Part shown: positions 1 through 46,885 of the stretch, in pieces
Layout: each line of letters starts with the position of its first letter
Numbering within the stretch: position 1 is the stretch's first letter
From: Candidatus Latescibacterota bacterium
GTDB lineage: Bacteria; Krumholzibacteriota; Krumholzibacteriia; Krumholzibacteriales; Krumholzibacteriaceae
Direction: 5' to 3'
DNA: 46,885 nucleotides
Assembly (NCBI GenBank): GCA_019038625.1
Contig: JAHOYU010000057.1
Location: 1-46,885, forward strand
Program-made: the position numbers and the translations under genes
Notes under the pieces: generated by a model
What the model was told of the DNA's origin: nothing
Database searches by the model: none
Seen by the model: the letters and a program-made list of their open reading frames with translations, nothing else

Positions 1-1
1 C

Positions 2-172
2 CGCTACAGCGTGTACAATAACCCGGCAGATTTGACGAGTTATACGCACGGCACGAAGCTGAAGCTGCATACGGACGGCAATATCTGTCTTGATGCTGAT
101 GACGACCTTGACGTAGTAACCGCTATGGTTGTGCAGAACGATGGTCAGTCCATCGTCGTGCTTCTTGCGTAA
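2..172 (+). CDS. Partial structural protein upstream of the capsid gene (3' end only)
   Basis: The window opens inside this gene. Fifty-six codons are visible, ending at TAA 170-172. The visible part is short, beta-rich and hydrophilic (for example HGTKLKLHTDGNICL). It lies 17 bases before the probable major capsid gene, the usual place of a head decoration or capsid-stabilising protein, so that role is an inference from position only. The start lies outside the window. Confidence 0.6.
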   Translation, partial: RYSVYNNPADLTSYTHGTKLKLHTDGNICLDADDDLDVVTAMVVQNDGQSIVVLLA

Positions 173-189
173 ATAAAAAGGAGAATGTT

Positions 190-1131
190 ATGGACTTTGG
201 ACTACGTACAGCTAGCCGCACGGTAGACGAGATTGCGGAAGGAAAAGACGCTCTTAGAGAGGCTTTTCTAAAGTTTAAGTCTGTAGGTCAGATAATGGCT
301 GACACCCAGTTCCAGCTGGAAGCAGCTGAGTTGGTTCGCCAACTGTCTGAAGAGCAGTTTAACCTTACAGATCCGACTCCGTTGTTTGCTGAGCGTCGTT
401 CCGCCCAATTGGGTGACACGATCGAGCTAGAAGAGACTGTAAACACTATGAAAGCGGTGCGTAGGCACCCTGCTTCGCATCCGTTGGCCTTCACGCCAAC
501 CAAGCGCAAGTATCCTATTAACACCATGCAGTATGACCTGCCTTTCGCGATGGATCTGGAAAAGATTCTTCGTCGTCAGCTGGATCCGGCAGTCTATGTC
601 GATCACGCTGCTGAAGCGCTTAGCAGGCTCTACGTCGAGACGACTCTGTCGGCCATCGACGCATCTGCAACTGGTAATGACCACTACGGCCGCGCCCAGC
701 GTGGTTCGGTAGCAACAGCTGTTGACCAGAACACCTTGGACGCCGTTCTACGGTCCCTCGGTGATGTTAACAGTGATGTGTTCATCGCCGGTCGTTACTA
801 CACCCTATTCCCTCTTCTTGGGTTCACAGGCTTTGCCGATGCGGCTCTTGAAGAGATTCGTCGTACTGGGATGATTGGTACGTACAAGGGAGCTCGTGTG
901 ATCGTGCTTAGGGACGATTTCAACTGGTTCTATAATGCTGCCAGCATCGCCGATGATAAGATCTATCTCGGTGGTACGAAGAAGGGTACACTGCTTTATG
1001 AGCGTGACGTGAGTGCGCTCCAGTATCAGAGCATCGACACTGAAAAAGCATGGTTGAAGAGCGGATTCCGCGTTGACTTTAGCGTGAATGTGCTTCAGCC
1101 TTGGAAATACAGGGTCATCGAGATTACCTAA
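190..1131 (+). CDS. Probable major capsid protein
   Basis: This 313-residue protein has a size and position typical of an HK97-fold major capsid protein: a short gene precedes it and connector-type genes follow. A good ribosome site (AAGGAG, 178-183) precedes the ATG. The N-terminal 50 residues are helical and charged, like the scaffold-like delta region of such proteins, and the rest is mixed alpha/beta with a predicted closing beta strand near FRVDFSVNVLQPWKYRVIEI. There is no signal peptide or membrane segment. I recognise the family from context and general pattern, not from a diagnostic motif. A structural search would settle it. Confidence 0.75.
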   Translation: MDFGLRTASRTVDEIAEGKDALREAFLKFKSVGQIMADTQFQLEAAELVRQLSEEQFNLTDPTPLFAERRSAQLGDTIELEETVNTMKAVRRHPASHPLAFTPTKRKYPINTMQYDLPFAMDLEKILRRQLDPAVYVDHAAEALSRLYVETTLSAIDASATGNDHYGRAQRGSVATAVDQNTLDAVLRSLGDVNSDVFIAGRYYTLFPLLGFTGFADAALEEIRRTGMIGTYKGARVIVLRDDFNWFYNAASIADDKIYLGGTKKGTLLYERDVSALQYQSIDTEKAWLKSGFRVDFSVNVLQPWKYRVIEIT

Positions 1132-1145
1132 ACTGTTGAGGTACA

Positions 1146-1652
1146 ATGACTTACAACGCTGTTGATATAGCATGGGCAGCGGGATTTTTTGAGGGTGAGG
1201 GCTGCTTCTCGTCTACGGGCGGGAAGCGGCCAGCCCCAGACGCTTCGGTTTGCGGTACGGATAAGGAAACTATTGACAAGTTTCATCAGATTATGGGTTT
1301 TGGAACTTTGACAGTTGCAGATAAATCGAAGTACGGCTGGAAAACAATGTACACCTGGCATGCTCATGGGTTTGAGAAGTTTCAAGCAACAGTAGCGATA
1401 CTTTGGCCACATTTGAGTCCTAGAAGGAAAAAGCGTATTCAAGAATTAATGGCGGATGTAAAGCAATACTGGCTTGGTGGGGATGGACGCAGAGGCAGAT
1501 ACAAGAGAACGCCGAAGCAGTTGCGGAGTGATCGTAAGACATGTCCTCAATGCGGGCTCACAAAGAACAAGAAAAACTTTGGTAAAAACAAAGCCGAAAA
1601 AGACGGTTACAAGTGTTATTGTAAAGATTGTCGTAAAGTCGGCGGAAAGTAG
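1146..1652 (+). CDS. LAGLIDADG-type homing endonuclease (free-standing)
   Basis: This 168-residue protein starts with AWAAGFFEGEGCF, the signature helix of the single-motif LAGLIDADG family, in which the acidic residue helps coordinate the metal for DNA cleavage. The C-terminal 45 residues hold a CxxC...CxxC zinc ribbon (CPQCG to CKDC), an accessory DNA-binding element often attached to phage homing enzymes. The gene sits between the capsid gene and the next head gene with no sign of an intron, so it is a free-standing intruder rather than an intron-borne one. A weak GAGG ribosome site lies at 1138-1141. Homing sites near conserved capsid genes are common for such elements. Confidence 0.85.
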   Translation: MTYNAVDIAWAAGFFEGEGCFSSTGGKRPAPDASVCGTDKETIDKFHQIMGFGTLTVADKSKYGWKTMYTWHAHGFEKFQATVAILWPHLSPRRKKRIQELMADVKQYWLGGDGRRGRYKRTPKQLRSDRKTCPQCGLTKNKKNFGKNKAEKDGYKCYCKDCRKVGGK

Positions 1653-1680
1653 TACACACGAATTATTTCGGGGAGGTAGT

Positions 1681-2229
1681 ATGACTAACAAGACTAAAGC
1701 GCAGCTTACAACAGAACTTGACGAGCTACGTGAGCAATTGAACAAGCAGACGCAGGCGGCAGCAGCAGGTTTTATGTCTGCGCAAGTCGGAACAAAGATG
1801 GTTCCGATCAAGAACTATGGCGGCACAGTTGTATCAGTAGTGTTTGATGTCTTAGGCACTGAACGTGCGGTACTGCTAGAGCCCGACGGTTTGAAGAGTG
1901 TAGGATCTATACCACTAGACCGTTGGATGGACCTAGAACGCGGCAGCAAGTTGGTTGAGTTGGGATACATTGCACGTACAGATGTTCCGACCGACAACCC
2001 AAATGTAATTGAAGATATTGATCGGTTCATCGCCGAGCTACCAGAGGACCAAGTGGTCGAGAGAGTGACACAGATCGCTAATGCGAATGTACTATACAAG
2101 CTCAACGACCCACTAGGGATACGCGATGATCTATCAGGCAAAGAGATGCTCTTGCTTTCAACAGTACGAGACAGAATTTTCGAACTGACTGAGGTGCGGG
2201 TAGTTTCTAGAGACCCGATGGGAGACTAA
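1681..2229 (+). CDS. Unidentified head-region protein
   Basis: This is a 182-residue protein of unknown function. I chose the ATG at 1681 because a GGGGAGGT ribosome site lies just upstream; an in-frame upstream extension to 1474 would overlap the homing endonuclease in another frame and is unlikely. Residues 1-30 form a polar coiled coil (TKAQLTTELDELREQLNKQT). The middle is beta-rich, and the C-terminal half is helical and acidic. The place between the capsid and connector genes suggests a head or portal-neck accessory protein, which is inference only. Confidence 0.65.
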   Translation: MTNKTKAQLTTELDELREQLNKQTQAAAAGFMSAQVGTKMVPIKNYGGTVVSVVFDVLGTERAVLLEPDGLKSVGSIPLDRWMDLERGSKLVELGYIARTDVPTDNPNVIEDIDRFIAELPEDQVVERVTQIANANVLYKLNDPLGIRDDLSGKEMLLLSTVRDRIFELTEVRVVSRDPMGD

Positions 2230-2230
2230 A

Positions 2231-2674
2231 TTGACTCTTGCTGTGATTTTTAAGATTATTAAGCAGAAGATTGGTCAGTCTTTAGCTGAGATAGACGGAG
2301 AACAGCAGGAAATGCTCAACTCCTTCTTGATTCATTACATAGAGACAGCCAATTCCTTGTTGGCAGCGTACGGCATAACAACTGGTGTTACCGTAGATAC
2401 GGATGCTGTATCGTTGAGTGCTGACCCAGCGGACGCAATAGGACTTCTGCTAGCCTATCAATGTGCATCTAGTTTGATTGCAGACGATCTGGTGAATCGT
2501 TTGAAGAACGGTGAATTAGGTATTTCCTTCAAGACCGGCGCAAGCGAAATAACTACCAATCAAGCTGCAATCACACTTAAAGCATCGGCTCATAGGATCA
2601 ACAGAGATTACGAGACGTTGTTAGTTGCATATCTGTCAGGCGATCCGAACTCCGTGATCGAACGGTTTCAATAA
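2231..2674 (+). CDS. Probable head-tail connector (adaptor) protein
   Basis: This is a 147-residue, mostly helical protein using a TTG start at 2231, with GGAG at 2221-2224 as ribosome site. Size, helical character and position (first of four small genes between capsid and major tail protein) fit a head-completion adaptor of the gp6/gp15 kind, which docks under the portal ring. No diagnostic motif is visible. The stop overlaps the next start by one base (TAATG), so the genes are translationally coupled. Confidence 0.55.
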   Translation: MTLAVIFKIIKQKIGQSLAEIDGEQQEMLNSFLIHYIETANSLLAAYGITTGVTVDTDAVSLSADPADAIGLLLAYQCASSLIADDLVNRLKNGELGISFKTGASEITTNQAAITLKASAHRINRDYETLLVAYLSGDPNSVIERFQ

Positions 2675-3159
2675 TGATACAAACTTCTGGTGCGCTTGGC
2701 CTACATAGGAAGCATACGAAAGACCTGATTAGGCATTCGGGCCAAGAAGTTCTGATTAGATTGCCGGTCGATCGCGTGAGTGAGGGAGTGAATCCCTTGT
2801 TCGGCGATTTTGACAGAGAAACAGATTCAACTGGAGAGACACGAGGCCCGTTTAGATGTCTATGGTACGACGCTCTCAGCGCTAGAAGCATGAGTTCTAC
2901 CGGCACGGGATTCGAACAAACAGTCCAGGGGTTGTCCGGCGAGTACCGTGATGCAACAGCGTTTGCTGAGTTTTGGCTAGACGATGTCTTAGTCGATCTC
3001 ACCGACGCTAGTGGTGAAACATGGCTCGATCTCGCTAAAGAGATGGTTAATGGTAATAAACGTTTTCAACTTCTAGGCAACGTACGTTTAGGATTAGCCA
3101 CAACGACTCCTTATATCTTGATGGTGGTTTTGAAGGGGGGCGTGGGTTATGCTGAGTAG
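2674..3159 (+). CDS. Probable head-closure or neck protein
   Basis: This 161-residue protein begins on the A of the preceding TAA. It is rich in beta strands and loops (for example RGPFRCLWYDALSARSM, then a strand-rich C-terminal half), which fits a head-closure or stopper protein sealing the neck. It is second in the run of small connector genes. The assignment rests on order and length only, as no family motif is recognised. Confidence 0.5.
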   Translation: MIQTSGALGLHRKHTKDLIRHSGQEVLIRLPVDRVSEGVNPLFGDFDRETDSTGETRGPFRCLWYDALSARSMSSTGTGFEQTVQGLSGEYRDATAFAEFWLDDVLVDLTDASGETWLDLAKEMVNGNKRFQLLGNVRLGLATTTPYILMVVLKGGVGYAE

Positions 3160-3370
3160 AGAGACCAATGAGGAAACGCTGACTGAGGAGTTGGCACAGA
3201 AGAAAGTTCAGTCTCTGATTAAAGGGTGGATGGAGAACTTAGAGAGTCTCCCCGGCTGGAGGAATATGCCTCCGATGATTATCCACAAAGTACGTCGCGC
3301 AGTTGTCAGAGTGTCGTGGGGAGCCTACAGGATAGGTCTACTTACTAGATACAACGGAGAAGGAAACTAG
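3149..3370 (+). CDS. Small neck-region protein, unknown
   Basis: This 73-residue basic, helical protein overlaps the 3' end of the preceding gene by 11 bases and sits 5 bases before the next start. It contains a tryptophan-rich stretch (GWMENLESLPGWRNMP) and no membrane segment. It could be a small head-tail joining factor. I do not recognise the family. Confidence 0.5.
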   Translation: MLSRETNEETLTEELAQKKVQSLIKGWMENLESLPGWRNMPPMIIHKVRRAVVRVSWGAYRIGLLTRYNGEGN

Positions 3371-3375
3371 TCGAC

Positions 3376-3948
3376 ATGACGACACAGATCACGGACTTGA
3401 ACATTACGACGTCAGCAGCACAGTTCCTGGCGGAGAAGTTTACAGACGCGGGCTGGCTGGTATACTGGCAGGCAACAGGAGTTTCGTCGGGCACGGCCAC
3501 TGTGGGAGAAGTAACACTTGTTCCAGAGTTTCCGGCAGAACCCAATTTTCTGGTGGCGCCAAAGAGTCCGATTCAGGCACGTACAGCACAAGATGTGATC
3601 ATTCCAGCGTTTGCTGTAACGCTTGTGAAAGAACCGAAAGAAGAGGTCCGCGCAGGGTTAGGCGAAGATTTGTTTAAGCAACGCGCGATGCTCTTGGTGG
3701 ATGGGTTTGCATCAGACAAAGCTGAGCACTTTAGCTTTGCTACGTTGTTCAGAACTTGGTTTAGAGAGGGGTTTTCTCTTCCTATACTGGATTTTGAGAA
3801 TTACCCAACGAACCCACCACTCGTAGATTCAGGTAATGCCGATGTCTGGTTTGAGAATCGGGAGTTACATACGGCAGAGCTGGTCGATGTTCCACATCAT
3901 GCTCGATACTATCTGAACATGGAAATTGATCTAGTATTTTTTGACTAA
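3376..3948 (+). CDS. Probable tail terminator / tail completion protein
   Basis: This 190-residue alpha/beta protein lies directly before the major tail protein gene, the usual place of the tail terminator that caps the tail tube and joins it to the neck. N-terminal residues 10-30 (TSAAQFLAEKFTDAGW) form an amphipathic helix, followed by several strands, consistent with that fold. It ends with a strand, YYLNMEIDLVFF. The role is inferred from gene order. Confidence 0.55.
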   Translation: MTTQITDLNITTSAAQFLAEKFTDAGWLVYWQATGVSSGTATVGEVTLVPEFPAEPNFLVAPKSPIQARTAQDVIIPAFAVTLVKEPKEEVRAGLGEDLFKQRAMLLVDGFASDKAEHFSFATLFRTWFREGFSLPILDFENYPTNPPLVDSGNADVWFENRELHTAELVDVPHHARYYLNMEIDLVFFD

Positions 3949-3970
3949 TTGAGGCAGGAGGAAGAATAAT

Positions 3971-5251
3971 ATGGCCTTCCAAATTCAGGCTAAAGACTCA
4001 GTACTAGCATTTGGGCCTTTCGCCACTATTAACGCAGTTCAGAACCTGAATCTGGATCCGACGTTCAACGAGGAAAACTTCTCTGAATTAGGGAATGTTA
4101 ACTATACTGCAACGTCACGGATGCCCGAGACTTCGGGTTCTTTCGAAGTTACCAGCACAGGGTCGATCGCTTCGATCTTGGCAAGGATGCTCTACAGTTA
4201 CACGACTCAGGAATACGCGTATACGGCAGGAACTAATAACAACTACACGATTACTGAAGCGGATTTCGAAAATTGTATCTTTGACGTAATCAACCTCAAG
4301 GCACCTGGTACTACCTTTGACGAGGCAGTCCTGGTTCCTAATGCACAGCTGACCGGAATGACGCTTCGTCTAGATGCGACTGGGGTCGGCAGCGAGACGT
4401 TCTCGTTTGAGGCCGACTTGCAAGAATCCCTAGCAACACCGTATCACGACTTAGTAACGGTTCCGCTGGATGCATCCTCCACTGATGGAACGACAGCAAC
4501 TATCCCAACAGCGTTTAATACGATCGACTCAGGTACACATGCGATCGTGTACGTGTTCGTCGATAACCAAAAGTATGATGACACAGTAGCTGACTGGACC
4601 TCTGATGACACGGTTACATTAGTAGGCTCAGCAATGTCTGATGCTGCTCCGTTTGAGCGTGTCTCAGCCGTACTGGCTAAGCGTACTCCAGGCACTATGC
4701 CGACAATTACATATCCCACGGATGCTCGTTTTGTTAAGGGTGATCGCGCCGATATCTGGTTGATCAACAGCGGTACTGTGGGTGTAGATGGTTTGACTGA
4801 CTCCAACAGACTGTTACGTTGCCAATCGGTGGATATTTCTATTGACTTGTCACGGGACAAGCTGTCTGAGATCCGTCGTAATAACGACCTCAGCACGACT
4901 TACTTCCGAGGACTCAACTACCCACTAGACATCACAGTGAATGTCAGTATTTTGGAAACAGGCCTGGCTCAGTACGCAGCTCTGCAGAATAAGACACTAG
5001 ATTCAGCGGCATCAATGGTTGGAGATGTGACTATCGACACCAACAACGTGATGAATCTGGTAGACTTTGATCCGGCATTGGACTTGTACGTCAAGTACTA
5101 CAAGACCGGCAACGATAACCCGCTTTGCACAGTAACTATGACAACTCTCGGCATCACAGCATTCAGTGAGCGTCAGGTTGTTCAGGGCCGTGGAGAACGG
5201 ACTTTGAGCTTTATCGGGTCTAACATTACTATTGATGGGGATGATCTCTAA
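3971..5251 (+). CDS. Major tail (tube) protein
   Basis: This 426-residue, beta-rich protein has a strong GGAGGA ribosome site and is followed by a terminator, as expected for an abundantly made tail tube subunit. The N-terminal half (residues 1-160) resembles a tube domain with repeated strands; residues around 60-75 (PETSGSFEVTSTGS) are Ser/Thr-rich. The C-terminal part, from about residue 270, reads like a second beta domain. It is longer than a minimal tube protein of about 200 residues, so extra surface domains are likely. Identity rests on position, size and composition. Confidence 0.7.
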   Translation: MAFQIQAKDSVLAFGPFATINAVQNLNLDPTFNEENFSELGNVNYTATSRMPETSGSFEVTSTGSIASILARMLYSYTTQEYAYTAGTNNNYTITEADFENCIFDVINLKAPGTTFDEAVLVPNAQLTGMTLRLDATGVGSETFSFEADLQESLATPYHDLVTVPLDASSTDGTTATIPTAFNTIDSGTHAIVYVFVDNQKYDDTVADWTSDDTVTLVGSAMSDAAPFERVSAVLAKRTPGTMPTITYPTDARFVKGDRADIWLINSGTVGVDGLTDSNRLLRCQSVDISIDLSRDKLSEIRRNNDLSTTYFRGLNYPLDITVNVSILETGLAQYAALQNKTLDSAASMVGDVTIDTNNVMNLVDFDPALDLYVKYYKTGNDNPLCTVTMTTLGITAFSERQVVQGRGERTLSFIGSNITIDGDDL

Positions 5252-5274
5252 TCCTCACTGAGCCGAAATGAGAT

Positions 5275-5305
5275 AAGGTCGCCTTTTGGCGGCCTTTTCT
5301 TTTTC
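5275..5305 (+). terminator. Intrinsic terminator after the major tail protein
   Basis: A 9-base-pair hairpin (AAGGTCGCC / GGCGGCCTT with one G-U pair, TTTT loop) is followed by a T-rich run (TTCTTTTT). It lies 24 bases after the major tail gene stop and would separate head and tail-tube transcription from the chaperone and tape-measure genes. Confidence 0.85.
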
Positions 5306-5324
5306 CTATAATGTACCTACAGAA

Positions 5325-5340
5325 GGACTTACTATAAGGG
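5325..5340 (+). promoter_or_regulatory. Candidate phage promoter-like motif, copy 1
   Basis: GGACTTACTATAAGGG matches three other sites at 16359, 34177 and 43803 (consensus about GGACTTATWTATAGGG). All four lie just before a gene that opens a transcription group. Here it follows a terminator and precedes the tail chaperone gene by 45 bases. The AT-rich core followed by GGG resembles the layout of single-subunit RNA polymerase promoters, but no polymerase gene is seen in this window. Confidence 0.45.
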
Positions 5341-5385
5341 ACAATGTCCCACAACGGAACCAACCTAATACAGGGGAACACTATT

Positions 5386-6417
5386 ATGGACGAGCAAGAG
5401 ATCCAAGAAGTTACCGAAGATAGCCAAATCCTAGAAGAAACCGTGCTAAATGAGCGTTTAGTGACTCATCCCCAATGGGGAGAGGTTCGTCTTAGCATGC
5501 CCACCCTCAAGACTCAGCGAAAAATAGACGCTATCTCTCGATCTCGCAAGAAGATGCTGTTGAACTCGTTTGACGAGATTCCAGGCTCTGACGGTGAGAC
5601 TGTTCGCATGCCTGCACACCCGTCTCACGAGACGCTCAGAAAGCAATATCTTGAGGCAGGCTGGTGGACAGAGGAGCGTGAGCAGGAGATGGATGAGGCA
5701 TCAGACTTTCACGTCGACAAGCTAGCATATTTGGAATCACTAGGCTTCGAGTCGGAAGAAGAATGCGATACAGTTGCTGACAAGGCACGTGTGCAACTGT
5801 TCAAGATCTTCGAAGCCGAAGAGGAAGGGGTCTCAGACGAGCTAGAAGCTGCCCTGGCGATCGTAACTGATGTAGGAGTGCGATATGACGTGGAGGCCGA
5901 AACCGAGGTTAGAGCGGCCGCACCTTCTACTGAAGTAGACGACATCCTACAGGAGTTGAGCATGCAGCGCGAAATGTATCATGCCTATGTTGAACTGATT
6001 GAGGCCTATAACGCCTTACTGGCAATACAGTCTGAACATACCTCACTATTTATGGACTCCTGGCAAGAGCAGCTCAAGTACTACATTCGTCTAGCGCAGG
6101 TTCATTATTGCATAGAGCGTGTAGAGACAGGCGAGAGTCTGTGGCCCTCTGTCGAGGCAATGGAATTAGAGGAAGACTCTGAGCTTATCGGCTGGGCATT
6201 CAACGAGTTGAGTGCGTACTGGCAGGGCTTGACCGACGAGTCTCGAGAACGGATGAAGAAGTATGATTTTATCTACGGACGGAGCGGAAGACCCGAATCT
6301 TCAGACGACTCGCCCGATCTCCAAGAGTCCAAAACAGATGGCGAGCCTGCGGCAAGCGAGTTGATCTCTTCTACAGAGGATTCGGATACGACGGAGACTT
6401 CACCGAAAACCACATAG
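5386..6417 (+). CDS. Probable tail assembly chaperone, 0-frame product
   Basis: This 343-residue, strongly acidic protein lies before the tape measure gene, the standard place of the tail chaperone that binds the tape measure during tube assembly. I chose the ATG at 5386 (MDEQEIQEV) because AGGGG at 5372-5376 gives better spacing than the upstream ATG at 5344. The last 50 residues (from about RSGRPESSDDSP) are disordered, rich in Ser, Asp, Glu and Thr. In the final 150 bases a -1 reading frame opens that continues for a folded-looking extension, as in lambda G/GT. Confidence 0.7.
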   Translation: MDEQEIQEVTEDSQILEETVLNERLVTHPQWGEVRLSMPTLKTQRKIDAISRSRKKMLLNSFDEIPGSDGETVRMPAHPSHETLRKQYLEAGWWTEEREQEMDEASDFHVDKLAYLESLGFESEEECDTVADKARVQLFKIFEAEEEGVSDELEAALAIVTDVGVRYDVEAETEVRAAAPSTEVDDILQELSMQREMYHAYVELIEAYNALLAIQSEHTSLFMDSWQEQLKYYIRLAQVHYCIERVETGESLWPSVEAMELEEDSELIGWAFNELSAYWQGLTDESRERMKKYDFIYGRSGRPESSDDSPDLQESKTDGEPAASELISSTEDSDTTETSPKTT

Positions 6418-6617
6418 AATTTGCTAACTGGATCAGCTTGTATGCATGGGCGCTTTCTGATGTGATGCCTGAGGATCGTGCAACTCCAGAACAGATCAAC
6501 AGCGATAAGCAATTCGATGACTGGATGGAGAGCTACGAACGGAAAATGCAACAAATGGTTTCGCAGAACAAGAAGGTACGACATCAACAAGACTTGAGCA
6601 GGGGCGCCAATGGCTAA
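6267..6617 (+). CDS. -1 frame extension of the tail chaperone (GT-like product)
   Basis: In the -1 frame relative to the chaperone gene, codons are open from 6267 to TAA 6615-6617. The part from about 6360 reads as real protein (LFYRGFGYDGDFTENHIEF, then ISLYAWALSDVMPEDR and DDWMESYERKMQQMV) and lacks a start codon with a ribosome site. It overlaps the next gene by 8 bases. This is the classic layout of a programmed -1 frameshift making a longer chaperone. I found no standard XXXYYYZ slippery heptamer in the overlap, so the shift site is unresolved. Confidence 0.6.
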   Translation, partial: FYLRTERKTRIFRRLARSPRVQNRWRACGKRVDLFYRGFGYDGDFTENHIEFANWISLYAWALSDVMPEDRATPEQINSDKQFDDWMESYERKMQQMVSQNKKVRHQQDLSRGANG

Positions 6618-7677
6618 GAAGAAGACCGGCATCTGGATAAATAGGCGCTCCTCGTTCAAAAATCGCTATGAAGCTCGTGAATATTTCTTCGGTAAGTTTG
6701 CTAAGCAGTTAGGGATGAAGAAAGAGACTCTCGAAAATATAGGCTCGCTCAAACCTGTAGAGATAAGCTATGACGTGATCTTCGTAAACAGAGAAGAGGG
6801 TGGGTTAGAAGGCGCGAAGGCTTACATCAAAGCCTGGCAGATCGCCAGAAGTATTCTTGACGGTTCCCATCCTAATATCCTTCGGGATATATTAAGACTG
6901 GCCTTCTATGCTGGTGCTGTAATGGAGCCCAATGAGGGAATCCATACCAAATGGATGGAAGGAAATTTCAAACAAGACACTGTCAAGCAAGCCAATGAGC
7001 ATAGCAAGTCTCATCTAAACACCGTGACACGTGGTGTTACATTAGGGCAGATCGGACGAGAGATCGGCGCCGAAATGACAAAGCCATCACATGTCCTGGT
7101 AAAAGGTCATACAGTATTTTTTCGACCCCTGACATGGTTTGCTCGTAGGCGAGCGTTTCAAATTCCAGGCACCAAGTCCAAGTTCAATAGTGCATTTTTG
7201 CTGATCGAGTTTGGTAGTGGTGAACGTGCGGACCCAGCATTTCAGCGTCCCTACGTCGGCCCTAAAACCACACCCTATAAAGTTCCAGACTCCGCCCGCT
7301 GGGTAAGTCATCCAGTAGTTGCTGACAATATGCGCAAATATCTGGACTGGGCCAGGCGAACCAGACAAAGACCAGAACAGTACCACAGCGCTCCCGAACT
7401 ACAGCAGCGCAGAGAGCTGGCATTCGCTAATGCCGCACATGAAGGCCGTAAACCACAAGAAGTGTTTTTCGGTAAGGGACGCAATGATATAGATACGCAA
7501 CGCGTGCGAGTTGCTGCCATCTATCGAGTATTTCTAGAGCTCCTTGGTAAACAGGTATTCAAAAAACTCACTACGGACGAGCAAGAGTTTATTGGTGAGG
7601 ATATGTTTGTATTAACGATGGGCGATGAAGGTTTGATGTCCGTTAAGAAATCGCTGGACCTAAGGTTATCATTATAG
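6610..7677 (+). CDS. Unidentified protein between chaperone and tape measure
   Basis: This 355-residue, basic and soluble protein has no recognised family. It starts MAKKKTGIWINRR and overlaps the -1 chaperone extension by 8 bases, so it is probably coupled to it. The middle contains a helical region (residues 75-130) and a beta segment (GHTVFFRPLTWFARR). The C-terminus is helical. Most siphoviruses have nothing between chaperone and tape measure, so this is either a structural tail protein or a second assembly factor. I see no catalytic motif. Confidence 0.6.
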   Translation: MAKKKTGIWINRRSSFKNRYEAREYFFGKFAKQLGMKKETLENIGSLKPVEISYDVIFVNREEGGLEGAKAYIKAWQIARSILDGSHPNILRDILRLAFYAGAVMEPNEGIHTKWMEGNFKQDTVKQANEHSKSHLNTVTRGVTLGQIGREIGAEMTKPSHVLVKGHTVFFRPLTWFARRRAFQIPGTKSKFNSAFLLIEFGSGERADPAFQRPYVGPKTTPYKVPDSARWVSHPVVADNMRKYLDWARRTRQRPEQYHSAPELQQRRELAFANAAHEGRKPQEVFFGKGRNDIDTQRVRVAAIYRVFLELLGKQVFKKLTTDEQEFIGEDMFVLTMGDEGLMSVKKSLDLRLSL

Positions 7678-7690
7678 CTGAGGATTGACA

Positions 7691-10600
7691 ATGGCTAAAA
7701 AAGGCAATGTAGACGCTCAAGTTAGAGTAAAAATAAAGATAGACGACAAGCAAGCTGCCGTTCTGCAGCACCTTACCGGTGAGTCGAAAAAAGGCGGTAA
7801 AAAAGGCAGAGCAGCAGACGAAAAAATCAAACTGATGTTTAGTGGTGACGCAAAAGAAGTCAACACTATGATTGATAGCGTCTTTAATGGTCTTACCAAG
7901 ATAGAATTACAAGCTATAAAATCAGCAGCCGCAGTCAAAACCGTTAATGTTGAGCAAAATAAAGTCATAAAGACTCCTAACGCCAGTGCCTCCGGTGGAT
8001 TACAACCACGGAATCGCAGTCAAAGACGAGCTTATGGCGGTCCACTAAGGACAATGAGGGGCGAAGAACGAGCTATTCAAGCCCAAGAGGCGATGAATCG
8101 TAATCTTGCACAGCTTCACAAAAAGCTGTCCGCAGACAAGGCGGGCGGTGGGACAGGAACTATCTCTGATAGGGAGTTCGCCCAACAGGTAGGTGCTCTT
8201 CCAAGAGACATCGGTAAAGCTCTTTCTTCTAAGACACTGAAGGGCTACGGCTCAAGTGGAGATTACCTCCCCCCAGCAGCTAGAACACCGTCTTCGGGAT
8301 TTTCAAAGCAGGCAAAAGCAATCTCGGCGATGACCGGCAATATAACGGTTGCTGATGTAGAGAAGATTTTATCTGCTACAACAGCTGCAGCTAGAGGCAC
8401 CCTAGAGTCCGCTGGTGATAAGCATTTCAAAGACCTGAAGGGCAAAAAGAAAGCGCGTGGATACCAGAGTACTCCGGAAACAGAACAGCTCTTTGATGAC
8501 GTACTAGCTCCAGGGAAAACAAAATTTCAGCGTAATGCGCGAATCCTAGCAAACAGACGACTGCAGGCAGGCGGCCGATCTCGTACAGATGCACCTGGCT
8601 TAGACGCCACCCGTGCTAGGATAGAACAGACTAAGGATGCTGCCCTATCGAGGGCGGAGGCAAAGCATGCTAAAGAAGTAGCGGCTATCGACCGAACCGA
8701 CAAGAAGCGGGCCGATAGAGAAGAAGACGCAGCAAACAAGAGATTCAGCAAAGATAGAGAGCGTATTGAATCTAGAGCAGACGTAGCGAAGAGGGCAGCA
8801 GAGCGCAAGAGAATAACCAGTACCGGAGACACACGTCGTCCGTACAGTACGTCGGACGAGATAATCTCTGGTCGTCCCATATCTGCACGTGCTTGGGACA
8901 TGATGCATGCTGGAGTAGTTCCCTCAACTGGACCTATTTCCGACAAACTGCTACAAGACCCTAGTTCTATTCGCGCCCGAGCAAAACGCAAGAAGGCGTA
9001 CAAAGAAGTAGCAGAAGATCGGGCCGAACAAGATGCACGCAAAGCAGGACTTAGACCTGTCGCTCAAGAGAAACTAGCGTCGGAGAAGAAGATCAGTGCG
9101 GCCGAGCAGAAGAAGATCGACGCTGCTGAAGCTAAAAAATTCCGAGCTGAACGACGTGCGCGCGATGCACGAATAAAAGAAAACGCAGATCTCATACGCC
9201 GTGATCCTGCGGCACCTGGTGGTGTGTTTACGCCTACTCAAATTCCTGGTCAACCGGCTGAGCCTTCAGTACCTCTCTCCTATGCGGACCGTGTAGCAGC
9301 TCGTAGGAAAGCTAGAGAGGCTACGGCCGATCTGCCAGAGCGTCCAGATCCTAGAATAGCTAACAAGAAAGCTGGCCTTGAGAAGGCTGCGGCTACCCGT
9401 GCTGCTAAGAAAGAGCGACAGGCTATTATTAACCAACGGGCGGAAGATGCAGCAGACGACTCGTATATATCTCAGACTTCCACCAAAAAAGAAGCCGACA
9501 GTATTCTATCTAGAAGGCGCAAGGCTATAGAGACTGAAGCACGTTCGCTTAACCACGCGTTACGTAAAGAAACTGCAGCAGCGAAGAGAGCAGGTACAGC
9601 ACTCCCTAGCCCAACTGCCACTATCAAAGAAGAGATCGCACGCAGAGAAGCCAAAGCTGGTTTTGCTACCACAAAGCCCGGACTTGCGGTTGAGTCTGCA
9701 CTAGAAACTGAGAGGGATGAGAAACAGCTTAAGGCCGAAAAGAAAGCGGCTGCAGCACAATCAAAAGCAGAGAAGAGACGGGCAGCTCAGAACAGGCAGA
9801 AGCTAGCCAGGAGAAAGCACGTTAGTCGTCTGAAGAGCCAAGGTGGATTCTTAGATTTCGGCGCATCCACTGGTGGTCCTTCTATGTTTGAGAGTGTAGC
9901 CCGATTTTTCGGAAAACGTCCCCCAGATCCCGTACCATCACACAGGACGCTATCGCCCACAGAGGCGAAGCGTGTAATTTCGGGTACTCGCGACCCACTG
10001 ACAGGAGCGTTGTCGGACGACGACAGAGATCGACCTACGTATAAACGACGTGAGGAAGCAGCAGAGGCCGCGAAGAAAGAGAAGCGTCGTCACCAACAGC
10101 GTCAACGTAGGGCTGACGCGGGGGAGGCCAAAGCCGAAGCCGCTGCTATGAAGGCCAAGCGAGCTAGCACAAAAGTAAAGACACAAACAGCTAAGGGAGC
10201 GTCCACAGAGATAATAAGTCGAGCTCAAGCAGCTGCAGATGCTGCTAAAGTAGAAGCTGATTGGACTGCTAAACGAGCAAAATCTTTACGTGCATTAGCC
10301 AAAGACGGTAAGATGGGTGCCGACGCAGCCGTAGCAAGTACCAAAGCGGCAGCTAAACAGACCAAGGCTACCGCCGCTACGCGCGCGATCACCGAAAAGA
10401 TTCCAGGAAGACTCAAGAGCGAGGCTGGGTTCATAGACCCAGGTCGTGCGCGTGACGTATTAGGCAGAGCGAGAGCGCGCCTAAGTGAGATAGCACAGCC
10501 TGCTATAGCTGCAGGTAGCAGACTAGTTGAAGATGTCAAGGCCAGGAAACAAGCAAAAGCAGCAGGAAAGGAAGAAACCAAGAAGTTTATGGGCGGCAAA

Positions 10601-13600
10601 GAGACTCGATCTCAGTTCGCTCCAGGTGATCCTACTAAGTCACGTGGGTTCGGTACAGCAGTTCGTACTATTGCCCAGTACGCAGGAGCTTCGACCATAA
10701 TTTATGGCGTTTCTTCAGCGTTTAGAGACGCATTCTCTTCAGCACTGAAATTCGAAGATGCCCTTACTCGTGTTCAAGGTGTGTTACCTACTCGTTCTTT
10801 CGCCGAACGTGTACAGCTTAAGGGTGAAGTAATAAATATCGCACGACAATACTCTGTGGATCTTCTACAAGTAGCGGAGTCAGCGAAGATTTTCGCTCAG
10901 CAAGGTTTGTCTGCATCGAAAGTAGTTGAAGAGCTGGGAGCCACGATGCTTGCAGTGCAGGGTATCGGACTGCAAACCCAACAGGCACGTGAAATGCTCA
11001 CTGCTGTGCGGAATATCACAGAAGAACAGATGAGCAGTTATGAAGTACTGGACAGAATCAGCAAGATCGAACAGAGTCGAGCAGTTGATGCTTCCTCTCT
11101 AGCTGATGCACTCAAGCAAGCCGGCCCGATGGCCACGCAACTTGCAGGTAATTTCCAGGGCTCTGTTACAGCACTAGATGTGGTACTCGGCACAACGACA
11201 CAGATTGTTGAACAGACACGTGTAAGTGGACGGCAAGCTGCTACCAGCATGCGGTTCATTCTTGCACGTCTAGGTCGTCCTCAGGTTCTAAAGCAACTAG
11301 AGCAAATCGGACAAGTCAAGCTGGGAACAAAAGAGTCTGGTGGTAAGCAGTTACGACCACTGGTCGAAATCATGCACGAACTTGCTGATGCCTACGAGCG
11401 TATCAAAGAGACAAGAGGTAGTGCGTCAGCTACACGGTTCTTGGTGGCTCTAGCAGGAGCTCGTCAGATTAACCCTGCTGCTGTGATCTTGGGTAGTGTA
11501 TCCGAGGCAATGGAAACTGCACGTCTCGGTGCTTATGCATACGGCGATGCTCAAGAACGATTGAATCTACAACAGACAACGTTTGTTGCTACATCACAGC
11601 GTCTGAAGACGGAGATGCGTACGTTCGGCGTCGAGATGTTAGAGACTTCGGGATATGGCATACTTCTCAAAGGCACGATGGATGGGCTAACTAACGTGTT
11701 CCAGGTTTTTGGAGATCATGCTACGCTTAAACTAGTTACCGTATTGGGAGCTGTTTTAGGTTTGACCAAAGGGTTCGCTGCTTTACACGGTGCTATGAAA
11801 TCTGTAGTTGCACTTCAGATAGGTCTTCAAGCTACAAAGGCTTTAGGTGCAGGGGCTACCGAGGCCGCCCTTATCGCAAAACGAGCCGAAGGCTTTGGTT
11901 ATGTAGGAATGTCTGCTGCAGAAGGTGAGCGTCGGTACGGTAAGAAAGCGGCCAGACTTGCCTCCAGAGGCAAGGTGCGCGGAGCAGGTCGCCTTGGAGT
12001 CGGCCTGGCCAGCAGTGCTGCATGGTCGGGTGGTACTATTATTCCTATAGTCATCGCGGCTGTAGCTGCCATCGCCACAGCAGCGTTTATCGCTAAAACT
12101 GTTTCGGACGCCGGTAAAGGCGGTCCGCTTGCTATAGATTACTTAAAGCAAGGAGACCTTGATCCAAGCCAGATGCCTCGTTTGACAGCGTTTCGTGAAA
12201 CTGCGGACGCGATAGGCATAGGTGTTACCCAACTGATGGCTGCCGTAGAGCACGCTTCTGCAGCAACTGGAGACGCGGCTAGGGCAGGCTTGCGTGATAC
12301 AGATCTAGAGGCAGCAGCAAGAAAGCAGTTCAATAGAGCTGTTCGCGAAGATGGTGACTTTAGAACAGATCCGTTCTATGATACACAACAAGCTGAGGAA
12401 GCTAGCAAACGATCGCGTACTCGATTACGTCTACACGACCTAGGGATTACTTCCGGTGCAGATAGAACAACCTTAGCTACTCAAGCGTACGAGGACGCTA
12501 GGGCGCTTACCTCGGCGCGATCAGAGGCAATTCAAGATCGACGAGACCTGCCTTTAGTAGATAATATAACTGCGCTTCAGGCTTCAGGCACGACCAGGAC
12601 TACTGGATTGGCATCCTTCGTCACTTCTATGGGAGAGATACTAGACGACGACGCCCTTCCTAGATTCACTGCGCATTTAGCGGAAGGCACTGATGGTCTA
12701 TCTGATTTAGAAGCTGAGGCTGTAAAGGCTGAACGAGCATTGACGATGTTAGCGCAAGGTGCATACGTTTCATCTAGTATCTCTGCTAACGCCCTAGAAA
12801 AGACACGTGATGCGTACAGGAACTTGGGTGCGAGTATTCGGGATGCAGCGATGGCTGCAGACCAGGGCGATTTGTTTAAGTCTAAGTGGTTTAGAGCAGA
12901 TTTTGCGCCAGATGCTCAGGCTATCGCTTATGGGGCTGCTGTCGGTCCGAATCGCCGTGACGACAGAAGCGGAGGACAGTACATACGTGCCAGGACCTTA
13001 ATACGAGAGTCGTTCCCTGGTGCAGAGGGAATACCAGATCTAGTGGCAGAGACGCTGCTTGGTAGTTCAGACGTCCTTACGCAGGCAGCTCTGAAGAAAT
13101 CCCCCAACTGGACCGAGTACTTTAAGAATGTTAGTGACGAGTATCTGAAAGCCGTACAAGATCCAACAAGACGCGCAGCGATAGTGAGTGCAACTGCTGA
13201 TGCGTTTGGTAACGCTCTAGAGACCAAAAACGCTGGCTTACTTGATATAGGTATCAGCGCAGACAATCCGTTCGCTGGATATTTGGAAGCAATGAACACG
13301 ATTCTTCCTGAAAGTTTCAAAGAGCTCGAAACACGATTGATAGCGGAGTTAACCGGTGGCGATGTAACTGTAGGCAGAGCAAAAGAGCTGGAAGCAGCAA
13401 TCGCAATTCTAGGTGAAGGTACTGCTGTAGACATGGGTACCTTAGCTCAGGCCCTTACTCAAATCAAGAACCCTCTAGACGAGTTTATTAGAGATTTCTT
13501 CGTAGCTGAACAACGTCTTGTGAATACAGCGACTGCAGCCGATGCGTTGGGATTCTCGTTCAACCTGGCAGCAAGTAGTTTGAAGAATTTTGAAACTTAC

Positions 13601-16354
13601 GGTACCAAGCTCCACAGTCTTAAGCTCGACACGACAGCACGAGTACTGTCGGATGTTCTGAAGCTAGAGAACACTGCAGGCCTAGTAGGAGGTTTAGGGA
13701 ACTTGCAGCAGATGGAGGCTCTTGGTTCGGAAGGACTCGGATCGGCGCTTTACGCTGGCCTAAATGAAGATGTTCTTACTCAAAGCGCCAGTGGAATGAA
13801 ACGCATCCAAGGCATGCGAACTGAGATTCAGGCACTCAATAATATCTTAGGATCATTCGAAAGCAGAGACATGCTGGCGAGTTTTGATGTTTCTAAGCAT
13901 CCAGAAGCAGCACGATCTATTAACGAGTTGCGTGGTTTCTATGATGACTTGGCACGAGCAGCTGATGAAATTTCTGGAAGCGACTCGTTTGAAGGTCAAG
14001 CAGAAAATCTAGCAACATTAGTCCTGGATTTCCCTAAATTAATGCGCCTGTGGCCGATCTTGACACAAGCGAAACGCGACGAGGTTCTAGAGAACGAGCG
14101 CCTGGTGATAACATACAAGCGTGCCGCAACTGCTGCAAACGCCGCAGCTCAGTCCGAGAAAAATAGATGGGGAACTAGAATTTCCTCACAGTTAGAGCAA
14201 CACACCAAGTACATTACACAGGTTGAGCGTTTGGCTCCTACACTAACGTCTATCAACCAGACCAAGACTGTAGAACTGGATCTGGCAAATGCTATTTACA
14301 ACACAGAGTTGAATAGAATTGAGAACATGCGTGGGGCGGTAGGGTACACAGAGATGATGGCTATTCAAGCAGAACGTACAGCGAAAACGATGCTTATCAG
14401 TGCGCGTCAAGCTGCTACGTTGCGTAGAGAAGAAGCTGCGTTTGCGGCACGGCAGGCAGAGACCGCACGCCAGATACTAGAGATAGAAGGCGCCAGAATT
14501 CGAACCATCACTTCTGGTATCACCACACAAATTACTATGCGACAGCGCCTAGTTGCAATGGAGAAAACAATTACTGATGCGCAGCTTCAGAGCTCTGAAG
14601 CTCTGCAAAACCAATACATGCCTACTGCGCTTAAATTAGAGGCAGTGATGGAACGTATCGCTGGGACACGTACTGCAGAACAGCGCGTTGCACAACGTAC
14701 GTATGCTTTAGAGCTGTCACGTATTCGACAGATGGAGCTGTTTACACCTGATTATGAAGAGGACACAGCTCGCAAAGAACGAGAAGCCGCAAACAATAAA
14801 CTCCAGGTAGACTTACAGTCCGCTATGGTTAAGAGCAACGAAGCCTCTATTGTTGCTGAAATCCAGAGCCGTGAACAGCAAATCTCTGAGATAGTTAGCG
14901 CGCGCGTTAATAATACTACGGCACGACTTGCGGGGCTAAAAGAAGTACTTTCGAACTACGAAACACTAAGCAACAGTCCGGAACGTATTTTTGAAGCTGC
15001 AGGTAAAGCCTTCCTGTCACGACAGGTAGATCTATTGTTTGAGGGTCTATTCAATTCGAAGGCAGGTTTGCTAAAAGGTCTAGGCGAAGCGCTGGGTGCA
15101 GTAGGAGAACGTTACAAGCCTATCACCAATGCACACGTCGAAGGTGCTATGCAAGGTGCCGTGCTGTTGCGCCAAGCTATCATTGATGGCGCACAAACTG
15201 CAGGCGCAGCAACCAAATACTCTTTTAGCAAGTCTGATACAAAGTCAGGTCTAGTAGGCGCCAAAGAAGACGGCAGGCCGCCGATCTTCCAGCTACGTAC
15301 GGCAATCGAAAAAGTCAGTGCCCCTGAAACGCTAGCGGCTGTAGCAGGAGCAGCAACGGCAGCAACAATAGCTGTACGCGATACTTCCCCTGAGGCTATC
15401 ACCGCACACCTAGGTGCTTTGATGAACGAGCGTCCGGTGCAGACGACTATGGCTATGCAAAGAGGCTCTGCATTAGGCACAGGTTCTCTTCTACGACAAG
15501 AAGTGCTGGATCTAGAAAGGCAACGAGCTGCTAGTACGCATTTTCCAGGAGGCGCGGACGCTATTGCTAATATAGTAAACAGTCTGCCGCCAGAACAACA
15601 AGCTGACTTCGTCCGTGGATCTCGTCATCAGGCCACTGCTCCGCAAACGACCACTAGAAGATCTGCGACCTACAATCCACGGGTTCGTCGGATTGCGGGT
15701 GCGGCTTTGAGTCCAGACGCACGTTTAGAGCAGAACTGGACTGCCGCCCTAAGACCGTGGGAGCTAGATACACCGTCAGCACAATCTTCCGGAATGACTC
15801 CTGAAGAACGGAAGGCAGTATTTAAGAAGCAACAACTAGAGCAAATCGCACAAAGCGCCGGAACACTGGTAGGAACTGTTGGTGGTTCTGCGTTGGGGGG
15901 AGGCAACCAGGGTGCTCAGATAGGCTCACAGATAGGCTCAATGGCAGGCACCGCTATAGGTACTTCCTTAGGTGGACCAATAGGCGGCGCAATAGGTTCA
16001 GCATTGGGAGGTCTAGCCGGCGGATTGTTCGGAGGTATTTTCGGGGGTGACGACAAACCTTTCCAAGCTCTAGAAGCTATCAAACGTAGTTCAGCTGAGC
16101 AGGTCAAGCTACTAGAGAACACTAATGCGTTGTTGAATCCGAATAACGTGTCATTCAACATGCCTACCAACTTCGCACTACCCGGCTACTCACCAACCGG
16201 ATACGGCAGCGGCTTGATAACAGGCGATATCACTGTTAACTTTACAGCTCCGGTAGATGATCCGATTGCGGTCGGTCGTGAAATTGCGAGTAGTTTGACG
16301 GCCGAGCTCTCAAATCAAGTTAATACGTCGGGAGTTTACGTATCTCGAGGCTAG
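7691..16354 (+). CDS. Tape measure protein
   Basis: This 2887-residue protein is the longest gene in the window. I chose ATG 7691 (ribosome site TGAGGA 7679-7684) over a TTG six bases upstream. Residues 1 to about 960 are Ala/Lys/Arg/Glu-rich coiled coil. About residues 1020-1290 form the conserved tape-measure core (FEDALTRVQGVLP to the ARLGRPQVLKQLEQIG region). A hydrophobic segment near residues 1446-1475 (IIPIVIAAVAAIATAAFIAK) and a glycine-zipper segment near 2726-2790 (GGPIGGAIGSALGGLAGG) may insert into the host membrane at DNA entry. The rest is helical with many Glu/Arg heptads. Length sets tail length, about 430 nm by the usual rule. Three TAG codons follow at the end (TAG ATA TAG ... 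TAG) in frame. Confidence 0.97.
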   Translation: MAKKGNVDAQVRVKIKIDDKQAAVLQHLTGESKKGGKKGRAADEKIKLMFSGDAKEVNTMIDSVFNGLTKIELQAIKSAAAVKTVNVEQNKVIKTPNASASGGLQPRNRSQRRAYGGPLRTMRGEERAIQAQEAMNRNLAQLHKKLSADKAGGGTGTISDREFAQQVGALPRDIGKALSSKTLKGYGSSGDYLPPAARTPSSGFSKQAKAISAMTGNITVADVEKILSATTAAARGTLESAGDKHFKDLKGKKKARGYQSTPETEQLFDDVLAPGKTKFQRNARILANRRLQAGGRSRTDAPGLDATRARIEQTKDAALSRAEAKHAKEVAAIDRTDKKRADREEDAANKRFSKDRERIESRADVAKRAAERKRITSTGDTRRPYSTSDEIISGRPISARAWDMMHAGVVPSTGPISDKLLQDPSSIRARAKRKKAYKEVAEDRAEQDARKAGLRPVAQEKLASEKKISAAEQKKIDAAEAKKFRAERRARDARIKENADLIRRDPAAPGGVFTPTQIPGQPAEPSVPLSYADRVAARRKAREATADLPERPDPRIANKKAGLEKAAATRAAKKERQAIINQRAEDAADDSYISQTSTKKEADSILSRRRKAIETEARSLNHALRKETAAAKRAGTALPSPTATIKEEIARREAKAGFATTKPGLAVESALETERDEKQLKAEKKAAAAQSKAEKRRAAQNRQKLARRKHVSRLKSQGGFLDFGASTGGPSMFESVARFFGKRPPDPVPSHRTLSPTEAKRVISGTRDPLTGALSDDDRDRPTYKRREEAAEAAKKEKRRHQQRQRRADAGEAKAEAAAMKAKRASTKVKTQTAKGASTEIISRAQAAADAAKVEADWTAKRAKSLRALAKDGKMGADAAVASTKAAAKQTKATAATRAITEKIPGRLKSEAGFIDPGRARDVLGRARARLSEIAQPAIAAGSRLVEDVKARKQAKAAGKEETKKFMGGKETRSQFAPGDPTKSRGFGTAVRTIAQYAGASTIIYGVSSAFRDAFSSALKFEDALTRVQGVLPTRSFAERVQLKGEVINIARQYSVDLLQVAESAKIFAQQGLSASKVVEELGATMLAVQGIGLQTQQAREMLTAVRNITEEQMSSYEVLDRISKIEQSRAVDASSLADALKQAGPMATQLAGNFQGSVTALDVVLGTTTQIVEQTRVSGRQAATSMRFILARLGRPQVLKQLEQIGQVKLGTKESGGKQLRPLVEIMHELADAYERIKETRGSASATRFLVALAGARQINPAAVILGSVSEAMETARLGAYAYGDAQERLNLQQTTFVATSQRLKTEMRTFGVEMLETSGYGILLKGTMDGLTNVFQVFGDHATLKLVTVLGAVLGLTKGFAALHGAMKSVVALQIGLQATKALGAGATEAALIAKRAEGFGYVGMSAAEGERRYGKKAARLASRGKVRGAGRLGVGLASSAAWSGGTIIPIVIAAVAAIATAAFIAKTVSDAGKGGPLAIDYLKQGDLDPSQMPRLTAFRETADAIGIGVTQLMAAVEHASAATGDAARAGLRDTDLEAAARKQFNRAVREDGDFRTDPFYDTQQAEEASKRSRTRLRLHDLGITSGADRTTLATQAYEDARALTSARSEAIQDRRDLPLVDNITALQASGTTRTTGLASFVTSMGEILDDDALPRFTAHLAEGTDGLSDLEAEAVKAERALTMLAQGAYVSSSISANALEKTRDAYRNLGASIRDAAMAADQGDLFKSKWFRADFAPDAQAIAYGAAVGPNRRDDRSGGQYIRARTLIRESFPGAEGIPDLVAETLLGSSDVLTQAALKKSPNWTEYFKNVSDEYLKAVQDPTRRAAIVSATADAFGNALETKNAGLLDIGISADNPFAGYLEAMNTILPESFKELETRLIAELTGGDVTVGRAKELEAAIAILGEGTAVDMGTLAQALTQIKNPLDEFIRDFFVAEQRLVNTATAADALGFSFNLAASSLKNFETYGTKLHSLKLDTTARVLSDVLKLENTAGLVGGLGNLQQMEALGSEGLGSALYAGLNEDVLTQSASGMKRIQGMRTEIQALNNILGSFESRDMLASFDVSKHPEAARSINELRGFYDDLARAADEISGSDSFEGQAENLATLVLDFPKLMRLWPILTQAKRDEVLENERLVITYKRAATAANAAAQSEKNRWGTRISSQLEQHTKYITQVERLAPTLTSINQTKTVELDLANAIYNTELNRIENMRGAVGYTEMMAIQAERTAKTMLISARQAATLRREEAAFAARQAETARQILEIEGARIRTITSGITTQITMRQRLVAMEKTITDAQLQSSEALQNQYMPTALKLEAVMERIAGTRTAEQRVAQRTYALELSRIRQMELFTPDYEEDTARKEREAANNKLQVDLQSAMVKSNEASIVAEIQSREQQISEIVSARVNNTTARLAGLKEVLSNYETLSNSPERIFEAAGKAFLSRQVDLLFEGLFNSKAGLLKGLGEALGAVGERYKPITNAHVEGAMQGAVLLRQAIIDGAQTAGAATKYSFSKSDTKSGLVGAKEDGRPPIFQLRTAIEKVSAPETLAAVAGAATAATIAVRDTSPEAITAHLGALMNERPVQTTMAMQRGSALGTGSLLRQEVLDLERQRAASTHFPGGADAIANIVNSLPPEQQADFVRGSRHQATAPQTTTRRSATYNPRVRRIAGAALSPDARLEQNWTAALRPWELDTPSAQSSGMTPEERKAVFKKQQLEQIAQSAGTLVGTVGGSALGGGNQGAQIGSQIGSMAGTAIGTSLGGPIGGAIGSALGGLAGGLFGGIFGGDDKPFQALEAIKRSSAEQVKLLENTNALLNPNNVSFNMPTNFALPGYSPTGYGSGLITGDITVNFTAPVDDPIAVGREIASSLTAELSNQVNTSGVYVSRG

Positions 16355-16358
16355 ATAT

Positions 16359-16374
16359 AGACTTATATATAGGG
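16359..16374 (+). promoter_or_regulatory. Candidate phage promoter-like motif, copy 2
   Basis: AGACTTATATATAGGG matches the motif at 5325, 34177 and 43803. It lies just after the tape measure stop and 23 bases before the next start codon. Confidence 0.45.
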
Positions 16375-16396
16375 AGTATCGACATGAGGAGCCAGT

Positions 16397-16603
16397 ATGA
16401 GTTATTGGGAGGCCGTTCCAGTAGGTACTTGGCGGGTTGCAGACACAGTGGATGCCATTAACGCCTTGCGTGATCCCGAGAGTAGGTATATCTTGAGGGA
16501 GAAGCGTACGCATGTGGTTATTTACGGACCGCCCAATAAGGCTTTGATTGTGGACTTGTCATGTTTGAACTGTGAGCAACTATCCGAATTTTTGGGGGGT
16601 TGA
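16397..16603 (+). CDS. Small protein after tape measure, unknown
   Basis: This 68-residue soluble protein (MSYWEAVPVGTWRVADTVDA...) has a TGAGGA ribosome site at 16385-16390. No family is recognised. Its stop codon TGA lies inside the -35 box of the first array promoter, so gene and promoter are fused end to end. It marks the left edge of the accessory island. Confidence 0.6.
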   Translation: MSYWEAVPVGTWRVADTVDAINALRDPESRYILREKRTHVVIYGPPNKALIVDLSCLNCEQLSEFLGG

Positions 16604-16628
16604 CAAACGGTTCCGAATGTGTTATATT
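16600..16628 (+). promoter_or_regulatory. Array promoter P1 (sigma-70, extended -10)
   Basis: TTGACA, exactly 17 bases, then TATATT preceded by TGT (extended -10). This is the first of six near-identical promoters. It overlaps the stop of the preceding gene. The predicted RNA start is at about 16634-16636, coinciding with the ATG of the HNH gene. Confidence 0.85.
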
Positions 16629-16633
16629 ATAGT

Positions 16634-17119
16634 ATGACAGAGCAATGTGTTGTAATTAAGTGGGGACGAAAGATACGCGTAGAGCGGCGTGTTTGTGAAC
16701 GGACAAAATGCAGCAAAGAATTTTGGGCTCCGGTTTACAATCTGAAGAAAGGTCAGGGACGTTATTGCTGCAGATCTTGCGCTAACTCAGTAAAGATGAC
16801 TCTTCTTAATCAGAGCAGGACGGGAGCGAAGAATCCGAACTGGCGGGGCGGCGTATCAGGCAAGGCAATAATATACAAGAGGCGAAGTGTTGCCAAGTAC
16901 CCGGAGCGCGAAGAAGCACGAAAACAAGTAGCAAAAGCACTGTACAGAAAAGAACTAATTCAACAGGACTGCGTGTTCTGTGGTGAAACGAATACCGAAG
17001 CACATCATTGGGACTATAAACAACCACTAAAAGTCACTTGGTTGTGCCGAAAACACCACGTATATGCTGATAAAGTTAGAAGAGTACGTGAGTTATTTAG
17101 TCATTTGTGGAAAACTTGA
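16634..17119 (+). CDS. HNH homing endonuclease with NUMOD3-like motif
   Basis: This 161-residue protein has an N-terminal zinc finger (CERTKC...CCRSC), a NUMOD3-like segment (GAKNPNWRGG) and a C-terminal HNH nuclease core (CVFCG, EAHHWDYKQPL, WLCRKHH), a metal-dependent DNA cutter of the phage homing type. The ATG at 16634 sits where transcription from P1 should start and no ribosome site precedes it, so the message may be leaderless. The stop TGA (17117-17119) abuts the first base of tRNA-Asn. The gene therefore looks inserted between promoter P1 and the tRNA it once drove. Confidence 0.85.
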   Translation: MTEQCVVIKWGRKIRVERRVCERTKCSKEFWAPVYNLKKGQGRYCCRSCANSVKMTLLNQSRTGAKNPNWRGGVSGKAIIYKRRSVAKYPEREEARKQVAKALYRKELIQQDCVFCGETNTEAHHWDYKQPLKVTWLCRKHHVYADKVRRVRELFSHLWKT

Positions 17120-17192
17120 TCCGAGGTAGCTCAGCGGTCAGAGCAGGTGCCTGTTAAGTACTTGGTCGAGGGTTCGAATCCCTCTCTCGGAG
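17120..17192 (+). tRNA. tRNA-Asn (anticodon GTT)
   Basis: Cloverleaf: acceptor TCCGAGG/TCTCGGA, anticodon loop CTGTTAA, T arm GAGGG TTCGAAT CCCTC, discriminator G. CCA is not encoded. It starts on the base after the HNH stop codon. Confidence 0.95.
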
Positions 17193-17200
17193 CTTCAGAG

Positions 17201-17229
17201 TTGACAAATGGCAGTTTAGGTGTTATATT
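17201..17229 (+). promoter_or_regulatory. Array promoter P2
   Basis: TTGACA, 17 bases, TGT-TATATT. It lies 8 bases before tRNA-Cys, so transcription would start at or next to the tRNA 5' end. Confidence 0.85.
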
Positions 17230-17237
17230 GTAGATAC

Positions 17238-17311
17238 GCGGCTGTGCCCGAGAGGCCCAAGGGTGGTGTCTGCAAAACACTAATTCGTAGGTTCGAATCC
17301 TACCAGTCGCT
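17238..17311 (+). tRNA. tRNA-Cys (anticodon GCA)
   Basis: Acceptor GCGGCTG/CAGTCGC, anticodon stem GGTGT/ACACT with loop CTGCAAA, T arm GTAGG TTCGAAT CCTAC, discriminator T. CCA is not encoded. Confidence 0.95.
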
Positions 17312-17314
17312 TAG

Positions 17315-17387
17315 TGCCCTGTGGTGTAAATGGTAACACGCCTGTCTTTGGAGCAGGATAGTCTAGGTTCGAATCCTAGTGGGGCAG
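17315..17387 (+). tRNA. tRNA-Gln (anticodon TTG)
   Basis: Acceptor TGCCCTG/TGGGGCA with the U1-A72 pair known as a glutamine identity element, anticodon loop CTTTGGA, T loop TTCGAAT, discriminator G. Confidence 0.93.
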
Positions 17388-17424
17388 TTCAGGTAGCAGC
17401 CAGATGTTCTAACAAGGAGGAGTT

Positions 17425-17568
17425 ATGGGTTGGTTTATTTTTGGAGCAGTTGTGGCAGTAATGATAGCGTTTGTAGTTTGGAAGGAAATTGGATTCAAAA
17501 AGTCTAGTGGTGCAGGCCCGAGCGGTGGCGGTGGTGTAGCTGGCGGCGGAAAAGATCGGCCGAACTAA
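17425..17568 (+). CDS. Small single-pass membrane protein
   Basis: This 47-residue protein, between tRNA-Gln and tRNA-Lys, has a perfect AAGGAGG site (17414-17420). Residues 2-19 form one hydrophobic helix (GWFIFGAVVAVMIAFVVW), then a short basic patch and a glycine-rich tail (PSGGGGVAGGG). It resembles the small membrane proteins of phage lysis or exclusion systems only in general shape. Function unknown. Confidence 0.7.
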   Translation: MGWFIFGAVVAVMIAFVVWKEIGFKKSSGAGPSGGGGVAGGGKDRPN

Positions 17569-17576
17569 GTAGTATT

Positions 17577-17651
17577 GGGTTGCTAGCTCAATTTTGGCAG
17601 AGCACCCGCCTCTTAAGCGGAAGGTTGTGGGATCGTGGCCCACGCAACCCA
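17577..17651 (+). tRNA. tRNA-Lys (anticodon CTT), odd T loop
   Basis: Acceptor GGGTTGC/GCAACCC is perfect. Anticodon loop CTCTTAA. The T loop is ATCGTGG rather than TTCRANN, so the usual 54-58 pair is changed to A54-T58, and the anticodon stem has one C-A mismatch. It may be weakened, and the next gene supplies a second Lys tRNA. Confidence 0.85.
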
Positions 17652-17654
17652 TGA

Positions 17655-17726
17655 GGGTCTTTAATGTTAGTGGCAGCATATCTGTCTTTTAAACAGAATG
17701 GCTGGGTTCGACTCCCAGAAGACCCA
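17655..17726 (+). tRNA. tRNA-Lys (anticodon TTT)
   Basis: Acceptor GGGTCTT/AAGACCC, anticodon stem TCTGT/ACAGA with loop CTTTTAA, T arm CTGGG TTCGACT CCCAG, discriminator A. It lies three bases after the previous tRNA and one base before the ATG of the next gene. Confidence 0.95.
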
Positions 17727-17727
17727 T

Positions 17728-18147
17728 ATGAATATAGAAAAGTTGCACTCTAAAGCAAAAGGCAATGTCGGCGAAGCGGCTGTAACTAAGTGGCTACTCG
17801 AACGTGGTTATGCCGTGTTTACAGAGTTGGGGGATTTATCTAGAATTGATCTAATTGCCGAGCGAGAAGGAAGGCTTTATAAAATTCAGGTCAAAGCAGC
17901 TAGAACTAGAGACGGCATTGTAAACTTAGAGAGAAGGAAACGAGGCCCTAGTTATCGTTTTGTTTATAATGCAGAAGATGTAGATTGGTTTGGAGTGTAT
18001 GTCTACGATTTAGACGTAGTTTTGTGGGTAAAATCTGAAGAACTATGTAGTCATAAGGCCAGCATGCATATAAGGTTTGTACCACCGAGAAACGGAGTAA
18101 AGACTGGTTTTCATATGCATACGGATTACATACGAGACAGTTTGTAA
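17728..18147 (+). CDS. PD-(D/E)XK nuclease, probable homing endonuclease
   Basis: This 139-residue protein has the core of a PD-(D/E)XK nuclease: an N-terminal helix with GNVGEAAVTKWLLERGY, then IDLIAER and KIQVKAA, giving the E, D and Q-V-K active-site residues. Size and motif spacing match the I-Ssp6803I-like group, best known from a tRNA-fMet intron, and tRNA-fMet follows here 3 bases after the stop. No intron is visible. The ATG stands two bases after the discriminator of tRNA-Lys with no ribosome site, so the message may become leaderless once the tRNA is cut off. A Holliday-junction-resolvase-like function is the alternative. Confidence 0.75.
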   Translation: MNIEKLHSKAKGNVGEAAVTKWLLERGYAVFTELGDLSRIDLIAEREGRLYKIQVKAARTRDGIVNLERRKRGPSYRFVYNAEDVDWFGVYVYDLDVVLWVKSEELCSHKASMHIRFVPPRNGVKTGFHMHTDYIRDSL

Positions 18148-18150
18148 CGT

Positions 18151-18225
18151 AGCGGGGTAGAGCAGTCTGGTCAGCTCGCGAGGTTCATAACCTCGAGGTC
18201 GCAGGTTCAAATCCTGCCTCCGCCA
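18151..18225 (+). tRNA. Initiator tRNA-fMet (anticodon CAT)
   Basis: Acceptor AGCGGGG/CTCCGCC leaves an unpaired A1-C72 end, the hallmark of bacterial initiators. D arm GAGCAGTCTGGTCAGCTC and T loop TTCAAAT also resemble fMet. Anticodon stem CGAGG/CCTCG with loop TTCATAA lacks the full three G-C run of typical initiators. Confidence 0.88.
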
Positions 18226-18228
18226 TAT

Positions 18229-18300
18229 GACAGAGTAGCTTAACGGCAGAGCATCGGTTTCATAAGCCGAAAGATGGTGGTTCAAATCCACTCTCTGTTA
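18229..18300 (+). tRNA. tRNA with anticodon CAT (elongator Met or Ile2)
   Basis: Acceptor GACAGAG/CTCTGTT with pair 1-72 closed, so not an initiator. Anticodon loop TTCATAA, T arm GGTGG TTCAAAT CCACT. Whether C34 is lysidine-modified (Ile) or not (Met) cannot be read from the sequence. Confidence 0.92.
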
Positions 18301-18394
18301 TTGTAAGAGAGGCAGACTTCGGTTCAAATCCGAATACAGCGTGCGCAACCGTTAAGGTGCTGTATAGTTCAGTTGGCCTAGAACGGCCTCGCGT
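18301..18394 (+). tRNA. Circularly permuted tRNA-like gene (3' half before 5' half)
   Basis: Bases 18301-18341 are a tRNA 3' half: anticodon 3' strand GAGGC (18309-18313), T arm TTCGG TTCAAAT CCGAA, acceptor 3' strand TACAGCG. A 16-base linker follows. Bases 18358-18394 are a 5' half: acceptor TGCTGTA, D arm GTTC...GAAC, anticodon 5' strand GCCTC. The halves match each other: acceptor with six Watson-Crick pairs plus U-G, and anticodon stem five of five. The flanks are two ordinary tRNAs, so processing would leave ends in the anticodon loop. No clear anticodon can be read (no U33 in place). It may be a permuted tRNA or a tRNA-derived structured RNA. Confidence 0.7.
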
Positions 18395-18466
18395 GGTGAT
18401 TGTAGCTCAATGGCAGAGCATTCGGTTGTGGTCCGAAGGACGCCAGTTCGACTCTGGTCAGTCACC
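18395..18466 (+). tRNA. tRNA-His (anticodon GTG)
   Basis: An encoded extra G at -1 pairs with C73, the histidine identity element. Acceptor GTGATTG/CAGTCAC, anticodon stem TTCGG/CCGAA with loop TTGTGGT, T arm GCCAG TTCGACT CTGGT. Confidence 0.95.
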
Positions 18467-18484
18467 CTAACAAAGGAGAAACCT

Positions 18485-18778
18485 GTGGATTGGTGGCACA
18501 AGTTAGAAGAGATTTGGTTCGGAACGATACCAGCTAAATGGCATATGCAGTCTACTTGGATAGGTCACGGACTTATTACAGCTCTGTGTGTACTGGTGGC
18601 TTCTATTTTCCAGGCACCTGAGTTTGGATACATCTTCGGCGTTGGTGGTTACGCTTTCAAAGAAGGTAACGAAATTTTTGAAAAGGGCTGGGGCAACAAG
18701 ATAGATCATCTAGGTGATTTTCTAGGTCCGGTTGTTATCGGTGGATTGTTCTTGCTTCTTACGCAATTGTGGTGTTAA
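18485..18778 (+). CDS. Small membrane protein with two predicted helices
   Basis: This 97-residue protein starts at GTG 18485 after an AAGGAG site. The N-terminus is amphipathic with several Trp (DWWHKLEEIWFG). Two hydrophobic helices follow: residues about 25-45 (LITALCVLVASIF) and about 75-95 (FLGPVVIGGLFLLLTQLW). No family is recognised; a holin-like or membrane-stress role is possible but unsupported. The last 16 bases of the gene are also the first 16 bases of tRNA-Gly, so maturing the tRNA would cut the message at its stop codon. Confidence 0.75.
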   Translation: MDWWHKLEEIWFGTIPAKWHMQSTWIGHGLITALCVLVASIFQAPEFGYIFGVGGYAFKEGNEIFEKGWGNKIDHLGDFLGPVVIGGLFLLLTQLWC

Positions 18779-18834
18779 CGGCAACATGTCTGACTTCCAA
18801 TCAGAAGCTGTGGGTTCGACTCCCACCAGTTGCA
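18763..18834 (+). tRNA. tRNA-Gly (anticodon TCC), overlaps upstream gene
   Basis: Acceptor GCAATTG/CAGTTGC, anticodon stem TCTGA/TCAGA with loop CTTCCAA, T arm GTGGG TTCGACT CCCAC. The 5' acceptor strand lies inside the coding sequence ending at 18778. Confidence 0.93.
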
Positions 18835-18848
18835 TTCCGGAGGCGTAG

Positions 18849-19244
18849 ATGCGCAGATTAAAGATATTGTTTTTGCTAGCAGCTTTGGTGTTTGTAACAT
18901 CAGCTCAGCAGTCATGTCCTGTACCAGGACCAGCTAGAGCAGCTTCTACTGATTCAATTGCACCTAATCCACCTAGTGACATGTTGTTGAGGCCGGAATC
19001 TGCGACTTCCTTGTATCTAGCGTGGGGATATAGAGACTCTACTGCCATTGATAACGTCGGAGTAACACGGTTCTATGTATATCGTGATGGGTACATGCTA
19101 CGTACTGTTTTTGCGTTGTCTACGATAGATAGTTTGTTATCACCAGATACGGAGTATTCGTATTTTGTTCGAGCGGCCGATGCAGCAGGCAATGTTAGCA
19201 AGCCGTCTGTTACTGTATTTTTTTCAACACCAAGTAGTAATTAA
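18849..19244 (+). CDS. Secreted protein with one fibronectin type III domain
   Basis: This 131-residue protein has a clear signal peptide (MRRLKILFLLAALVFVTSA), a short linker and one fibronectin type III-like domain (about residues 38-128: APNPPSDM, LYLAWGYRDS, FYVYRDG, DTEYSYFVRAADAAGN). A CGGAGG ribosome site precedes the ATG. Cys23 follows the hydrophobic stretch, but SAQQSC is not a good lipobox. Phage proteins of this type are thought to bind carbohydrate or the cell surface. Its export suggests a role in changing the host envelope during infection. The stop is followed at once by tRNA-Arg. Confidence 0.8.
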   Translation: MRRLKILFLLAALVFVTSAQQSCPVPGPARAASTDSIAPNPPSDMLLRPESATSLYLAWGYRDSTAIDNVGVTRFYVYRDGYMLRTVFALSTIDSLLSPDTEYSYFVRAADAAGNVSKPSVTVFFSTPSSN

Positions 19245-19316
19245 GTCCCCATAGCCTAACGGATAAGGCAGCGGTCTTCTAAATCGCGGATCTGGGTTCA
19301 ATTCCTAGTGGGGATG
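19245..19316 (+). tRNA. tRNA-Arg (anticodon TCT)
   Basis: Acceptor GTCCCCA/TGGGGAT, anticodon stem GCGGT/ATCGC with loop CTTCTAA, T loop TTCAATT, discriminator G. The first base follows the stop codon of the preceding gene directly. Confidence 0.93.
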
Positions 19317-19338
19317 TACGTGCAAGGATGTTGTGTTT

Positions 19339-19411
19339 GCGGCTATAGCTCAGTTGGTAGAGCACCGGCTTGCCAAGTCGAAGGTCGCGGGTTCGAATCC
19401 CGCTAGTCGCT
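19339..19411 (+). tRNA. tRNA-Gly (anticodon GCC)
   Basis: Acceptor GCGGCTA/TAGTCGC, loop TTGCCAA, T arm GCGGG TTCGAAT CCCGC. The outer anticodon-stem pair is a C-A mismatch. Confidence 0.94.
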
Positions 19412-19416
19412 CTTAA

Positions 19417-19505
19417 GGTGGATAGGTCGGATATTGGTTTGGCCGCACCAGTCTGTAAAACTGGTCCTGTAATGGGCGTTTGGGGTTCGATTCCCTGATC
19501 CACCA
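19417..19505 (+). tRNA. tRNA-Tyr (anticodon GTA)
   Basis: Acceptor GGTGGAT/ATCCACC, anticodon stem ACCAGT/ACTGGT with loop CTGTAAA, long class II variable arm as expected for bacterial Tyr, T loop TTCGATT. Confidence 0.95.
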
Positions 19506-19506
19506 T

Positions 19507-19941
19507 ATGACAAAATTCTTTGTACGAGCCGGCCTATGGTCAGGTAAAGTGTTGTTGAAATTCAAACCAACAAGGTGGTTAACTATGGCTTTCTTAGCTG
19601 CATTAATTAGTCGTATTCCTCAGTATCTAGCTAACTGGTTGTATCCTCGTGTTTTACAGAACATGATGAACGGCTTCTTTGCGGGCGCAGTGCTTAATGT
19701 ACATGATGTCGGCAATGACCTGGTTATGCTTGGTACCAGCGATCCTTCAACTCTCGCTACAGACGGCCCAGAATATGCCGCTCTGCAGATTGTGTTGGTC
19801 ACACTCGAAGAGATGAATGTTGAACTGACACAGGCAGAGATTGGACCTTTGTCGATCGCTTTAGGTCAGAAGATTCTTGCGGATCCTAACTACGTGTACG
19901 ACGCAGACGGTCGTCCCGTACTGCCTGTTGTGGTTGTGTAA
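19507..19941 (+). CDS. Unidentified protein with N-terminal membrane-active helix
   Basis: This 144-residue protein starts at ATG 19507, two bases after the discriminator of tRNA-Tyr and with no ribosome site, the same arrangement as the gene at 17728. Residues 1-35 are basic and amphipathic (KFFVRAGLWSGKVLLKFKPT) and lead into a moderately hydrophobic helix (WLTMAFLAALISRIPQYL). The rest is soluble, with an acidic helical C-terminal half. No family is recognised. A peripheral membrane role is possible. Confidence 0.65.
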   Translation: MTKFFVRAGLWSGKVLLKFKPTRWLTMAFLAALISRIPQYLANWLYPRVLQNMMNGFFAGAVLNVHDVGNDLVMLGTSDPSTLATDGPEYAALQIVLVTLEEMNVELTQAEIGPLSIALGQKILADPNYVYDADGRPVLPVVVV

Positions 19942-20045
19942 TTTGGGCCAGTGAGTGTAGGTTCGCCTTACTCGACAAGGACTGGTCTGCTGTGCCCGCT
20001 GATACGTCCCCGACGGGTACGTTAAATTCAAATATCGGGGCCCGT
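19942..20045 (+). ncRNA. Candidate structured RNA between gene and tRNA-Glu
   Basis: This 104-base stretch has no gene but folds locally: CCAGT (19948-19952) pairs with ACTGG (19981-19985) around GAGTGTAGG-TTCG-CCTTACTC, a hairpin with a TTCG tetraloop. GGGCC near 19945 can also pair with GGCCC near 20039. It could be a leader, a processing element or a small RNA; the evidence is weaker than for the other RNA candidates. Confidence 0.4.
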
Positions 20046-20118
20046 GGCCCCATCGTCTAGTGGCCGAGGACATCAGGTTCTCAACCTGAAAACAGGGGTT
20101 CGATTCCCCTTGGGGCTA
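20046..20118 (+). tRNA. tRNA-Glu (anticodon CTC)
   Basis: Acceptor GGCCCCA/TGGGGCT, D arm TCGTCTAGTGGCC as in bacterial Glu, anticodon stem TCAGG/CCTGA with loop TTCTCAA, T arm AGGGG TTCGATT CCCCT. Confidence 0.94.
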
Positions 20119-20132
20119 TCAAAAGTCACCCC

Positions 20133-20161
20133 TTGACAAACGGGCGACAATGTGTTATATT
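20133..20161 (+). promoter_or_regulatory. Array promoter P3
   Basis: TTGACA, 17 bases, TGT-TATATT. The spacer ends AATGTGT as in P1, P4 and P6. It drives a hairpin leader, tRNA-Asp and probably the carbohydrate operon beyond. Confidence 0.85.
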
Positions 20162-20218
20162 ATAAGAGTCACAATTTGTCTTAAAGGCCCCCGCTGAGCC
20201 TACTTAATCAGCGTGTTT
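20162..20218 (+). ncRNA. Hairpin leader after P3
   Basis: A 6-base-pair perfect hairpin, CGCTGA (20192-20197) with TCAGCG (20208-20213), has the loop GCCTACTTAA. A similar hairpin with loop GCCTTTAATTAAAA follows P5 at 36295-36320, so this leader element recurs after two of the six promoters. The role is unknown; it could protect the 5' end or aid processing. Confidence 0.5.
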
Positions 20219-20291
20219 GGGGTTGTAGCTTAACTGGTAGAGTGCCGTCCTGTCAAGGCGGAAAGTGAGGGTTCGAATCCCTTCAGCCCCG
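20219..20291 (+). tRNA. tRNA-Asp (anticodon GTC)
   Basis: Acceptor GGGGTTG/CAGCCCC, anticodon stem CCGTC/GGCGG with loop CTGTCAA, T arm GAGGG TTCGAAT CCCTT, discriminator G. Confidence 0.95.
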
Positions 20292-20293
20292 TA

Positions 20294-20415
20294 GTTGTCT
20301 GTGCAGTTATTAAAGTGACGATGCTATCCGGATCTCGTGGTTTTGATAACTAGAAATGCGACTCCTCTCTCCGGATCGGATGCAAGAGTGTCGGATCGCA
20401 CCGACCGCAGACAAC
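20294..20415 (+). ncRNA. Structured RNA, 122 nt, tRNA-like ends
   Basis: The 122 bases between tRNA-Asp and tRNA-Arg are closed by a perfect 8-base-pair stem GTTGTCTG/CAGACAAC. Inside, AGTTAT (20305-20310) pairs with ATAACT (20346-20351) and extends through a run of A-T pairs. A 5-base-pair hairpin GTCGG-ATCGCA-CCGAC stands next to the 3' terminal strand, where a tRNA would have its T arm, but lacks the TTC sequence. It carries no open reading frame with a ribosome site. Possibly analogous to the stable non-tRNA species in the T4 tRNA cluster. Confidence 0.65.
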
Positions 20416-20417
20416 AT

Positions 20418-20490
20418 GCCCTTGTAGCTCAGTGGACAGAGCGCTGGTCTTCGGAACCAGGCGGCGCGGGTTCGACTCCTGCCAAGGGTG
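20418..20490 (+). tRNA. tRNA-Arg (anticodon TCG)
   Basis: Acceptor GCCCTTG/CAAGGGT, anticodon stem CTGGT/ACCAG with loop CTTCGGA, T loop TTCGACT, discriminator G. Confidence 0.94.
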
Positions 20491-20493
20491 TAT

Positions 20494-20566
20494 GTCCTCG
20501 TGGTCCAGCGGATAAGACGTCGGCCTGCGGAGCCGAAGAGCGTAGGTTCGAATCCTACCGAGGACG
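20494..20566 (+). tRNA. tRNA-Arg (anticodon GCG)
   Basis: Acceptor GTCCTCG/CGAGGAC, anticodon stem TCGGC/GCCGA with loop CTGCGGA, T arm GTAGG TTCGAAT CCTAC. G34 as DNA-encoded base is unusual, since most bacteria read CGN with ICG (ACG). Confidence 0.93.
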
Positions 20567-20597
20567 TCAGGTACTGTACCTTAATACAGGGGGTAGT

Positions 20598-21665
20598 ATG
20601 AAAGCTCTAGTGCTGAGCGGCGGCGAAGGAACACGTCTTAGACCTATTACGCATACTGGTGCAAAGCAATTAGTCCCAGTAGCGAATAAGCCTATTTTGT
20701 TTTATGTGATAGAAAACATAGTCGATGCAGGTATTACAGATATAGGAATTGTCGTGTCTCCTGAGAAGGAGTTGACAATTCGTACGGCCGTAGAGGCTGT
20801 TAATTTTGATGCTAAGTTCACTTGGATAGTACAAGAACATCCAGGCGGGTTGGCTCATGCTGTGAAGATTTCCCAAAAGTTCCTTGGGGAGTCTTCTTTT
20901 GTTATGTACTTAGGGGACAACCTGTTGCAGAGTGGTATCAGCCATATGGTAGAGGCCTTTCAAGATCCACACAACAAAGCACAAGCTGCTATCCTGCTTA
21001 AAGAGGTCGATAATCCAGAGTCTTTCGGCGTGGCATTGCTTGGTCCTGATGGTAAGGTTGTACTGTTGGAAGAAAAACCAAAGAAACCGCAATCCAATCT
21101 GGCCTTGGTTGGTGTGTACTTGTTCAAATCCTACATTCATGACATTATTGACGAACTAAAACCTTCGGCGAGAGGTGAACTGGAAATTACGGACGCTATT
21201 CAGCAACTGATCACGGAGGGAGCTGTTGTTGAAAGTAGTACCTTGCATGGATGGTGGCTGGATACAGGCAAAAAAGAGGACCTGTTAACGGCTAACTTGA
21301 TTGTCCTGGATGACAGAGCGAAGTTGGATCTTCAAGGAACGTGGATCTCTTCTGTAGCTCATGGACGAGTGGCGGTGGCCAAAACAGCTCGCGTAGTAAA
21401 TTCTGTTCTGTACGGCCCATGTGTGGTAGGAGAAGGGGCCGTGATAGATGGTTGTGTTATTAGACCTTACACCAGTGTAGGTGAGCGGTGTTACCTGCGA
21501 AATGTTCACATCCAAAATACAGTACTTATGGGAGACAACACCTTACGAGACGTGCGTGATTTGGATGCTAGTTTGTTCGCTAAAGGTGTGTCGCTGATCG
21601 GTTCAGGTACGGCGGTCAAAGTGCGGGCGTCGTTAGGAGAGGATTCGGAGGTGGAATTGTTATGA
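20598..21665 (+). CDS. rmlA: Glucose-1-phosphate thymidylyltransferase (long form)
   Basis: This 355-residue enzyme makes dTDP-glucose from glucose-1-phosphate and dTTP, the first step of dTDP-rhamnose synthesis. Seen: SGGEGTRLRP nucleotide loop, PVANKPILFYVIE, LGDN and GWWLDTG, all RmlA family motifs. Residues from about 240 form a left-handed beta-helix-like tail, which makes this the long subfamily. ATG 20598 has an AGGGGG ribosome site; an upstream in-frame extension would run through two tRNAs and is rejected. The end overlaps rmlB by 4 bases (ATGA). It opens the carbohydrate operon. Confidence 0.93.
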   Translation: MKALVLSGGEGTRLRPITHTGAKQLVPVANKPILFYVIENIVDAGITDIGIVVSPEKELTIRTAVEAVNFDAKFTWIVQEHPGGLAHAVKISQKFLGESSFVMYLGDNLLQSGISHMVEAFQDPHNKAQAAILLKEVDNPESFGVALLGPDGKVVLLEEKPKKPQSNLALVGVYLFKSYIHDIIDELKPSARGELEITDAIQQLITEGAVVESSTLHGWWLDTGKKEDLLTANLIVLDDRAKLDLQGTWISSVAHGRVAVAKTARVVNSVLYGPCVVGEGAVIDGCVIRPYTSVGERCYLRNVHIQNTVLMGDNTLRDVRDLDASLFAKGVSLIGSGTAVKVRASLGEDSEVELL

Positions 21666-22693
21666 GAACATGGCTAGTTACAGGAGCGGCGGGATTCATA
21701 GGTTCGAACTTCTTGTGGCGTGTTATACAGCGTAACGTGGCAGAGGGTGATTTTGATGCGAAGGTGGTGCTGTTGGATTCGCTAACCTATGCAGGGCACG
21801 AGTCTACATTCGAAGAGCAGGCCAAGGTGCTGGGCAAGGGACACTTTGTGTTCTGTAAGGGGGACATCTGTGATGCCGGTCTAGTGGCGAACCTCATGCA
21901 GACACATAACGTTTCGTCTGTGGTGAACTTTGCGGCCGAGTCTCACGTTGATCGCTCAATTTTAGGCGCTGCACCGTTCGTACAGACAAACGTAGTAGGA
22001 ACGTCAGTACTGTTGGGCTGCTTCCTAGAACACCTAGACAAAGGAGTAGATGCGGAGGACCCCAGATTCCTGCAGATCTCTACTGATGAAGTGTATGGTT
22101 CATTGGATTCGTTTGATCCGCCGTTTACGGAAACAACGCTGTTACACCCTAACAGTCCATACTCGGCTAGTAAGGTAGGAGCTGATATGCTGGTCTCGGC
22201 TTTCCACGAGACACATGGACTGCCAACACTGATTACAAGATGTTCTAATAACTACGGTCCGTACCAGATGCCGGAGAAATTGATTCCTCTGATTATCGCT
22301 AAGATACACGCAGATGAGCAAATTCCTGTGTACGGAGATGGTATGAATGTCCGTGACTGGATCCACGTGGCTGATCATACTGAAGCGCTTATGAGAGTGA
22401 TGGAACGAGGACGTGTAGGTGAGGTGTACAACATAGGTGCCGAACAAGAAAGTACAAATCTAGAGATAGTTCGTGCGTTGTTGCAGTTAGCCGACAAACC
22501 TGACAGCTTAATCGAGTTCGTCGAGGATCGTAAGGGGCATGATTTTCGATATGCGATCGACAACACTAAGATCCGACAGGACACCGGCTGGAGACCTCGT
22601 ACCGCTATCATGGCCGGTCTAGAAGAGACATACATGTGGTATGTTAACAACCCCATGTGGTGGCGCCCACTGCTCAAGCAGGCTGCTCTATGA
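21662..22693 (+). CDS. rmlB: dTDP-glucose 4,6-dehydratase
   Basis: This 343-residue extended SDR enzyme converts dTDP-glucose to the 4-keto-6-deoxy sugar. Seen: NAD loop GAAGFIGSN, NFAAESHVDRS, the STDEVYG active-site segment and YSASK catalytic Tyr/Lys, and RCSNNYGPYQ, all diagnostic of RmlB. Length matches the family. It is coupled to rmlA and rmlD by 4-base overlaps on each side, so the three are made as a unit. Confidence 0.96.
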   Translation: MRTWLVTGAAGFIGSNFLWRVIQRNVAEGDFDAKVVLLDSLTYAGHESTFEEQAKVLGKGHFVFCKGDICDAGLVANLMQTHNVSSVVNFAAESHVDRSILGAAPFVQTNVVGTSVLLGCFLEHLDKGVDAEDPRFLQISTDEVYGSLDSFDPPFTETTLLHPNSPYSASKVGADMLVSAFHETHGLPTLITRCSNNYGPYQMPEKLIPLIIAKIHADEQIPVYGDGMNVRDWIHVADHTEALMRVMERGRVGEVYNIGAEQESTNLEIVRALLQLADKPDSLIEFVEDRKGHDFRYAIDNTKIRQDTGWRPRTAIMAGLEETYMWYVNNPMWWRPLLKQAAL

Positions 22694-23565
22694 AAGTAAT
22701 CATTCTAGGAGCGGGCGGTATGTTGGGAACTCAGCTGGTTGCTGAGCTGTATGGGAGTGAGGGCATAGAATTGAAAGCCTATCCTAGGGAGCTCTTAGAT
22801 ATTAGAGAAGAACACGCAGTATCACTCCTGGTAAAAGATTGCGACGTTGTGATTAACGCTACTGCGTATACAGATGTGGATGGGTGTGAGGATGAGATGC
22901 CGCAAGCATTCGAAATCAACGGCTGGGCATTACGGACTCTTGGACGTATTACAGAGGACCGAGGAATACGGGTGATCCACTACAGTACAGATTTTGTGTT
23001 CGATGGCAAGAGAATGGCTGCCCCCTGGAATGAGCAGTCTGTACCGGACCCAGTGAATGCCTATGGTTCCTCTAAGCTGTTAGGAGAACAGGAGTTACAG
23101 GACTCCAACCCAAACCATCTTATCATTCGTACTCAAGGATTGTTTGGGTTCGCTGGACAGAATTTCATTGGGACAATGGTACGTCGCGCATTACAAGAGC
23201 AGCATACTCAAGTAGTGACTGATCAGATCGGCAAGGTTACAGATGTGCAGGATCTCGCAATCTTTACTGCTAGTATGCTGGCACAGCCACACAGAACTGG
23301 GTTGTTGCATTTTGCAAATTCAGGAGTATGCTCGAAATACGACGTAGCACATTCAGTGTTCAATGCCGCTGGAAAAGGAGAATACTTACAGGCGTGTCTT
23401 ACAGAAGATTTTCCTACTCGAGCCGTTAGACCTGCTTGGTCGCCTTTGTCTTCGGTGTTCAGAATGCCGGAGCCGCTGTATGTGATTAAGAGTGGACGGG
23501 AACGTGTACTGGAGTACGTAGAAACTTGCCTATTAGAAGGAGGATTATCAGATGAGCCTAACTGA
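22690..23565 (+). CDS. rmlD: dTDP-4-dehydrorhamnose reductase
   Basis: This 291-residue reductive SDR catalyses the last step of dTDP-L-rhamnose synthesis. Seen: GAGGMLGTQL cofactor loop, NATAYTDVDGCE, STDFVFDG and YGSSKLLGE with the catalytic Tyr and Lys. I chose ATG 22690, which overlaps the rmlB stop (ATGA), over an in-frame extension starting at 22657. The gene overlaps the RmlC-like gene by 14 bases. Confidence 0.94.
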   Translation: MKVIILGAGGMLGTQLVAELYGSEGIELKAYPRELLDIREEHAVSLLVKDCDVVINATAYTDVDGCEDEMPQAFEINGWALRTLGRITEDRGIRVIHYSTDFVFDGKRMAAPWNEQSVPDPVNAYGSSKLLGEQELQDSNPNHLIIRTQGLFGFAGQNFIGTMVRRALQEQHTQVVTDQIGKVTDVQDLAIFTASMLAQPHRTGLLHFANSGVCSKYDVAHSVFNAAGKGEYLQACLTEDFPTRAVRPAWSPLSSVFRMPEPLYVIKSGRERVLEYVETCLLEGGLSDEPN

Positions 23566-24022
23566 TATTAGTGGAGTGTATGTGAATCAGCTTCCGGTGA
23601 CTGCAGATGATAGAGGTAGCCTGATGGAGATTTTCAGGACAGACGAATTGCCTGAGCTGTACCCACCTATGGCTTATCTGTCGGTTACGCTGCCCAATCG
23701 TTCACGCGGGCCTCACGAGCATGTAAGTCAGACAGATATTTTTGTATTCCTCGGTCCTGCTGACGTATTGCTATGGGACAACAGGCCTGACAGTGAAACG
23801 TACGGGATGCATAGAATATTGCTTGACACAGCGCCAGGTACTCAAGTAATAGTCCCACCTGGAGTGGTCCATGCTTACCGGAACCGTGGCCCCGACTCCG
23901 TGATGATTGCGAATGCTCCGACGTCCTTGTATGCAGGTTACGGTCGTAACGAGGATGTCGATGAAATTCGACACGAGGACGACGAAGACTCTCCTTTCAG
24001 TTTTGGATCAAGTCATGAGTAG
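23552..24022 (+). CDS. RmlC-like cupin (dTDP-4-keto-rhamnose 3,5-epimerase family)
   Basis: This 156-residue cupin is somewhat shorter than typical RmlC, near 180-200 residues. Seen: DDRGSLMEIFR at the N-terminus, the RGPHEH segment that corresponds to the epimerase RGxHxQ active site, FVFLGPADVLLWDNR, and PPGVVHAYRN. Position directly after rmlABD makes 3,5-epimerisation the most likely step, completing dTDP-L-rhamnose. It could instead be a sugar 3,4-ketoisomerase (WxcM/FdtA-like). The last 30 residues are acidic and probably disordered. A GGAGG ribosome site lies upstream inside rmlD. Confidence 0.82.
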   Translation: MSLTDISGVYVNQLPVTADDRGSLMEIFRTDELPELYPPMAYLSVTLPNRSRGPHEHVSQTDIFVFLGPADVLLWDNRPDSETYGMHRILLDTAPGTQVIVPPGVVHAYRNRGPDSVMIANAPTSLYAGYGRNEDVDEIRHEDDEDSPFSFGSSHE

Positions 24023-24896
24023 ACCGTTACGCATAGGCGTCACCGTTGTCAACATGGATTGTGGAGATGCTGCTAGTGAGGCAATGGAGTATCTAGTGAA
24101 CAACACATCCGAAGACGCTTTTGTGTTTCTAACGGATAACGGTAGCATCGAACCGCCAGAAGATCATCCTGACTACCCGACGCTTAGGTTGCCTGTAAAT
24201 GATGGGGTAACTGGTGTTTGGTATAAGATGAAGGATTACCTAGCGGAGAATAAAGTAGATGTGCTGGTGTGTTGCCATGCCGATTTTTTCATCTTAGATA
24301 AGGATTGGGATAGGGTGGTAAGTGACGCGTTTACACGAGATGAAAAGTTGATTCTAGCTAGCTTCGTCGGCTCCAGAGGAGTAGGGTCCAACGGAGGACG
24401 GTCACATGGGCTTTATTTAGGTTTTGTAGGAAACCAGTATCGTACAGGTAATGGATCACCATTCAGTGTGCATGGGTCTAAGACTGAAGGTATTATACCG
24501 GCTGCGTGTTTTGATCATTGTGTTATGATCTACAAAGTAGCAGAATTTGATTTGCTACGCACGTTCTTTCCTGACCCGCCGCCGATTCATTTTGAGGATA
24601 GAATTTTACCAGCTGCAGCCAATTACTACGGCTATCATTGTGCTGTACTAGACGTAAACTGCGATCATACCTCCGGCGCTAAAGGAACACAAGTAGGGAT
24701 GGAAAATTACTATACCCTAGCAAAACGTTGGTTAGATGAGCGCGGAATCGAGCATCCAGCAGACGGTAATTATGATAGAACTCTTTACTTGATAGCGGAA
24801 CATAGGTTCTTGGATGAGTGGCGAGATGAAAAACATTTTGTACCCTTCAACGTATTGCCCGACTATCGAGTAGAAACAAAAGGACGAAGACCATGA
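24015..24896 (+). CDS. Glycosyltransferase, GT2-like
   Basis: This 293-residue protein starts at ATG 24015, overlapping the previous stop by 8 bases. It has an N-terminal nucleotide-sugar fold (IGVTVVNMDCGDAASEAMEYL, FVFLTDNGS), a DxD-like segment (CCHADFFILD) and an acidic position in HFEDRI. These fit an inverting GT-A enzyme of the GT2 type. The acceptor and donor are not predictable. It lies between the rhamnose genes and gmd. Confidence 0.7.
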   Translation: MSRPLRIGVTVVNMDCGDAASEAMEYLVNNTSEDAFVFLTDNGSIEPPEDHPDYPTLRLPVNDGVTGVWYKMKDYLAENKVDVLVCCHADFFILDKDWDRVVSDAFTRDEKLILASFVGSRGVGSNGGRSHGLYLGFVGNQYRTGNGSPFSVHGSKTEGIIPAACFDHCVMIYKVAEFDLLRTFFPDPPPIHFEDRILPAAANYYGYHCAVLDVNCDHTSGAKGTQVGMENYYTLAKRWLDERGIEHPADGNYDRTLYLIAEHRFLDEWRDEKHFVPFNVLPDYRVETKGRRP

Positions 24897-25870
24897 GACG
24901 AGCATTAATCACCGGAATCACTGGAATGGACGGCAGCCATATGGCTGACCTTCTCCTGGAGAAGGGCTATGAAGTCTATGGTATGGAACGCCACCGGAGT
25001 TCTGGAAGTGATTACACCAACATTAGTCACATCCTGAACCAGATAACATTGCTGAAAGGTGACCTGGCCGATACTGCCTCTTTGATAAAGGTAGTGGAGC
25101 AAGCAGAGCCGGATGAGATATACAACTTCGCTGCTCAGTCCTTTGTTGGGGATAGTTGGCGAATGGCAGAATTTACGAGTAACGTTACAGGTCTTGGTGC
25201 ACTGCGTCTGTTAGAGGTTATCAATGAGATAGCACCAGGTGCACGATTTGTTCAAGCCTCGACATCGGAGATGTTTGGTAAGCAGGAGGTCGATATCGCT
25301 GATGAGTCTACAGTATTTGCGCCCCAGAGTCCTTACGGGATTTCAAAAGTATTCGCTCATCACATGGTTGAAAATTACCGACAAGCGTATGGTTTGTTTG
25401 CCTGTGCGTCCATTTGCTTTAATCATGAATCAGAGCGCCGCGGCATTCAGTTCGTCACCCGTAAGATCACACACGGAGTGGCAAACATTTTTACGGGGCG
25501 TAAGAGTCATATTATGCTGGGCAATGTATTGCCTAGACGTGACTGGGGGTATGCTCCAGAATATGTTGAAGGCATCTGGCGTATGCTTCAGCAAGAAAGT
25601 CCCGACGATTATATATTAGCTACAGGAGAGTCACACTCTGTGGCAGACTTTGTCCGGGCTGCGTTCGCTGTGTTGGGTGTTGAGGATTGGAAACAATATG
25701 TCATGCAAGACGAACGTTTCATGCGCCCTGTTGAAGTGAACTATTTGCGCGGCAACGCACAGAAAGCAAAAGCTAACCTAGGCTGGGAGCCTACAACCAA
25801 GTTCGACGCGCTGGTCCGTAAGATGGTGGAGAATGATCTAACTTTATGTGATGAGAGGTACCATGCCTAA
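24893..25870 (+). CDS. gmd: GDP-mannose 4,6-dehydratase
   Basis: This 325-residue extended SDR converts GDP-mannose to GDP-4-keto-6-deoxymannose. Seen: GITGMDGSH, YNFAAQSFVGDSW, STSEMFGK, YGISK catalytic pair, FNHESERRG and DWGYAPEYVEG, all strong GMD signatures. It overlaps the preceding gene by 4 bases and the next by 8. No fucose synthase or RMD-type reductase follows; the next gene is a C-methyltransferase, so the keto sugar is probably diverted to a branched sugar. Confidence 0.96.
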   Translation: MRRALITGITGMDGSHMADLLLEKGYEVYGMERHRSSGSDYTNISHILNQITLLKGDLADTASLIKVVEQAEPDEIYNFAAQSFVGDSWRMAEFTSNVTGLGALRLLEVINEIAPGARFVQASTSEMFGKQEVDIADESTVFAPQSPYGISKVFAHHMVENYRQAYGLFACASICFNHESERRGIQFVTRKITHGVANIFTGRKSHIMLGNVLPRRDWGYAPEYVEGIWRMLQQESPDDYILATGESHSVADFVRAAFAVLGVEDWKQYVMQDERFMRPVEVNYLRGNAQKAKANLGWEPTTKFDALVRKMVENDLTLCDERYHA

Positions 25871-27134
25871 CGCAATTTCTAAACCTAGAGTAACGTGTCG
25901 GCTATGTGGGCATCCGTTGACCACAATTTTATCCTTAGGTGATGTGTACCTAAATGATTTTGTGGATGAAGGGGATACAATCGTCAAGGCACCTCTTACG
26001 TTGGCGGTGTGCGACAGCTGTGACCTGGTACAGCTACAGGATACTCCTGATCTAGACAGACTGTATAGGCAGTACTGGTACAAGTCCAGTCTCAACAAGA
26101 GCATGGTTGCTGCCTTACAAGACATAGTTGACAGCATTGAACAGCGCGTGACACTGGTACCTGGTGATGTGGTTATAGATATTGGATGTAATGACGGTAC
26201 CATGTTGTCACAATACACACTAGCTGACAAGTTGTACAGGATAGGGTTTGATCCGGCGTTGAACCTGGCTGACGAGGCACGGGAACATTGTGATAGGTTC
26301 TACGACACATACTTTGGTGACACTGATGTGGTACTCCCACAAGCAAAGGTGGTAACTACGATTGCTATGTTCTACGACCTAGAGGACCCACACACGTTTG
26401 TGGAACTGATACGAAGAGCTCTAGCGCAGAACGGAATTTGGGTAATCCAGTTGACAGACTTGTTGTCGATGCTTACGGTTACGGCGTTCGATAACATATG
26501 CCATGAACATCTGGAGTACTACTCACTGGACGTGATTATGACGCTACTCGAAGAGCACGACCTGGAGGTGTTCGACGTAGCCGTAAACAGTGTAAACGGT
26601 AGCAGCCTACGCCTGTATGTAGGTCACAGGGGAGAACGTGATTTGCAGCCAGCAGTCTTGGAGTATTTGCTAAAAGAAGACGACTATTATATGAGGTCCT
26701 TGGATAGGATGCCGAGTGAAAATCAGTATACTGCGTTTGCGCGTAGAGTCGATGACACCAAGAGGCGCGTACAGGCGTTTATGGCTGAGCAAAAAGAACT
26801 CAACAAATCTGTGTTCGTCATGGGCGCCTCCACCAAAGGCAACACACTATTGCAGTGTTTCGATCTATCAGTAGACGATCTACCTTTCGCAGCTGAGGTG
26901 AATGCTGACAAGTTTGGCAAGCGTACAGTTGGTACAAACATCCCAATCATCTCGGAGGAGGAAGCCCTGGCCCAGAATCCAGACTACTTCTTCGTATTGC
27001 CTTGGCATTTTATAGATATGCTTATCGGTGTGCACGAGGCTTACTTGCTCCGCGGTGGCAAGCTCGTGGTACCGTTGCCGGTACCTTGTGTTTTTTGGTG
27101 GAACGGTTCTGAAATAGAGAGGAAACTACTCTAA
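25863..27134 (+). CDS. Sugar C-methyltransferase
   Basis: This 423-residue protein has the three-part plan of NDP-hexose C-methyltransferases (TylC3/NovU-like): an N-terminal zinc site (CRLCGHPL and CDSCDLVQLQ), a SAM-binding domain with VVIDIGCNDGTMLSQY at about residues 100-115, and a C-terminal domain with GASTKGNTLLQ. These enzymes add a methyl group to C3 of a 4-keto sugar nucleotide, exactly the product of the preceding gmd. The ATG at 25863 follows a GAGAGG site; earlier ATGs inside gmd are less likely. Confidence 0.88.
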   Translation: MPNAISKPRVTCRLCGHPLTTILSLGDVYLNDFVDEGDTIVKAPLTLAVCDSCDLVQLQDTPDLDRLYRQYWYKSSLNKSMVAALQDIVDSIEQRVTLVPGDVVIDIGCNDGTMLSQYTLADKLYRIGFDPALNLADEAREHCDRFYDTYFGDTDVVLPQAKVVTTIAMFYDLEDPHTFVELIRRALAQNGIWVIQLTDLLSMLTVTAFDNICHEHLEYYSLDVIMTLLEEHDLEVFDVAVNSVNGSSLRLYVGHRGERDLQPAVLEYLLKEDDYYMRSLDRMPSENQYTAFARRVDDTKRRVQAFMAEQKELNKSVFVMGASTKGNTLLQCFDLSVDDLPFAAEVNADKFGKRTVGTNIPIISEEEALAQNPDYFFVLPWHFIDMLIGVHEAYLLRGGKLVVPLPVPCVFWWNGSEIERKLL

Positions 27135-28066
27135 TGTGGACTGTGTTGTTTGTCAATCATACAGATAAGAAGTGTGGTGTGTACCAGTATGGTTATAACA
27201 CTTACCATACAGCCCTAGTAGACTCAGAGGAATTCTGCTTTGAGTATCGTGAATGTACTAACATGGATCAACTAGGAGCAGCGATCGACGAGCTAGAGCC
27301 GGCAGTTGTTATATACAACTATCACGTTAGTACGTTAGGTTGGGTTCGTGAGTACTTTAGTATCCGCAGCAGTGTTTCACCGAAGCACGTCGCGATTCAT
27401 CATGAACCACACCAACCACTACCTACGTGGATGGATGCAGCTATTAGCCAAAACCCTATTGAACCAGAGACGGCCACTCAATTCAGCGTCGGCCGCATTC
27501 TCCACCCGTTCAACCAGGATGTTCCAAAGAATGACATCCCAGTGATCGGTACGTTCGGTTTTGGCATGGCCGGAAAGGGCTTTGACCGTCTAGTCACTAA
27601 GGTCTGCGAAGAGTTTGACGTAGCACGGATTCGAATGCATATCCCCTTTGCTCATTTCGGGGATGCTTCAGGAGTACAGGCTAAGGCCTGGGCAACACGC
27701 GCTGCTGAGGCTTTGACTAAACCAGATGTCATGTTAGAGGTGAATCACTACTGGCTATCGACTGAGGAGCTGTTGAGTTTTTTGGCAGGAAACGACTTGA
27801 ATGCATTCTTGTACGATAATATGGATCGAGGTATTGCTAGTGTACTGGATTTTGCACTGTCCGTGCCACGGCCATTAGTCATCACCAGTTCCTTGATGTT
27901 CCAGCATGTGTGGTCACAAGTCCCTGAAGTATTGATAGAAACTAATTCTCTCCGAGACATTCTGGATCGAGGTACAGCACCATTAGCTCCACTGTACGCC
28001 CAGTGGTCCCCAGAACAATTGTGTAAGGACTATGAAAGGGTAATAGATGCTTTATGGCAGGATTGA
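27134..28066 (+). CDS. Glycosyltransferase, GT4/GT-B-like
   Basis: This 310-residue protein begins on the last base of the preceding stop codon. It has two Rossmann-like halves: VLFVNHTDKKCGVYQYGYN at the start, and IGTFGFGMAGKGFDRLV at about residue 140, the spot where GT-B enzymes begin their donor-binding domain. A later stretch (FLAGNDLNAFLYDNMDRGIASVLDFAL) resembles the GT4 region with the E-x7-E position, though the exact pair is not clear. Donor and acceptor are unknown. Confidence 0.68.
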   Translation: MWTVLFVNHTDKKCGVYQYGYNTYHTALVDSEEFCFEYRECTNMDQLGAAIDELEPAVVIYNYHVSTLGWVREYFSIRSSVSPKHVAIHHEPHQPLPTWMDAAISQNPIEPETATQFSVGRILHPFNQDVPKNDIPVIGTFGFGMAGKGFDRLVTKVCEEFDVARIRMHIPFAHFGDASGVQAKAWATRAAEALTKPDVMLEVNHYWLSTEELLSFLAGNDLNAFLYDNMDRGIASVLDFALSVPRPLVITSSLMFQHVWSQVPEVLIETNSLRDILDRGTAPLAPLYAQWSPEQLCKDYERVIDALWQD

Positions 28067-28863
28067 CATTAGATGTCATACTACAGGGACCCATAGCAGG
28101 GGACACATACAAGTACGCTCAGTCGTACTTAGAGGTGCCGGATGTTAAGCGAGTTATCATCTCGACCTGGAAGGGGCAGCCTGAGTTGCAGGAGACCGAT
28201 CGCTTAAAGGTGATCTACTCAGACGACCTGGCAAATCCAGGACAGAACAATCGCAACAGACAGATCTTTTCTACTCAAAAAGGATTAGAGCAGTGTTCAG
28301 ACTTTGATACTCTGGTAGTGAAGACTCGTACCGATCAGCATATCCGTGGGCACAGCTGGGAGACGATGAAGCGTTACTTCATGGCCAACTACAAGATTGA
28401 AGAGAAATTTCTAGATGGAACGGGACCTAAAGGCGCTATCTTTGCTATCGGGCTATATACCAAGTTTGTATTTCATCCTCAGGACCACCTGTTCATGGGT
28501 TTCCGTGAGGATATGGATGCGCTGTTCGGTTTGCCGTTAGATCCAGTGTTGCCAGTCAACATAGAAAACCCAGCGGACAACGTCGGTACCTATAGTGATT
28601 GGGCACACCAAGATCTGCGCCCGAATGCATATATCGGCATGCATTACTATGCGCGGTTCGACGAACATATACAGCACATGGTAGACAACTTTCAAGAATA
28701 CATAGTGGATGAGGCAGTGTGTAGAGAAGAAGCACTGGCTGCCGACAAGGAGTTTCGAGACAAGATTTTCAAAGTCTTTCCACCGCTTGATGTGTGGTGG
28801 GGCAAACATCACCGCACGTATCCCTACGAATGGGGCGCGCCGTTCTCGGAATACCACGCATGA
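28054..28863 (+). CDS. WavE-family polysaccharide synthesis protein
   Basis: This 269-residue protein opens VILQGPIAGDTYKYAQSYL, followed by VIISTWKG, NRNRQIFSTQKGLEQ and VVKTRTDQ, the pattern of the WavE lipopolysaccharide synthesis family (putative glycosyltransferases). It overlaps the preceding gene by 13 bases. The end (SEYHA then TGA) lies in a 21-base sequence that recurs at 29385-29405, after an inserted HNH gene. Before that insertion this gene was directly coupled to the HAD phosphatase gene. Confidence 0.78.
   Translation: MAGLTLDVILQGPIAGDTYKYAQSYLEVPDVKRVIISTWKGQPELQETDRLKVIYSDDLANPGQNNRNRQIFSTQKGLEQCSDFDTLVVKTRTDQHIRGHSWETMKRYFMANYKIEEKFLDGTGPKGAIFAIGLYTKFVFHPQDHLFMGFREDMDALFGLPLDPVLPVNIENPADNVGTYSDWAHQDLRPNAYIGMHYYARFDEHIQHMVDNFQEYIVDEAVCREEALAADKEFRDKIFKVFPPLDVWWGKHHRTYPYEWGAPFSEYHA
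28843..28863 (+). repeat. Direct repeat, left copy, flanking HNH insertion
   Basis: Twenty-one bases ending TACCACGCATGA match 29385-29405 at 19 positions. This copy holds the stop of the WavE-like gene and the start of the HNH gene in one ATGA. Confidence 0.85.
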
Positions 28864-29405
28864 AACGTAAAGACCTAACGAATCAACGTTTCGGTAAGCT
28901 AGTGGCTATTGCACCTACTGATATGCGGTCGCCGTACAAGACTCGTAAATGTGTTGTTTGGTCCTGTCTCTGTGATTGTGGAGTAATATGCTTTCTTGAT
29001 GTGAACCAACTGACAACAGGACACAACAAATCGTGCGGGTGTGCGCACTACAAAAACAACGGCTACCCTTCCGCTTTTAATGGTTTATATGCAGACTATC
29101 GTAAGGGTGCTAAGAGACGCGGTTTAGAGTTTCGATTATCACGTGCTGATATGTACGACTTGACTAAGCAACGTTGTTCGTATTGCGGCTGTGAACCTAA
29201 TCAGGTTATTAGGAATCCATCTTGGAAAGACTCGTACACGTATAACGGTCTGGACAGAGTAAATAACGCTGTCGGTTATACACTCGACAATGTGGTCACT
29301 TGTTGCAAGACATGTAATTACGCAAAAGGTCAGATGTTACACGAGCAATTCCTAGCCTGGATAAAGCAGGCGTACTTAAACCTTTTCACGGAGTACCACG
29401 CATGA
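28860..29405 (+). CDS. HNH homing endonuclease inserted at an ATGA junction
   Basis: This 181-residue protein starts MKRKDLTNQRFGKLVAIAP, a DNA-binding opening common to phage homing enzymes, then a zinc site (CLCDCG...SCGC) and an HNH core (CSYCGCEP, YNGLDRVNN, CCKTCNYAKGQ). The start uses the A of the upstream TGA, and the end (TEYHA, TGA) overlaps the start of the next gene, both as ATGA. Near-identical 21-base sequences flank it, so it appears to have duplicated the junction on arrival and kept translational coupling on both sides. A paralogue lies at 32539. Confidence 0.87.
   Translation: MKRKDLTNQRFGKLVAIAPTDMRSPYKTRKCVVWSCLCDCGVICFLDVNQLTTGHNKSCGCAHYKNNGYPSAFNGLYADYRKGAKRRGLEFRLSRADMYDLTKQRCSYCGCEPNQVIRNPSWKDSYTYNGLDRVNNAVGYTLDNVVTCCKTCNYAKGQMLHEQFLAWIKQAYLNLFTEYHA
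29385..29405 (+). repeat. Direct repeat, right copy
   Basis: This is the partner of 28843-28863, with two differences. It holds the HNH stop and the HAD phosphatase start in one ATGA. Confidence 0.85.
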
Positions 29406-29947
29406 TCATATATCCCAAGCTAGTTGTACTGGATGTGGATGGAGTGTTGACGGACGGGACTAAGCAGTATGTCAACGGCAAACCAGTAAGTAAGTCCTTC
29501 AGTGACAAGGATTTCACGGCTATGAAGATCTTGAAATCCAAGGGCAGCAAGGTATGTTTCCTGACGGCCGATGCAGGTAATGCAGCTTTGGCTAAGGACC
29601 GCAACATTGATTGTTTCGTGTCTCGTGATGCCTATAACCGGATCAACAAGAAGGAAGCCTTTCAGGTAGTACGTAAGCATTACGGTCTTAGTGCTAATGA
29701 TGTGGTGTGGGGAGTCGGGGACGATGTTTTTGACATTGAATGGCTAGAGCTATGTGACAAGTCTTTTTGTCCTGTAGACGCGGCCGCTCTAGTACAGAGC
29801 TCTGTGTCAGTGGTACTAGAGTCGTATGGCGGAGAAGGACTAGTGCAAGAGATAGTTGAACGTTTTATGTTGCCGATAACCAAACAAGACATTAAACTTC
29901 TAGTGGAGATAGACAGCCATGAGGGATGGAGTCACGCTGCACGGTAA
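29402..29947 (+). CDS. HAD phosphatase, KdsC-like
   Basis: This 181-residue HAD-family phosphatase resembles KDO-8-phosphate phosphatase. Seen: motif I LDVDGVLTDG (nucleophile and acid Asp), motif II FLTAD, motif III Lys in NKKEAF, motif IV GVGDDVFDIEWL. No cap domain is present, as in KdsC, which acts as a tetramer. It is first in a run (phosphatase, PfkB kinase, nucleotidyltransferase-isomerase) that mirrors NDP-heptose synthesis, so its substrate is probably a sugar bisphosphate or phosphosugar of that route. It overlaps the next gene by 29 bases. Confidence 0.85.
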   Translation: MIIYPKLVVLDVDGVLTDGTKQYVNGKPVSKSFSDKDFTAMKILKSKGSKVCFLTADAGNAALAKDRNIDCFVSRDAYNRINKKEAFQVVRKHYGLSANDVVWGVGDDVFDIEWLELCDKSFCPVDAAALVQSSVSVVLESYGGEGLVQEIVERFMLPITKQDIKLLVEIDSHEGWSHAAR

Positions 29948-30626
29948 CGCGACGAAGGATTATATCTATGTAGTAGAAGATTACCCAGTAGAGGGCGCTA
30001 ACAATCTAGCTAGCAAGGCGTTCTCGAGACCTGGAGGAATACACAATCTAGAGAGAGCGTTATGTCGCTTGGGTATGCCTCAGTGCGAGGTGGTACTGAA
30101 TCCGGCGATCGCTATAAACAAGATAGTGATACTGATCAACACAGCTAACAGTACTCGTACCAGCATCGTCGACTGGAAGGGCAGCAACAAGCTGTTTAAT
30201 GTCGGCATGTATGCAGGCAATACACACTGGCATCACTTTGCCTACATCGACGCGCTGGAACCACTACCTCGAAGTCTTCATGAGCTGAAGGATGCTGGAT
30301 GTATCTTGTCGGCCGATCTAGCTGGAGTGCGCGCACCTAATACACCGCTTGAGTTGTTTGATTACGTGTTCGTGTCAGAAGAAGACAACTATAACGTAGA
30401 CGGCCTTAAGGCTATTGTACATAGACCAGACAGAGTTTACACAACATGGAACAACGCTAGTTACACCGTTCCGCAGAATCCGCACATCAAATTCACCCTA
30501 GGGGCAGGCGACATATTAGCTGCCGTAGCCATCAAACATCTTATCGAGTTGGATGGCGAATTACCTCTAGATGAGCTATGCAGTATTACTGAGGACCTAT
30601 TGCTGGAGGAACAATGCTTAATCTAG
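29919..30626 (+). CDS. PfkB-family sugar kinase, short
   Basis: This 235-residue protein has PfkB/ribokinase features: an N-terminal strand with LHGNATKDYIYVVEDYP, a GGIHNLERALCRLG segment matching the GG-N substrate loop, and TLGAGDILAA at the C-terminus, where the GAGD aspartate is the catalytic base. It is some 60 residues shorter than usual, so part of the lid or nucleotide-binding region is reduced. It lies between the phosphatase and the nucleotidyltransferase genes, fitting the kinase step (compare HldE or HddA) of a sugar activation route. Confidence 0.78.
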   Translation: MRDGVTLHGNATKDYIYVVEDYPVEGANNLASKAFSRPGGIHNLERALCRLGMPQCEVVLNPAIAINKIVILINTANSTRTSIVDWKGSNKLFNVGMYAGNTHWHHFAYIDALEPLPRSLHELKDAGCILSADLAGVRAPNTPLELFDYVFVSEEDNYNVDGLKAIVHRPDRVYTTWNNASYTVPQNPHIKFTLGAGDILAAVAIKHLIELDGELPLDELCSITEDLLLEEQCLI

Positions 30627-31768
30627 TCGTCCCTGTTGCAGGAGCTGGTAGTCGTTTCAAAGAAGTAGGCTACGACATGCCCAAGCAGTTGATTATGGTA
30701 GGAGACAAGACCAACATCGAGTGGTCTATGAGCTGTCTCAAACGTGGACCAGGCGTTCGTACAATCTTTATCATGCGAGAAGACCAGCGGCTAAACTTCG
30801 CAATGGATGAAGTGCTGAGGAACAAGTTCGGAGCAGATTGCAGAGTGGTTATCGTACCTGAGCTCACTCGTGGAGCAGCTGAGACAGTGTTAGCTGCAAA
30901 GAGTTTTATAGACAACGACGATCCTCTAGTCATATACACACCTGATACATATTTTGAGCCGCACCTACGAGTGTCGGAGGATATATGTGGGGATGCGGAC
31001 GGTCACATAGTAACGTTCAAGGCCAACAACCCTGCGTACAGCTACGTAGCAAAGGACCCTGTTGGTCGAGTGACAACAACGCGCGAAAAGCGTGTGATCA
31101 GTACCAACGCTGCAGCTGGTGTGTACGCTTTTGCTAGAGGGAAGTCGTTCGTGGCAGCAGCTACCAAGATGATAGAGGAAGACACTCGTACAAATGGCGA
31201 GTTCTACATCTGCCCTGTGTACAATGAGCTAATGGCGCAAGGACACTTCATCACCACTTCGGAGGTACCTAAGATTCACCTGTTCGGTACTCCAGAGGAG
31301 ATGGACTTCTTTGTGACAGCGAGCACACGTACGATGTCGAACGCAGAGCAGCGTGTGGTACTATGTGCAGATCATTCAGGATACGAGCTCAAGGAACGAA
31401 CCAAAGAGCTACTAGCCGAGTGGTCCATATCAACCATTGATTGTGGTACGTTCTCGTTCAGAGACTGTGACTACAGTGCATTTGTACGATCAGCCTGTCA
31501 GTTTGTGCTTCGTGATCCTACCTTATTCGGGATGGGCTTTTGTCGCACAGGACAAGGAGTGAACATCACAGCTAACAGTGTGCCGGGCATACGAGCAGCA
31601 CTGGTATTTGATGAGTACACAGCGGAGCATGCTATCCGTCATAACTGTGCAAACTTCTTTAGCGTGTCCTCAAAGTACACAGACAACGTCGGAGATATTA
31701 TTCGTGCTTGGCAGCAAAATACATTCGACGGCGGGCGCCATCAGAACAGACTGCAGGGGTCTCAGTGA
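30614..31768 (+). CDS. Sugar nucleotidyltransferase fused to RpiB-like isomerase
   Basis: This 384-residue two-domain protein is unusual. Residues 1-240 form a sugar-1-phosphate nucleotidyltransferase (VPVAGAGSRF loop, DMPKQLIMVG, TPDTYFEP). Residues about 245-375 form an RpiB/LacA-type aldose-ketose isomerase: CADHSGYELK, GFCRTGQGVNITANSVPGIRAAL with the catalytic Cys, and HNCANFFS. The fusion joins the first (isomerase) and last (nucleotidyl transfer) steps of a route whose kinase and phosphatase are the two preceding genes. RpiB normally interconverts ribose and ribulose 5-phosphates, so the sugar may be a pentose or a heptose handled by a non-GmhA isomerase. A GGAGG site precedes the ATG inside the kinase gene. 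Confidence 0.87.
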   Translation: MLNLVVPVAGAGSRFKEVGYDMPKQLIMVGDKTNIEWSMSCLKRGPGVRTIFIMREDQRLNFAMDEVLRNKFGADCRVVIVPELTRGAAETVLAAKSFIDNDDPLVIYTPDTYFEPHLRVSEDICGDADGHIVTFKANNPAYSYVAKDPVGRVTTTREKRVISTNAAAGVYAFARGKSFVAAATKMIEEDTRTNGEFYICPVYNELMAQGHFITTSEVPKIHLFGTPEEMDFFVTASTRTMSNAEQRVVLCADHSGYELKERTKELLAEWSISTIDCGTFSFRDCDYSAFVRSACQFVLRDPTLFGMGFCRTGQGVNITANSVPGIRAALVFDEYTAEHAIRHNCANFFSVSSKYTDNVGDIIRAWQQNTFDGGRHQNRLQGSQ

Positions 31769-32118
31769 AAACCTATCATATGGGTGACATGAAAAATGGA
31801 TGGTTCGTAGGAGACTTTGCGCCAACGGCGTTTCGCACCTCCGAAGCTGAGGTATGCTTCGCTACACATAAGGCCGGTGAAAATCCACAGGCCCATTTTC
31901 ATAAAGAGGCTCCGGAAATCACAGCAGTGATAAGCGGTTTGATTGTGATGTACAACTACACAACGCACAATATACATATGTTCGGCCCTGGAGATATCTT
32001 CGTGGTCGAGCCGAACGAGATAGTAGAACCGATCATACTAAGAGACACACAGGTAATCGTGGTCAAAGTTCCCTCACTACCAAAGGATAAATACTACTAT
32101 GATCCTGATTGCACATAG
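31765..32118 (+). CDS. Small cupin protein
   Basis: This 117-residue single cupin domain starts at GTG 31765, which overlaps the previous stop (GTGA) and has an AGGGGT ribosome site. Metal-binding cupin motif 1 is NPQAHFHKEAPEITAVISG and motif 2 lies near FGPGDIFVVEPNE. Without the RGxH signature it is not an obvious epimerase. It may bind or isomerise a sugar of the route encoded upstream. Confidence 0.8.
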   Translation: MKTYHMGDMKNGWFVGDFAPTAFRTSEAEVCFATHKAGENPQAHFHKEAPEITAVISGLIVMYNYTTHNIHMFGPGDIFVVEPNEIVEPIILRDTQVIVVKVPSLPKDKYYYDPDCT

Positions 32119-32542
32119 AGGTAACATCAAAGGACGAGACGAAAGAACCGAGAACGATCCGAATAGAGTATATGGATTGCTGCAACTCGGGATACATGTA
32201 GAGGTGGATGTGTGGTTCAAAGGTCCAGACGGAGGCCTGTGGTTGGGGCACTATGGTTCCCAATACTTGGTGTTTGATGATTTTTTTGAGCACAACAATC
32301 TATGGTGTCATGCTAAAGACGTTCAGACTTTGTATGTTTTACAACGTATGGGTGTACATTGTTTTTACATAGACACTAGTAGTGCATGTACATTGACTTC
32401 TAAGGGCTACATCTGGACATCACCCAATCAACAACTAACTGAAAACTCAATAGCAGTGATGCCAGAGCAGACTATCGGACCTCGACCGAATATTGCTGGC
32501 GTGGCTGGGGTATGCAGTGATGATTTGACGGAGTGGCTATGA
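32099..32542 (+). CDS. GDPD-like (glycerophosphodiester phosphodiesterase) protein
   Basis: This 147-residue protein begins ILIAHRGNIKG and continues with ENDP and GIHVEVDVWFKG, the N-terminal half of the GDPD TIM-barrel active site (HRG, EN and ExD metal ligands). It is only about 60% of a full GDPD domain, though such short forms do occur in sugar clusters. It overlaps the cupin gene by 20 bases. It may cleave a glycerophospho- or sugar-phosphodiester; a trimmed non-enzymatic role cannot be excluded. Confidence 0.72.
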   Translation: MILIAHRGNIKGRDERTENDPNRVYGLLQLGIHVEVDVWFKGPDGGLWLGHYGSQYLVFDDFFEHNNLWCHAKDVQTLYVLQRMGVHCFYIDTSSACTLTSKGYIWTSPNQQLTENSIAVMPEQTIGPRPNIAGVAGVCSDDLTEWL

Positions 32543-33336
32543 AAAGGGCTAATATACAAGGCCATCGGTTCGGCAAGTTAGTGGTTGTGCGTCTGTCTAA
32601 TAAGAAACACAAAATACAAAACATTCGCTTATGGGAGTGTGTTTGTGATTGTGGTGGAGTGGTTTATCATCTTTCAAACACCCTAACTGCTGGTAAAGTA
32701 AAAAGTTGTGGTTGTTTTGTTAAGGAGTTTCGTAAACTGAAAGGCAATCAAGCTGCGAAGAATTCTGTTCTACGTCAGTATAAAAGCACAGCCGCTCACA
32801 AAGGATTATTGTTTACAGTGCCAGAACCGTGGTTTTTTGATAATATAGTGCTGCCCTGTCATTACTGCGGTTCAGAACCCGCAAACATAGCTAAACCACC
32901 AAGATACAGGCCGGACGCTGACGAAGATCGAGTGTTTATGTATTCTGGGTTTGATAGGGTGGATAACACCGTAGGGTACGTGCAAGACAACCTTGTTCCG
33001 TGTTGTTTTGTATGTAACTCGGCAAAAAAGGCACTAACTGAAACCCAGTTCAGGGATTGGATCAAACGTATCTATTGGAATCAGTTTCATAAAGTGTCCG
33101 ACAAGACTCCAGGGGTTTTGCTGGATGAGCTGATTACAACTAACATGAAGTTGTGGTATCTGCAGGAACGTTTGATGTCGGCAAAATCGGACAGTGACAA
33201 AGCCACATTAGGCGTAGAAACTCAACTATTGAATGGTAAACGCAATAAACTAATGCGTAGTATCGACACATTATTAGATTTTTCGGATGACTCTGTGTCT
33301 TTTAAGACATACATGAATGGTCGCGATCATGAGTAA
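32539..33336 (+). CDS. HNH endonuclease fused to a DUF4254-like domain
   Basis: This 265-residue protein starts at ATG 32539, overlapping the GDPD stop (ATGA). Residues 1-180 are a homing-type HNH enzyme, paralogous to the one at 28860: MKRANIQGHRFGKLVVV, CVCDCG...SCGC, CHYCGSEP, YSGFDRVDN, CCFVCNSAKK. Residues about 186-262 (LLDELITTNMKLWYLQERL, LNGKRNKLMRSIDTLL) are unlike any endonuclease tail and resemble the small DUF4254 protein found in bacterial sugar clusters. The HNH gene therefore seems to have landed at a gene start and become fused to it. The end overlaps the next gene. Confidence 0.78.
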   Translation: MKRANIQGHRFGKLVVVRLSNKKHKIQNIRLWECVCDCGGVVYHLSNTLTAGKVKSCGCFVKEFRKLKGNQAAKNSVLRQYKSTAAHKGLLFTVPEPWFFDNIVLPCHYCGSEPANIAKPPRYRPDADEDRVFMYSGFDRVDNTVGYVQDNLVPCCFVCNSAKKALTETQFRDWIKRIYWNQFHKVSDKTPGVLLDELITTNMKLWYLQERLMSAKSDSDKATLGVETQLLNGKRNKLMRSIDTLLDFSDDSVSFKTYMNGRDHE

Positions 33337-34129
33337 GCAATACGCATTCTGCATGCCTGGAAAGATAGGGGACGCTCTGTACACATTGCCCACAATCCAG
33401 ACTATATGTGAACGGGACGATGCTGAAGCTACCTTCATCACCAGTGAGATGTGTCGTCCTCTAGAGCGTTTGTTGTTGTACCAAGATTACATAGTTGACT
33501 TTGTAGTTCCTCCTGAGTATATTATCATGGGAGAGGGGCAGGGAGTACAGCCTTGGGAGATGCCAGTCGTGGGGGAGTACGATAAAGTATACCAACTGGG
33601 GTATGCACAATGTCCGCGCGGGCCTTTACACAAGTTCTCAGCACGCTGTGCAGGATTGGAGACTGTACCTGATCCTGTATACAAGTATCCAAATAAGAAG
33701 TTCTACAGCGATCCTTACGTAGTAGTGGGGTACTGTGCCTCCAGAGGGTACCCACCGATGTGGGACGCATACAGATATATGATTGAGAATTGTCCTATAC
33801 AGGTAGTGCAAACGGGTACGATGGCAGATTATATTGACAGCCCCTCAGATAACATGGCAGAGCTCGACCTGCTTGATGTGTTGCCTCTGCTGGCACATGC
33901 TAAGCTGTTTGTAGGGTTTTATTCTGGGCTATTGGTATTGGCAAATGGCTTTCCGGAACTCCAACGTATCGTTACACTTACGTCAAAGGGGTGCGGAGAG
34001 CAGCACGGTCTACATCTGCCCAATACCTTGGAGATTGCGTATCCGCCGCCGTGTTCACACGAAGAAACACGAGCACCAAGATTTCAGGAAGAGCTCCTAA
34101 ATGCCGTATTTTGGGGGGTTGACAAATGA
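33329..34129 (+). CDS. Glycosyltransferase family 9-like (heptosyltransferase fold)
   Basis: This 266-residue protein starts at ATG 33329 (overlap of 8 bases). It resembles GT9 heptosyltransferases: FCMPGKIGDALYTLPTI at the N-terminus and a C-terminal half with LDVLPLLAHAKLFVGFYSGLLVLANGF, where these enzymes bind the donor. A GT9 enzyme next to a heptose-like activation set supports the view that the sugar is a heptose or similar. Its final codons (GTT GAC AAA TGA) form the -35 box of promoter P4. Confidence 0.76.
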   Translation: MSKQYAFCMPGKIGDALYTLPTIQTICERDDAEATFITSEMCRPLERLLLYQDYIVDFVVPPEYIIMGEGQGVQPWEMPVVGEYDKVYQLGYAQCPRGPLHKFSARCAGLETVPDPVYKYPNKKFYSDPYVVVGYCASRGYPPMWDAYRYMIENCPIQVVQTGTMADYIDSPSDNMAELDLLDVLPLLAHAKLFVGFYSGLLVLANGFPELQRIVTLTSKGCGEQHGLHLPNTLEIAYPPPCSHEETRAPRFQEELLNAVFWGVDK

Positions 34130-34147
34130 GTGAGAATGTGTTATATT
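34119..34147 (+). promoter_or_regulatory. Array promoter P4
   Basis: TTGACA, 17 bases, TGT-TATATT. The -35 box lies within the last codons of the GT9-like gene. It drives the GT2-like gene at 34199 and the second RNA array. Confidence 0.85.
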
Positions 34148-34176
34148 TAATAGTTGCGTAAATGCCTGGTATAAAG

Positions 34177-34192
34177 GGACTTATATAAAGGA
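34177..34192 (+). promoter_or_regulatory. Candidate phage promoter-like motif, copy 3
   Basis: GGACTTATATAAAGGA matches the motif at 5325, 16359 and 43803 except near the end, where it runs into the ribosome site of the next gene. This copy may be coincidental. Confidence 0.3.
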
Positions 34193-34198
34193 GGACGT

Positions 34199-35002
34199 AT
34201 GACCATAGGAGTAGCATTCTTTGTGAAAAACTGTCTTCATTACACACAGGAGTGCTTAGCCTCCTTGCAAGTGAGTAGCAAATATCACGTGCTAGTAGTG
34301 GACGATTTCTCTTCCGATGGAACAAAGTCGTTCTTAGCAGAGACAGCCGAAGCGTTTTCAGGTTTTGCAGCTGACGTACCTGCCGAAGATCGAAATATGC
34401 AGGGTTTCTCTATGATCTTAGATCCTCCAGTTCCTAGTTTAGGTGCCCGATGGAACCTAGCGATGGAGTATTTCAAGGATCTGGAGTGTGAAGCGGTGCT
34501 ACTCTGCAACAACGATATTGTGTTCCACCCAAAGACGGTAGATGTCTTGGTTGAACGGTTGCATGCGGGAGACGAAGCGCTGGTCACAGCACACAACGTT
34601 CGTGATAGTATGCAAGTAGCGATGTTGAATGGGTTGGTTCTGCCCTCCCTGGAGGAGGCATCAGAGGCACCCCACCCTGATTTTTCTTGTATGTTGTTGC
34701 GTACAGCAGCGTGGGAGCAGGTGGGAGGATTCTCAGAAGCGTTTATTCCTTGTTACTTCGAGGATAACCACTTTCACACGATGCTAAAGATACATGACCT
34801 AGTTGCAGTTAGCACTACTGCGGCGCCGTATATCCATTTTGGCTCTGTGTCACAAAATCAGGTACCTGGTGGCGTATGCACCGGTGCGCGGTTCGAGGCG
34901 AATAGACAGAAGTTTGTGGAGATCTTCGGCTCGTTGCCAGATGAAATAGATATACCTCAGTTACGTAAACAGTTTCTAGGTGAGAAACAGGAGATAGCAT
35001 GA
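34199..35002 (+). CDS. GT2 glycosyltransferase
   Basis: This 267-residue GT-A fold enzyme has an AAAGGAGG ribosome site. Seen: GVAFFVKNCLHYTQECLASL, HVLVVDDFSSDGT, a donor-metal motif LLCNNDIVFHP, DFSCMLLRTAAWEQVGGFSEAFIPCYFEDNHF with the ED acid pair. These are classic GT2 (rhamnosyl/N-acetylglucosaminyl-like) motifs, so a rhamnosyl transfer using the dTDP-rhamnose made upstream is plausible. It is the first gene after promoter P4. Confidence 0.88.
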   Translation: MTIGVAFFVKNCLHYTQECLASLQVSSKYHVLVVDDFSSDGTKSFLAETAEAFSGFAADVPAEDRNMQGFSMILDPPVPSLGARWNLAMEYFKDLECEAVLLCNNDIVFHPKTVDVLVERLHAGDEALVTAHNVRDSMQVAMLNGLVLPSLEEASEAPHPDFSCMLLRTAAWEQVGGFSEAFIPCYFEDNHFHTMLKIHDLVAVSTTAAPYIHFGSVSQNQVPGGVCTGARFEANRQKFVEIFGSLPDEIDIPQLRKQFLGEKQEIA

Positions 35003-35211
35003 TGAACTGGTTTAAGTCTGAAGAAGATGTCACTGCCGAGGCTGGTGAGATTGAAGCTCTTGAAGACGACGAGCTTCGCGGTAAACAAGCTAACAGCATA
35101 ATCATAGACGAAGTTAACACATTCGTCCCAGACGAAGAGGTAGTTGAGGAGGCGCCTGTTGAGCAGCCTAAAGTGAAAACTCCGCCACCTCCTGGCTTCA
35201 TGCGCGAATAA
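34999..35211 (+). CDS. Small acidic protein, unknown
   Basis: This 70-residue, very acidic and probably disordered protein has a proline-rich end (PKVKTPPPPGFMRE). Two adjacent ATGs (34999, 35002) share the AGGAG site; the first overlaps the previous stop. It lies just before tRNA-Arg. No family is recognised. Confidence 0.6.
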   Translation: MMNWFKSEEDVTAEAGEIEALEDDELRGKQANSIIIDEVNTFVPDEEVVEEAPVEQPKVKTPPPPGFMRE

Positions 35212-35217
35212 GACAGT

Positions 35218-35290
35218 GCCCTTGTAGCTCAGTGGACAGAGCTCCGGTTTCCTAAGCCGAAATGCGTAGGTCCGAATCCTACCAAGGGCG
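35218..35290 (+). tRNA. tRNA-Arg (anticodon CCT), altered T loop
   Basis: Acceptor GCCCTTG/CAAGGGC, loop TTCCTAA, T arm GTAGG TCCGAAT CCTAC. T55 is replaced by C, which would remove the usual pseudouridine, and the outer anticodon pair is C-A. Confidence 0.88.
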
Positions 35291-35301
35291 TAAGGGCGTA
35301 A

Positions 35302-35372
35302 GGGTGGTTGGTGTAGTGGTAACACGATCGGCTCCAACCCGATCAACGGGGGTTCGATTCCTCCACCACCTG
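35302..35372 (+). tRNA. tRNA-Trp (anticodon CCA)
   Basis: Acceptor GGGTGGT/ACCACCT, D stem GTGT/ACAC, anticodon stem ATCGG/CCGAT with loop CTCCAAC, T loop TTCGATT, discriminator G. A short GTAAGGGC tandem repeat precedes it. Confidence 0.94.
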
Positions 35373-35375
35373 TAG

Positions 35376-35448
35376 GACTGGGTAGCTCAGCGGGTAGAGC
35401 GCTAGGTTGAAGACCTAGGCGTCGGGGGTTCGATTCCCTCTCCAGTCA
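35376..35448 (+). tRNA. tRNA-Phe (anticodon GAA)
   Basis: Acceptor GACTGGG/TCCAGTC, anticodon stem CTAGG/CCTAG with loop TTGAAGA, T loop TTCGATT, discriminator A. Confidence 0.95.
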
Positions 35449-35500
35449 TGGGTTGTGATGAAAGGGAACGGGAAATGATGAATGATGAAAGGATAGTATC

Positions 35501-36244
35501 ATGGCTAAGAGACTATATAGTAGAGACGGAAATCTGTGTAAAGCTCGTAAGAGCATGGGCAAGCGCACGTACATCGGCATCGCGCTAGACCGAAGTGGAT
35601 CTATGCAGCAGTTGTTGGGCTCCACTGTGAGTGGGTTTAACGAGCATCTGGAGACGATACAATCAGACGCTCTCAAAGGTGGAACTACCAAGATGTCGTT
35701 GGTGACGTTCGGTAACAACACTGTAACCACTGAGTTTTTGAATCTCGATCCGAAGAAAGTTCGCTCACTACACAAAGGTGCTTATCGTCCTAGCGGCAAT
35801 ACACCGATGTACGATGGAGTAGGAAGGCTTATAGACGAGCTAGCAGAGTTCGACGTGGAGGAAGCTGATGTAGGTTTCTTGGTGTTGGTTATTAGCGACG
35901 GTCAAGAGAATGCTTCTAGATTGTGGAATCAGCCTGGCATTGCGAATCGCATCAATGCACTCAAAAATACAGGTCGATGGACGTTTGCTTATGTTGGAGC
36001 TAATCAAAATCTGTTCGAGGTAACGCAGTTCTTCGGTCAGAACAACGTGTTGAGTTGGGAATACACGCCCAAAGGTACTGAATATGTGTATGATGTTATG
36101 TGCACAAGTACATCAGCATATTTAGGTGCTAGAGCGGCCGGTGAGACGTCTAAGTCGTGCTATTTTTCGCCCACTATCACAGGCGACTCTATAGTAACAG
36201 ACGCAACAACGATTACCAATGTAGGGGTTGACAAACAGACCTAA
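35501..36244 (+). CDS. von Willebrand factor A domain protein
   Basis: This 247-residue protein forms a single vWA domain with a metal-ion-dependent adhesion site: DRSGSM at about residue 30 (DxSxS), a Thr in PSGNTPMYDG and ISDGQENA (the second Asp). It has no signal peptide, so it acts inside the cell. vWA proteins in phage genomes are poorly understood; in bacteria they mostly serve as protein-assembly or AAA-ATPase partners, but no ATPase gene is nearby. The last codons (GTT GAC AAA ...) form the -35 box of promoter P5. Confidence 0.87.
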   Translation: MAKRLYSRDGNLCKARKSMGKRTYIGIALDRSGSMQQLLGSTVSGFNEHLETIQSDALKGGTTKMSLVTFGNNTVTTEFLNLDPKKVRSLHKGAYRPSGNTPMYDGVGRLIDELAEFDVEEADVGFLVLVISDGQENASRLWNQPGIANRINALKNTGRWTFAYVGANQNLFEVTQFFGQNNVLSWEYTPKGTEYVYDVMCTSTSAYLGARAAGETSKSCYFSPTITGDSIVTDATTITNVGVDKQT

Positions 36245-36256
36245 AGGTGTTATATT
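36228..36256 (+). promoter_or_regulatory. Array promoter P5
   Basis: TTGACA, 17 bases, TGT-TATATT, overlapping the 3' end of the vWA gene. It drives a hairpin leader and tRNA-Ala. Confidence 0.85.
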
Positions 36257-36261
36257 AAGGG

Positions 36262-36326
36262 AGTGCATAACGATCTCCTGAGGACAGGGCCCGGCGTCGA
36301 GCCTTTAATTAAAATCGGCGTCACAT
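36262..36326 (+). ncRNA. Hairpin leader after P5
   Basis: CGTCGA (36295-36300) pairs with TCGGCG (36315-36320) around loop GCCTTTAATTAAAA. The arrangement matches the hairpin after P3 (loop GCCTACTTAA). No gene lies in this stretch. Confidence 0.45.
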
Positions 36327-36399
36327 GGGGTATGTAAGCTCTGGGGAGTGATGGACCCTTGCAAGGTCCTCGTGGTGGGTTCGATTCCCACATGCTCCA
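36327..36399 (+). tRNA. tRNA-Ala (anticodon TGC), weak D arm
   Basis: Acceptor GGGGTAT/ATGCTCC, anticodon stem GGACC/GGTCC with loop CTTGCAA, T arm GTGGG TTCGATT CCCAC, discriminator A. The D region has the normal 19 bases but pairs poorly (GCTC with GAGT only, with a four-base loop). Confidence 0.85.
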
Positions 36400-36419
36400 T
36401 ACGCTAACTAGGAGAACAC

Positions 36420-36713
36420 ATGAAAAAGTTTCGTATGTTGTTACTTTTATTCGTCGCAGTGTTTTCGTTCGGTTGTATGGCTCCATACACTGCAGCACGA
36501 GCTCGTGTTGTTGGGCCGCGAGTGGTGTATGTCCCGGTATATCGAAATGCGTCGTACTACGATCAGTGGATATACAGCCCGTACATGTATCGAACACCGA
36601 CGGTAGTAGTTCGACAGCCCGTTGTCCGACAAGCACGACCAGCGGTCAGGCGACGTCCTGCTAACGTACGTAGTAGAGCACGACGACCAATACGACTTAG
36701 ACGTAAACCTTAG
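36420..36713 (+). CDS. Small basic lipoprotein
   Basis: This 97-residue protein has a lipoprotein signal (MKKFRMLLLLFVAVFSFGC, Cys19 as lipidation site). The mature part is Arg/Tyr/Val-rich with repeats of PVVRQ and VRR type, and very basic at the C-terminus. An AGGAG ribosome site precedes it. Such a protein would sit on the outer face of the host membrane, so superinfection exclusion or envelope change is possible, without proof. The TAG stop overlaps the first base pairs of the next structured RNA. Confidence 0.8.
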   Translation: MKKFRMLLLLFVAVFSFGCMAPYTAARARVVGPRVVYVPVYRNASYYDQWIYSPYMYRTPTVVVRQPVVRQARPAVRRRPANVRSRARRPIRLRRKP

Positions 36714-36789
36714 ATGTGGGGGCATCGTGACGGTGGTACCGGACCGGTGGAAACCCTAACGGCACAAGAAGCGTATGAGCCCCACATCT
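36712..36789 (+). ncRNA. Structured RNA, 78 nt, 10-bp terminal stem
   Basis: A perfect 10-base-pair terminal stem AGATGTGGGG/CCCCACATCT encloses 58 bases, including a palindromic ACCGGACCGGT. It lies between the lipoprotein gene and tRNA-Val and starts within the stop codon of the lipoprotein gene. It contains no gene. Confidence 0.65.
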
Positions 36790-36792
36790 TAT

Positions 36793-36867
36793 GCTCCCGT
36801 AACTCAGGCTGGCCAGAGTGACTGCTTTACACGCAGAGGGACGGTGGTTCGAATCCATCCGGGAGTA
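36793..36867 (+). tRNA. tRNA-Val (anticodon TAC)
   Basis: Acceptor GCTCCCG/CGGGAGT, loop TTTACAC, T arm GGTGG TTCGAAT CCATC, discriminator A. One anticodon stem end pair is A-A. Confidence 0.9.
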
Positions 36868-36871
36868 TCAT

Positions 36872-36944
36872 AGCGCCGTAGCTTAGAGGCAAGAGCACAC
36901 GGTTTGGAACCGTGGGGGCGTCAGTTCGAATCTGACCGGTGCTA
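36872..36944 (+). tRNA. tRNA-Pro (anticodon TGG)
   Basis: Acceptor AGCGCCG/CGGTGCT, anticodon stem CACGG/CCGTG with loop TTTGGAA, T arm GTCAG TTCGAAT CTGAC. Confidence 0.94.
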
Positions 36945-36964
36945 TAATTCATAGAGGAGTGACC

Positions 36965-37213
36965 ATGAAGATCGAGGAAATGAGTGAGCCTATCTTTTGT
37001 GAGCACTGCGGGCTATTACTGGATCAGTTTATCTTAATAGACGAGTTGTGGTGTCTATGTTGTGCTAATAACGATGGCACTATTTCGGACGAACAATTTG
37101 CCGACAAGCAACTGAAGAATTGGTGCCTCTACCACAGCTGGTTGTTGAATGAAGCTAGTAAGGTGTCTAACTTGATTATCCAAAGGAATAACGAATTACG
37201 TTTGACGCCATAG
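36965..37213 (+). CDS. Small zinc-ribbon-like protein
   Basis: This 82-residue protein starts at ATG 36965 after GAGGAG. CEHCG (residue 12) and CLCC (about residue 31) give two CxxC pairs for one zinc ion, as in minimal zinc ribbons. The C-terminal half is helical. Possible DNA, RNA or protein binding; unrecognised family. Confidence 0.7.
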   Translation: MKIEEMSEPIFCEHCGLLLDQFILIDELWCLCCANNDGTISDEQFADKQLKNWCLYHSWLLNEASKVSNLIIQRNNELRLTP

Positions 37214-37230
37214 GTCCACGTTGGTGGACC
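37213..37230 (+). other. Short perfect hairpin after gene
   Basis: GGTCCAC-GTTG-GTGGACC directly follows a stop codon. There is no T run, so it is not a standard terminator; it may protect or punctuate the transcript before tRNA-Gln. Confidence 0.5.
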
Positions 37231-37246
37231 CCTTGTTCGTAAGCAA

Positions 37247-37318
37247 TGCCTTATAGTGTAACGGCAACACGTCTGGCTCTGGACCAGAAGACTCTAGGTT
37301 CGAATCCTAGTAAGGCAG
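37247..37318 (+). tRNA. tRNA-Gln (anticodon CTG)
   Basis: Acceptor TGCCTTA/TAAGGCA (U1-A72), anticodon stem TCTGG/CCAGA with loop CTCTGGA, T arm CTAGG TTCGAAT CCTAG, discriminator G. Confidence 0.95.
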
Positions 37319-37319
37319 T

Positions 37320-37401
37320 AGTGATCCGAGGATGTCTGGCAAACAGTACGGCTCCGACGCAACTTGGCGCGCTTGGCAAAATATCGGGTGGTAGGATCAC
37401 T
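37320..37401 (+). ncRNA. Structured RNA, 82 nt, 8-bp terminal stem
   Basis: A perfect terminal stem AGTGATCC/GGATCACT encloses 66 bases with a small CTG-GCAAA-CAG hairpin and CCGA/TCGG pairing. It lies one base after tRNA-Gln and five before tRNA-Ile. It has no reading frame. Confidence 0.65.
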
Positions 37402-37406
37402 TATAC

Positions 37407-37479
37407 GCCTCCGTGGTGAACGCGGTTATCACACAACTCTGATACAGTTGAGTAGAAGGTTCGAGTCCTTCCGGACGCA
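37407..37479 (+). tRNA. tRNA-Ile (anticodon GAT)
   Basis: Acceptor GCCTCCG/CGGACGC with one C3-C70 mismatch, D stem GTGA/TCAC, anticodon stem CAACT/AGTTG with loop CTGATAC, T loop TTCGAGT. Its 5' half resembles that of the split tRNA at 38751. Confidence 0.9.
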
Positions 37480-37496
37480 TTAACAAAGGAGACAAC

Positions 37497-37775
37497 ATGG
37501 CAGCACGATCAGTAGTAGACGGAAAGCGTATGGTGTATGTGGATGGTAAATGGGTAGAGGACACACATTGGCCGGCCTTTGTGAGATACGCAGGACTATG
37601 GTGGGTTGGTGGTTTCTTAGGTATGTTAGGATTAGCTTTTGTTAACACATGGTTGACCGTCCCTTTCATAGTGGTTTTTGGTGGATTCACATATTGGAAT
37701 GCTAGACGTTTGATAACGAAATACAACTTGCCGACCACGTTCAAACTAGGACCTGGTGACGTGGCATGTAAGTAA
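37497..37775 (+). CDS. Small membrane protein with two helices
   Basis: This 92-residue protein has an AAAGGAG ribosome site. A polar start (MAARSVVDGKRMVYVDGKW) leads to two hydrophobic helices in the middle (LWWVGGFLGMLGLAFVNTWL and TVPFIVVFGGFTYW) and a basic end. It lies just before the tmRNA gene. Function unknown; holin-like topology is possible. Confidence 0.75.
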   Translation: MAARSVVDGKRMVYVDGKWVEDTHWPAFVRYAGLWWVGGFLGMLGLAFVNTWLTVPFIVVFGGFTYWNARRLITKYNLPTTFKLGPGDVACK

Positions 37776-37781
37776 GGTTTT

Positions 37782-38134
37782 GGGGGCGAACTTTGGAATC
37801 GACAGGTGAACATCAGAAACAATGATTGCTATGCCGAAGGCTGCATCGTTAAAGCGCAAAAACCATAAGTGCAAACACGAAAGAAACTGTTGAGGCTACA
37901 TGCCTTGGCACACGCGCGGTTCGCCCTACGTTCCGTTTCGTGTCGATTAAGGGAGCTTCCCGCAGCTTTGTAACGGGTTCGGAGTCGCTTTGCAGATCGG
38001 CTACAAGAAAAACCACTGCAGCGTTGGCCTAACACGTAGATAGGCACGGCTGTCAGTAGCCCAAACTGACTATGCATAGTAGACGTCGTCGTGGAACAGT
38101 CGCTTGGACGCGGGTTCGAATCCCGCCGCCTCCA
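37782..38134 (+). ncRNA. ssrA: tmRNA (ribosome rescue RNA)
   Basis: This 353-base RNA has the one-piece tmRNA plan. The 5' end is GGGGGCG AACTTTGGAATCGACAGG, the 3' end is a T arm GCGGG TTCGAAT CCCGC followed by CGCCTCC and A, and the acceptor pairs fully. The resume codon aligns with E. coli: GCA at 37871 is base 90 of the RNA, preceded by AAAAACCATAAGT. The tag frame begins ANTKETVEATCL, like the ANTK start of the Streptomyces tag, but does not stop until TAA 38030-38032 (53 codons, ending TAALA) and lacks the usual ALAA end. The 3' part after the frame still shows tmRNA-like sequence. A phage tmRNA would free stalled ribosomes. Confidence 0.93.
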
Positions 38135-38157
38135 TTGTACTACTCTTAGGAGGGAAT

Positions 38158-38298
38158 GTGGAAGACAGGATACGCGAGCTAGAGATGCGAATCATAGAAT
38201 TGGAAGCTACGGTAGACCAACTGTTGCGAACGGTTGGATCCCAGCCGACGGTACGCAGTCCCTACGAACCTAGGAAATTGCCTAAACTCAGGGGTTGA
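38158..38298 (+). CDS. Small coiled-coil protein
   Basis: This 46-residue protein starts at GTG 38158 after AGGAGGG. It has a heptad-like helix (VEDRIRELEMRIIELEATVD) and a basic, proline-containing tail. Its stop TGA is inside the -35 box of promoter P6. It is probably a short dimerising peptide of unknown use. Confidence 0.6.
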   Translation: MEDRIRELEMRIIELEATVDQLLRTVGSQPTVRSPYEPRKLPKLRG

Positions 38299-38323
38299 CA
38301 AACGTAGTACAATGTGTTATATT
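38295..38323 (+). promoter_or_regulatory. Array promoter P6
   Basis: TTGACA, 17 bases, TGT-TATATT, overlapping the preceding stop codon. The predicted RNA start is at about 38330, exactly where the next structured RNA begins. Confidence 0.85.
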
Positions 38324-38330
38324 ACTAGTT

Positions 38331-38514
38331 AGGAACCGAAGTGATGCAGCACCATAAGGTGAGTCAATATGGCCTGTGGCCCCAAGTCACACCACTGCAT
38401 GTGGCCGATTGCACCCCGGTGCCCGCTACAATAGGCTCACAGTGTCGGTCGGTAAGAAAGTTTGTAAGTCGTCGTAGCGTAGCTCTTCTTACCAGTAATG
38501 CGGGTTCGGTTCCT
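38331..38514 (+). ncRNA. Promoter-driven structured RNA, 184 nt
   Basis: A perfect 10-base-pair terminal stem AGGAACCGAA (38331-38340) / TTCGGTTCCT (38505-38514) closes this RNA, and it starts at the predicted start of P6. Internal pairs include ATGCAG (38344-38349) with CTGCAT (38395-38400), CACC-ATAA-GGTG, and GCAC-CCCG-GTGC. It has no gene with a ribosome site. It ends 4 bases before tRNA-Glu. It is the clearest candidate for an independent small RNA here. Confidence 0.72.
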
Positions 38515-38518
38515 TTAA

Positions 38519-38591
38519 GGTCCATTCGTCTAGTGGCCGAGGACATCAGGTTTTCAACCTGAAGACAGGAGTTCGATTCTCCTATGGACTA
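38519..38591 (+). tRNA. tRNA-Glu (anticodon TTC)
   Basis: Acceptor GGTCCAT/ATGGACT, Glu-type D arm, anticodon stem TCAGG/CCTGA with loop TTTTCAA, T arm AGGAG TTCGATT CTCCT. Nearly identical in its 5' half to tRNA-Glu(CTC). Confidence 0.94.
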
Positions 38592-38618
38592 TAAGTAAAC
38601 CACAAACAAGGAGTATGT

Positions 38619-38750
38619 ATGCTAGAGACTGCATTAAAAGTGTTAATGGTTCTAGTAGCTATTGGTATACCGGTTGGTTCTTTTGTTGTATTCAGACGCA
38701 GATCAGCAGCCCGAAAAGCAGCTGAGCTCGAAGGTACATGGAATAGCTAA
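38619..38750 (+). CDS. Small single-pass membrane protein
   Basis: This 43-residue protein uses the second of two close ATGs (38619), five bases from an AAGGAG site. One hydrophobic helix (LKVLMVLVAIGIPVGSFVVF) is followed by a basic helix (RRRSAARKAAELE). The N-out, C-in topology and size recall the similar protein at 17425. Its stop abuts the split tRNA-Ile. Confidence 0.68.
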   Translation: MLETALKVLMVLVAIGIPVGSFVVFRRRSAARKAAELEGTWNS

Positions 38751-38781
38751 CCGTCTGTGGTGAACGTGGTTATACACGCCG
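38751..38781 (+). pseudogene. Split tRNA-Ile(UAU), 5' half
   Basis: Acceptor CCGTCTG, D arm GTGAACGTGGTTATACAC, then the first three bases (CCG) of the anticodon stem before the sequence diverges. The matching 3' half is at 39390-39432. The two fit as one tRNA with a perfect 7-base-pair acceptor and a 5-base-pair anticodon stem (CCG+GT / ACCGG). The break contains an HNH gene and an intact tRNA-Ile(TAT). Confidence 0.85.
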
Positions 38782-38794
38782 AGAGGATTTAGAA

Positions 38795-39340
38795 ATGTCT
38801 AACATACGACGTTATGTCTATAAAAGACGAGCTATAGCCTACAAAGGCGGTAAGTGTGAGCTGTGTGGGTATGACAAATGCGAGAGGGCATTAACGTTTC
38901 ATCATCGCAACCCAGAAGAAAAGTCTTTCTCCATAAGCGGAGGCCATTGTCGTTCGTGGAAGAGCTTCTGCGCTGAAGTGGACAAGTGCGATTTACTATG
39001 TATGAACTGTCATATGGAGGTTCACGAACAGTTAGACAAAGAAGAACACCTGTACCAAGAAAGAGCAAGATTGCCTAACAAAGAGTGTTTGACTTGTGGC
39101 AAATTATTTCATGCTAGACGTGTCGATGCTAAATACTGTAGCACGCAGTGCTCGGGCAAAGCGGCACGAAAAGTAGAAAGACCTTCGAAGCACAATTTAG
39201 CGTTACTGATGACAGTAAATGGTTGGTCGCAACTGGGTAGAATGTTCGACGTCAGTGGGAACGCAGTCAAGAAGTGGGCCGTAAGTTACGGATTAGGAAC
39301 GCGCGCCGGTAGCTCAGTGGTGAGAGCAGGGTCCTTATAA
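38795..39340 (+). CDS. HNH homing endonuclease within split tRNA
   Basis: This 181-residue protein has an N-terminal HNH core (CELCGYDKCE, TFHHRNPEEKSF, CDLLCMNCHMEVHEQ), a zinc finger (CLTCGKLFHARRVDAKYC then CSGKAARK) and a C-terminal helix-turn-helix (WSQLGRMFDVSGNAVKKWAVSYGL) for site recognition. The ribosome site GAGAGG (38781-38786) begins at the junction with the tRNA half. Its last 38 bases run into tRNA-Ile(TAT), and the stop TAA lies in that tRNA's anticodon loop. Probably it cuts uninterrupted tRNA-Ile(UAU) genes, allowing copying of the insertion. Confidence 0.87.
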   Translation: MSNIRRYVYKRRAIAYKGGKCELCGYDKCERALTFHHRNPEEKSFSISGGHCRSWKSFCAEVDKCDLLCMNCHMEVHEQLDKEEHLYQERARLPNKECLTCGKLFHARRVDAKYCSTQCSGKAARKVERPSKHNLALLMTVNGWSQLGRMFDVSGNAVKKWAVSYGLGTRAGSSVVRAGSL

Positions 39341-39375
39341 GGCTCAGGTCGTAGGTTCAATTCCTACTCGGCGTA
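39303..39375 (+). tRNA. tRNA-Ile (anticodon TAT), inside the insertion
   Basis: Acceptor GCGCCGG/TCGGCGT, anticodon stem GGGTC/GGCTC with loop CTTATAA, T loop TTCAATT, discriminator A. It overlaps the HNH gene end by 38 bases. Same anticodon as the split tRNA but a different body, so it likely has a separate origin. Confidence 0.9.
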
Positions 39376-39389
39376 TTTTAGTAAGATAA

Positions 39390-39432
39390 GTCTTATAAAC
39401 CGGAATAGAGGGTTCGGGTCCCTCCAGACGGA
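39390..39432 (+). pseudogene. Split tRNA-Ile(UAU), 3' half
   Basis: GT completes the 5' anticodon stem, then loop CTTATAA (anticodon TAT), stem ACCGG, T arm GAGGG TTCGGGT CCCTC and acceptor CAGACGG with discriminator A. It pairs perfectly with the 5' half at 38751-38781. Because the halves lie 608 bases apart on one transcript, they could still in principle assemble in trans, but this is unproven. Confidence 0.85.
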
Positions 39433-39436
39433 CTAT

Positions 39437-39520
39437 GCCTCTGTGGTGGAAATGGTAGACACGACAGGTTTAGGCCCTGTTGCTCGCAAGGGTGTGGGGG
39501 TTCGACTCCCTCCAGGGGCA
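39437..39520 (+). tRNA. tRNA-Leu (anticodon TAG)
   Basis: Acceptor GCCTCTG/CAGGGGC, anticodon stem ACAGG/CCTGT with loop TTTAGGC, long variable arm (class II), T loop TTCGACT. Confidence 0.94.
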
Positions 39521-39525
39521 TTATC

Positions 39526-39597
39526 GCTGCTGTAGCTTAACGGTAAAGCGTTCGCTTGGTAAGCGGAAGGATATGGGTTCGACTCCCATCGGTAGCT
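39526..39597 (+). tRNA. tRNA-Thr (anticodon GGT)
   Basis: Acceptor GCTGCTG/CGGTAGC, anticodon stem TTCGC/GCGGA with loop TTGGTAA, T loop TTCGACT, discriminator T. Confidence 0.93.
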
Positions 39598-39600
39598 TGC

Positions 39601-39682
39601 GCCTCTGTGGTGTAATTGGTAGGCACGGCAGGCTTAAGCCCTGCTGCTTTCGGGCGTGTGGGTTCGAATCCCTCCAGGGGCA
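39601..39682 (+). tRNA. tRNA-Leu (anticodon TAA)
   Basis: Acceptor GCCTCTG/CAGGGGC, anticodon stem GCAGG/CCTGC with loop CTTAAGC, long variable arm, T loop TTCGAAT. It shares the acceptor of tRNA-Leu(TAG), so the two probably arose by duplication. Confidence 0.94.
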
Positions 39683-39714
39683 TGGTACACAATACCTTTT
39701 GCAAGGGGAAGAAC

Positions 39715-41109
39715 ATGGCGAAGTTGAAGCTAGGAATAGTGGCGGATGCAGGATCGCCGACAGGATTTTCAACAGTCACACATAACATAGCGTGGGCACT
39801 GCAAGAATCCGGTGAGTACGACATAGAAATTTTAGGAATCAACTTCGACGGCAAACCAAATGAATGGTCAAAGAAGTTGTCAATGTGGCCAGCACGTTTG
39901 GGCGGAGACTTTCTTGGAATAGGCTATGTCAGTCAGTTCTACGAAGAAGTGAAACCGGACGTGTTGTTTTTGTTTCAAGACTTTTGGAACATTTCACAAT
40001 ATCTACCGAGACTTCCTCAGAACGCTCCAGGTGTAGTTGCATATTACCCAGTAGATGCGCCGAATATTAAAGGACAGTACATGCTAGGTATGGGCGCTAC
40101 AACAGCGACAGCATGCTACACAGAGTTCGGCGTACAAGAGTCAATGAGGGCAGCTAAAGAAGCCTGGAAGACAGTGCAGGAGCAGGCTGCTCAATCTGAT
40201 TTGGATCTGCTGAACTTCATAACTGTGGAGATCGGCGGAATGAATGATAAAGTTGGTGACAAAGTTGGTGGAGGCCAGGTGATTGTGCCGGTGAAACGAT
40301 TACGTCAGCTGTGCAAACCAGAAGGATACACGGTCATACCTCACGGAGTGGACGTATCAATTTTCCACCCAGTGCCGACAGCTGACGCTAGAGAGAAATT
40401 GAAGATACAAAAAGATTGGTTTGTTGTGGGCAATGTAAACCGCAACCAGTCCCGGAAACGTCAAGATCTGACTATCAGAGCTTTTGCTAAATTTGCGGAA
40501 GACAAACCTGATGCCCGATTGATCTTACATTGTGTGCGAAATGATCCTCGCGGATGGGATCTACATCAATTAGGCGTATACTACGGTGTGGATGATAAGA
40601 TTATAATGACGCATGCGTTGTTCGATGGTGCACGGGCCACAGAAGAAGAGCTTAACTATATCTACAACAGCTTTGATGTTCAGATTAATACGTGTGGTGG
40701 TGAGGGTTGGGGATTGACGAACTTCGAAGGCGCAGCTTGCGGAACAGCACAGATCGTACCGGATTGGTCAGCAACAAAAGAGATCTGGGAAGGTACCGGC
40801 CTGCTGATTGATGTTGCTGAAGTGCGACATGAGATGTCGATGATCAACACCATGCAAGCAGTGATCGACTCTTCGCATGCTGCTTCGTTGTTGAATGAGC
40901 TGTACGAAGATAGGCTCAAACTTGCGAAGGTCGGAGCGGATTGTTTGGCTGTTACGCAGAGACCTGAATACAAATGGGAGAATGTAGGTAAGCAGTTTGA
41001 TAAGCTGTTCAAAGCCTCAGCAGGAAAGCCGCCCAAGTCTGGTGAGGTAGCCTTAACTCATGACGGCGTACAGAAGTTGAAGAACGCTAAGAAAATGCAG
41101 TTTTCATAG
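39715..41109 (+). CDS. GT4-family glycosyltransferase
   Basis: This 464-residue GT-B enzyme starts at ATG 39715 after AAGGGG. Seen: GIVADAGSPTGFSTVTHNIAWAL at the N-terminus (acceptor domain), VIPHGVDVSIFHPV, VGNVNRNQSRKRQDLTIRAF at the start of the donor domain, and GEGWGLTNFEGAACGTAQI containing the E-x7-E-like donor motif. This pattern is diagnostic of retaining GT4 enzymes. It stands alone within the second tRNA array, far from the other carbohydrate genes. Confidence 0.92.
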   Translation: MAKLKLGIVADAGSPTGFSTVTHNIAWALQESGEYDIEILGINFDGKPNEWSKKLSMWPARLGGDFLGIGYVSQFYEEVKPDVLFLFQDFWNISQYLPRLPQNAPGVVAYYPVDAPNIKGQYMLGMGATTATACYTEFGVQESMRAAKEAWKTVQEQAAQSDLDLLNFITVEIGGMNDKVGDKVGGGQVIVPVKRLRQLCKPEGYTVIPHGVDVSIFHPVPTADAREKLKIQKDWFVVGNVNRNQSRKRQDLTIRAFAKFAEDKPDARLILHCVRNDPRGWDLHQLGVYYGVDDKIIMTHALFDGARATEEELNYIYNSFDVQINTCGGEGWGLTNFEGAACGTAQIVPDWSATKEIWEGTGLLIDVAEVRHEMSMINTMQAVIDSSHAASLLNELYEDRLKLAKVGADCLAVTQRPEYKWENVGKQFDKLFKASAGKPPKSGEVALTHDGVQKLKNAKKMQFS

Positions 41110-41116
41110 AAGTAAT

Positions 41117-41197
41117 GTCTCTGTGGCGTAACGGCAGCCGCGCTAGTTTCAAAAGCTAGTCCTTTCGGGGGTGAGGGTTCGACTCCCTCCAGAGACA
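41117..41197 (+). tRNA. tRNA-Leu (anticodon CAA)
   Basis: Acceptor GTCTCTG/CAGAGAC, anticodon stem CTAGT/GCTAG with loop TTCAAAA, long variable arm, T loop TTCGACT. Confidence 0.92.
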
Positions 41198-41200
41198 TTT

Positions 41201-41232
41201 GCCGACGTAGCTCAATGGCAGAGCGCTGGTTT
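41201..41232 (+). pseudogene. Truncated tRNA, 5' half only
   Basis: Acceptor GCCGACG, D arm TAGCTCAATGGCAGAGC and 5' anticodon strand CTGGT are intact. The 3' anticodon strand and T arm are absent. CGTCGGT, able to pair with the acceptor, occurs at about 41272 inside the following mini-gene, but without a T arm beside it. Probably a broken tRNA. Confidence 0.7.
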
Positions 41233-41244
41233 ATACGAGGAATT

Positions 41245-41307
41245 ATGAATAAAGGTAACGGTCGATATATGCGTCGGTTACGACGAAAAGAAGGAAAGAG
41301 TTTTTAG
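41245..41307 (+). CDS. Basic 20-residue mini-gene
   Basis: ATG 41245 with a GAGGA ribosome site encodes MNKGNGRYMRRLRRKEGKSF, very basic. It begins just after the truncated tRNA, and its TAG stop ends on the first base of tRNA-Thr(TGT). It could be a nucleic-acid-binding micropeptide or a chance frame in rearranged tRNA sequence. Confidence 0.35.
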   Translation: MNKGNGRYMRRLRRKEGKSF

Positions 41308-41379
41308 CCTTCCTAGCTTAATGGCTAAAGCGATGCCCTTGTAAGGCATTAGATGGGGGTTCGAATCCCTCGGAAGGCT
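41307..41379 (+). tRNA. tRNA-Thr (anticodon TGT)
   Basis: Acceptor GCCTTCC/GGAAGGC, anticodon stem ATGCC/GGCAT with loop CTTGTAA, T loop TTCGAAT, discriminator T. Confidence 0.94.
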
Positions 41380-41380
41380 T

Positions 41381-41464
41381 GGGATGCGGGCGTTGGACCG
41401 ATCCCCAACGATACAATGCTGAATAACTGACCTAAAGGCCAGGCAGCGGCGTGTTCCGCATCCC
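41381..41464 (+). ncRNA. Structured RNA, 84 nt, 9-bp terminal stem
   Basis: A perfect terminal stem GGGATGCGG/CCGCATCCC encloses two hairpins: CGTTGG-ACCGATCC-CCAACG and CTGACC-TAAA-GGCCAG within GCTG/CAGC. It fits between tRNA-Thr(TGT) and tRNA-Thr(CGT) with 1 and 3 bases to spare. This is the most compactly folded RNA candidate of the set. Confidence 0.72.
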
Positions 41465-41467
41465 TTT

Positions 41468-41540
41468 GCCGGTGTAGCTCAACTGGAAGAGCATTCGTTT
41501 CGTAAGCGAAAGGTCAAGGGTTCGAATCCCTTCATCGGCT
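41468..41540 (+). tRNA. tRNA-Thr (anticodon CGT)
   Basis: Acceptor GCCGGTG/CATCGGC, anticodon stem TTCGT/GCGAA with loop TTCGTAA, T loop TTCGAAT, discriminator T. Confidence 0.94.
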
Positions 41541-41561
41541 TACCTGAAAAGGGGAGTAAAG

Positions 41562-41729
41562 ATGGCACGATTCGTAATGAGGATGAAATGTGTGTTGTGC
41601 GGCAAAGTGTACCGGCCGTCTCAGATAGTAGGAGGGTGTCCTAAATGCGGAAACGTCAGGTTTGATGGGTACATGAAACGTTGGTACTGGTGGCACCGAC
41701 TAAAGGCTTGGATTGTTAAGAAACTGTAG
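41562..41729 (+). CDS. Small zinc-ribbon protein
   Basis: This 55-residue protein has a GGGGAG ribosome site. CVLCGKVYRPSQIVGGCPKCG forms a compact CxxC-CxxC zinc ribbon (residues 10-30), and the rest is basic and Trp-rich (RWYWWHRLKAWIVKKL), possibly amphipathic. Such ribbons bind nucleic acid or act in protein contacts. The family is not identified. Confidence 0.75.
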   Translation: MARFVMRMKCVLCGKVYRPSQIVGGCPKCGNVRFDGYMKRWYWWHRLKAWIVKKL

Positions 41730-41735
41730 CGACAC

Positions 41736-41804
41736 TGCCCCGTCCACGAGGGTGGCAGCCGTTTCTAACTCGGTGAATCATGGGTTCGACTCCCATCGGG
41801 GCAT
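41736..41804 (+). tRNA. Candidate amber suppressor tRNA (anticodon CTA)
   Basis: Acceptor TGCCCCG/CGGGGCA is perfect. D stem CCAC/GTGG has a short 4-base loop. The anticodon stem GCCGT/TCGGT closes with a U-U mismatch, and loop TTCTAAC gives anticodon CTA, which reads UAG. T arm ATGGG TTCGACT CCCAT, discriminator T. U1-A72, G2-C71, C3-G70 and U35 resemble this phage's tRNA-Gln genes, so charging with glutamine is likely though the discriminator is U not G. A shift of the loop by one base would give TCT (Arg), but that frame breaks the stem. Confidence 0.75.
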
Positions 41805-41838
41805 TGGCAGTGCAGTATAAACCAAACCAGGAGGGAAC

Positions 41839-42192
41839 ATGACGTAGAAGGATTTGTTTTCAGATGAACGGCTAAGAGAAGTGTACCGTAATAGTGTTTG
41901 GAGGGCTGTGAATACTAAGACTGGTGAGATGGCAGCTGGAGGACAGTTGTTACAATTCGATAGTAAAAGCTCATACCTATTATGGCGAGCCGAATGGAAA
42001 CGTGTTTGGAAACTACGAAGTGAAGAGCAGAAGAAGTTACGTATTACGTTGTCTAAGCCGCACGATGCGAAATCAGGTTGGCTACAGGGACAACGATATG
42101 TGAACAAAATGCATCTGCGGGTGTTATTGCAAGCACGGCGTCAAGGTAAGATCTTGTCGCAGCAGATGAAACAGTTAGTACTTGTAAGTTAA
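41839..42192 (+). CDS. Basic protein with in-frame TAG as third codon
   Basis: An AGGAGGG ribosome site and ATG 41839 open a frame whose third codon is TAG (41845-41847), then continue for 114 more codons to TAA. Read with glutamine it begins MTQKDLFSDERLREVYRNS. The protein is basic and helical (SSYLLWRAEWKRVWKLRSEE). A TTG at 41854 in the same frame is the only near alternative start, poorly spaced from the ribosome site. Because a candidate amber suppressor tRNA lies 34 bases upstream, expression could depend on that tRNA. A pseudogene is the simple alternative. Function of the product unknown. Confidence 0.65.
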
Positions 42193-42229
42193 GATCACGG
42201 GTTCCGTGAGTCTGACTTGCGGAATCTTT

Positions 42230-42313
42230 GGATGGTTCCCATAATGGTATTGGAGCGGTTTGCTAAACCGTCAGGGCTACCGCCCTTTGCAGGTTCGAAT
42301 CCTGCACCATCCG
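42230..42313 (+). tRNA. tRNA-Ser (anticodon GCT)
   Basis: Acceptor GGATGGT/ACCATCC, anticodon stem GCGGT/ACCGT with loop TTGCTAA, long variable arm, T loop TTCGAAT. First of four Ser tRNAs in a row. Confidence 0.94.
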
Positions 42314-42316
42314 TAC

Positions 42317-42400
42317 GGAAGTGATCCGAATGGTTGAGGGGCCCGTTTCGAACGCGGGTACGGCCTACGGGCTTTGCAGGTTCAAGTCCTGTCACTTCCT
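42317..42400 (+). tRNA. tRNA-Ser (anticodon CGA)
   Basis: Acceptor GGAAGTG/CACTTCC, anticodon stem CCCGT/GCGGG with loop TTCGAAC, long variable arm, T loop TTCAAGT. Confidence 0.94.
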
Positions 42401-42403
42401 CTT

Positions 42404-42485
42404 GGAGAATCTGAGCATAGGTGGGCTCACCTGGTTTGAAACCAGACAGCCGAAAGGTTTGGGGGTTCGACTCCCTCATTCTCCG
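42404..42485 (+). tRNA. tRNA-Ser (anticodon TGA)
   Basis: Acceptor GGAGAAT/ATTCTCC, loop TTTGAAA, long variable arm CAGCCGAAAGGTTT, T loop TTCGACT, discriminator G. Confidence 0.93.
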
Positions 42486-42488
42486 TAA

Positions 42489-42589
42489 ACCGGCAGGTTG
42501 GTAGACCTTGTAACGGGTTGCGCGACGGCGTAATACTGATACAAAGGTGACACTAGAGGATAAACAGACAGCCCTCTGCCTCTTCCGGT
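42489..42589 (+). ncRNA. Structured RNA, 101 nt, before tRNA-Ser(GGA)
   Basis: A terminal stem ACCGG (42489-42493)/CCGGT (42585-42589), continued by AG/CT across a mismatch, encloses an 8-base-pair stem ACCTTGTA (42505-42512) / TACAAAGGT (42540-42548, one bulged A) and AGAGG/CCTCT. No gene. It sits between two Ser tRNAs with 3 bases on each side. Confidence 0.65.
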
Positions 42590-42592
42590 CTT

Positions 42593-42678
42593 GGAAGCAC
42601 CAGCCGATCGGAGACGGCAGCGCCCTGGAAAGGCGCCGGTCCTAACAGGCCTTGTGGGTTCGACTCCCACTGTTTCCG
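42593..42678 (+). tRNA. tRNA-Ser (anticodon GGA)
   Basis: Acceptor GGAAGCA/TGTTTCC, anticodon stem GCGCC/GGCGC with loop CTGGAAA, long variable arm, T arm GTGGG TTCGACT CCCAC. It is the last tRNA of the second array. Confidence 0.94.
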
Positions 42679-42699
42679 TTGACTCTAAAAGGAGGCAGT

Positions 42700-42831
42700 A
42701 TGCCCAAGAAAGACGGAACAGGTCCAGAAGGAAAGGGCCCAAAGACCGGAAGAAAAGAAGGAAACTGTAAAGGCGCTAGTAATAAAGGACGAGGCCTAGG
42801 AAAAGGTCGCAGACAGGGACGCAAATCCTAA
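42700..42831 (+). CDS. Small basic Gly/Lys-rich protein (DUF5320-like start)
   Basis: This 43-residue protein has an AAGGAGG ribosome site. MPKKDGTGPEGKGPKTGRKE resembles the opening of the DUF5320 proteins, whose sequence is similarly glycine-rich with DGTGPxGxGPxTGR. The rest is Lys/Arg/Gly-rich. Probably binds nucleic acid or is a disordered tail; function unknown. Confidence 0.6.
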   Translation: MPKKDGTGPEGKGPKTGRKEGNCKGASNKGRGLGKGRRQGRKS

Positions 42832-42855
42832 AATATTTGACAGAATGGATGAACG

Positions 42856-43395
42856 ATGTCCAGGAGTACTTTAGTACTAAATTCGGCGTACCAACCTCTA
42901 GGGGTAATCACACCTGAAGAAGCTATCGCGTTGGTGTACCAAGAAAAGGCGTGGGTGTGGGTGGAAGATGACTCAAGACCTTATCGTTCGGTGCACCAAA
43001 CCATTAACGCTCCTCTAGTAGCAATACTGTACCACTACGTCAAGCCTGACAGTCTTCAGTTCAAGTCAGAGAAGCTGGCCAACCCGAACCTCTTCCGAAG
43101 AGACAACCATCGCTGCCAGTACTGCGGCAGGTATAAGTCTGATCTCGAGAGTTGGGAAAAACTGACCAGGGACCACATAATCCCGCGCGATCGTGGAGGT
43201 CCTGACGTCTGGACTAACGTAACTACTGCTTGTTCAACGTGTAATCACGACAAAAACAACCGTACCCCAGCCGAGGCCGGTTTGAAACTACTAACACGAC
43301 CGACCGCACCATCAACGTGGGTCATTCGGGGCAAGAATAAGCTATCTGCGGAGCAGCTACAGCTGGCTGAGGAAATATTGGGTATGCATGCATAG
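42856..43395 (+). CDS. HNH endonuclease (McrA-like type)
   Basis: This 179-residue protein differs from the homing enzymes above. N-terminal residues 1-75 (LVLNSAYQPLGVITPEEAIALVY) precede the nuclease core: CQYCGR, LTRDHIIPRDRGGPDVWTNVTTACSTCNHDKNNRTPAEA, giving HNH with full zinc CxxC pairs. This arrangement is common in phage and bacterial HNH proteins whose roles include restriction-like and packaging-associated cleavage. It sits next to a metalloprotease-like gene before the tail-gene terminator. The precise role is open. Confidence 0.85.
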   Translation: MSRSTLVLNSAYQPLGVITPEEAIALVYQEKAWVWVEDDSRPYRSVHQTINAPLVAILYHYVKPDSLQFKSEKLANPNLFRRDNHRCQYCGRYKSDLESWEKLTRDHIIPRDRGGPDVWTNVTTACSTCNHDKNNRTPAEAGLKLLTRPTAPSTWVIRGKNKLSAEQLQLAEEILGMHA

Positions 43396-43403
43396 GAGAT
43401 TGA

Positions 43404-43751
43404 ATGAACGCTCCCTGGCCCAAGATTCCTTCCAAGATAAAAGGCGTAATAACTGATACCACAGTAAAAGTAGCACCTCCAGGCTTCGATGCTGATGCTT
43501 TCGAAGTACGAGGACTGTATGATGCAAGCCAAGAGCCGCCGGTGATTTATGTCGGCAACTGGCTGCCAACTCATGCCCAGTGGCAGGTCTTTATTCACGA
43601 ATTACTGCACAAACTAGAGGATGATGCCGATCTAACCTTGATTGACAAGGACATTGACGATGAACCTTCAGGCAAGAACATCTATGACCGCTTAGCGACA
43701 GCGTTTTTGGCTACCTGGAGACTAAATAATTGGAAACTGCCTGGAGAATGA
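43404..43751 (+). CDS. Zincin-like metallopeptidase domain protein
   Basis: This 115-residue protein contains FIHELLHKLE (about residues 61-70), a clear HExxH zinc-binding and catalytic motif of zincin-type peptidases, in a short domain also seen in phage-associated HExxH proteins. A third metal ligand is not obvious; an acidic run (EDDADL) follows. It starts 8 bases after the HNH stop with a GGAG site. Possible uses include processing of virion proteins or host factors. Confidence 0.78.
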   Translation: MNAPWPKIPSKIKGVITDTTVKVAPPGFDADAFEVRGLYDASQEPPVIYVGNWLPTHAQWQVFIHELLHKLEDDADLTLIDKDIDDEPSGKNIYDRLATAFLATWRLNNWKLPGE

Positions 43752-43781
43752 GCGTACTTGAACAAAGTACGCTTTTTCTTT
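43751..43781 (+). terminator. Intrinsic terminator closing the accessory island
   Basis: A perfect 9-base-pair stem AGCGTACTT-GAACA-AAGTACGCT is followed by TTTTCTTT. It starts at the last base of the metallopeptidase stop codon and separates the accessory island from the next tail genes. Confidence 0.92.
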
Positions 43782-43802
43782 GCGTAAAACCCTCGGTCAA
43801 GA

Positions 43803-43818
43803 GGACTTATTTATAGGG
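43803..43818 (+). promoter_or_regulatory. Candidate phage promoter-like motif, copy 4
   Basis: GGACTTATTTATAGGG matches the motif at 5325, 16359 and 34177. It lies after a terminator and 88 bases before the distal tail gene, in an otherwise gene-free stretch (43782-43905). CGCTCT/AGAGCG pairs span its downstream region. Confidence 0.5.
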
Positions 43819-43905
43819 CGCTCTCACAGGAAGTAGTTACTACGCGGTTGCGGGAACAGGCATTTTAGAGCGTATCCTGCCTGCCTGCAGTGTTAGGAGG
43901 TAGCT

Positions 43906-44397
43906 GTGGGATTTTATGTTGCTGAGGCCGATTCGGCCGGTTTGATTAATCTTGGAACTGCGAGTCTGCTGACTCCGGGCCCTACCTACCCTGATTACCC
44001 CAATAGATTTGAAACTACTACACACGTTTCCCAAGACGGAAATGTGGTAGTTCAGGCACCCCTAAAAGACGAGCGTATTCGCCATTGGGTCTGGAAAAAT
44101 TACCGTTATACGGTCAATAGGTATCCAGCATTGTTTAGTCAGCTATTACAGCTGCATTACAAGCTGCGCTTACAGGAAGATACCCCCAAATCCCCGTGGG
44201 TATTCCTCAAAGAGGATGTCAGCAACAACTTCGGCAAACTGGAATTTGCAGCTGGAGTATGGACGTTGAATGAAGATTACATTCGTGTCAAAGTAGTAGA
44301 CGTCACGCAGAATGTAGCGCATGAGGGTGGGAATGTCAAGTACGACGAAACTCGTTTGTCGTTTGTGATAGACGATAATACCTGGAATGTTTTCTAG
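43906..44397 (+). CDS. Tail protein, probable distal tail component
   Basis: This 163-residue beta-rich protein starts at GTG 43906 after TAGGAGG. It follows the tape measure in the reconstructed tail order (island ignored) and precedes the large tail-tip gene, the usual place of the distal tail or tail-hub adaptor protein. Residues 60-90 (RIRHWVWKNYRYTVNRYPAL) are rich in aromatics. No motif is diagnostic; the call rests on order and length. Confidence 0.6.
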   Translation: MGFYVAEADSAGLINLGTASLLTPGPTYPDYPNRFETTTHVSQDGNVVVQAPLKDERIRHWVWKNYRYTVNRYPALFSQLLQLHYKLRLQEDTPKSPWVFLKEDVSNNFGKLEFAAGVWTLNEDYIRVKVVDVTQNVAHEGGNVKYDETRLSFVIDDNTWNVF

Positions 44398-44409
44398 AGG
44401 TGGAATTTT

Positions 44410-46885
44410 ATGCTAGCGCTACTTGATTCGGGAACATATAATACCTATCAATTAATAGACTGGCAGGTGGATTGGACAAACTCCAGCACCACTGTCACTG
44501 AGGACGGTATTGGCTTCAAACTAGGAGCTCCTGATGCGTCCTTTACACATGCAGATATGGTGGCTGAGCCAGCGATCAGTGCTGATACGTACTTTACTGA
44601 CAACGTTACTCCAGTCTTTGATGGCTGGGGACGAGCTCCGTTAGTGTCAGAGTACTGGGAATCTGGTGCACCTATAGGTATCACTACGGCCCGACGAGCA
44701 GTACTCTACTGGAGGGGCAAGATAGCAGCGGATTCCTCCTGGTTAGAAGGAACAGGCGACATATGGCTGGGCTTCGCCGGTAGCGGTTCTGTCAAAGTGA
44801 TCCATGACGGTACCATCGTACTTGCTGGGGCTCCTTTGGATACTGATTCGATCCGGTACACCTCTCTTCTCGACGTAACTGAAGACGATGTCATAGAGAT
44901 CTATTACTGGCAGCTAAACGAAGCATGGGGCGGCATCGTAGGTAAGTATATTCCACAACCAACTGTGACTGACACTACCCCTACCACAGCTATGTACCGT
45001 GAAGCTCCGGTTATCTCGGCTTCCTTGTTGCCTTACGAGGCAGAGACGCCTGGTGTCACACTGCCGCGCGTGACGTCGGCCGACTTGTCGGTAAACAGTC
45101 CTAACGACGCTTCAACCATGAAGTTTACTGTACCATTGGCCTCCAGTGATGAGACACTGGGTTGGTCAGTAAGCAATTCACCTCGGGTTATACAACACTA
45201 CGACGGCACTGATACGCACACACTAAGAAGGTACAACTTAGTCACTTTGAGTGGGGGATTTCAGGGTGAGCTGTATGACCGATTCACGGGGTACTTGAAC
45301 AACTTCCAAGAGAGTGATGGCAAAATTACAGTTGAGTGCTTCTCTACAGATCGTCGTCTTGCGATGGCCCAAGTTGAGAACTACCCAGATCGCATGAGCT
45401 ATCTTACCTTTGGTTACTTCAAGAAAGAGACTTCTTCGGAGCCTGTACAAGACATTCCAGCATATGACGCCTGGCCTTTAGAACATGCTATCAAAGATTT
45501 GTGTTACAAAGCAGGCGTGGACCCAAAGCGCTTCGCTGCTGTACGACAATACAACAATGCTGGTACGCTGACTGATAAAGAAGACTTATTCGCCGGAACC
45601 AAGTCCAAATTGTTCAACGCTACCAGTGTGAGTGGAGATCTGATCACTCTTCAACGACAGTCACGATACGGCAACTCAGGCTTGGGCTTCAATGAGCATA
45701 AGTCTGCTGACGAAGCCTACATTTACGGTCCCGATACTGCTAAAACGGTGATTGATTGGGTGCGGGCTTTGGCGGATGGGTTGGGCTATGATTTCCGAGT
45801 AAATGGGTCTGGTGACTTTGTGTTGAGCTCACGAAACAATCCTCACCGTGCGTCTGAAATCACTGAAGGCTCATCAGTTTTCAATGCTGGTGCATATGGA
45901 GGATTTTACCAGAATCTGACCAGTTCTTTCACTGCGACCAACAAAGTATATGCGTCACGAATCGACTTGGTTGTAGGTAGACACGAAGATCTGGGTGAAG
46001 TAGACTATACAGTGTACTACGGAGATGGTGTAAATTCTGGAACGGTGGCCAGTGCAGGTACAATGGACATATCTCTAGCTGGAGACACCACAGGCACCTT
46101 CTTGTACGATGATCGTTTCACTTTGAGCGGCGACAACGCTGCCATTGTGACGCTGCATACAGGTGATTGGCGTTGTTACGTTGTAGAGTTATCTGAAGGC
46201 GAGGGAACGCAGTGGTGGCTGGATACACTGTTGCTGTACGATCATGACCCAGCAACAAGCCAGTACGCGGAGTCCTTTAAGACCAACAAGGCTGCACTGA
46301 GCTTGGTTACCGACTCTCAAGCAACAGACGCTCGCAATAGAGTTGTGGTTATAGGTAAGCGCAAGTCCGCAGTGACCGACAGTGCGAAGTTTCGTAACCC
46401 AAACAACCCTTCGAGCGAGTTCGCAGTAGCAGTGGGAGCCGATCCCGGCAGTATTTGGGACCCTACTACCGACAATTACGTAGGAACCAAACTGTCAACC
46501 ATCATAGTGGACGATAAAATTGCTGATCAAGACTACGCTGACTGGGTAGCACAGACGCTGTTGGTACGCCAGTGTGCGCCAGCTCCGGCACCTGAATTTA
46601 CTCACACTTTGATCCCAATAATGGAACCCCGCGATCCGATAACTGTAGCTGACTCGGCATACGGCACCGTTACGGACGATGTTCAGGCCTGGGTAGTGGG
46701 ATACACAGAGAAGTACACCGTGTCTGAGGCTATTAGCAGTATACGGGCTACTTCTTACAGTGAGATTCCTAGTTATGAGCCAAAAGAAGACATTAACCTA
46801 GCAACGCTGGACAGTCAGTTCGGAGGAAAACCAGTGGCCGGGCTGTCTATCACTTATACATCACTAGACAACGTGGTAACTGACT
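44410..46885 (+). CDS. Large tail-tip/hub protein, partial (3' end outside)
   Basis: The reading frame stays open for 825 codons to the window edge. An AGAGGTGG ribosome site precedes ATG 44410. N-terminal residues 1-190 hold a beta domain, with a PA14-like or carbohydrate-binding-like stretch at about 95-140 (RAVLYWRGKIAADSSWL, WLGFAGSGSVKVIHDG). From about residue 200 the sequence has the order of strands of tail hub proteins (RYNLVTLSGGFQGELYDRF and TVECFSTDRRLAMAQ). It follows a distal tail-like gene, so it is probably a tail hub or baseplate protein. The ending and any protease or fibre domain are not visible. Confidence 0.78.
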   Translation, partial: MLALLDSGTYNTYQLIDWQVDWTNSSTTVTEDGIGFKLGAPDASFTHADMVAEPAISADTYFTDNVTPVFDGWGRAPLVSEYWESGAPIGITTARRAVLYWRGKIAADSSWLEGTGDIWLGFAGSGSVKVIHDGTIVLAGAPLDTDSIRYTSLLDVTEDDVIEIYYWQLNEAWGGIVGKYIPQPTVTDTTPTTAMYREAPVISASLLPYEAETPGVTLPRVTSADLSVNSPNDASTMKFTVPLASSDETLGWSVSNSPRVIQHYDGTDTHTLRRYNLVTLSGGFQGELYDRFTGYLNNFQESDGKITVECFSTDRRLAMAQVENYPDRMSYLTFGYFKKETSSEPVQDIPAYDAWPLEHAIKDLCYKAGVDPKRFAAVRQYNNAGTLTDKEDLFAGTKSKLFNATSVSGDLITLQRQSRYGNSGLGFNEHKSADEAYIYGPDTAKTVIDWVRALADGLGYDFRVNGSGDFVLSSRNNPHRASEITEGSSVFNAGAYGGFYQNLTSSFTATNKVYASRIDLVVGRHEDLGEVDYTVYYGDGVNSGTVASAGTMDISLAGDTTGTFLYDDRFTLSGDNAAIVTLHTGDWRCYVVELSEGEGTQWWLDTLLLYDHDPATSQYAESFKTNKAALSLVTDSQATDARNRVVVIGKRKSAVTDSAKFRNPNNPSSEFAVAVGADPGSIWDPTTDNYVGTKLSTIIVDDKIADQDYADWVAQTLLVRQCAPAPAPEFTHTLIPIMEPRDPITVADSAYGTVTDDVQAWVVGYTEKYTVSEAISSIRATSYSEIPSYEPKEDINLATLDSQFGGKPVAGLSITYTSLDNVVTD

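What the first reader, a model, noticed from the sequence alone, without database searches (positions are those of the whole stretch)
38751..39432. A tRNA-Ile(UAU) gene split by an element that carries its own tRNA-Ile(UAU)
Seen: a tRNA 5' half (38751-38781) and 3' half (39390-39432) fit perfectly (7-bp acceptor, restored 5-bp anticodon stem CCG+GT/ACCGG, anticodon TAT), separated by 608 bases holding an HNH endonuclease and an intact tRNA-Ile(TAT) of different body. Inference: a homing element that breaks an essential translation gene and brings a replacement, so the invaded phage does not suffer. The HNH stop lies inside the replacement tRNA. I know of homing elements in tRNA introns, but not this toxin-and-antidote-like design.
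Basis: partly seen in the sequence, partly recalled or inferred. Interest (0 to 1): 0.88.

Follow-up and report, generated by a model that had tools for sequence, protein, structure and literature searches.

The report
tRNA gene broken by endonuclease-plus-tRNA cassette
In a phage's tRNA gene array, a DNA-cutting gene has landed inside the phage's own isoleucine tRNA gene together with a complete spare tRNA that reads the same codon, which suggests a selfish element that breaks a gene but carries its own replacement.

Summary
Joined, the halves (38751-38781, 39390-39432) give a tRNA-Ile(UAU) that ARAGORN scores 112.8, close to the intact one inside (117.9). It is the only split tRNA found in the window; 100 shuffles gave one place, at 102.2. 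Both halves most resemble the phage's own tRNA-Ile(GAU), so the broken gene is native; the enclosed intact tRNA-Ile(UAU) is unlike either (59%).

The insert shows no group I intron. Its HNH protein belongs to a family tied to tRNA genes: 39 of 80 chromosomal relatives lie inside split tRNA genes, and 8 of 11 tested of these hold a recognised group I intron. Phage relatives are mostly free-standing in tRNA arrays, often abutting or overlapping a tRNA, with tRNA-Asn(GUU) strongly over-represented (27 of 79; background 52 of 697).

Best reading: an intron-less homing cassette, HNH plus a tRNA it presumably cannot cut, lodged in its target tRNA gene. 'Breaks and replaces' is plausible; 'toxin-and-antidote' goes too far. 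Neither cleavage nor need for this tRNA is shown, no uninterrupted relative was found, and no second same-anticodon case turned up among about 240 related genes. New variant of a known kind (tRNA-region homing endonucleases).

The parts
38751..38781 (+). 5' half of the broken native tRNA-Ile(UAU), positions 1-29
   Evidence: pairs 7/7 with the 3' half; joined ARAGORN 112.8; best window match is the phage's tRNA-Ile(GAU)
38782..39389 (+). 608-bp insert at tRNA position 29/30
   Evidence: no group I intron match at E<=5
38795..39340 (+). HNH endonuclease ORF, 181 aa: HNH core (about 9-84), zinc ribbon (about 93-132), helix-turn-helix (about 132-165); RBS-like GAGAGGA at 38781-38787
   Evidence: phrog_2255 E 1.9e-24; conserved residues present; AlphaFold mean pLDDT 91.8
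39303..39375 (+). intact tRNA-Ile(UAU), presumed replacement; overlaps the last 38 nt of the HNH ORF
   Evidence: ARAGORN, Rfam 65.4 bits, 59% identity to the broken tRNA
39390..39432 (+). 3' half of the broken native tRNA-Ile(UAU), including the whole anticodon loop
37407..37479 (+). native tRNA-Ile(GAU), sister of the broken tRNA
   Evidence: 73% identity to the joined halves, best of the window's other tRNAs

Best explanation
An intron-less homing cassette made of an HNH endonuclease and a complete tRNA-Ile(UAU) is lodged in the anticodon stem of the phage's native tRNA-Ile(UAU). Proposed mechanism: the HNH, a relative of nucleases carried by tRNA group I introns, recognises the anticodon arm of its target tRNA gene and cuts near positions 29/30; repair of the break installs the cassette. 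Instead of splicing itself out, the element brings a tRNA with the same anticodon but a different anticodon stem, which it presumably cannot cut, so AUA decoding survives while the native gene is left as two fossil halves. Shown: the broken native gene, no intron detected, the HNH family and its link to tRNA genes, the same-anticodon tRNA inside. Inferred: cutting of this tRNA, insertion as one unit, resistance of the carried tRNA, and a benefit to the phage.
For: Split tRNA real and unique in the window. Both halves most resemble the phage's own tRNA-Ile(GAU) (73% joined), while the inserted tRNA is 59% identical to either. No group I intron in the insert, and only 13-14 nt at each end lie outside HNH and tRNA. 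HNH conserved residues intact, confident fold. Of 80 chromosomal relatives, 39 lie on the sense strand inside split tRNA genes, those examined mainly tRNA-Asn(GUU) at 35/36; 8 of 11 tested hold a group I intron. Phage relatives have a same-strand tRNA at their 3' end in 79 of 244 cases, enriched for Asn(GUU) (p about 4e-10) and weakly for Ile(UAU) (p 0.02). HNH relatives inside split tRNAs with no recognised group I intron recur in L182, L234 and L239. The same array holds a relative of PDB 2OST beside tRNA-fMet. AUA is 29% of Ile codons.
Against: No relative with the unbroken tRNA found. No second case of an intact same-anticodon tRNA inside a split tRNA in about 355 loci. The break at 29/30 differs from the 35/36 site used by relatives. 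Insertion without loss or duplication at the break is not what resection-based homing normally leaves. Adjacency of this HNH family to tRNAs is common, so the carried tRNA could be a bystander.
Confidence: 0.5

Rival explanations
1. Bystander tRNA. The HNH, already joined to a downstream tRNA as is common in this family, inserted into a native tRNA-Ile(UAU). The matching anticodon is coincidence, or the native gene was free to break because another tRNA already covered AUA; there was no selected rescue.
For: HNH genes abut or overlap a tRNA in 79 of 244 cases, of many isotypes; 8 of 79 have an intact same-anticodon neighbour, so redundancy occurs.
Against: A chance match of anticodon is unlikely: Ile(UAU) is about 2% of tRNAs in these loci (12 of 697). 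ARAGORN finds no other UAU tRNA in the window.
Confidence: 0.25
2. Array reshuffling without the nuclease. Illegitimate recombination or template switching in a tRNA-rich region dropped a segment holding HNH and tRNA into another tRNA gene.
For: tRNA-in-tRNA without HNH exists: L224 has a 77-nt tRNA-shaped insert in tRNA-Arg(UCU); tRNA fragments are common around such loci.
Against: The family is repeatedly found inside tRNA anticodon arms, which points to targeting.
Confidence: 0.15
3. The insert is removed at RNA level: the halves are rejoined by an unrecognised intron, or by processing of the inner tRNA plus an RNA ligase.
For: The halves still pair perfectly in acceptor and anticodon stems; phages of L234 and L182, whose HNH inserts lack a recognised intron, encode T4-type RNA ligases.
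Against: No group I match at E<=5; only 13 nt precede the HNH ATG and 14 nt follow the inner tRNA; the left border is not the inner tRNA's 5' end, so RNase P could not free the 5' half; G58 in the T-loop suggests decay; no RNA ligase match in this assembly (a negative without positive control, and the phage contig is partial).
Confidence: 0.07
4. Assembly chimera.
For: The window is one contig of a multi-contig assembly.
Against: Exact break inside a tRNA, continuous HNH ORF, compact spacing on both sides.
Confidence: 0.03

Closest known systems
[quoted passage not shown]
   Same: a nuclease encoded inside a tRNA gene; relatives of the window HNH sit in tRNA group I introns
   Different: no intron detected here; a spare tRNA stands in for splicing; break at 29/30; HNH instead of PD-(D/E)XK
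T4 SegB, free-standing homing endonuclease of the phage tRNA region (PMC2988022 table 1; PMC13096335)
   Same: free-standing nuclease inside a phage tRNA array, linked to tRNA inheritance and copy number
   Different: SegB is GIY-YIG and lies between tRNA genes; here a tRNA gene is split
mobE in split nrdA of phage Aeh1 and mobA in gene 60 of T4 (PMC2988022)
   Same: free-standing HNH gene that splits a phage gene
   Different: there the two protein pieces assemble into a working enzyme; here RNA halves cannot obviously do so and a replacement gene is present
Synthetic Cleave-and-Rescue gene drives (PMC7951863)
   Same: nuclease linked to a version of the target presumed resistant
   Different: synthetic and lethal to non-carriers; no such harm shown here

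Membership tests
phrog_2255-type HNH endonucleases | sequence homology over the HNH domain | tested here: met
   E 1.9e-24; 27 and 80 related loci found
phrog_2255-type HNH endonucleases | conserved CxxC, HH, N and CxxCH-type residues | tested here: met
Homing endonuclease genes | lodged in or next to a conserved target gene | tested here: met
   inside a split tRNA; family enriched beside tRNA-Asn(GUU)
Homing endonuclease genes | specific cleavage of alleles lacking the element | not testable with these tools
   needs a biochemical assay
Homing endonuclease genes | uninterrupted target allele in a relative | tested here: inconclusive
   no close relative in the collections searched
tRNA group I introns with a nuclease ORF | catalytic intron core | tested here: not met
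   no Intron_gpI match at E<=5 in 38600-39450; 8 of 11 chromosomal relatives tested do match
tRNA group I introns with a nuclease ORF | insertion in the anticodon loop (35/36 in relatives) | tested here: not met
   break at 29/30 in the anticodon stem
Toxin-antitoxin / post-segregational killing | loss of the element harms the carrier | not testable with these tools
   no evidence either way
Cleave-and-rescue | carried copy resists the linked nuclease | not testable with these tools
   anticodon stems differ, resistance itself untested

The most novel reading that the evidence does not exclude
A natural 'cleave and rescue' homing element: a nuclease that destroys a tRNA gene and carries a cleavage-resistant tRNA of the same anticodon in place of a self-splicing intron.
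Probability: 0.35. Interest if true: 0.78.

Novelty: new variant of a known kind. Interest (0 to 1): 0.6.

Why it matters
Homing elements that enter genes are expected to avoid harm by splicing out or by sitting beside the gene. Replacement of the broken gene would be a third way, and a natural counterpart of engineered cleave-and-rescue drives. The fossil halves also point to a candidate cut site (29/30), which makes the idea testable with one purified protein and two short DNA substrates. The wider pattern, HNH genes that end inside the next tRNA, suggests that tRNA maturation and nuclease expression compete for one transcript.

Tried and rejected
Unbroken relative: not found via HNH, glycosyltransferase or capsid proteins, exact 3'-half pattern, anticodon-arm pattern, or the 74-nt joined tRNA (best phage hits are tRNA-Ile genes of Streptomyces phages, the one checked being UAU; 79% over 46 nt, E 0.6). 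Group I intron in the insert: none. Shared 7-mer CGCCGGT between the break site and the start of the carried tRNA: by a rough estimate about as likely as not by chance in 608 bases, dropped. Second nested same-anticodon case: L052, L135 and L150 have scattered tRNAs between weak halves and look like chance; L126 and L151 have tRNA pieces near an HNH and a tRNA-Ile(UAU) but no clean split. An 8-base anticodon-loop pattern in the assembly was uninformative. PDB by sequence gave nothing useful and by fold only weak matches to HNH-type nucleases. Promoter and terminator scans gave nothing on the + strand.

Full report
The observation. Joined, they form a 74-nt tRNA-Ile(UAU) with 7 of 7 acceptor pairs and 5 of 5 anticodon-stem pairs; ARAGORN scores it 112.8 against 117.9 for the intact tRNA inside. 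A scan for split tRNAs on both strands of the window finds this place and no other; 100 dinucleotide shuffles gave 12 candidate pairs in all, one place at or above 100, with a maximum of 102.2. The scan had to be loosened once to accept G at position 58, which this T-loop carries; the same rule was applied to the shuffles. The 5' half starts directly after the stop of a 43-aa ORF and the 3' half ends 3 nt before tRNA-Leu(UAG), so the pair occupies a normal slot of the array. The break is between tRNA positions 29 and 30.

The broken gene is native. Among the window's other tRNAs, the joined sequence is closest to the phage's own tRNA-Ile(GAU) at 37407 (73%), and each half ranks that tRNA first on its own (5' half score 18, next 14; 3' half 20, next 17). 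For the T-arm and acceptor alone, tRNA-Leu(CAA) scores slightly higher (17 against 15). The intact tRNA-Ile(UAU) in the insert is only 59% identical to either, so it looks foreign. G at position 58 of the broken tRNA hints at decay. AUA makes up 29% of Ile codons in 24 phage ORFs (14.7 per 1000), so an AUA reader is plausibly useful; its necessity is not shown.

The insert. Its 608 bases hold an HNH ORF and the intact tRNA, with 13 nt before the ATG and 14 nt after the tRNA. No group I intron was found even at E<=5. The HNH matches phrog_2255 (E 1.9e-24), and an AlphaFold model (mean pLDDT 91.8, pTM 0.59, so the relative placement of domains is uncertain) shows secondary structure consistent with an HNH core, a zinc ribbon and a helix-turn-helix. 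The last 38 nt of the ORF overlap the tRNA; the stop codon is TAA in its anticodon loop.

The family on chromosomes. In a scan of bacterial and archaeal genomes, 39 of the 80 relatives kept lie on the sense strand inside a split tRNA gene (my count); a few more lie inside on the opposite strand. The sites examined mostly fit tRNA-Asn(GUU) interrupted between 35 and 36 (CTGT|TAA; the borders are my reading). Rfam recognises a group I intron in 8 of 11 such loci tested.

The family in phages. There the relatives are mostly free-standing in tRNA arrays. Of 244 distinct HNH motifs, 79 have a same-strand tRNA starting within -60 to +80 of the stop; 35 overlap it, and 17 end exactly with T8-A9-G10 of that tRNA as stop codon. 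tRNA-Asn(GUU) follows in 27 of 79 against 52 of 697 background tRNAs (p about 4e-10); Ile(UAU) in 5 of 79 against 12 of 697 (p 0.02, window included). These tests treat loci as independent, which they are not fully.

Related inserts without a recognised intron. L182, L234 and L239 carry HNH genes inside split tRNAs, by my reading at 35/36, and Rfam finds no group I intron there at E<=0.5. None holds an intact tRNA. L224 has a 77-nt tRNA-shaped insert with exact mature ends in tRNA-Arg(UCU) at 35/36. So lodging in anticodon arms recurs, but an enclosed intact tRNA with the same anticodon as the broken one was seen only in the window.

Interpretation. The best reading is an intron-less homing cassette of HNH plus tRNA that lodged in its target tRNA gene and left the two halves behind. 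Shown: native broken gene, same-anticodon tRNA inside, no detectable intron, family link to tRNA genes. Inferred: cleavage of this tRNA, insertion as a unit, resistance of the carried tRNA, benefit. The bystander reading remains a serious rival, because this HNH family often sits against a tRNA anyway.

Known systems. I-Ssp6803I (tRNA-fMet intron, PMC1995217), SegB of T4 (PMC2988022, PMC13096335) and mobE/mobA insertions that split phage genes (PMC2988022) are the nearest in kind. What differs is replacement of the broken gene in place of splicing or reassembly. Cleave-and-Rescue drives (PMC7951863) are an engineered analogue. The paper library held here is open-access only, so an earlier description elsewhere cannot be excluded.

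Noticed in passing
window 17728-18147: PD-(D/E)XK_5 protein (PF11645 E 1.1e-22; PDB 2OST E 4.6e-7, which I recall as I-Ssp6803I) ends 2 nt before an initiator-like tRNA-Met at 18150, the tRNA type whose gene carries the I-Ssp6803I intron.
   Followed up: partly
window 16619-17119: Another HNH-like ORF, with no Pfam match at E<=0.01, ends directly before tRNA-Asn(GUU) at 17120.
   Followed up: no
L224 693-846: tRNA-Arg(UCU) split at 35/36 by a 77-nt tRNA-shaped insert with exact mature ends including CCA and no proper anticodon; RNase P and 3' processing could in principle free it.
   Followed up: partly
L182 2801-3341, L234 2327-3175, L239 2348-3168: HNH genes inside split tRNAs with no recognised group I intron; each insert ends in a T-arm-like hairpin; the phages of L182 and L234 encode T4-type RNA ligases.
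   Followed up: partly
L066 3220-3469: Group I intron (78.9 bits) with an HNH gene in a tRNA gene of a contig binned as Woesearchaeota; a 2014 review (PMC3984707) says group I introns were not yet known in archaea; binning not checked.
   Followed up: partly
35 of 79 HNH-tRNA loci, e.g. L006, L055, L141: HNH ORF ends inside the following tRNA, 17 of them using T8-A9-G10 as stop codon, so tRNA maturation would cut the HNH message.
   Followed up: partly
window 37782-38137 and 41736-41804: The phage encodes a tmRNA (Rfam 111.8 bits) and a tRNA with anticodon CUA.
   Followed up: no
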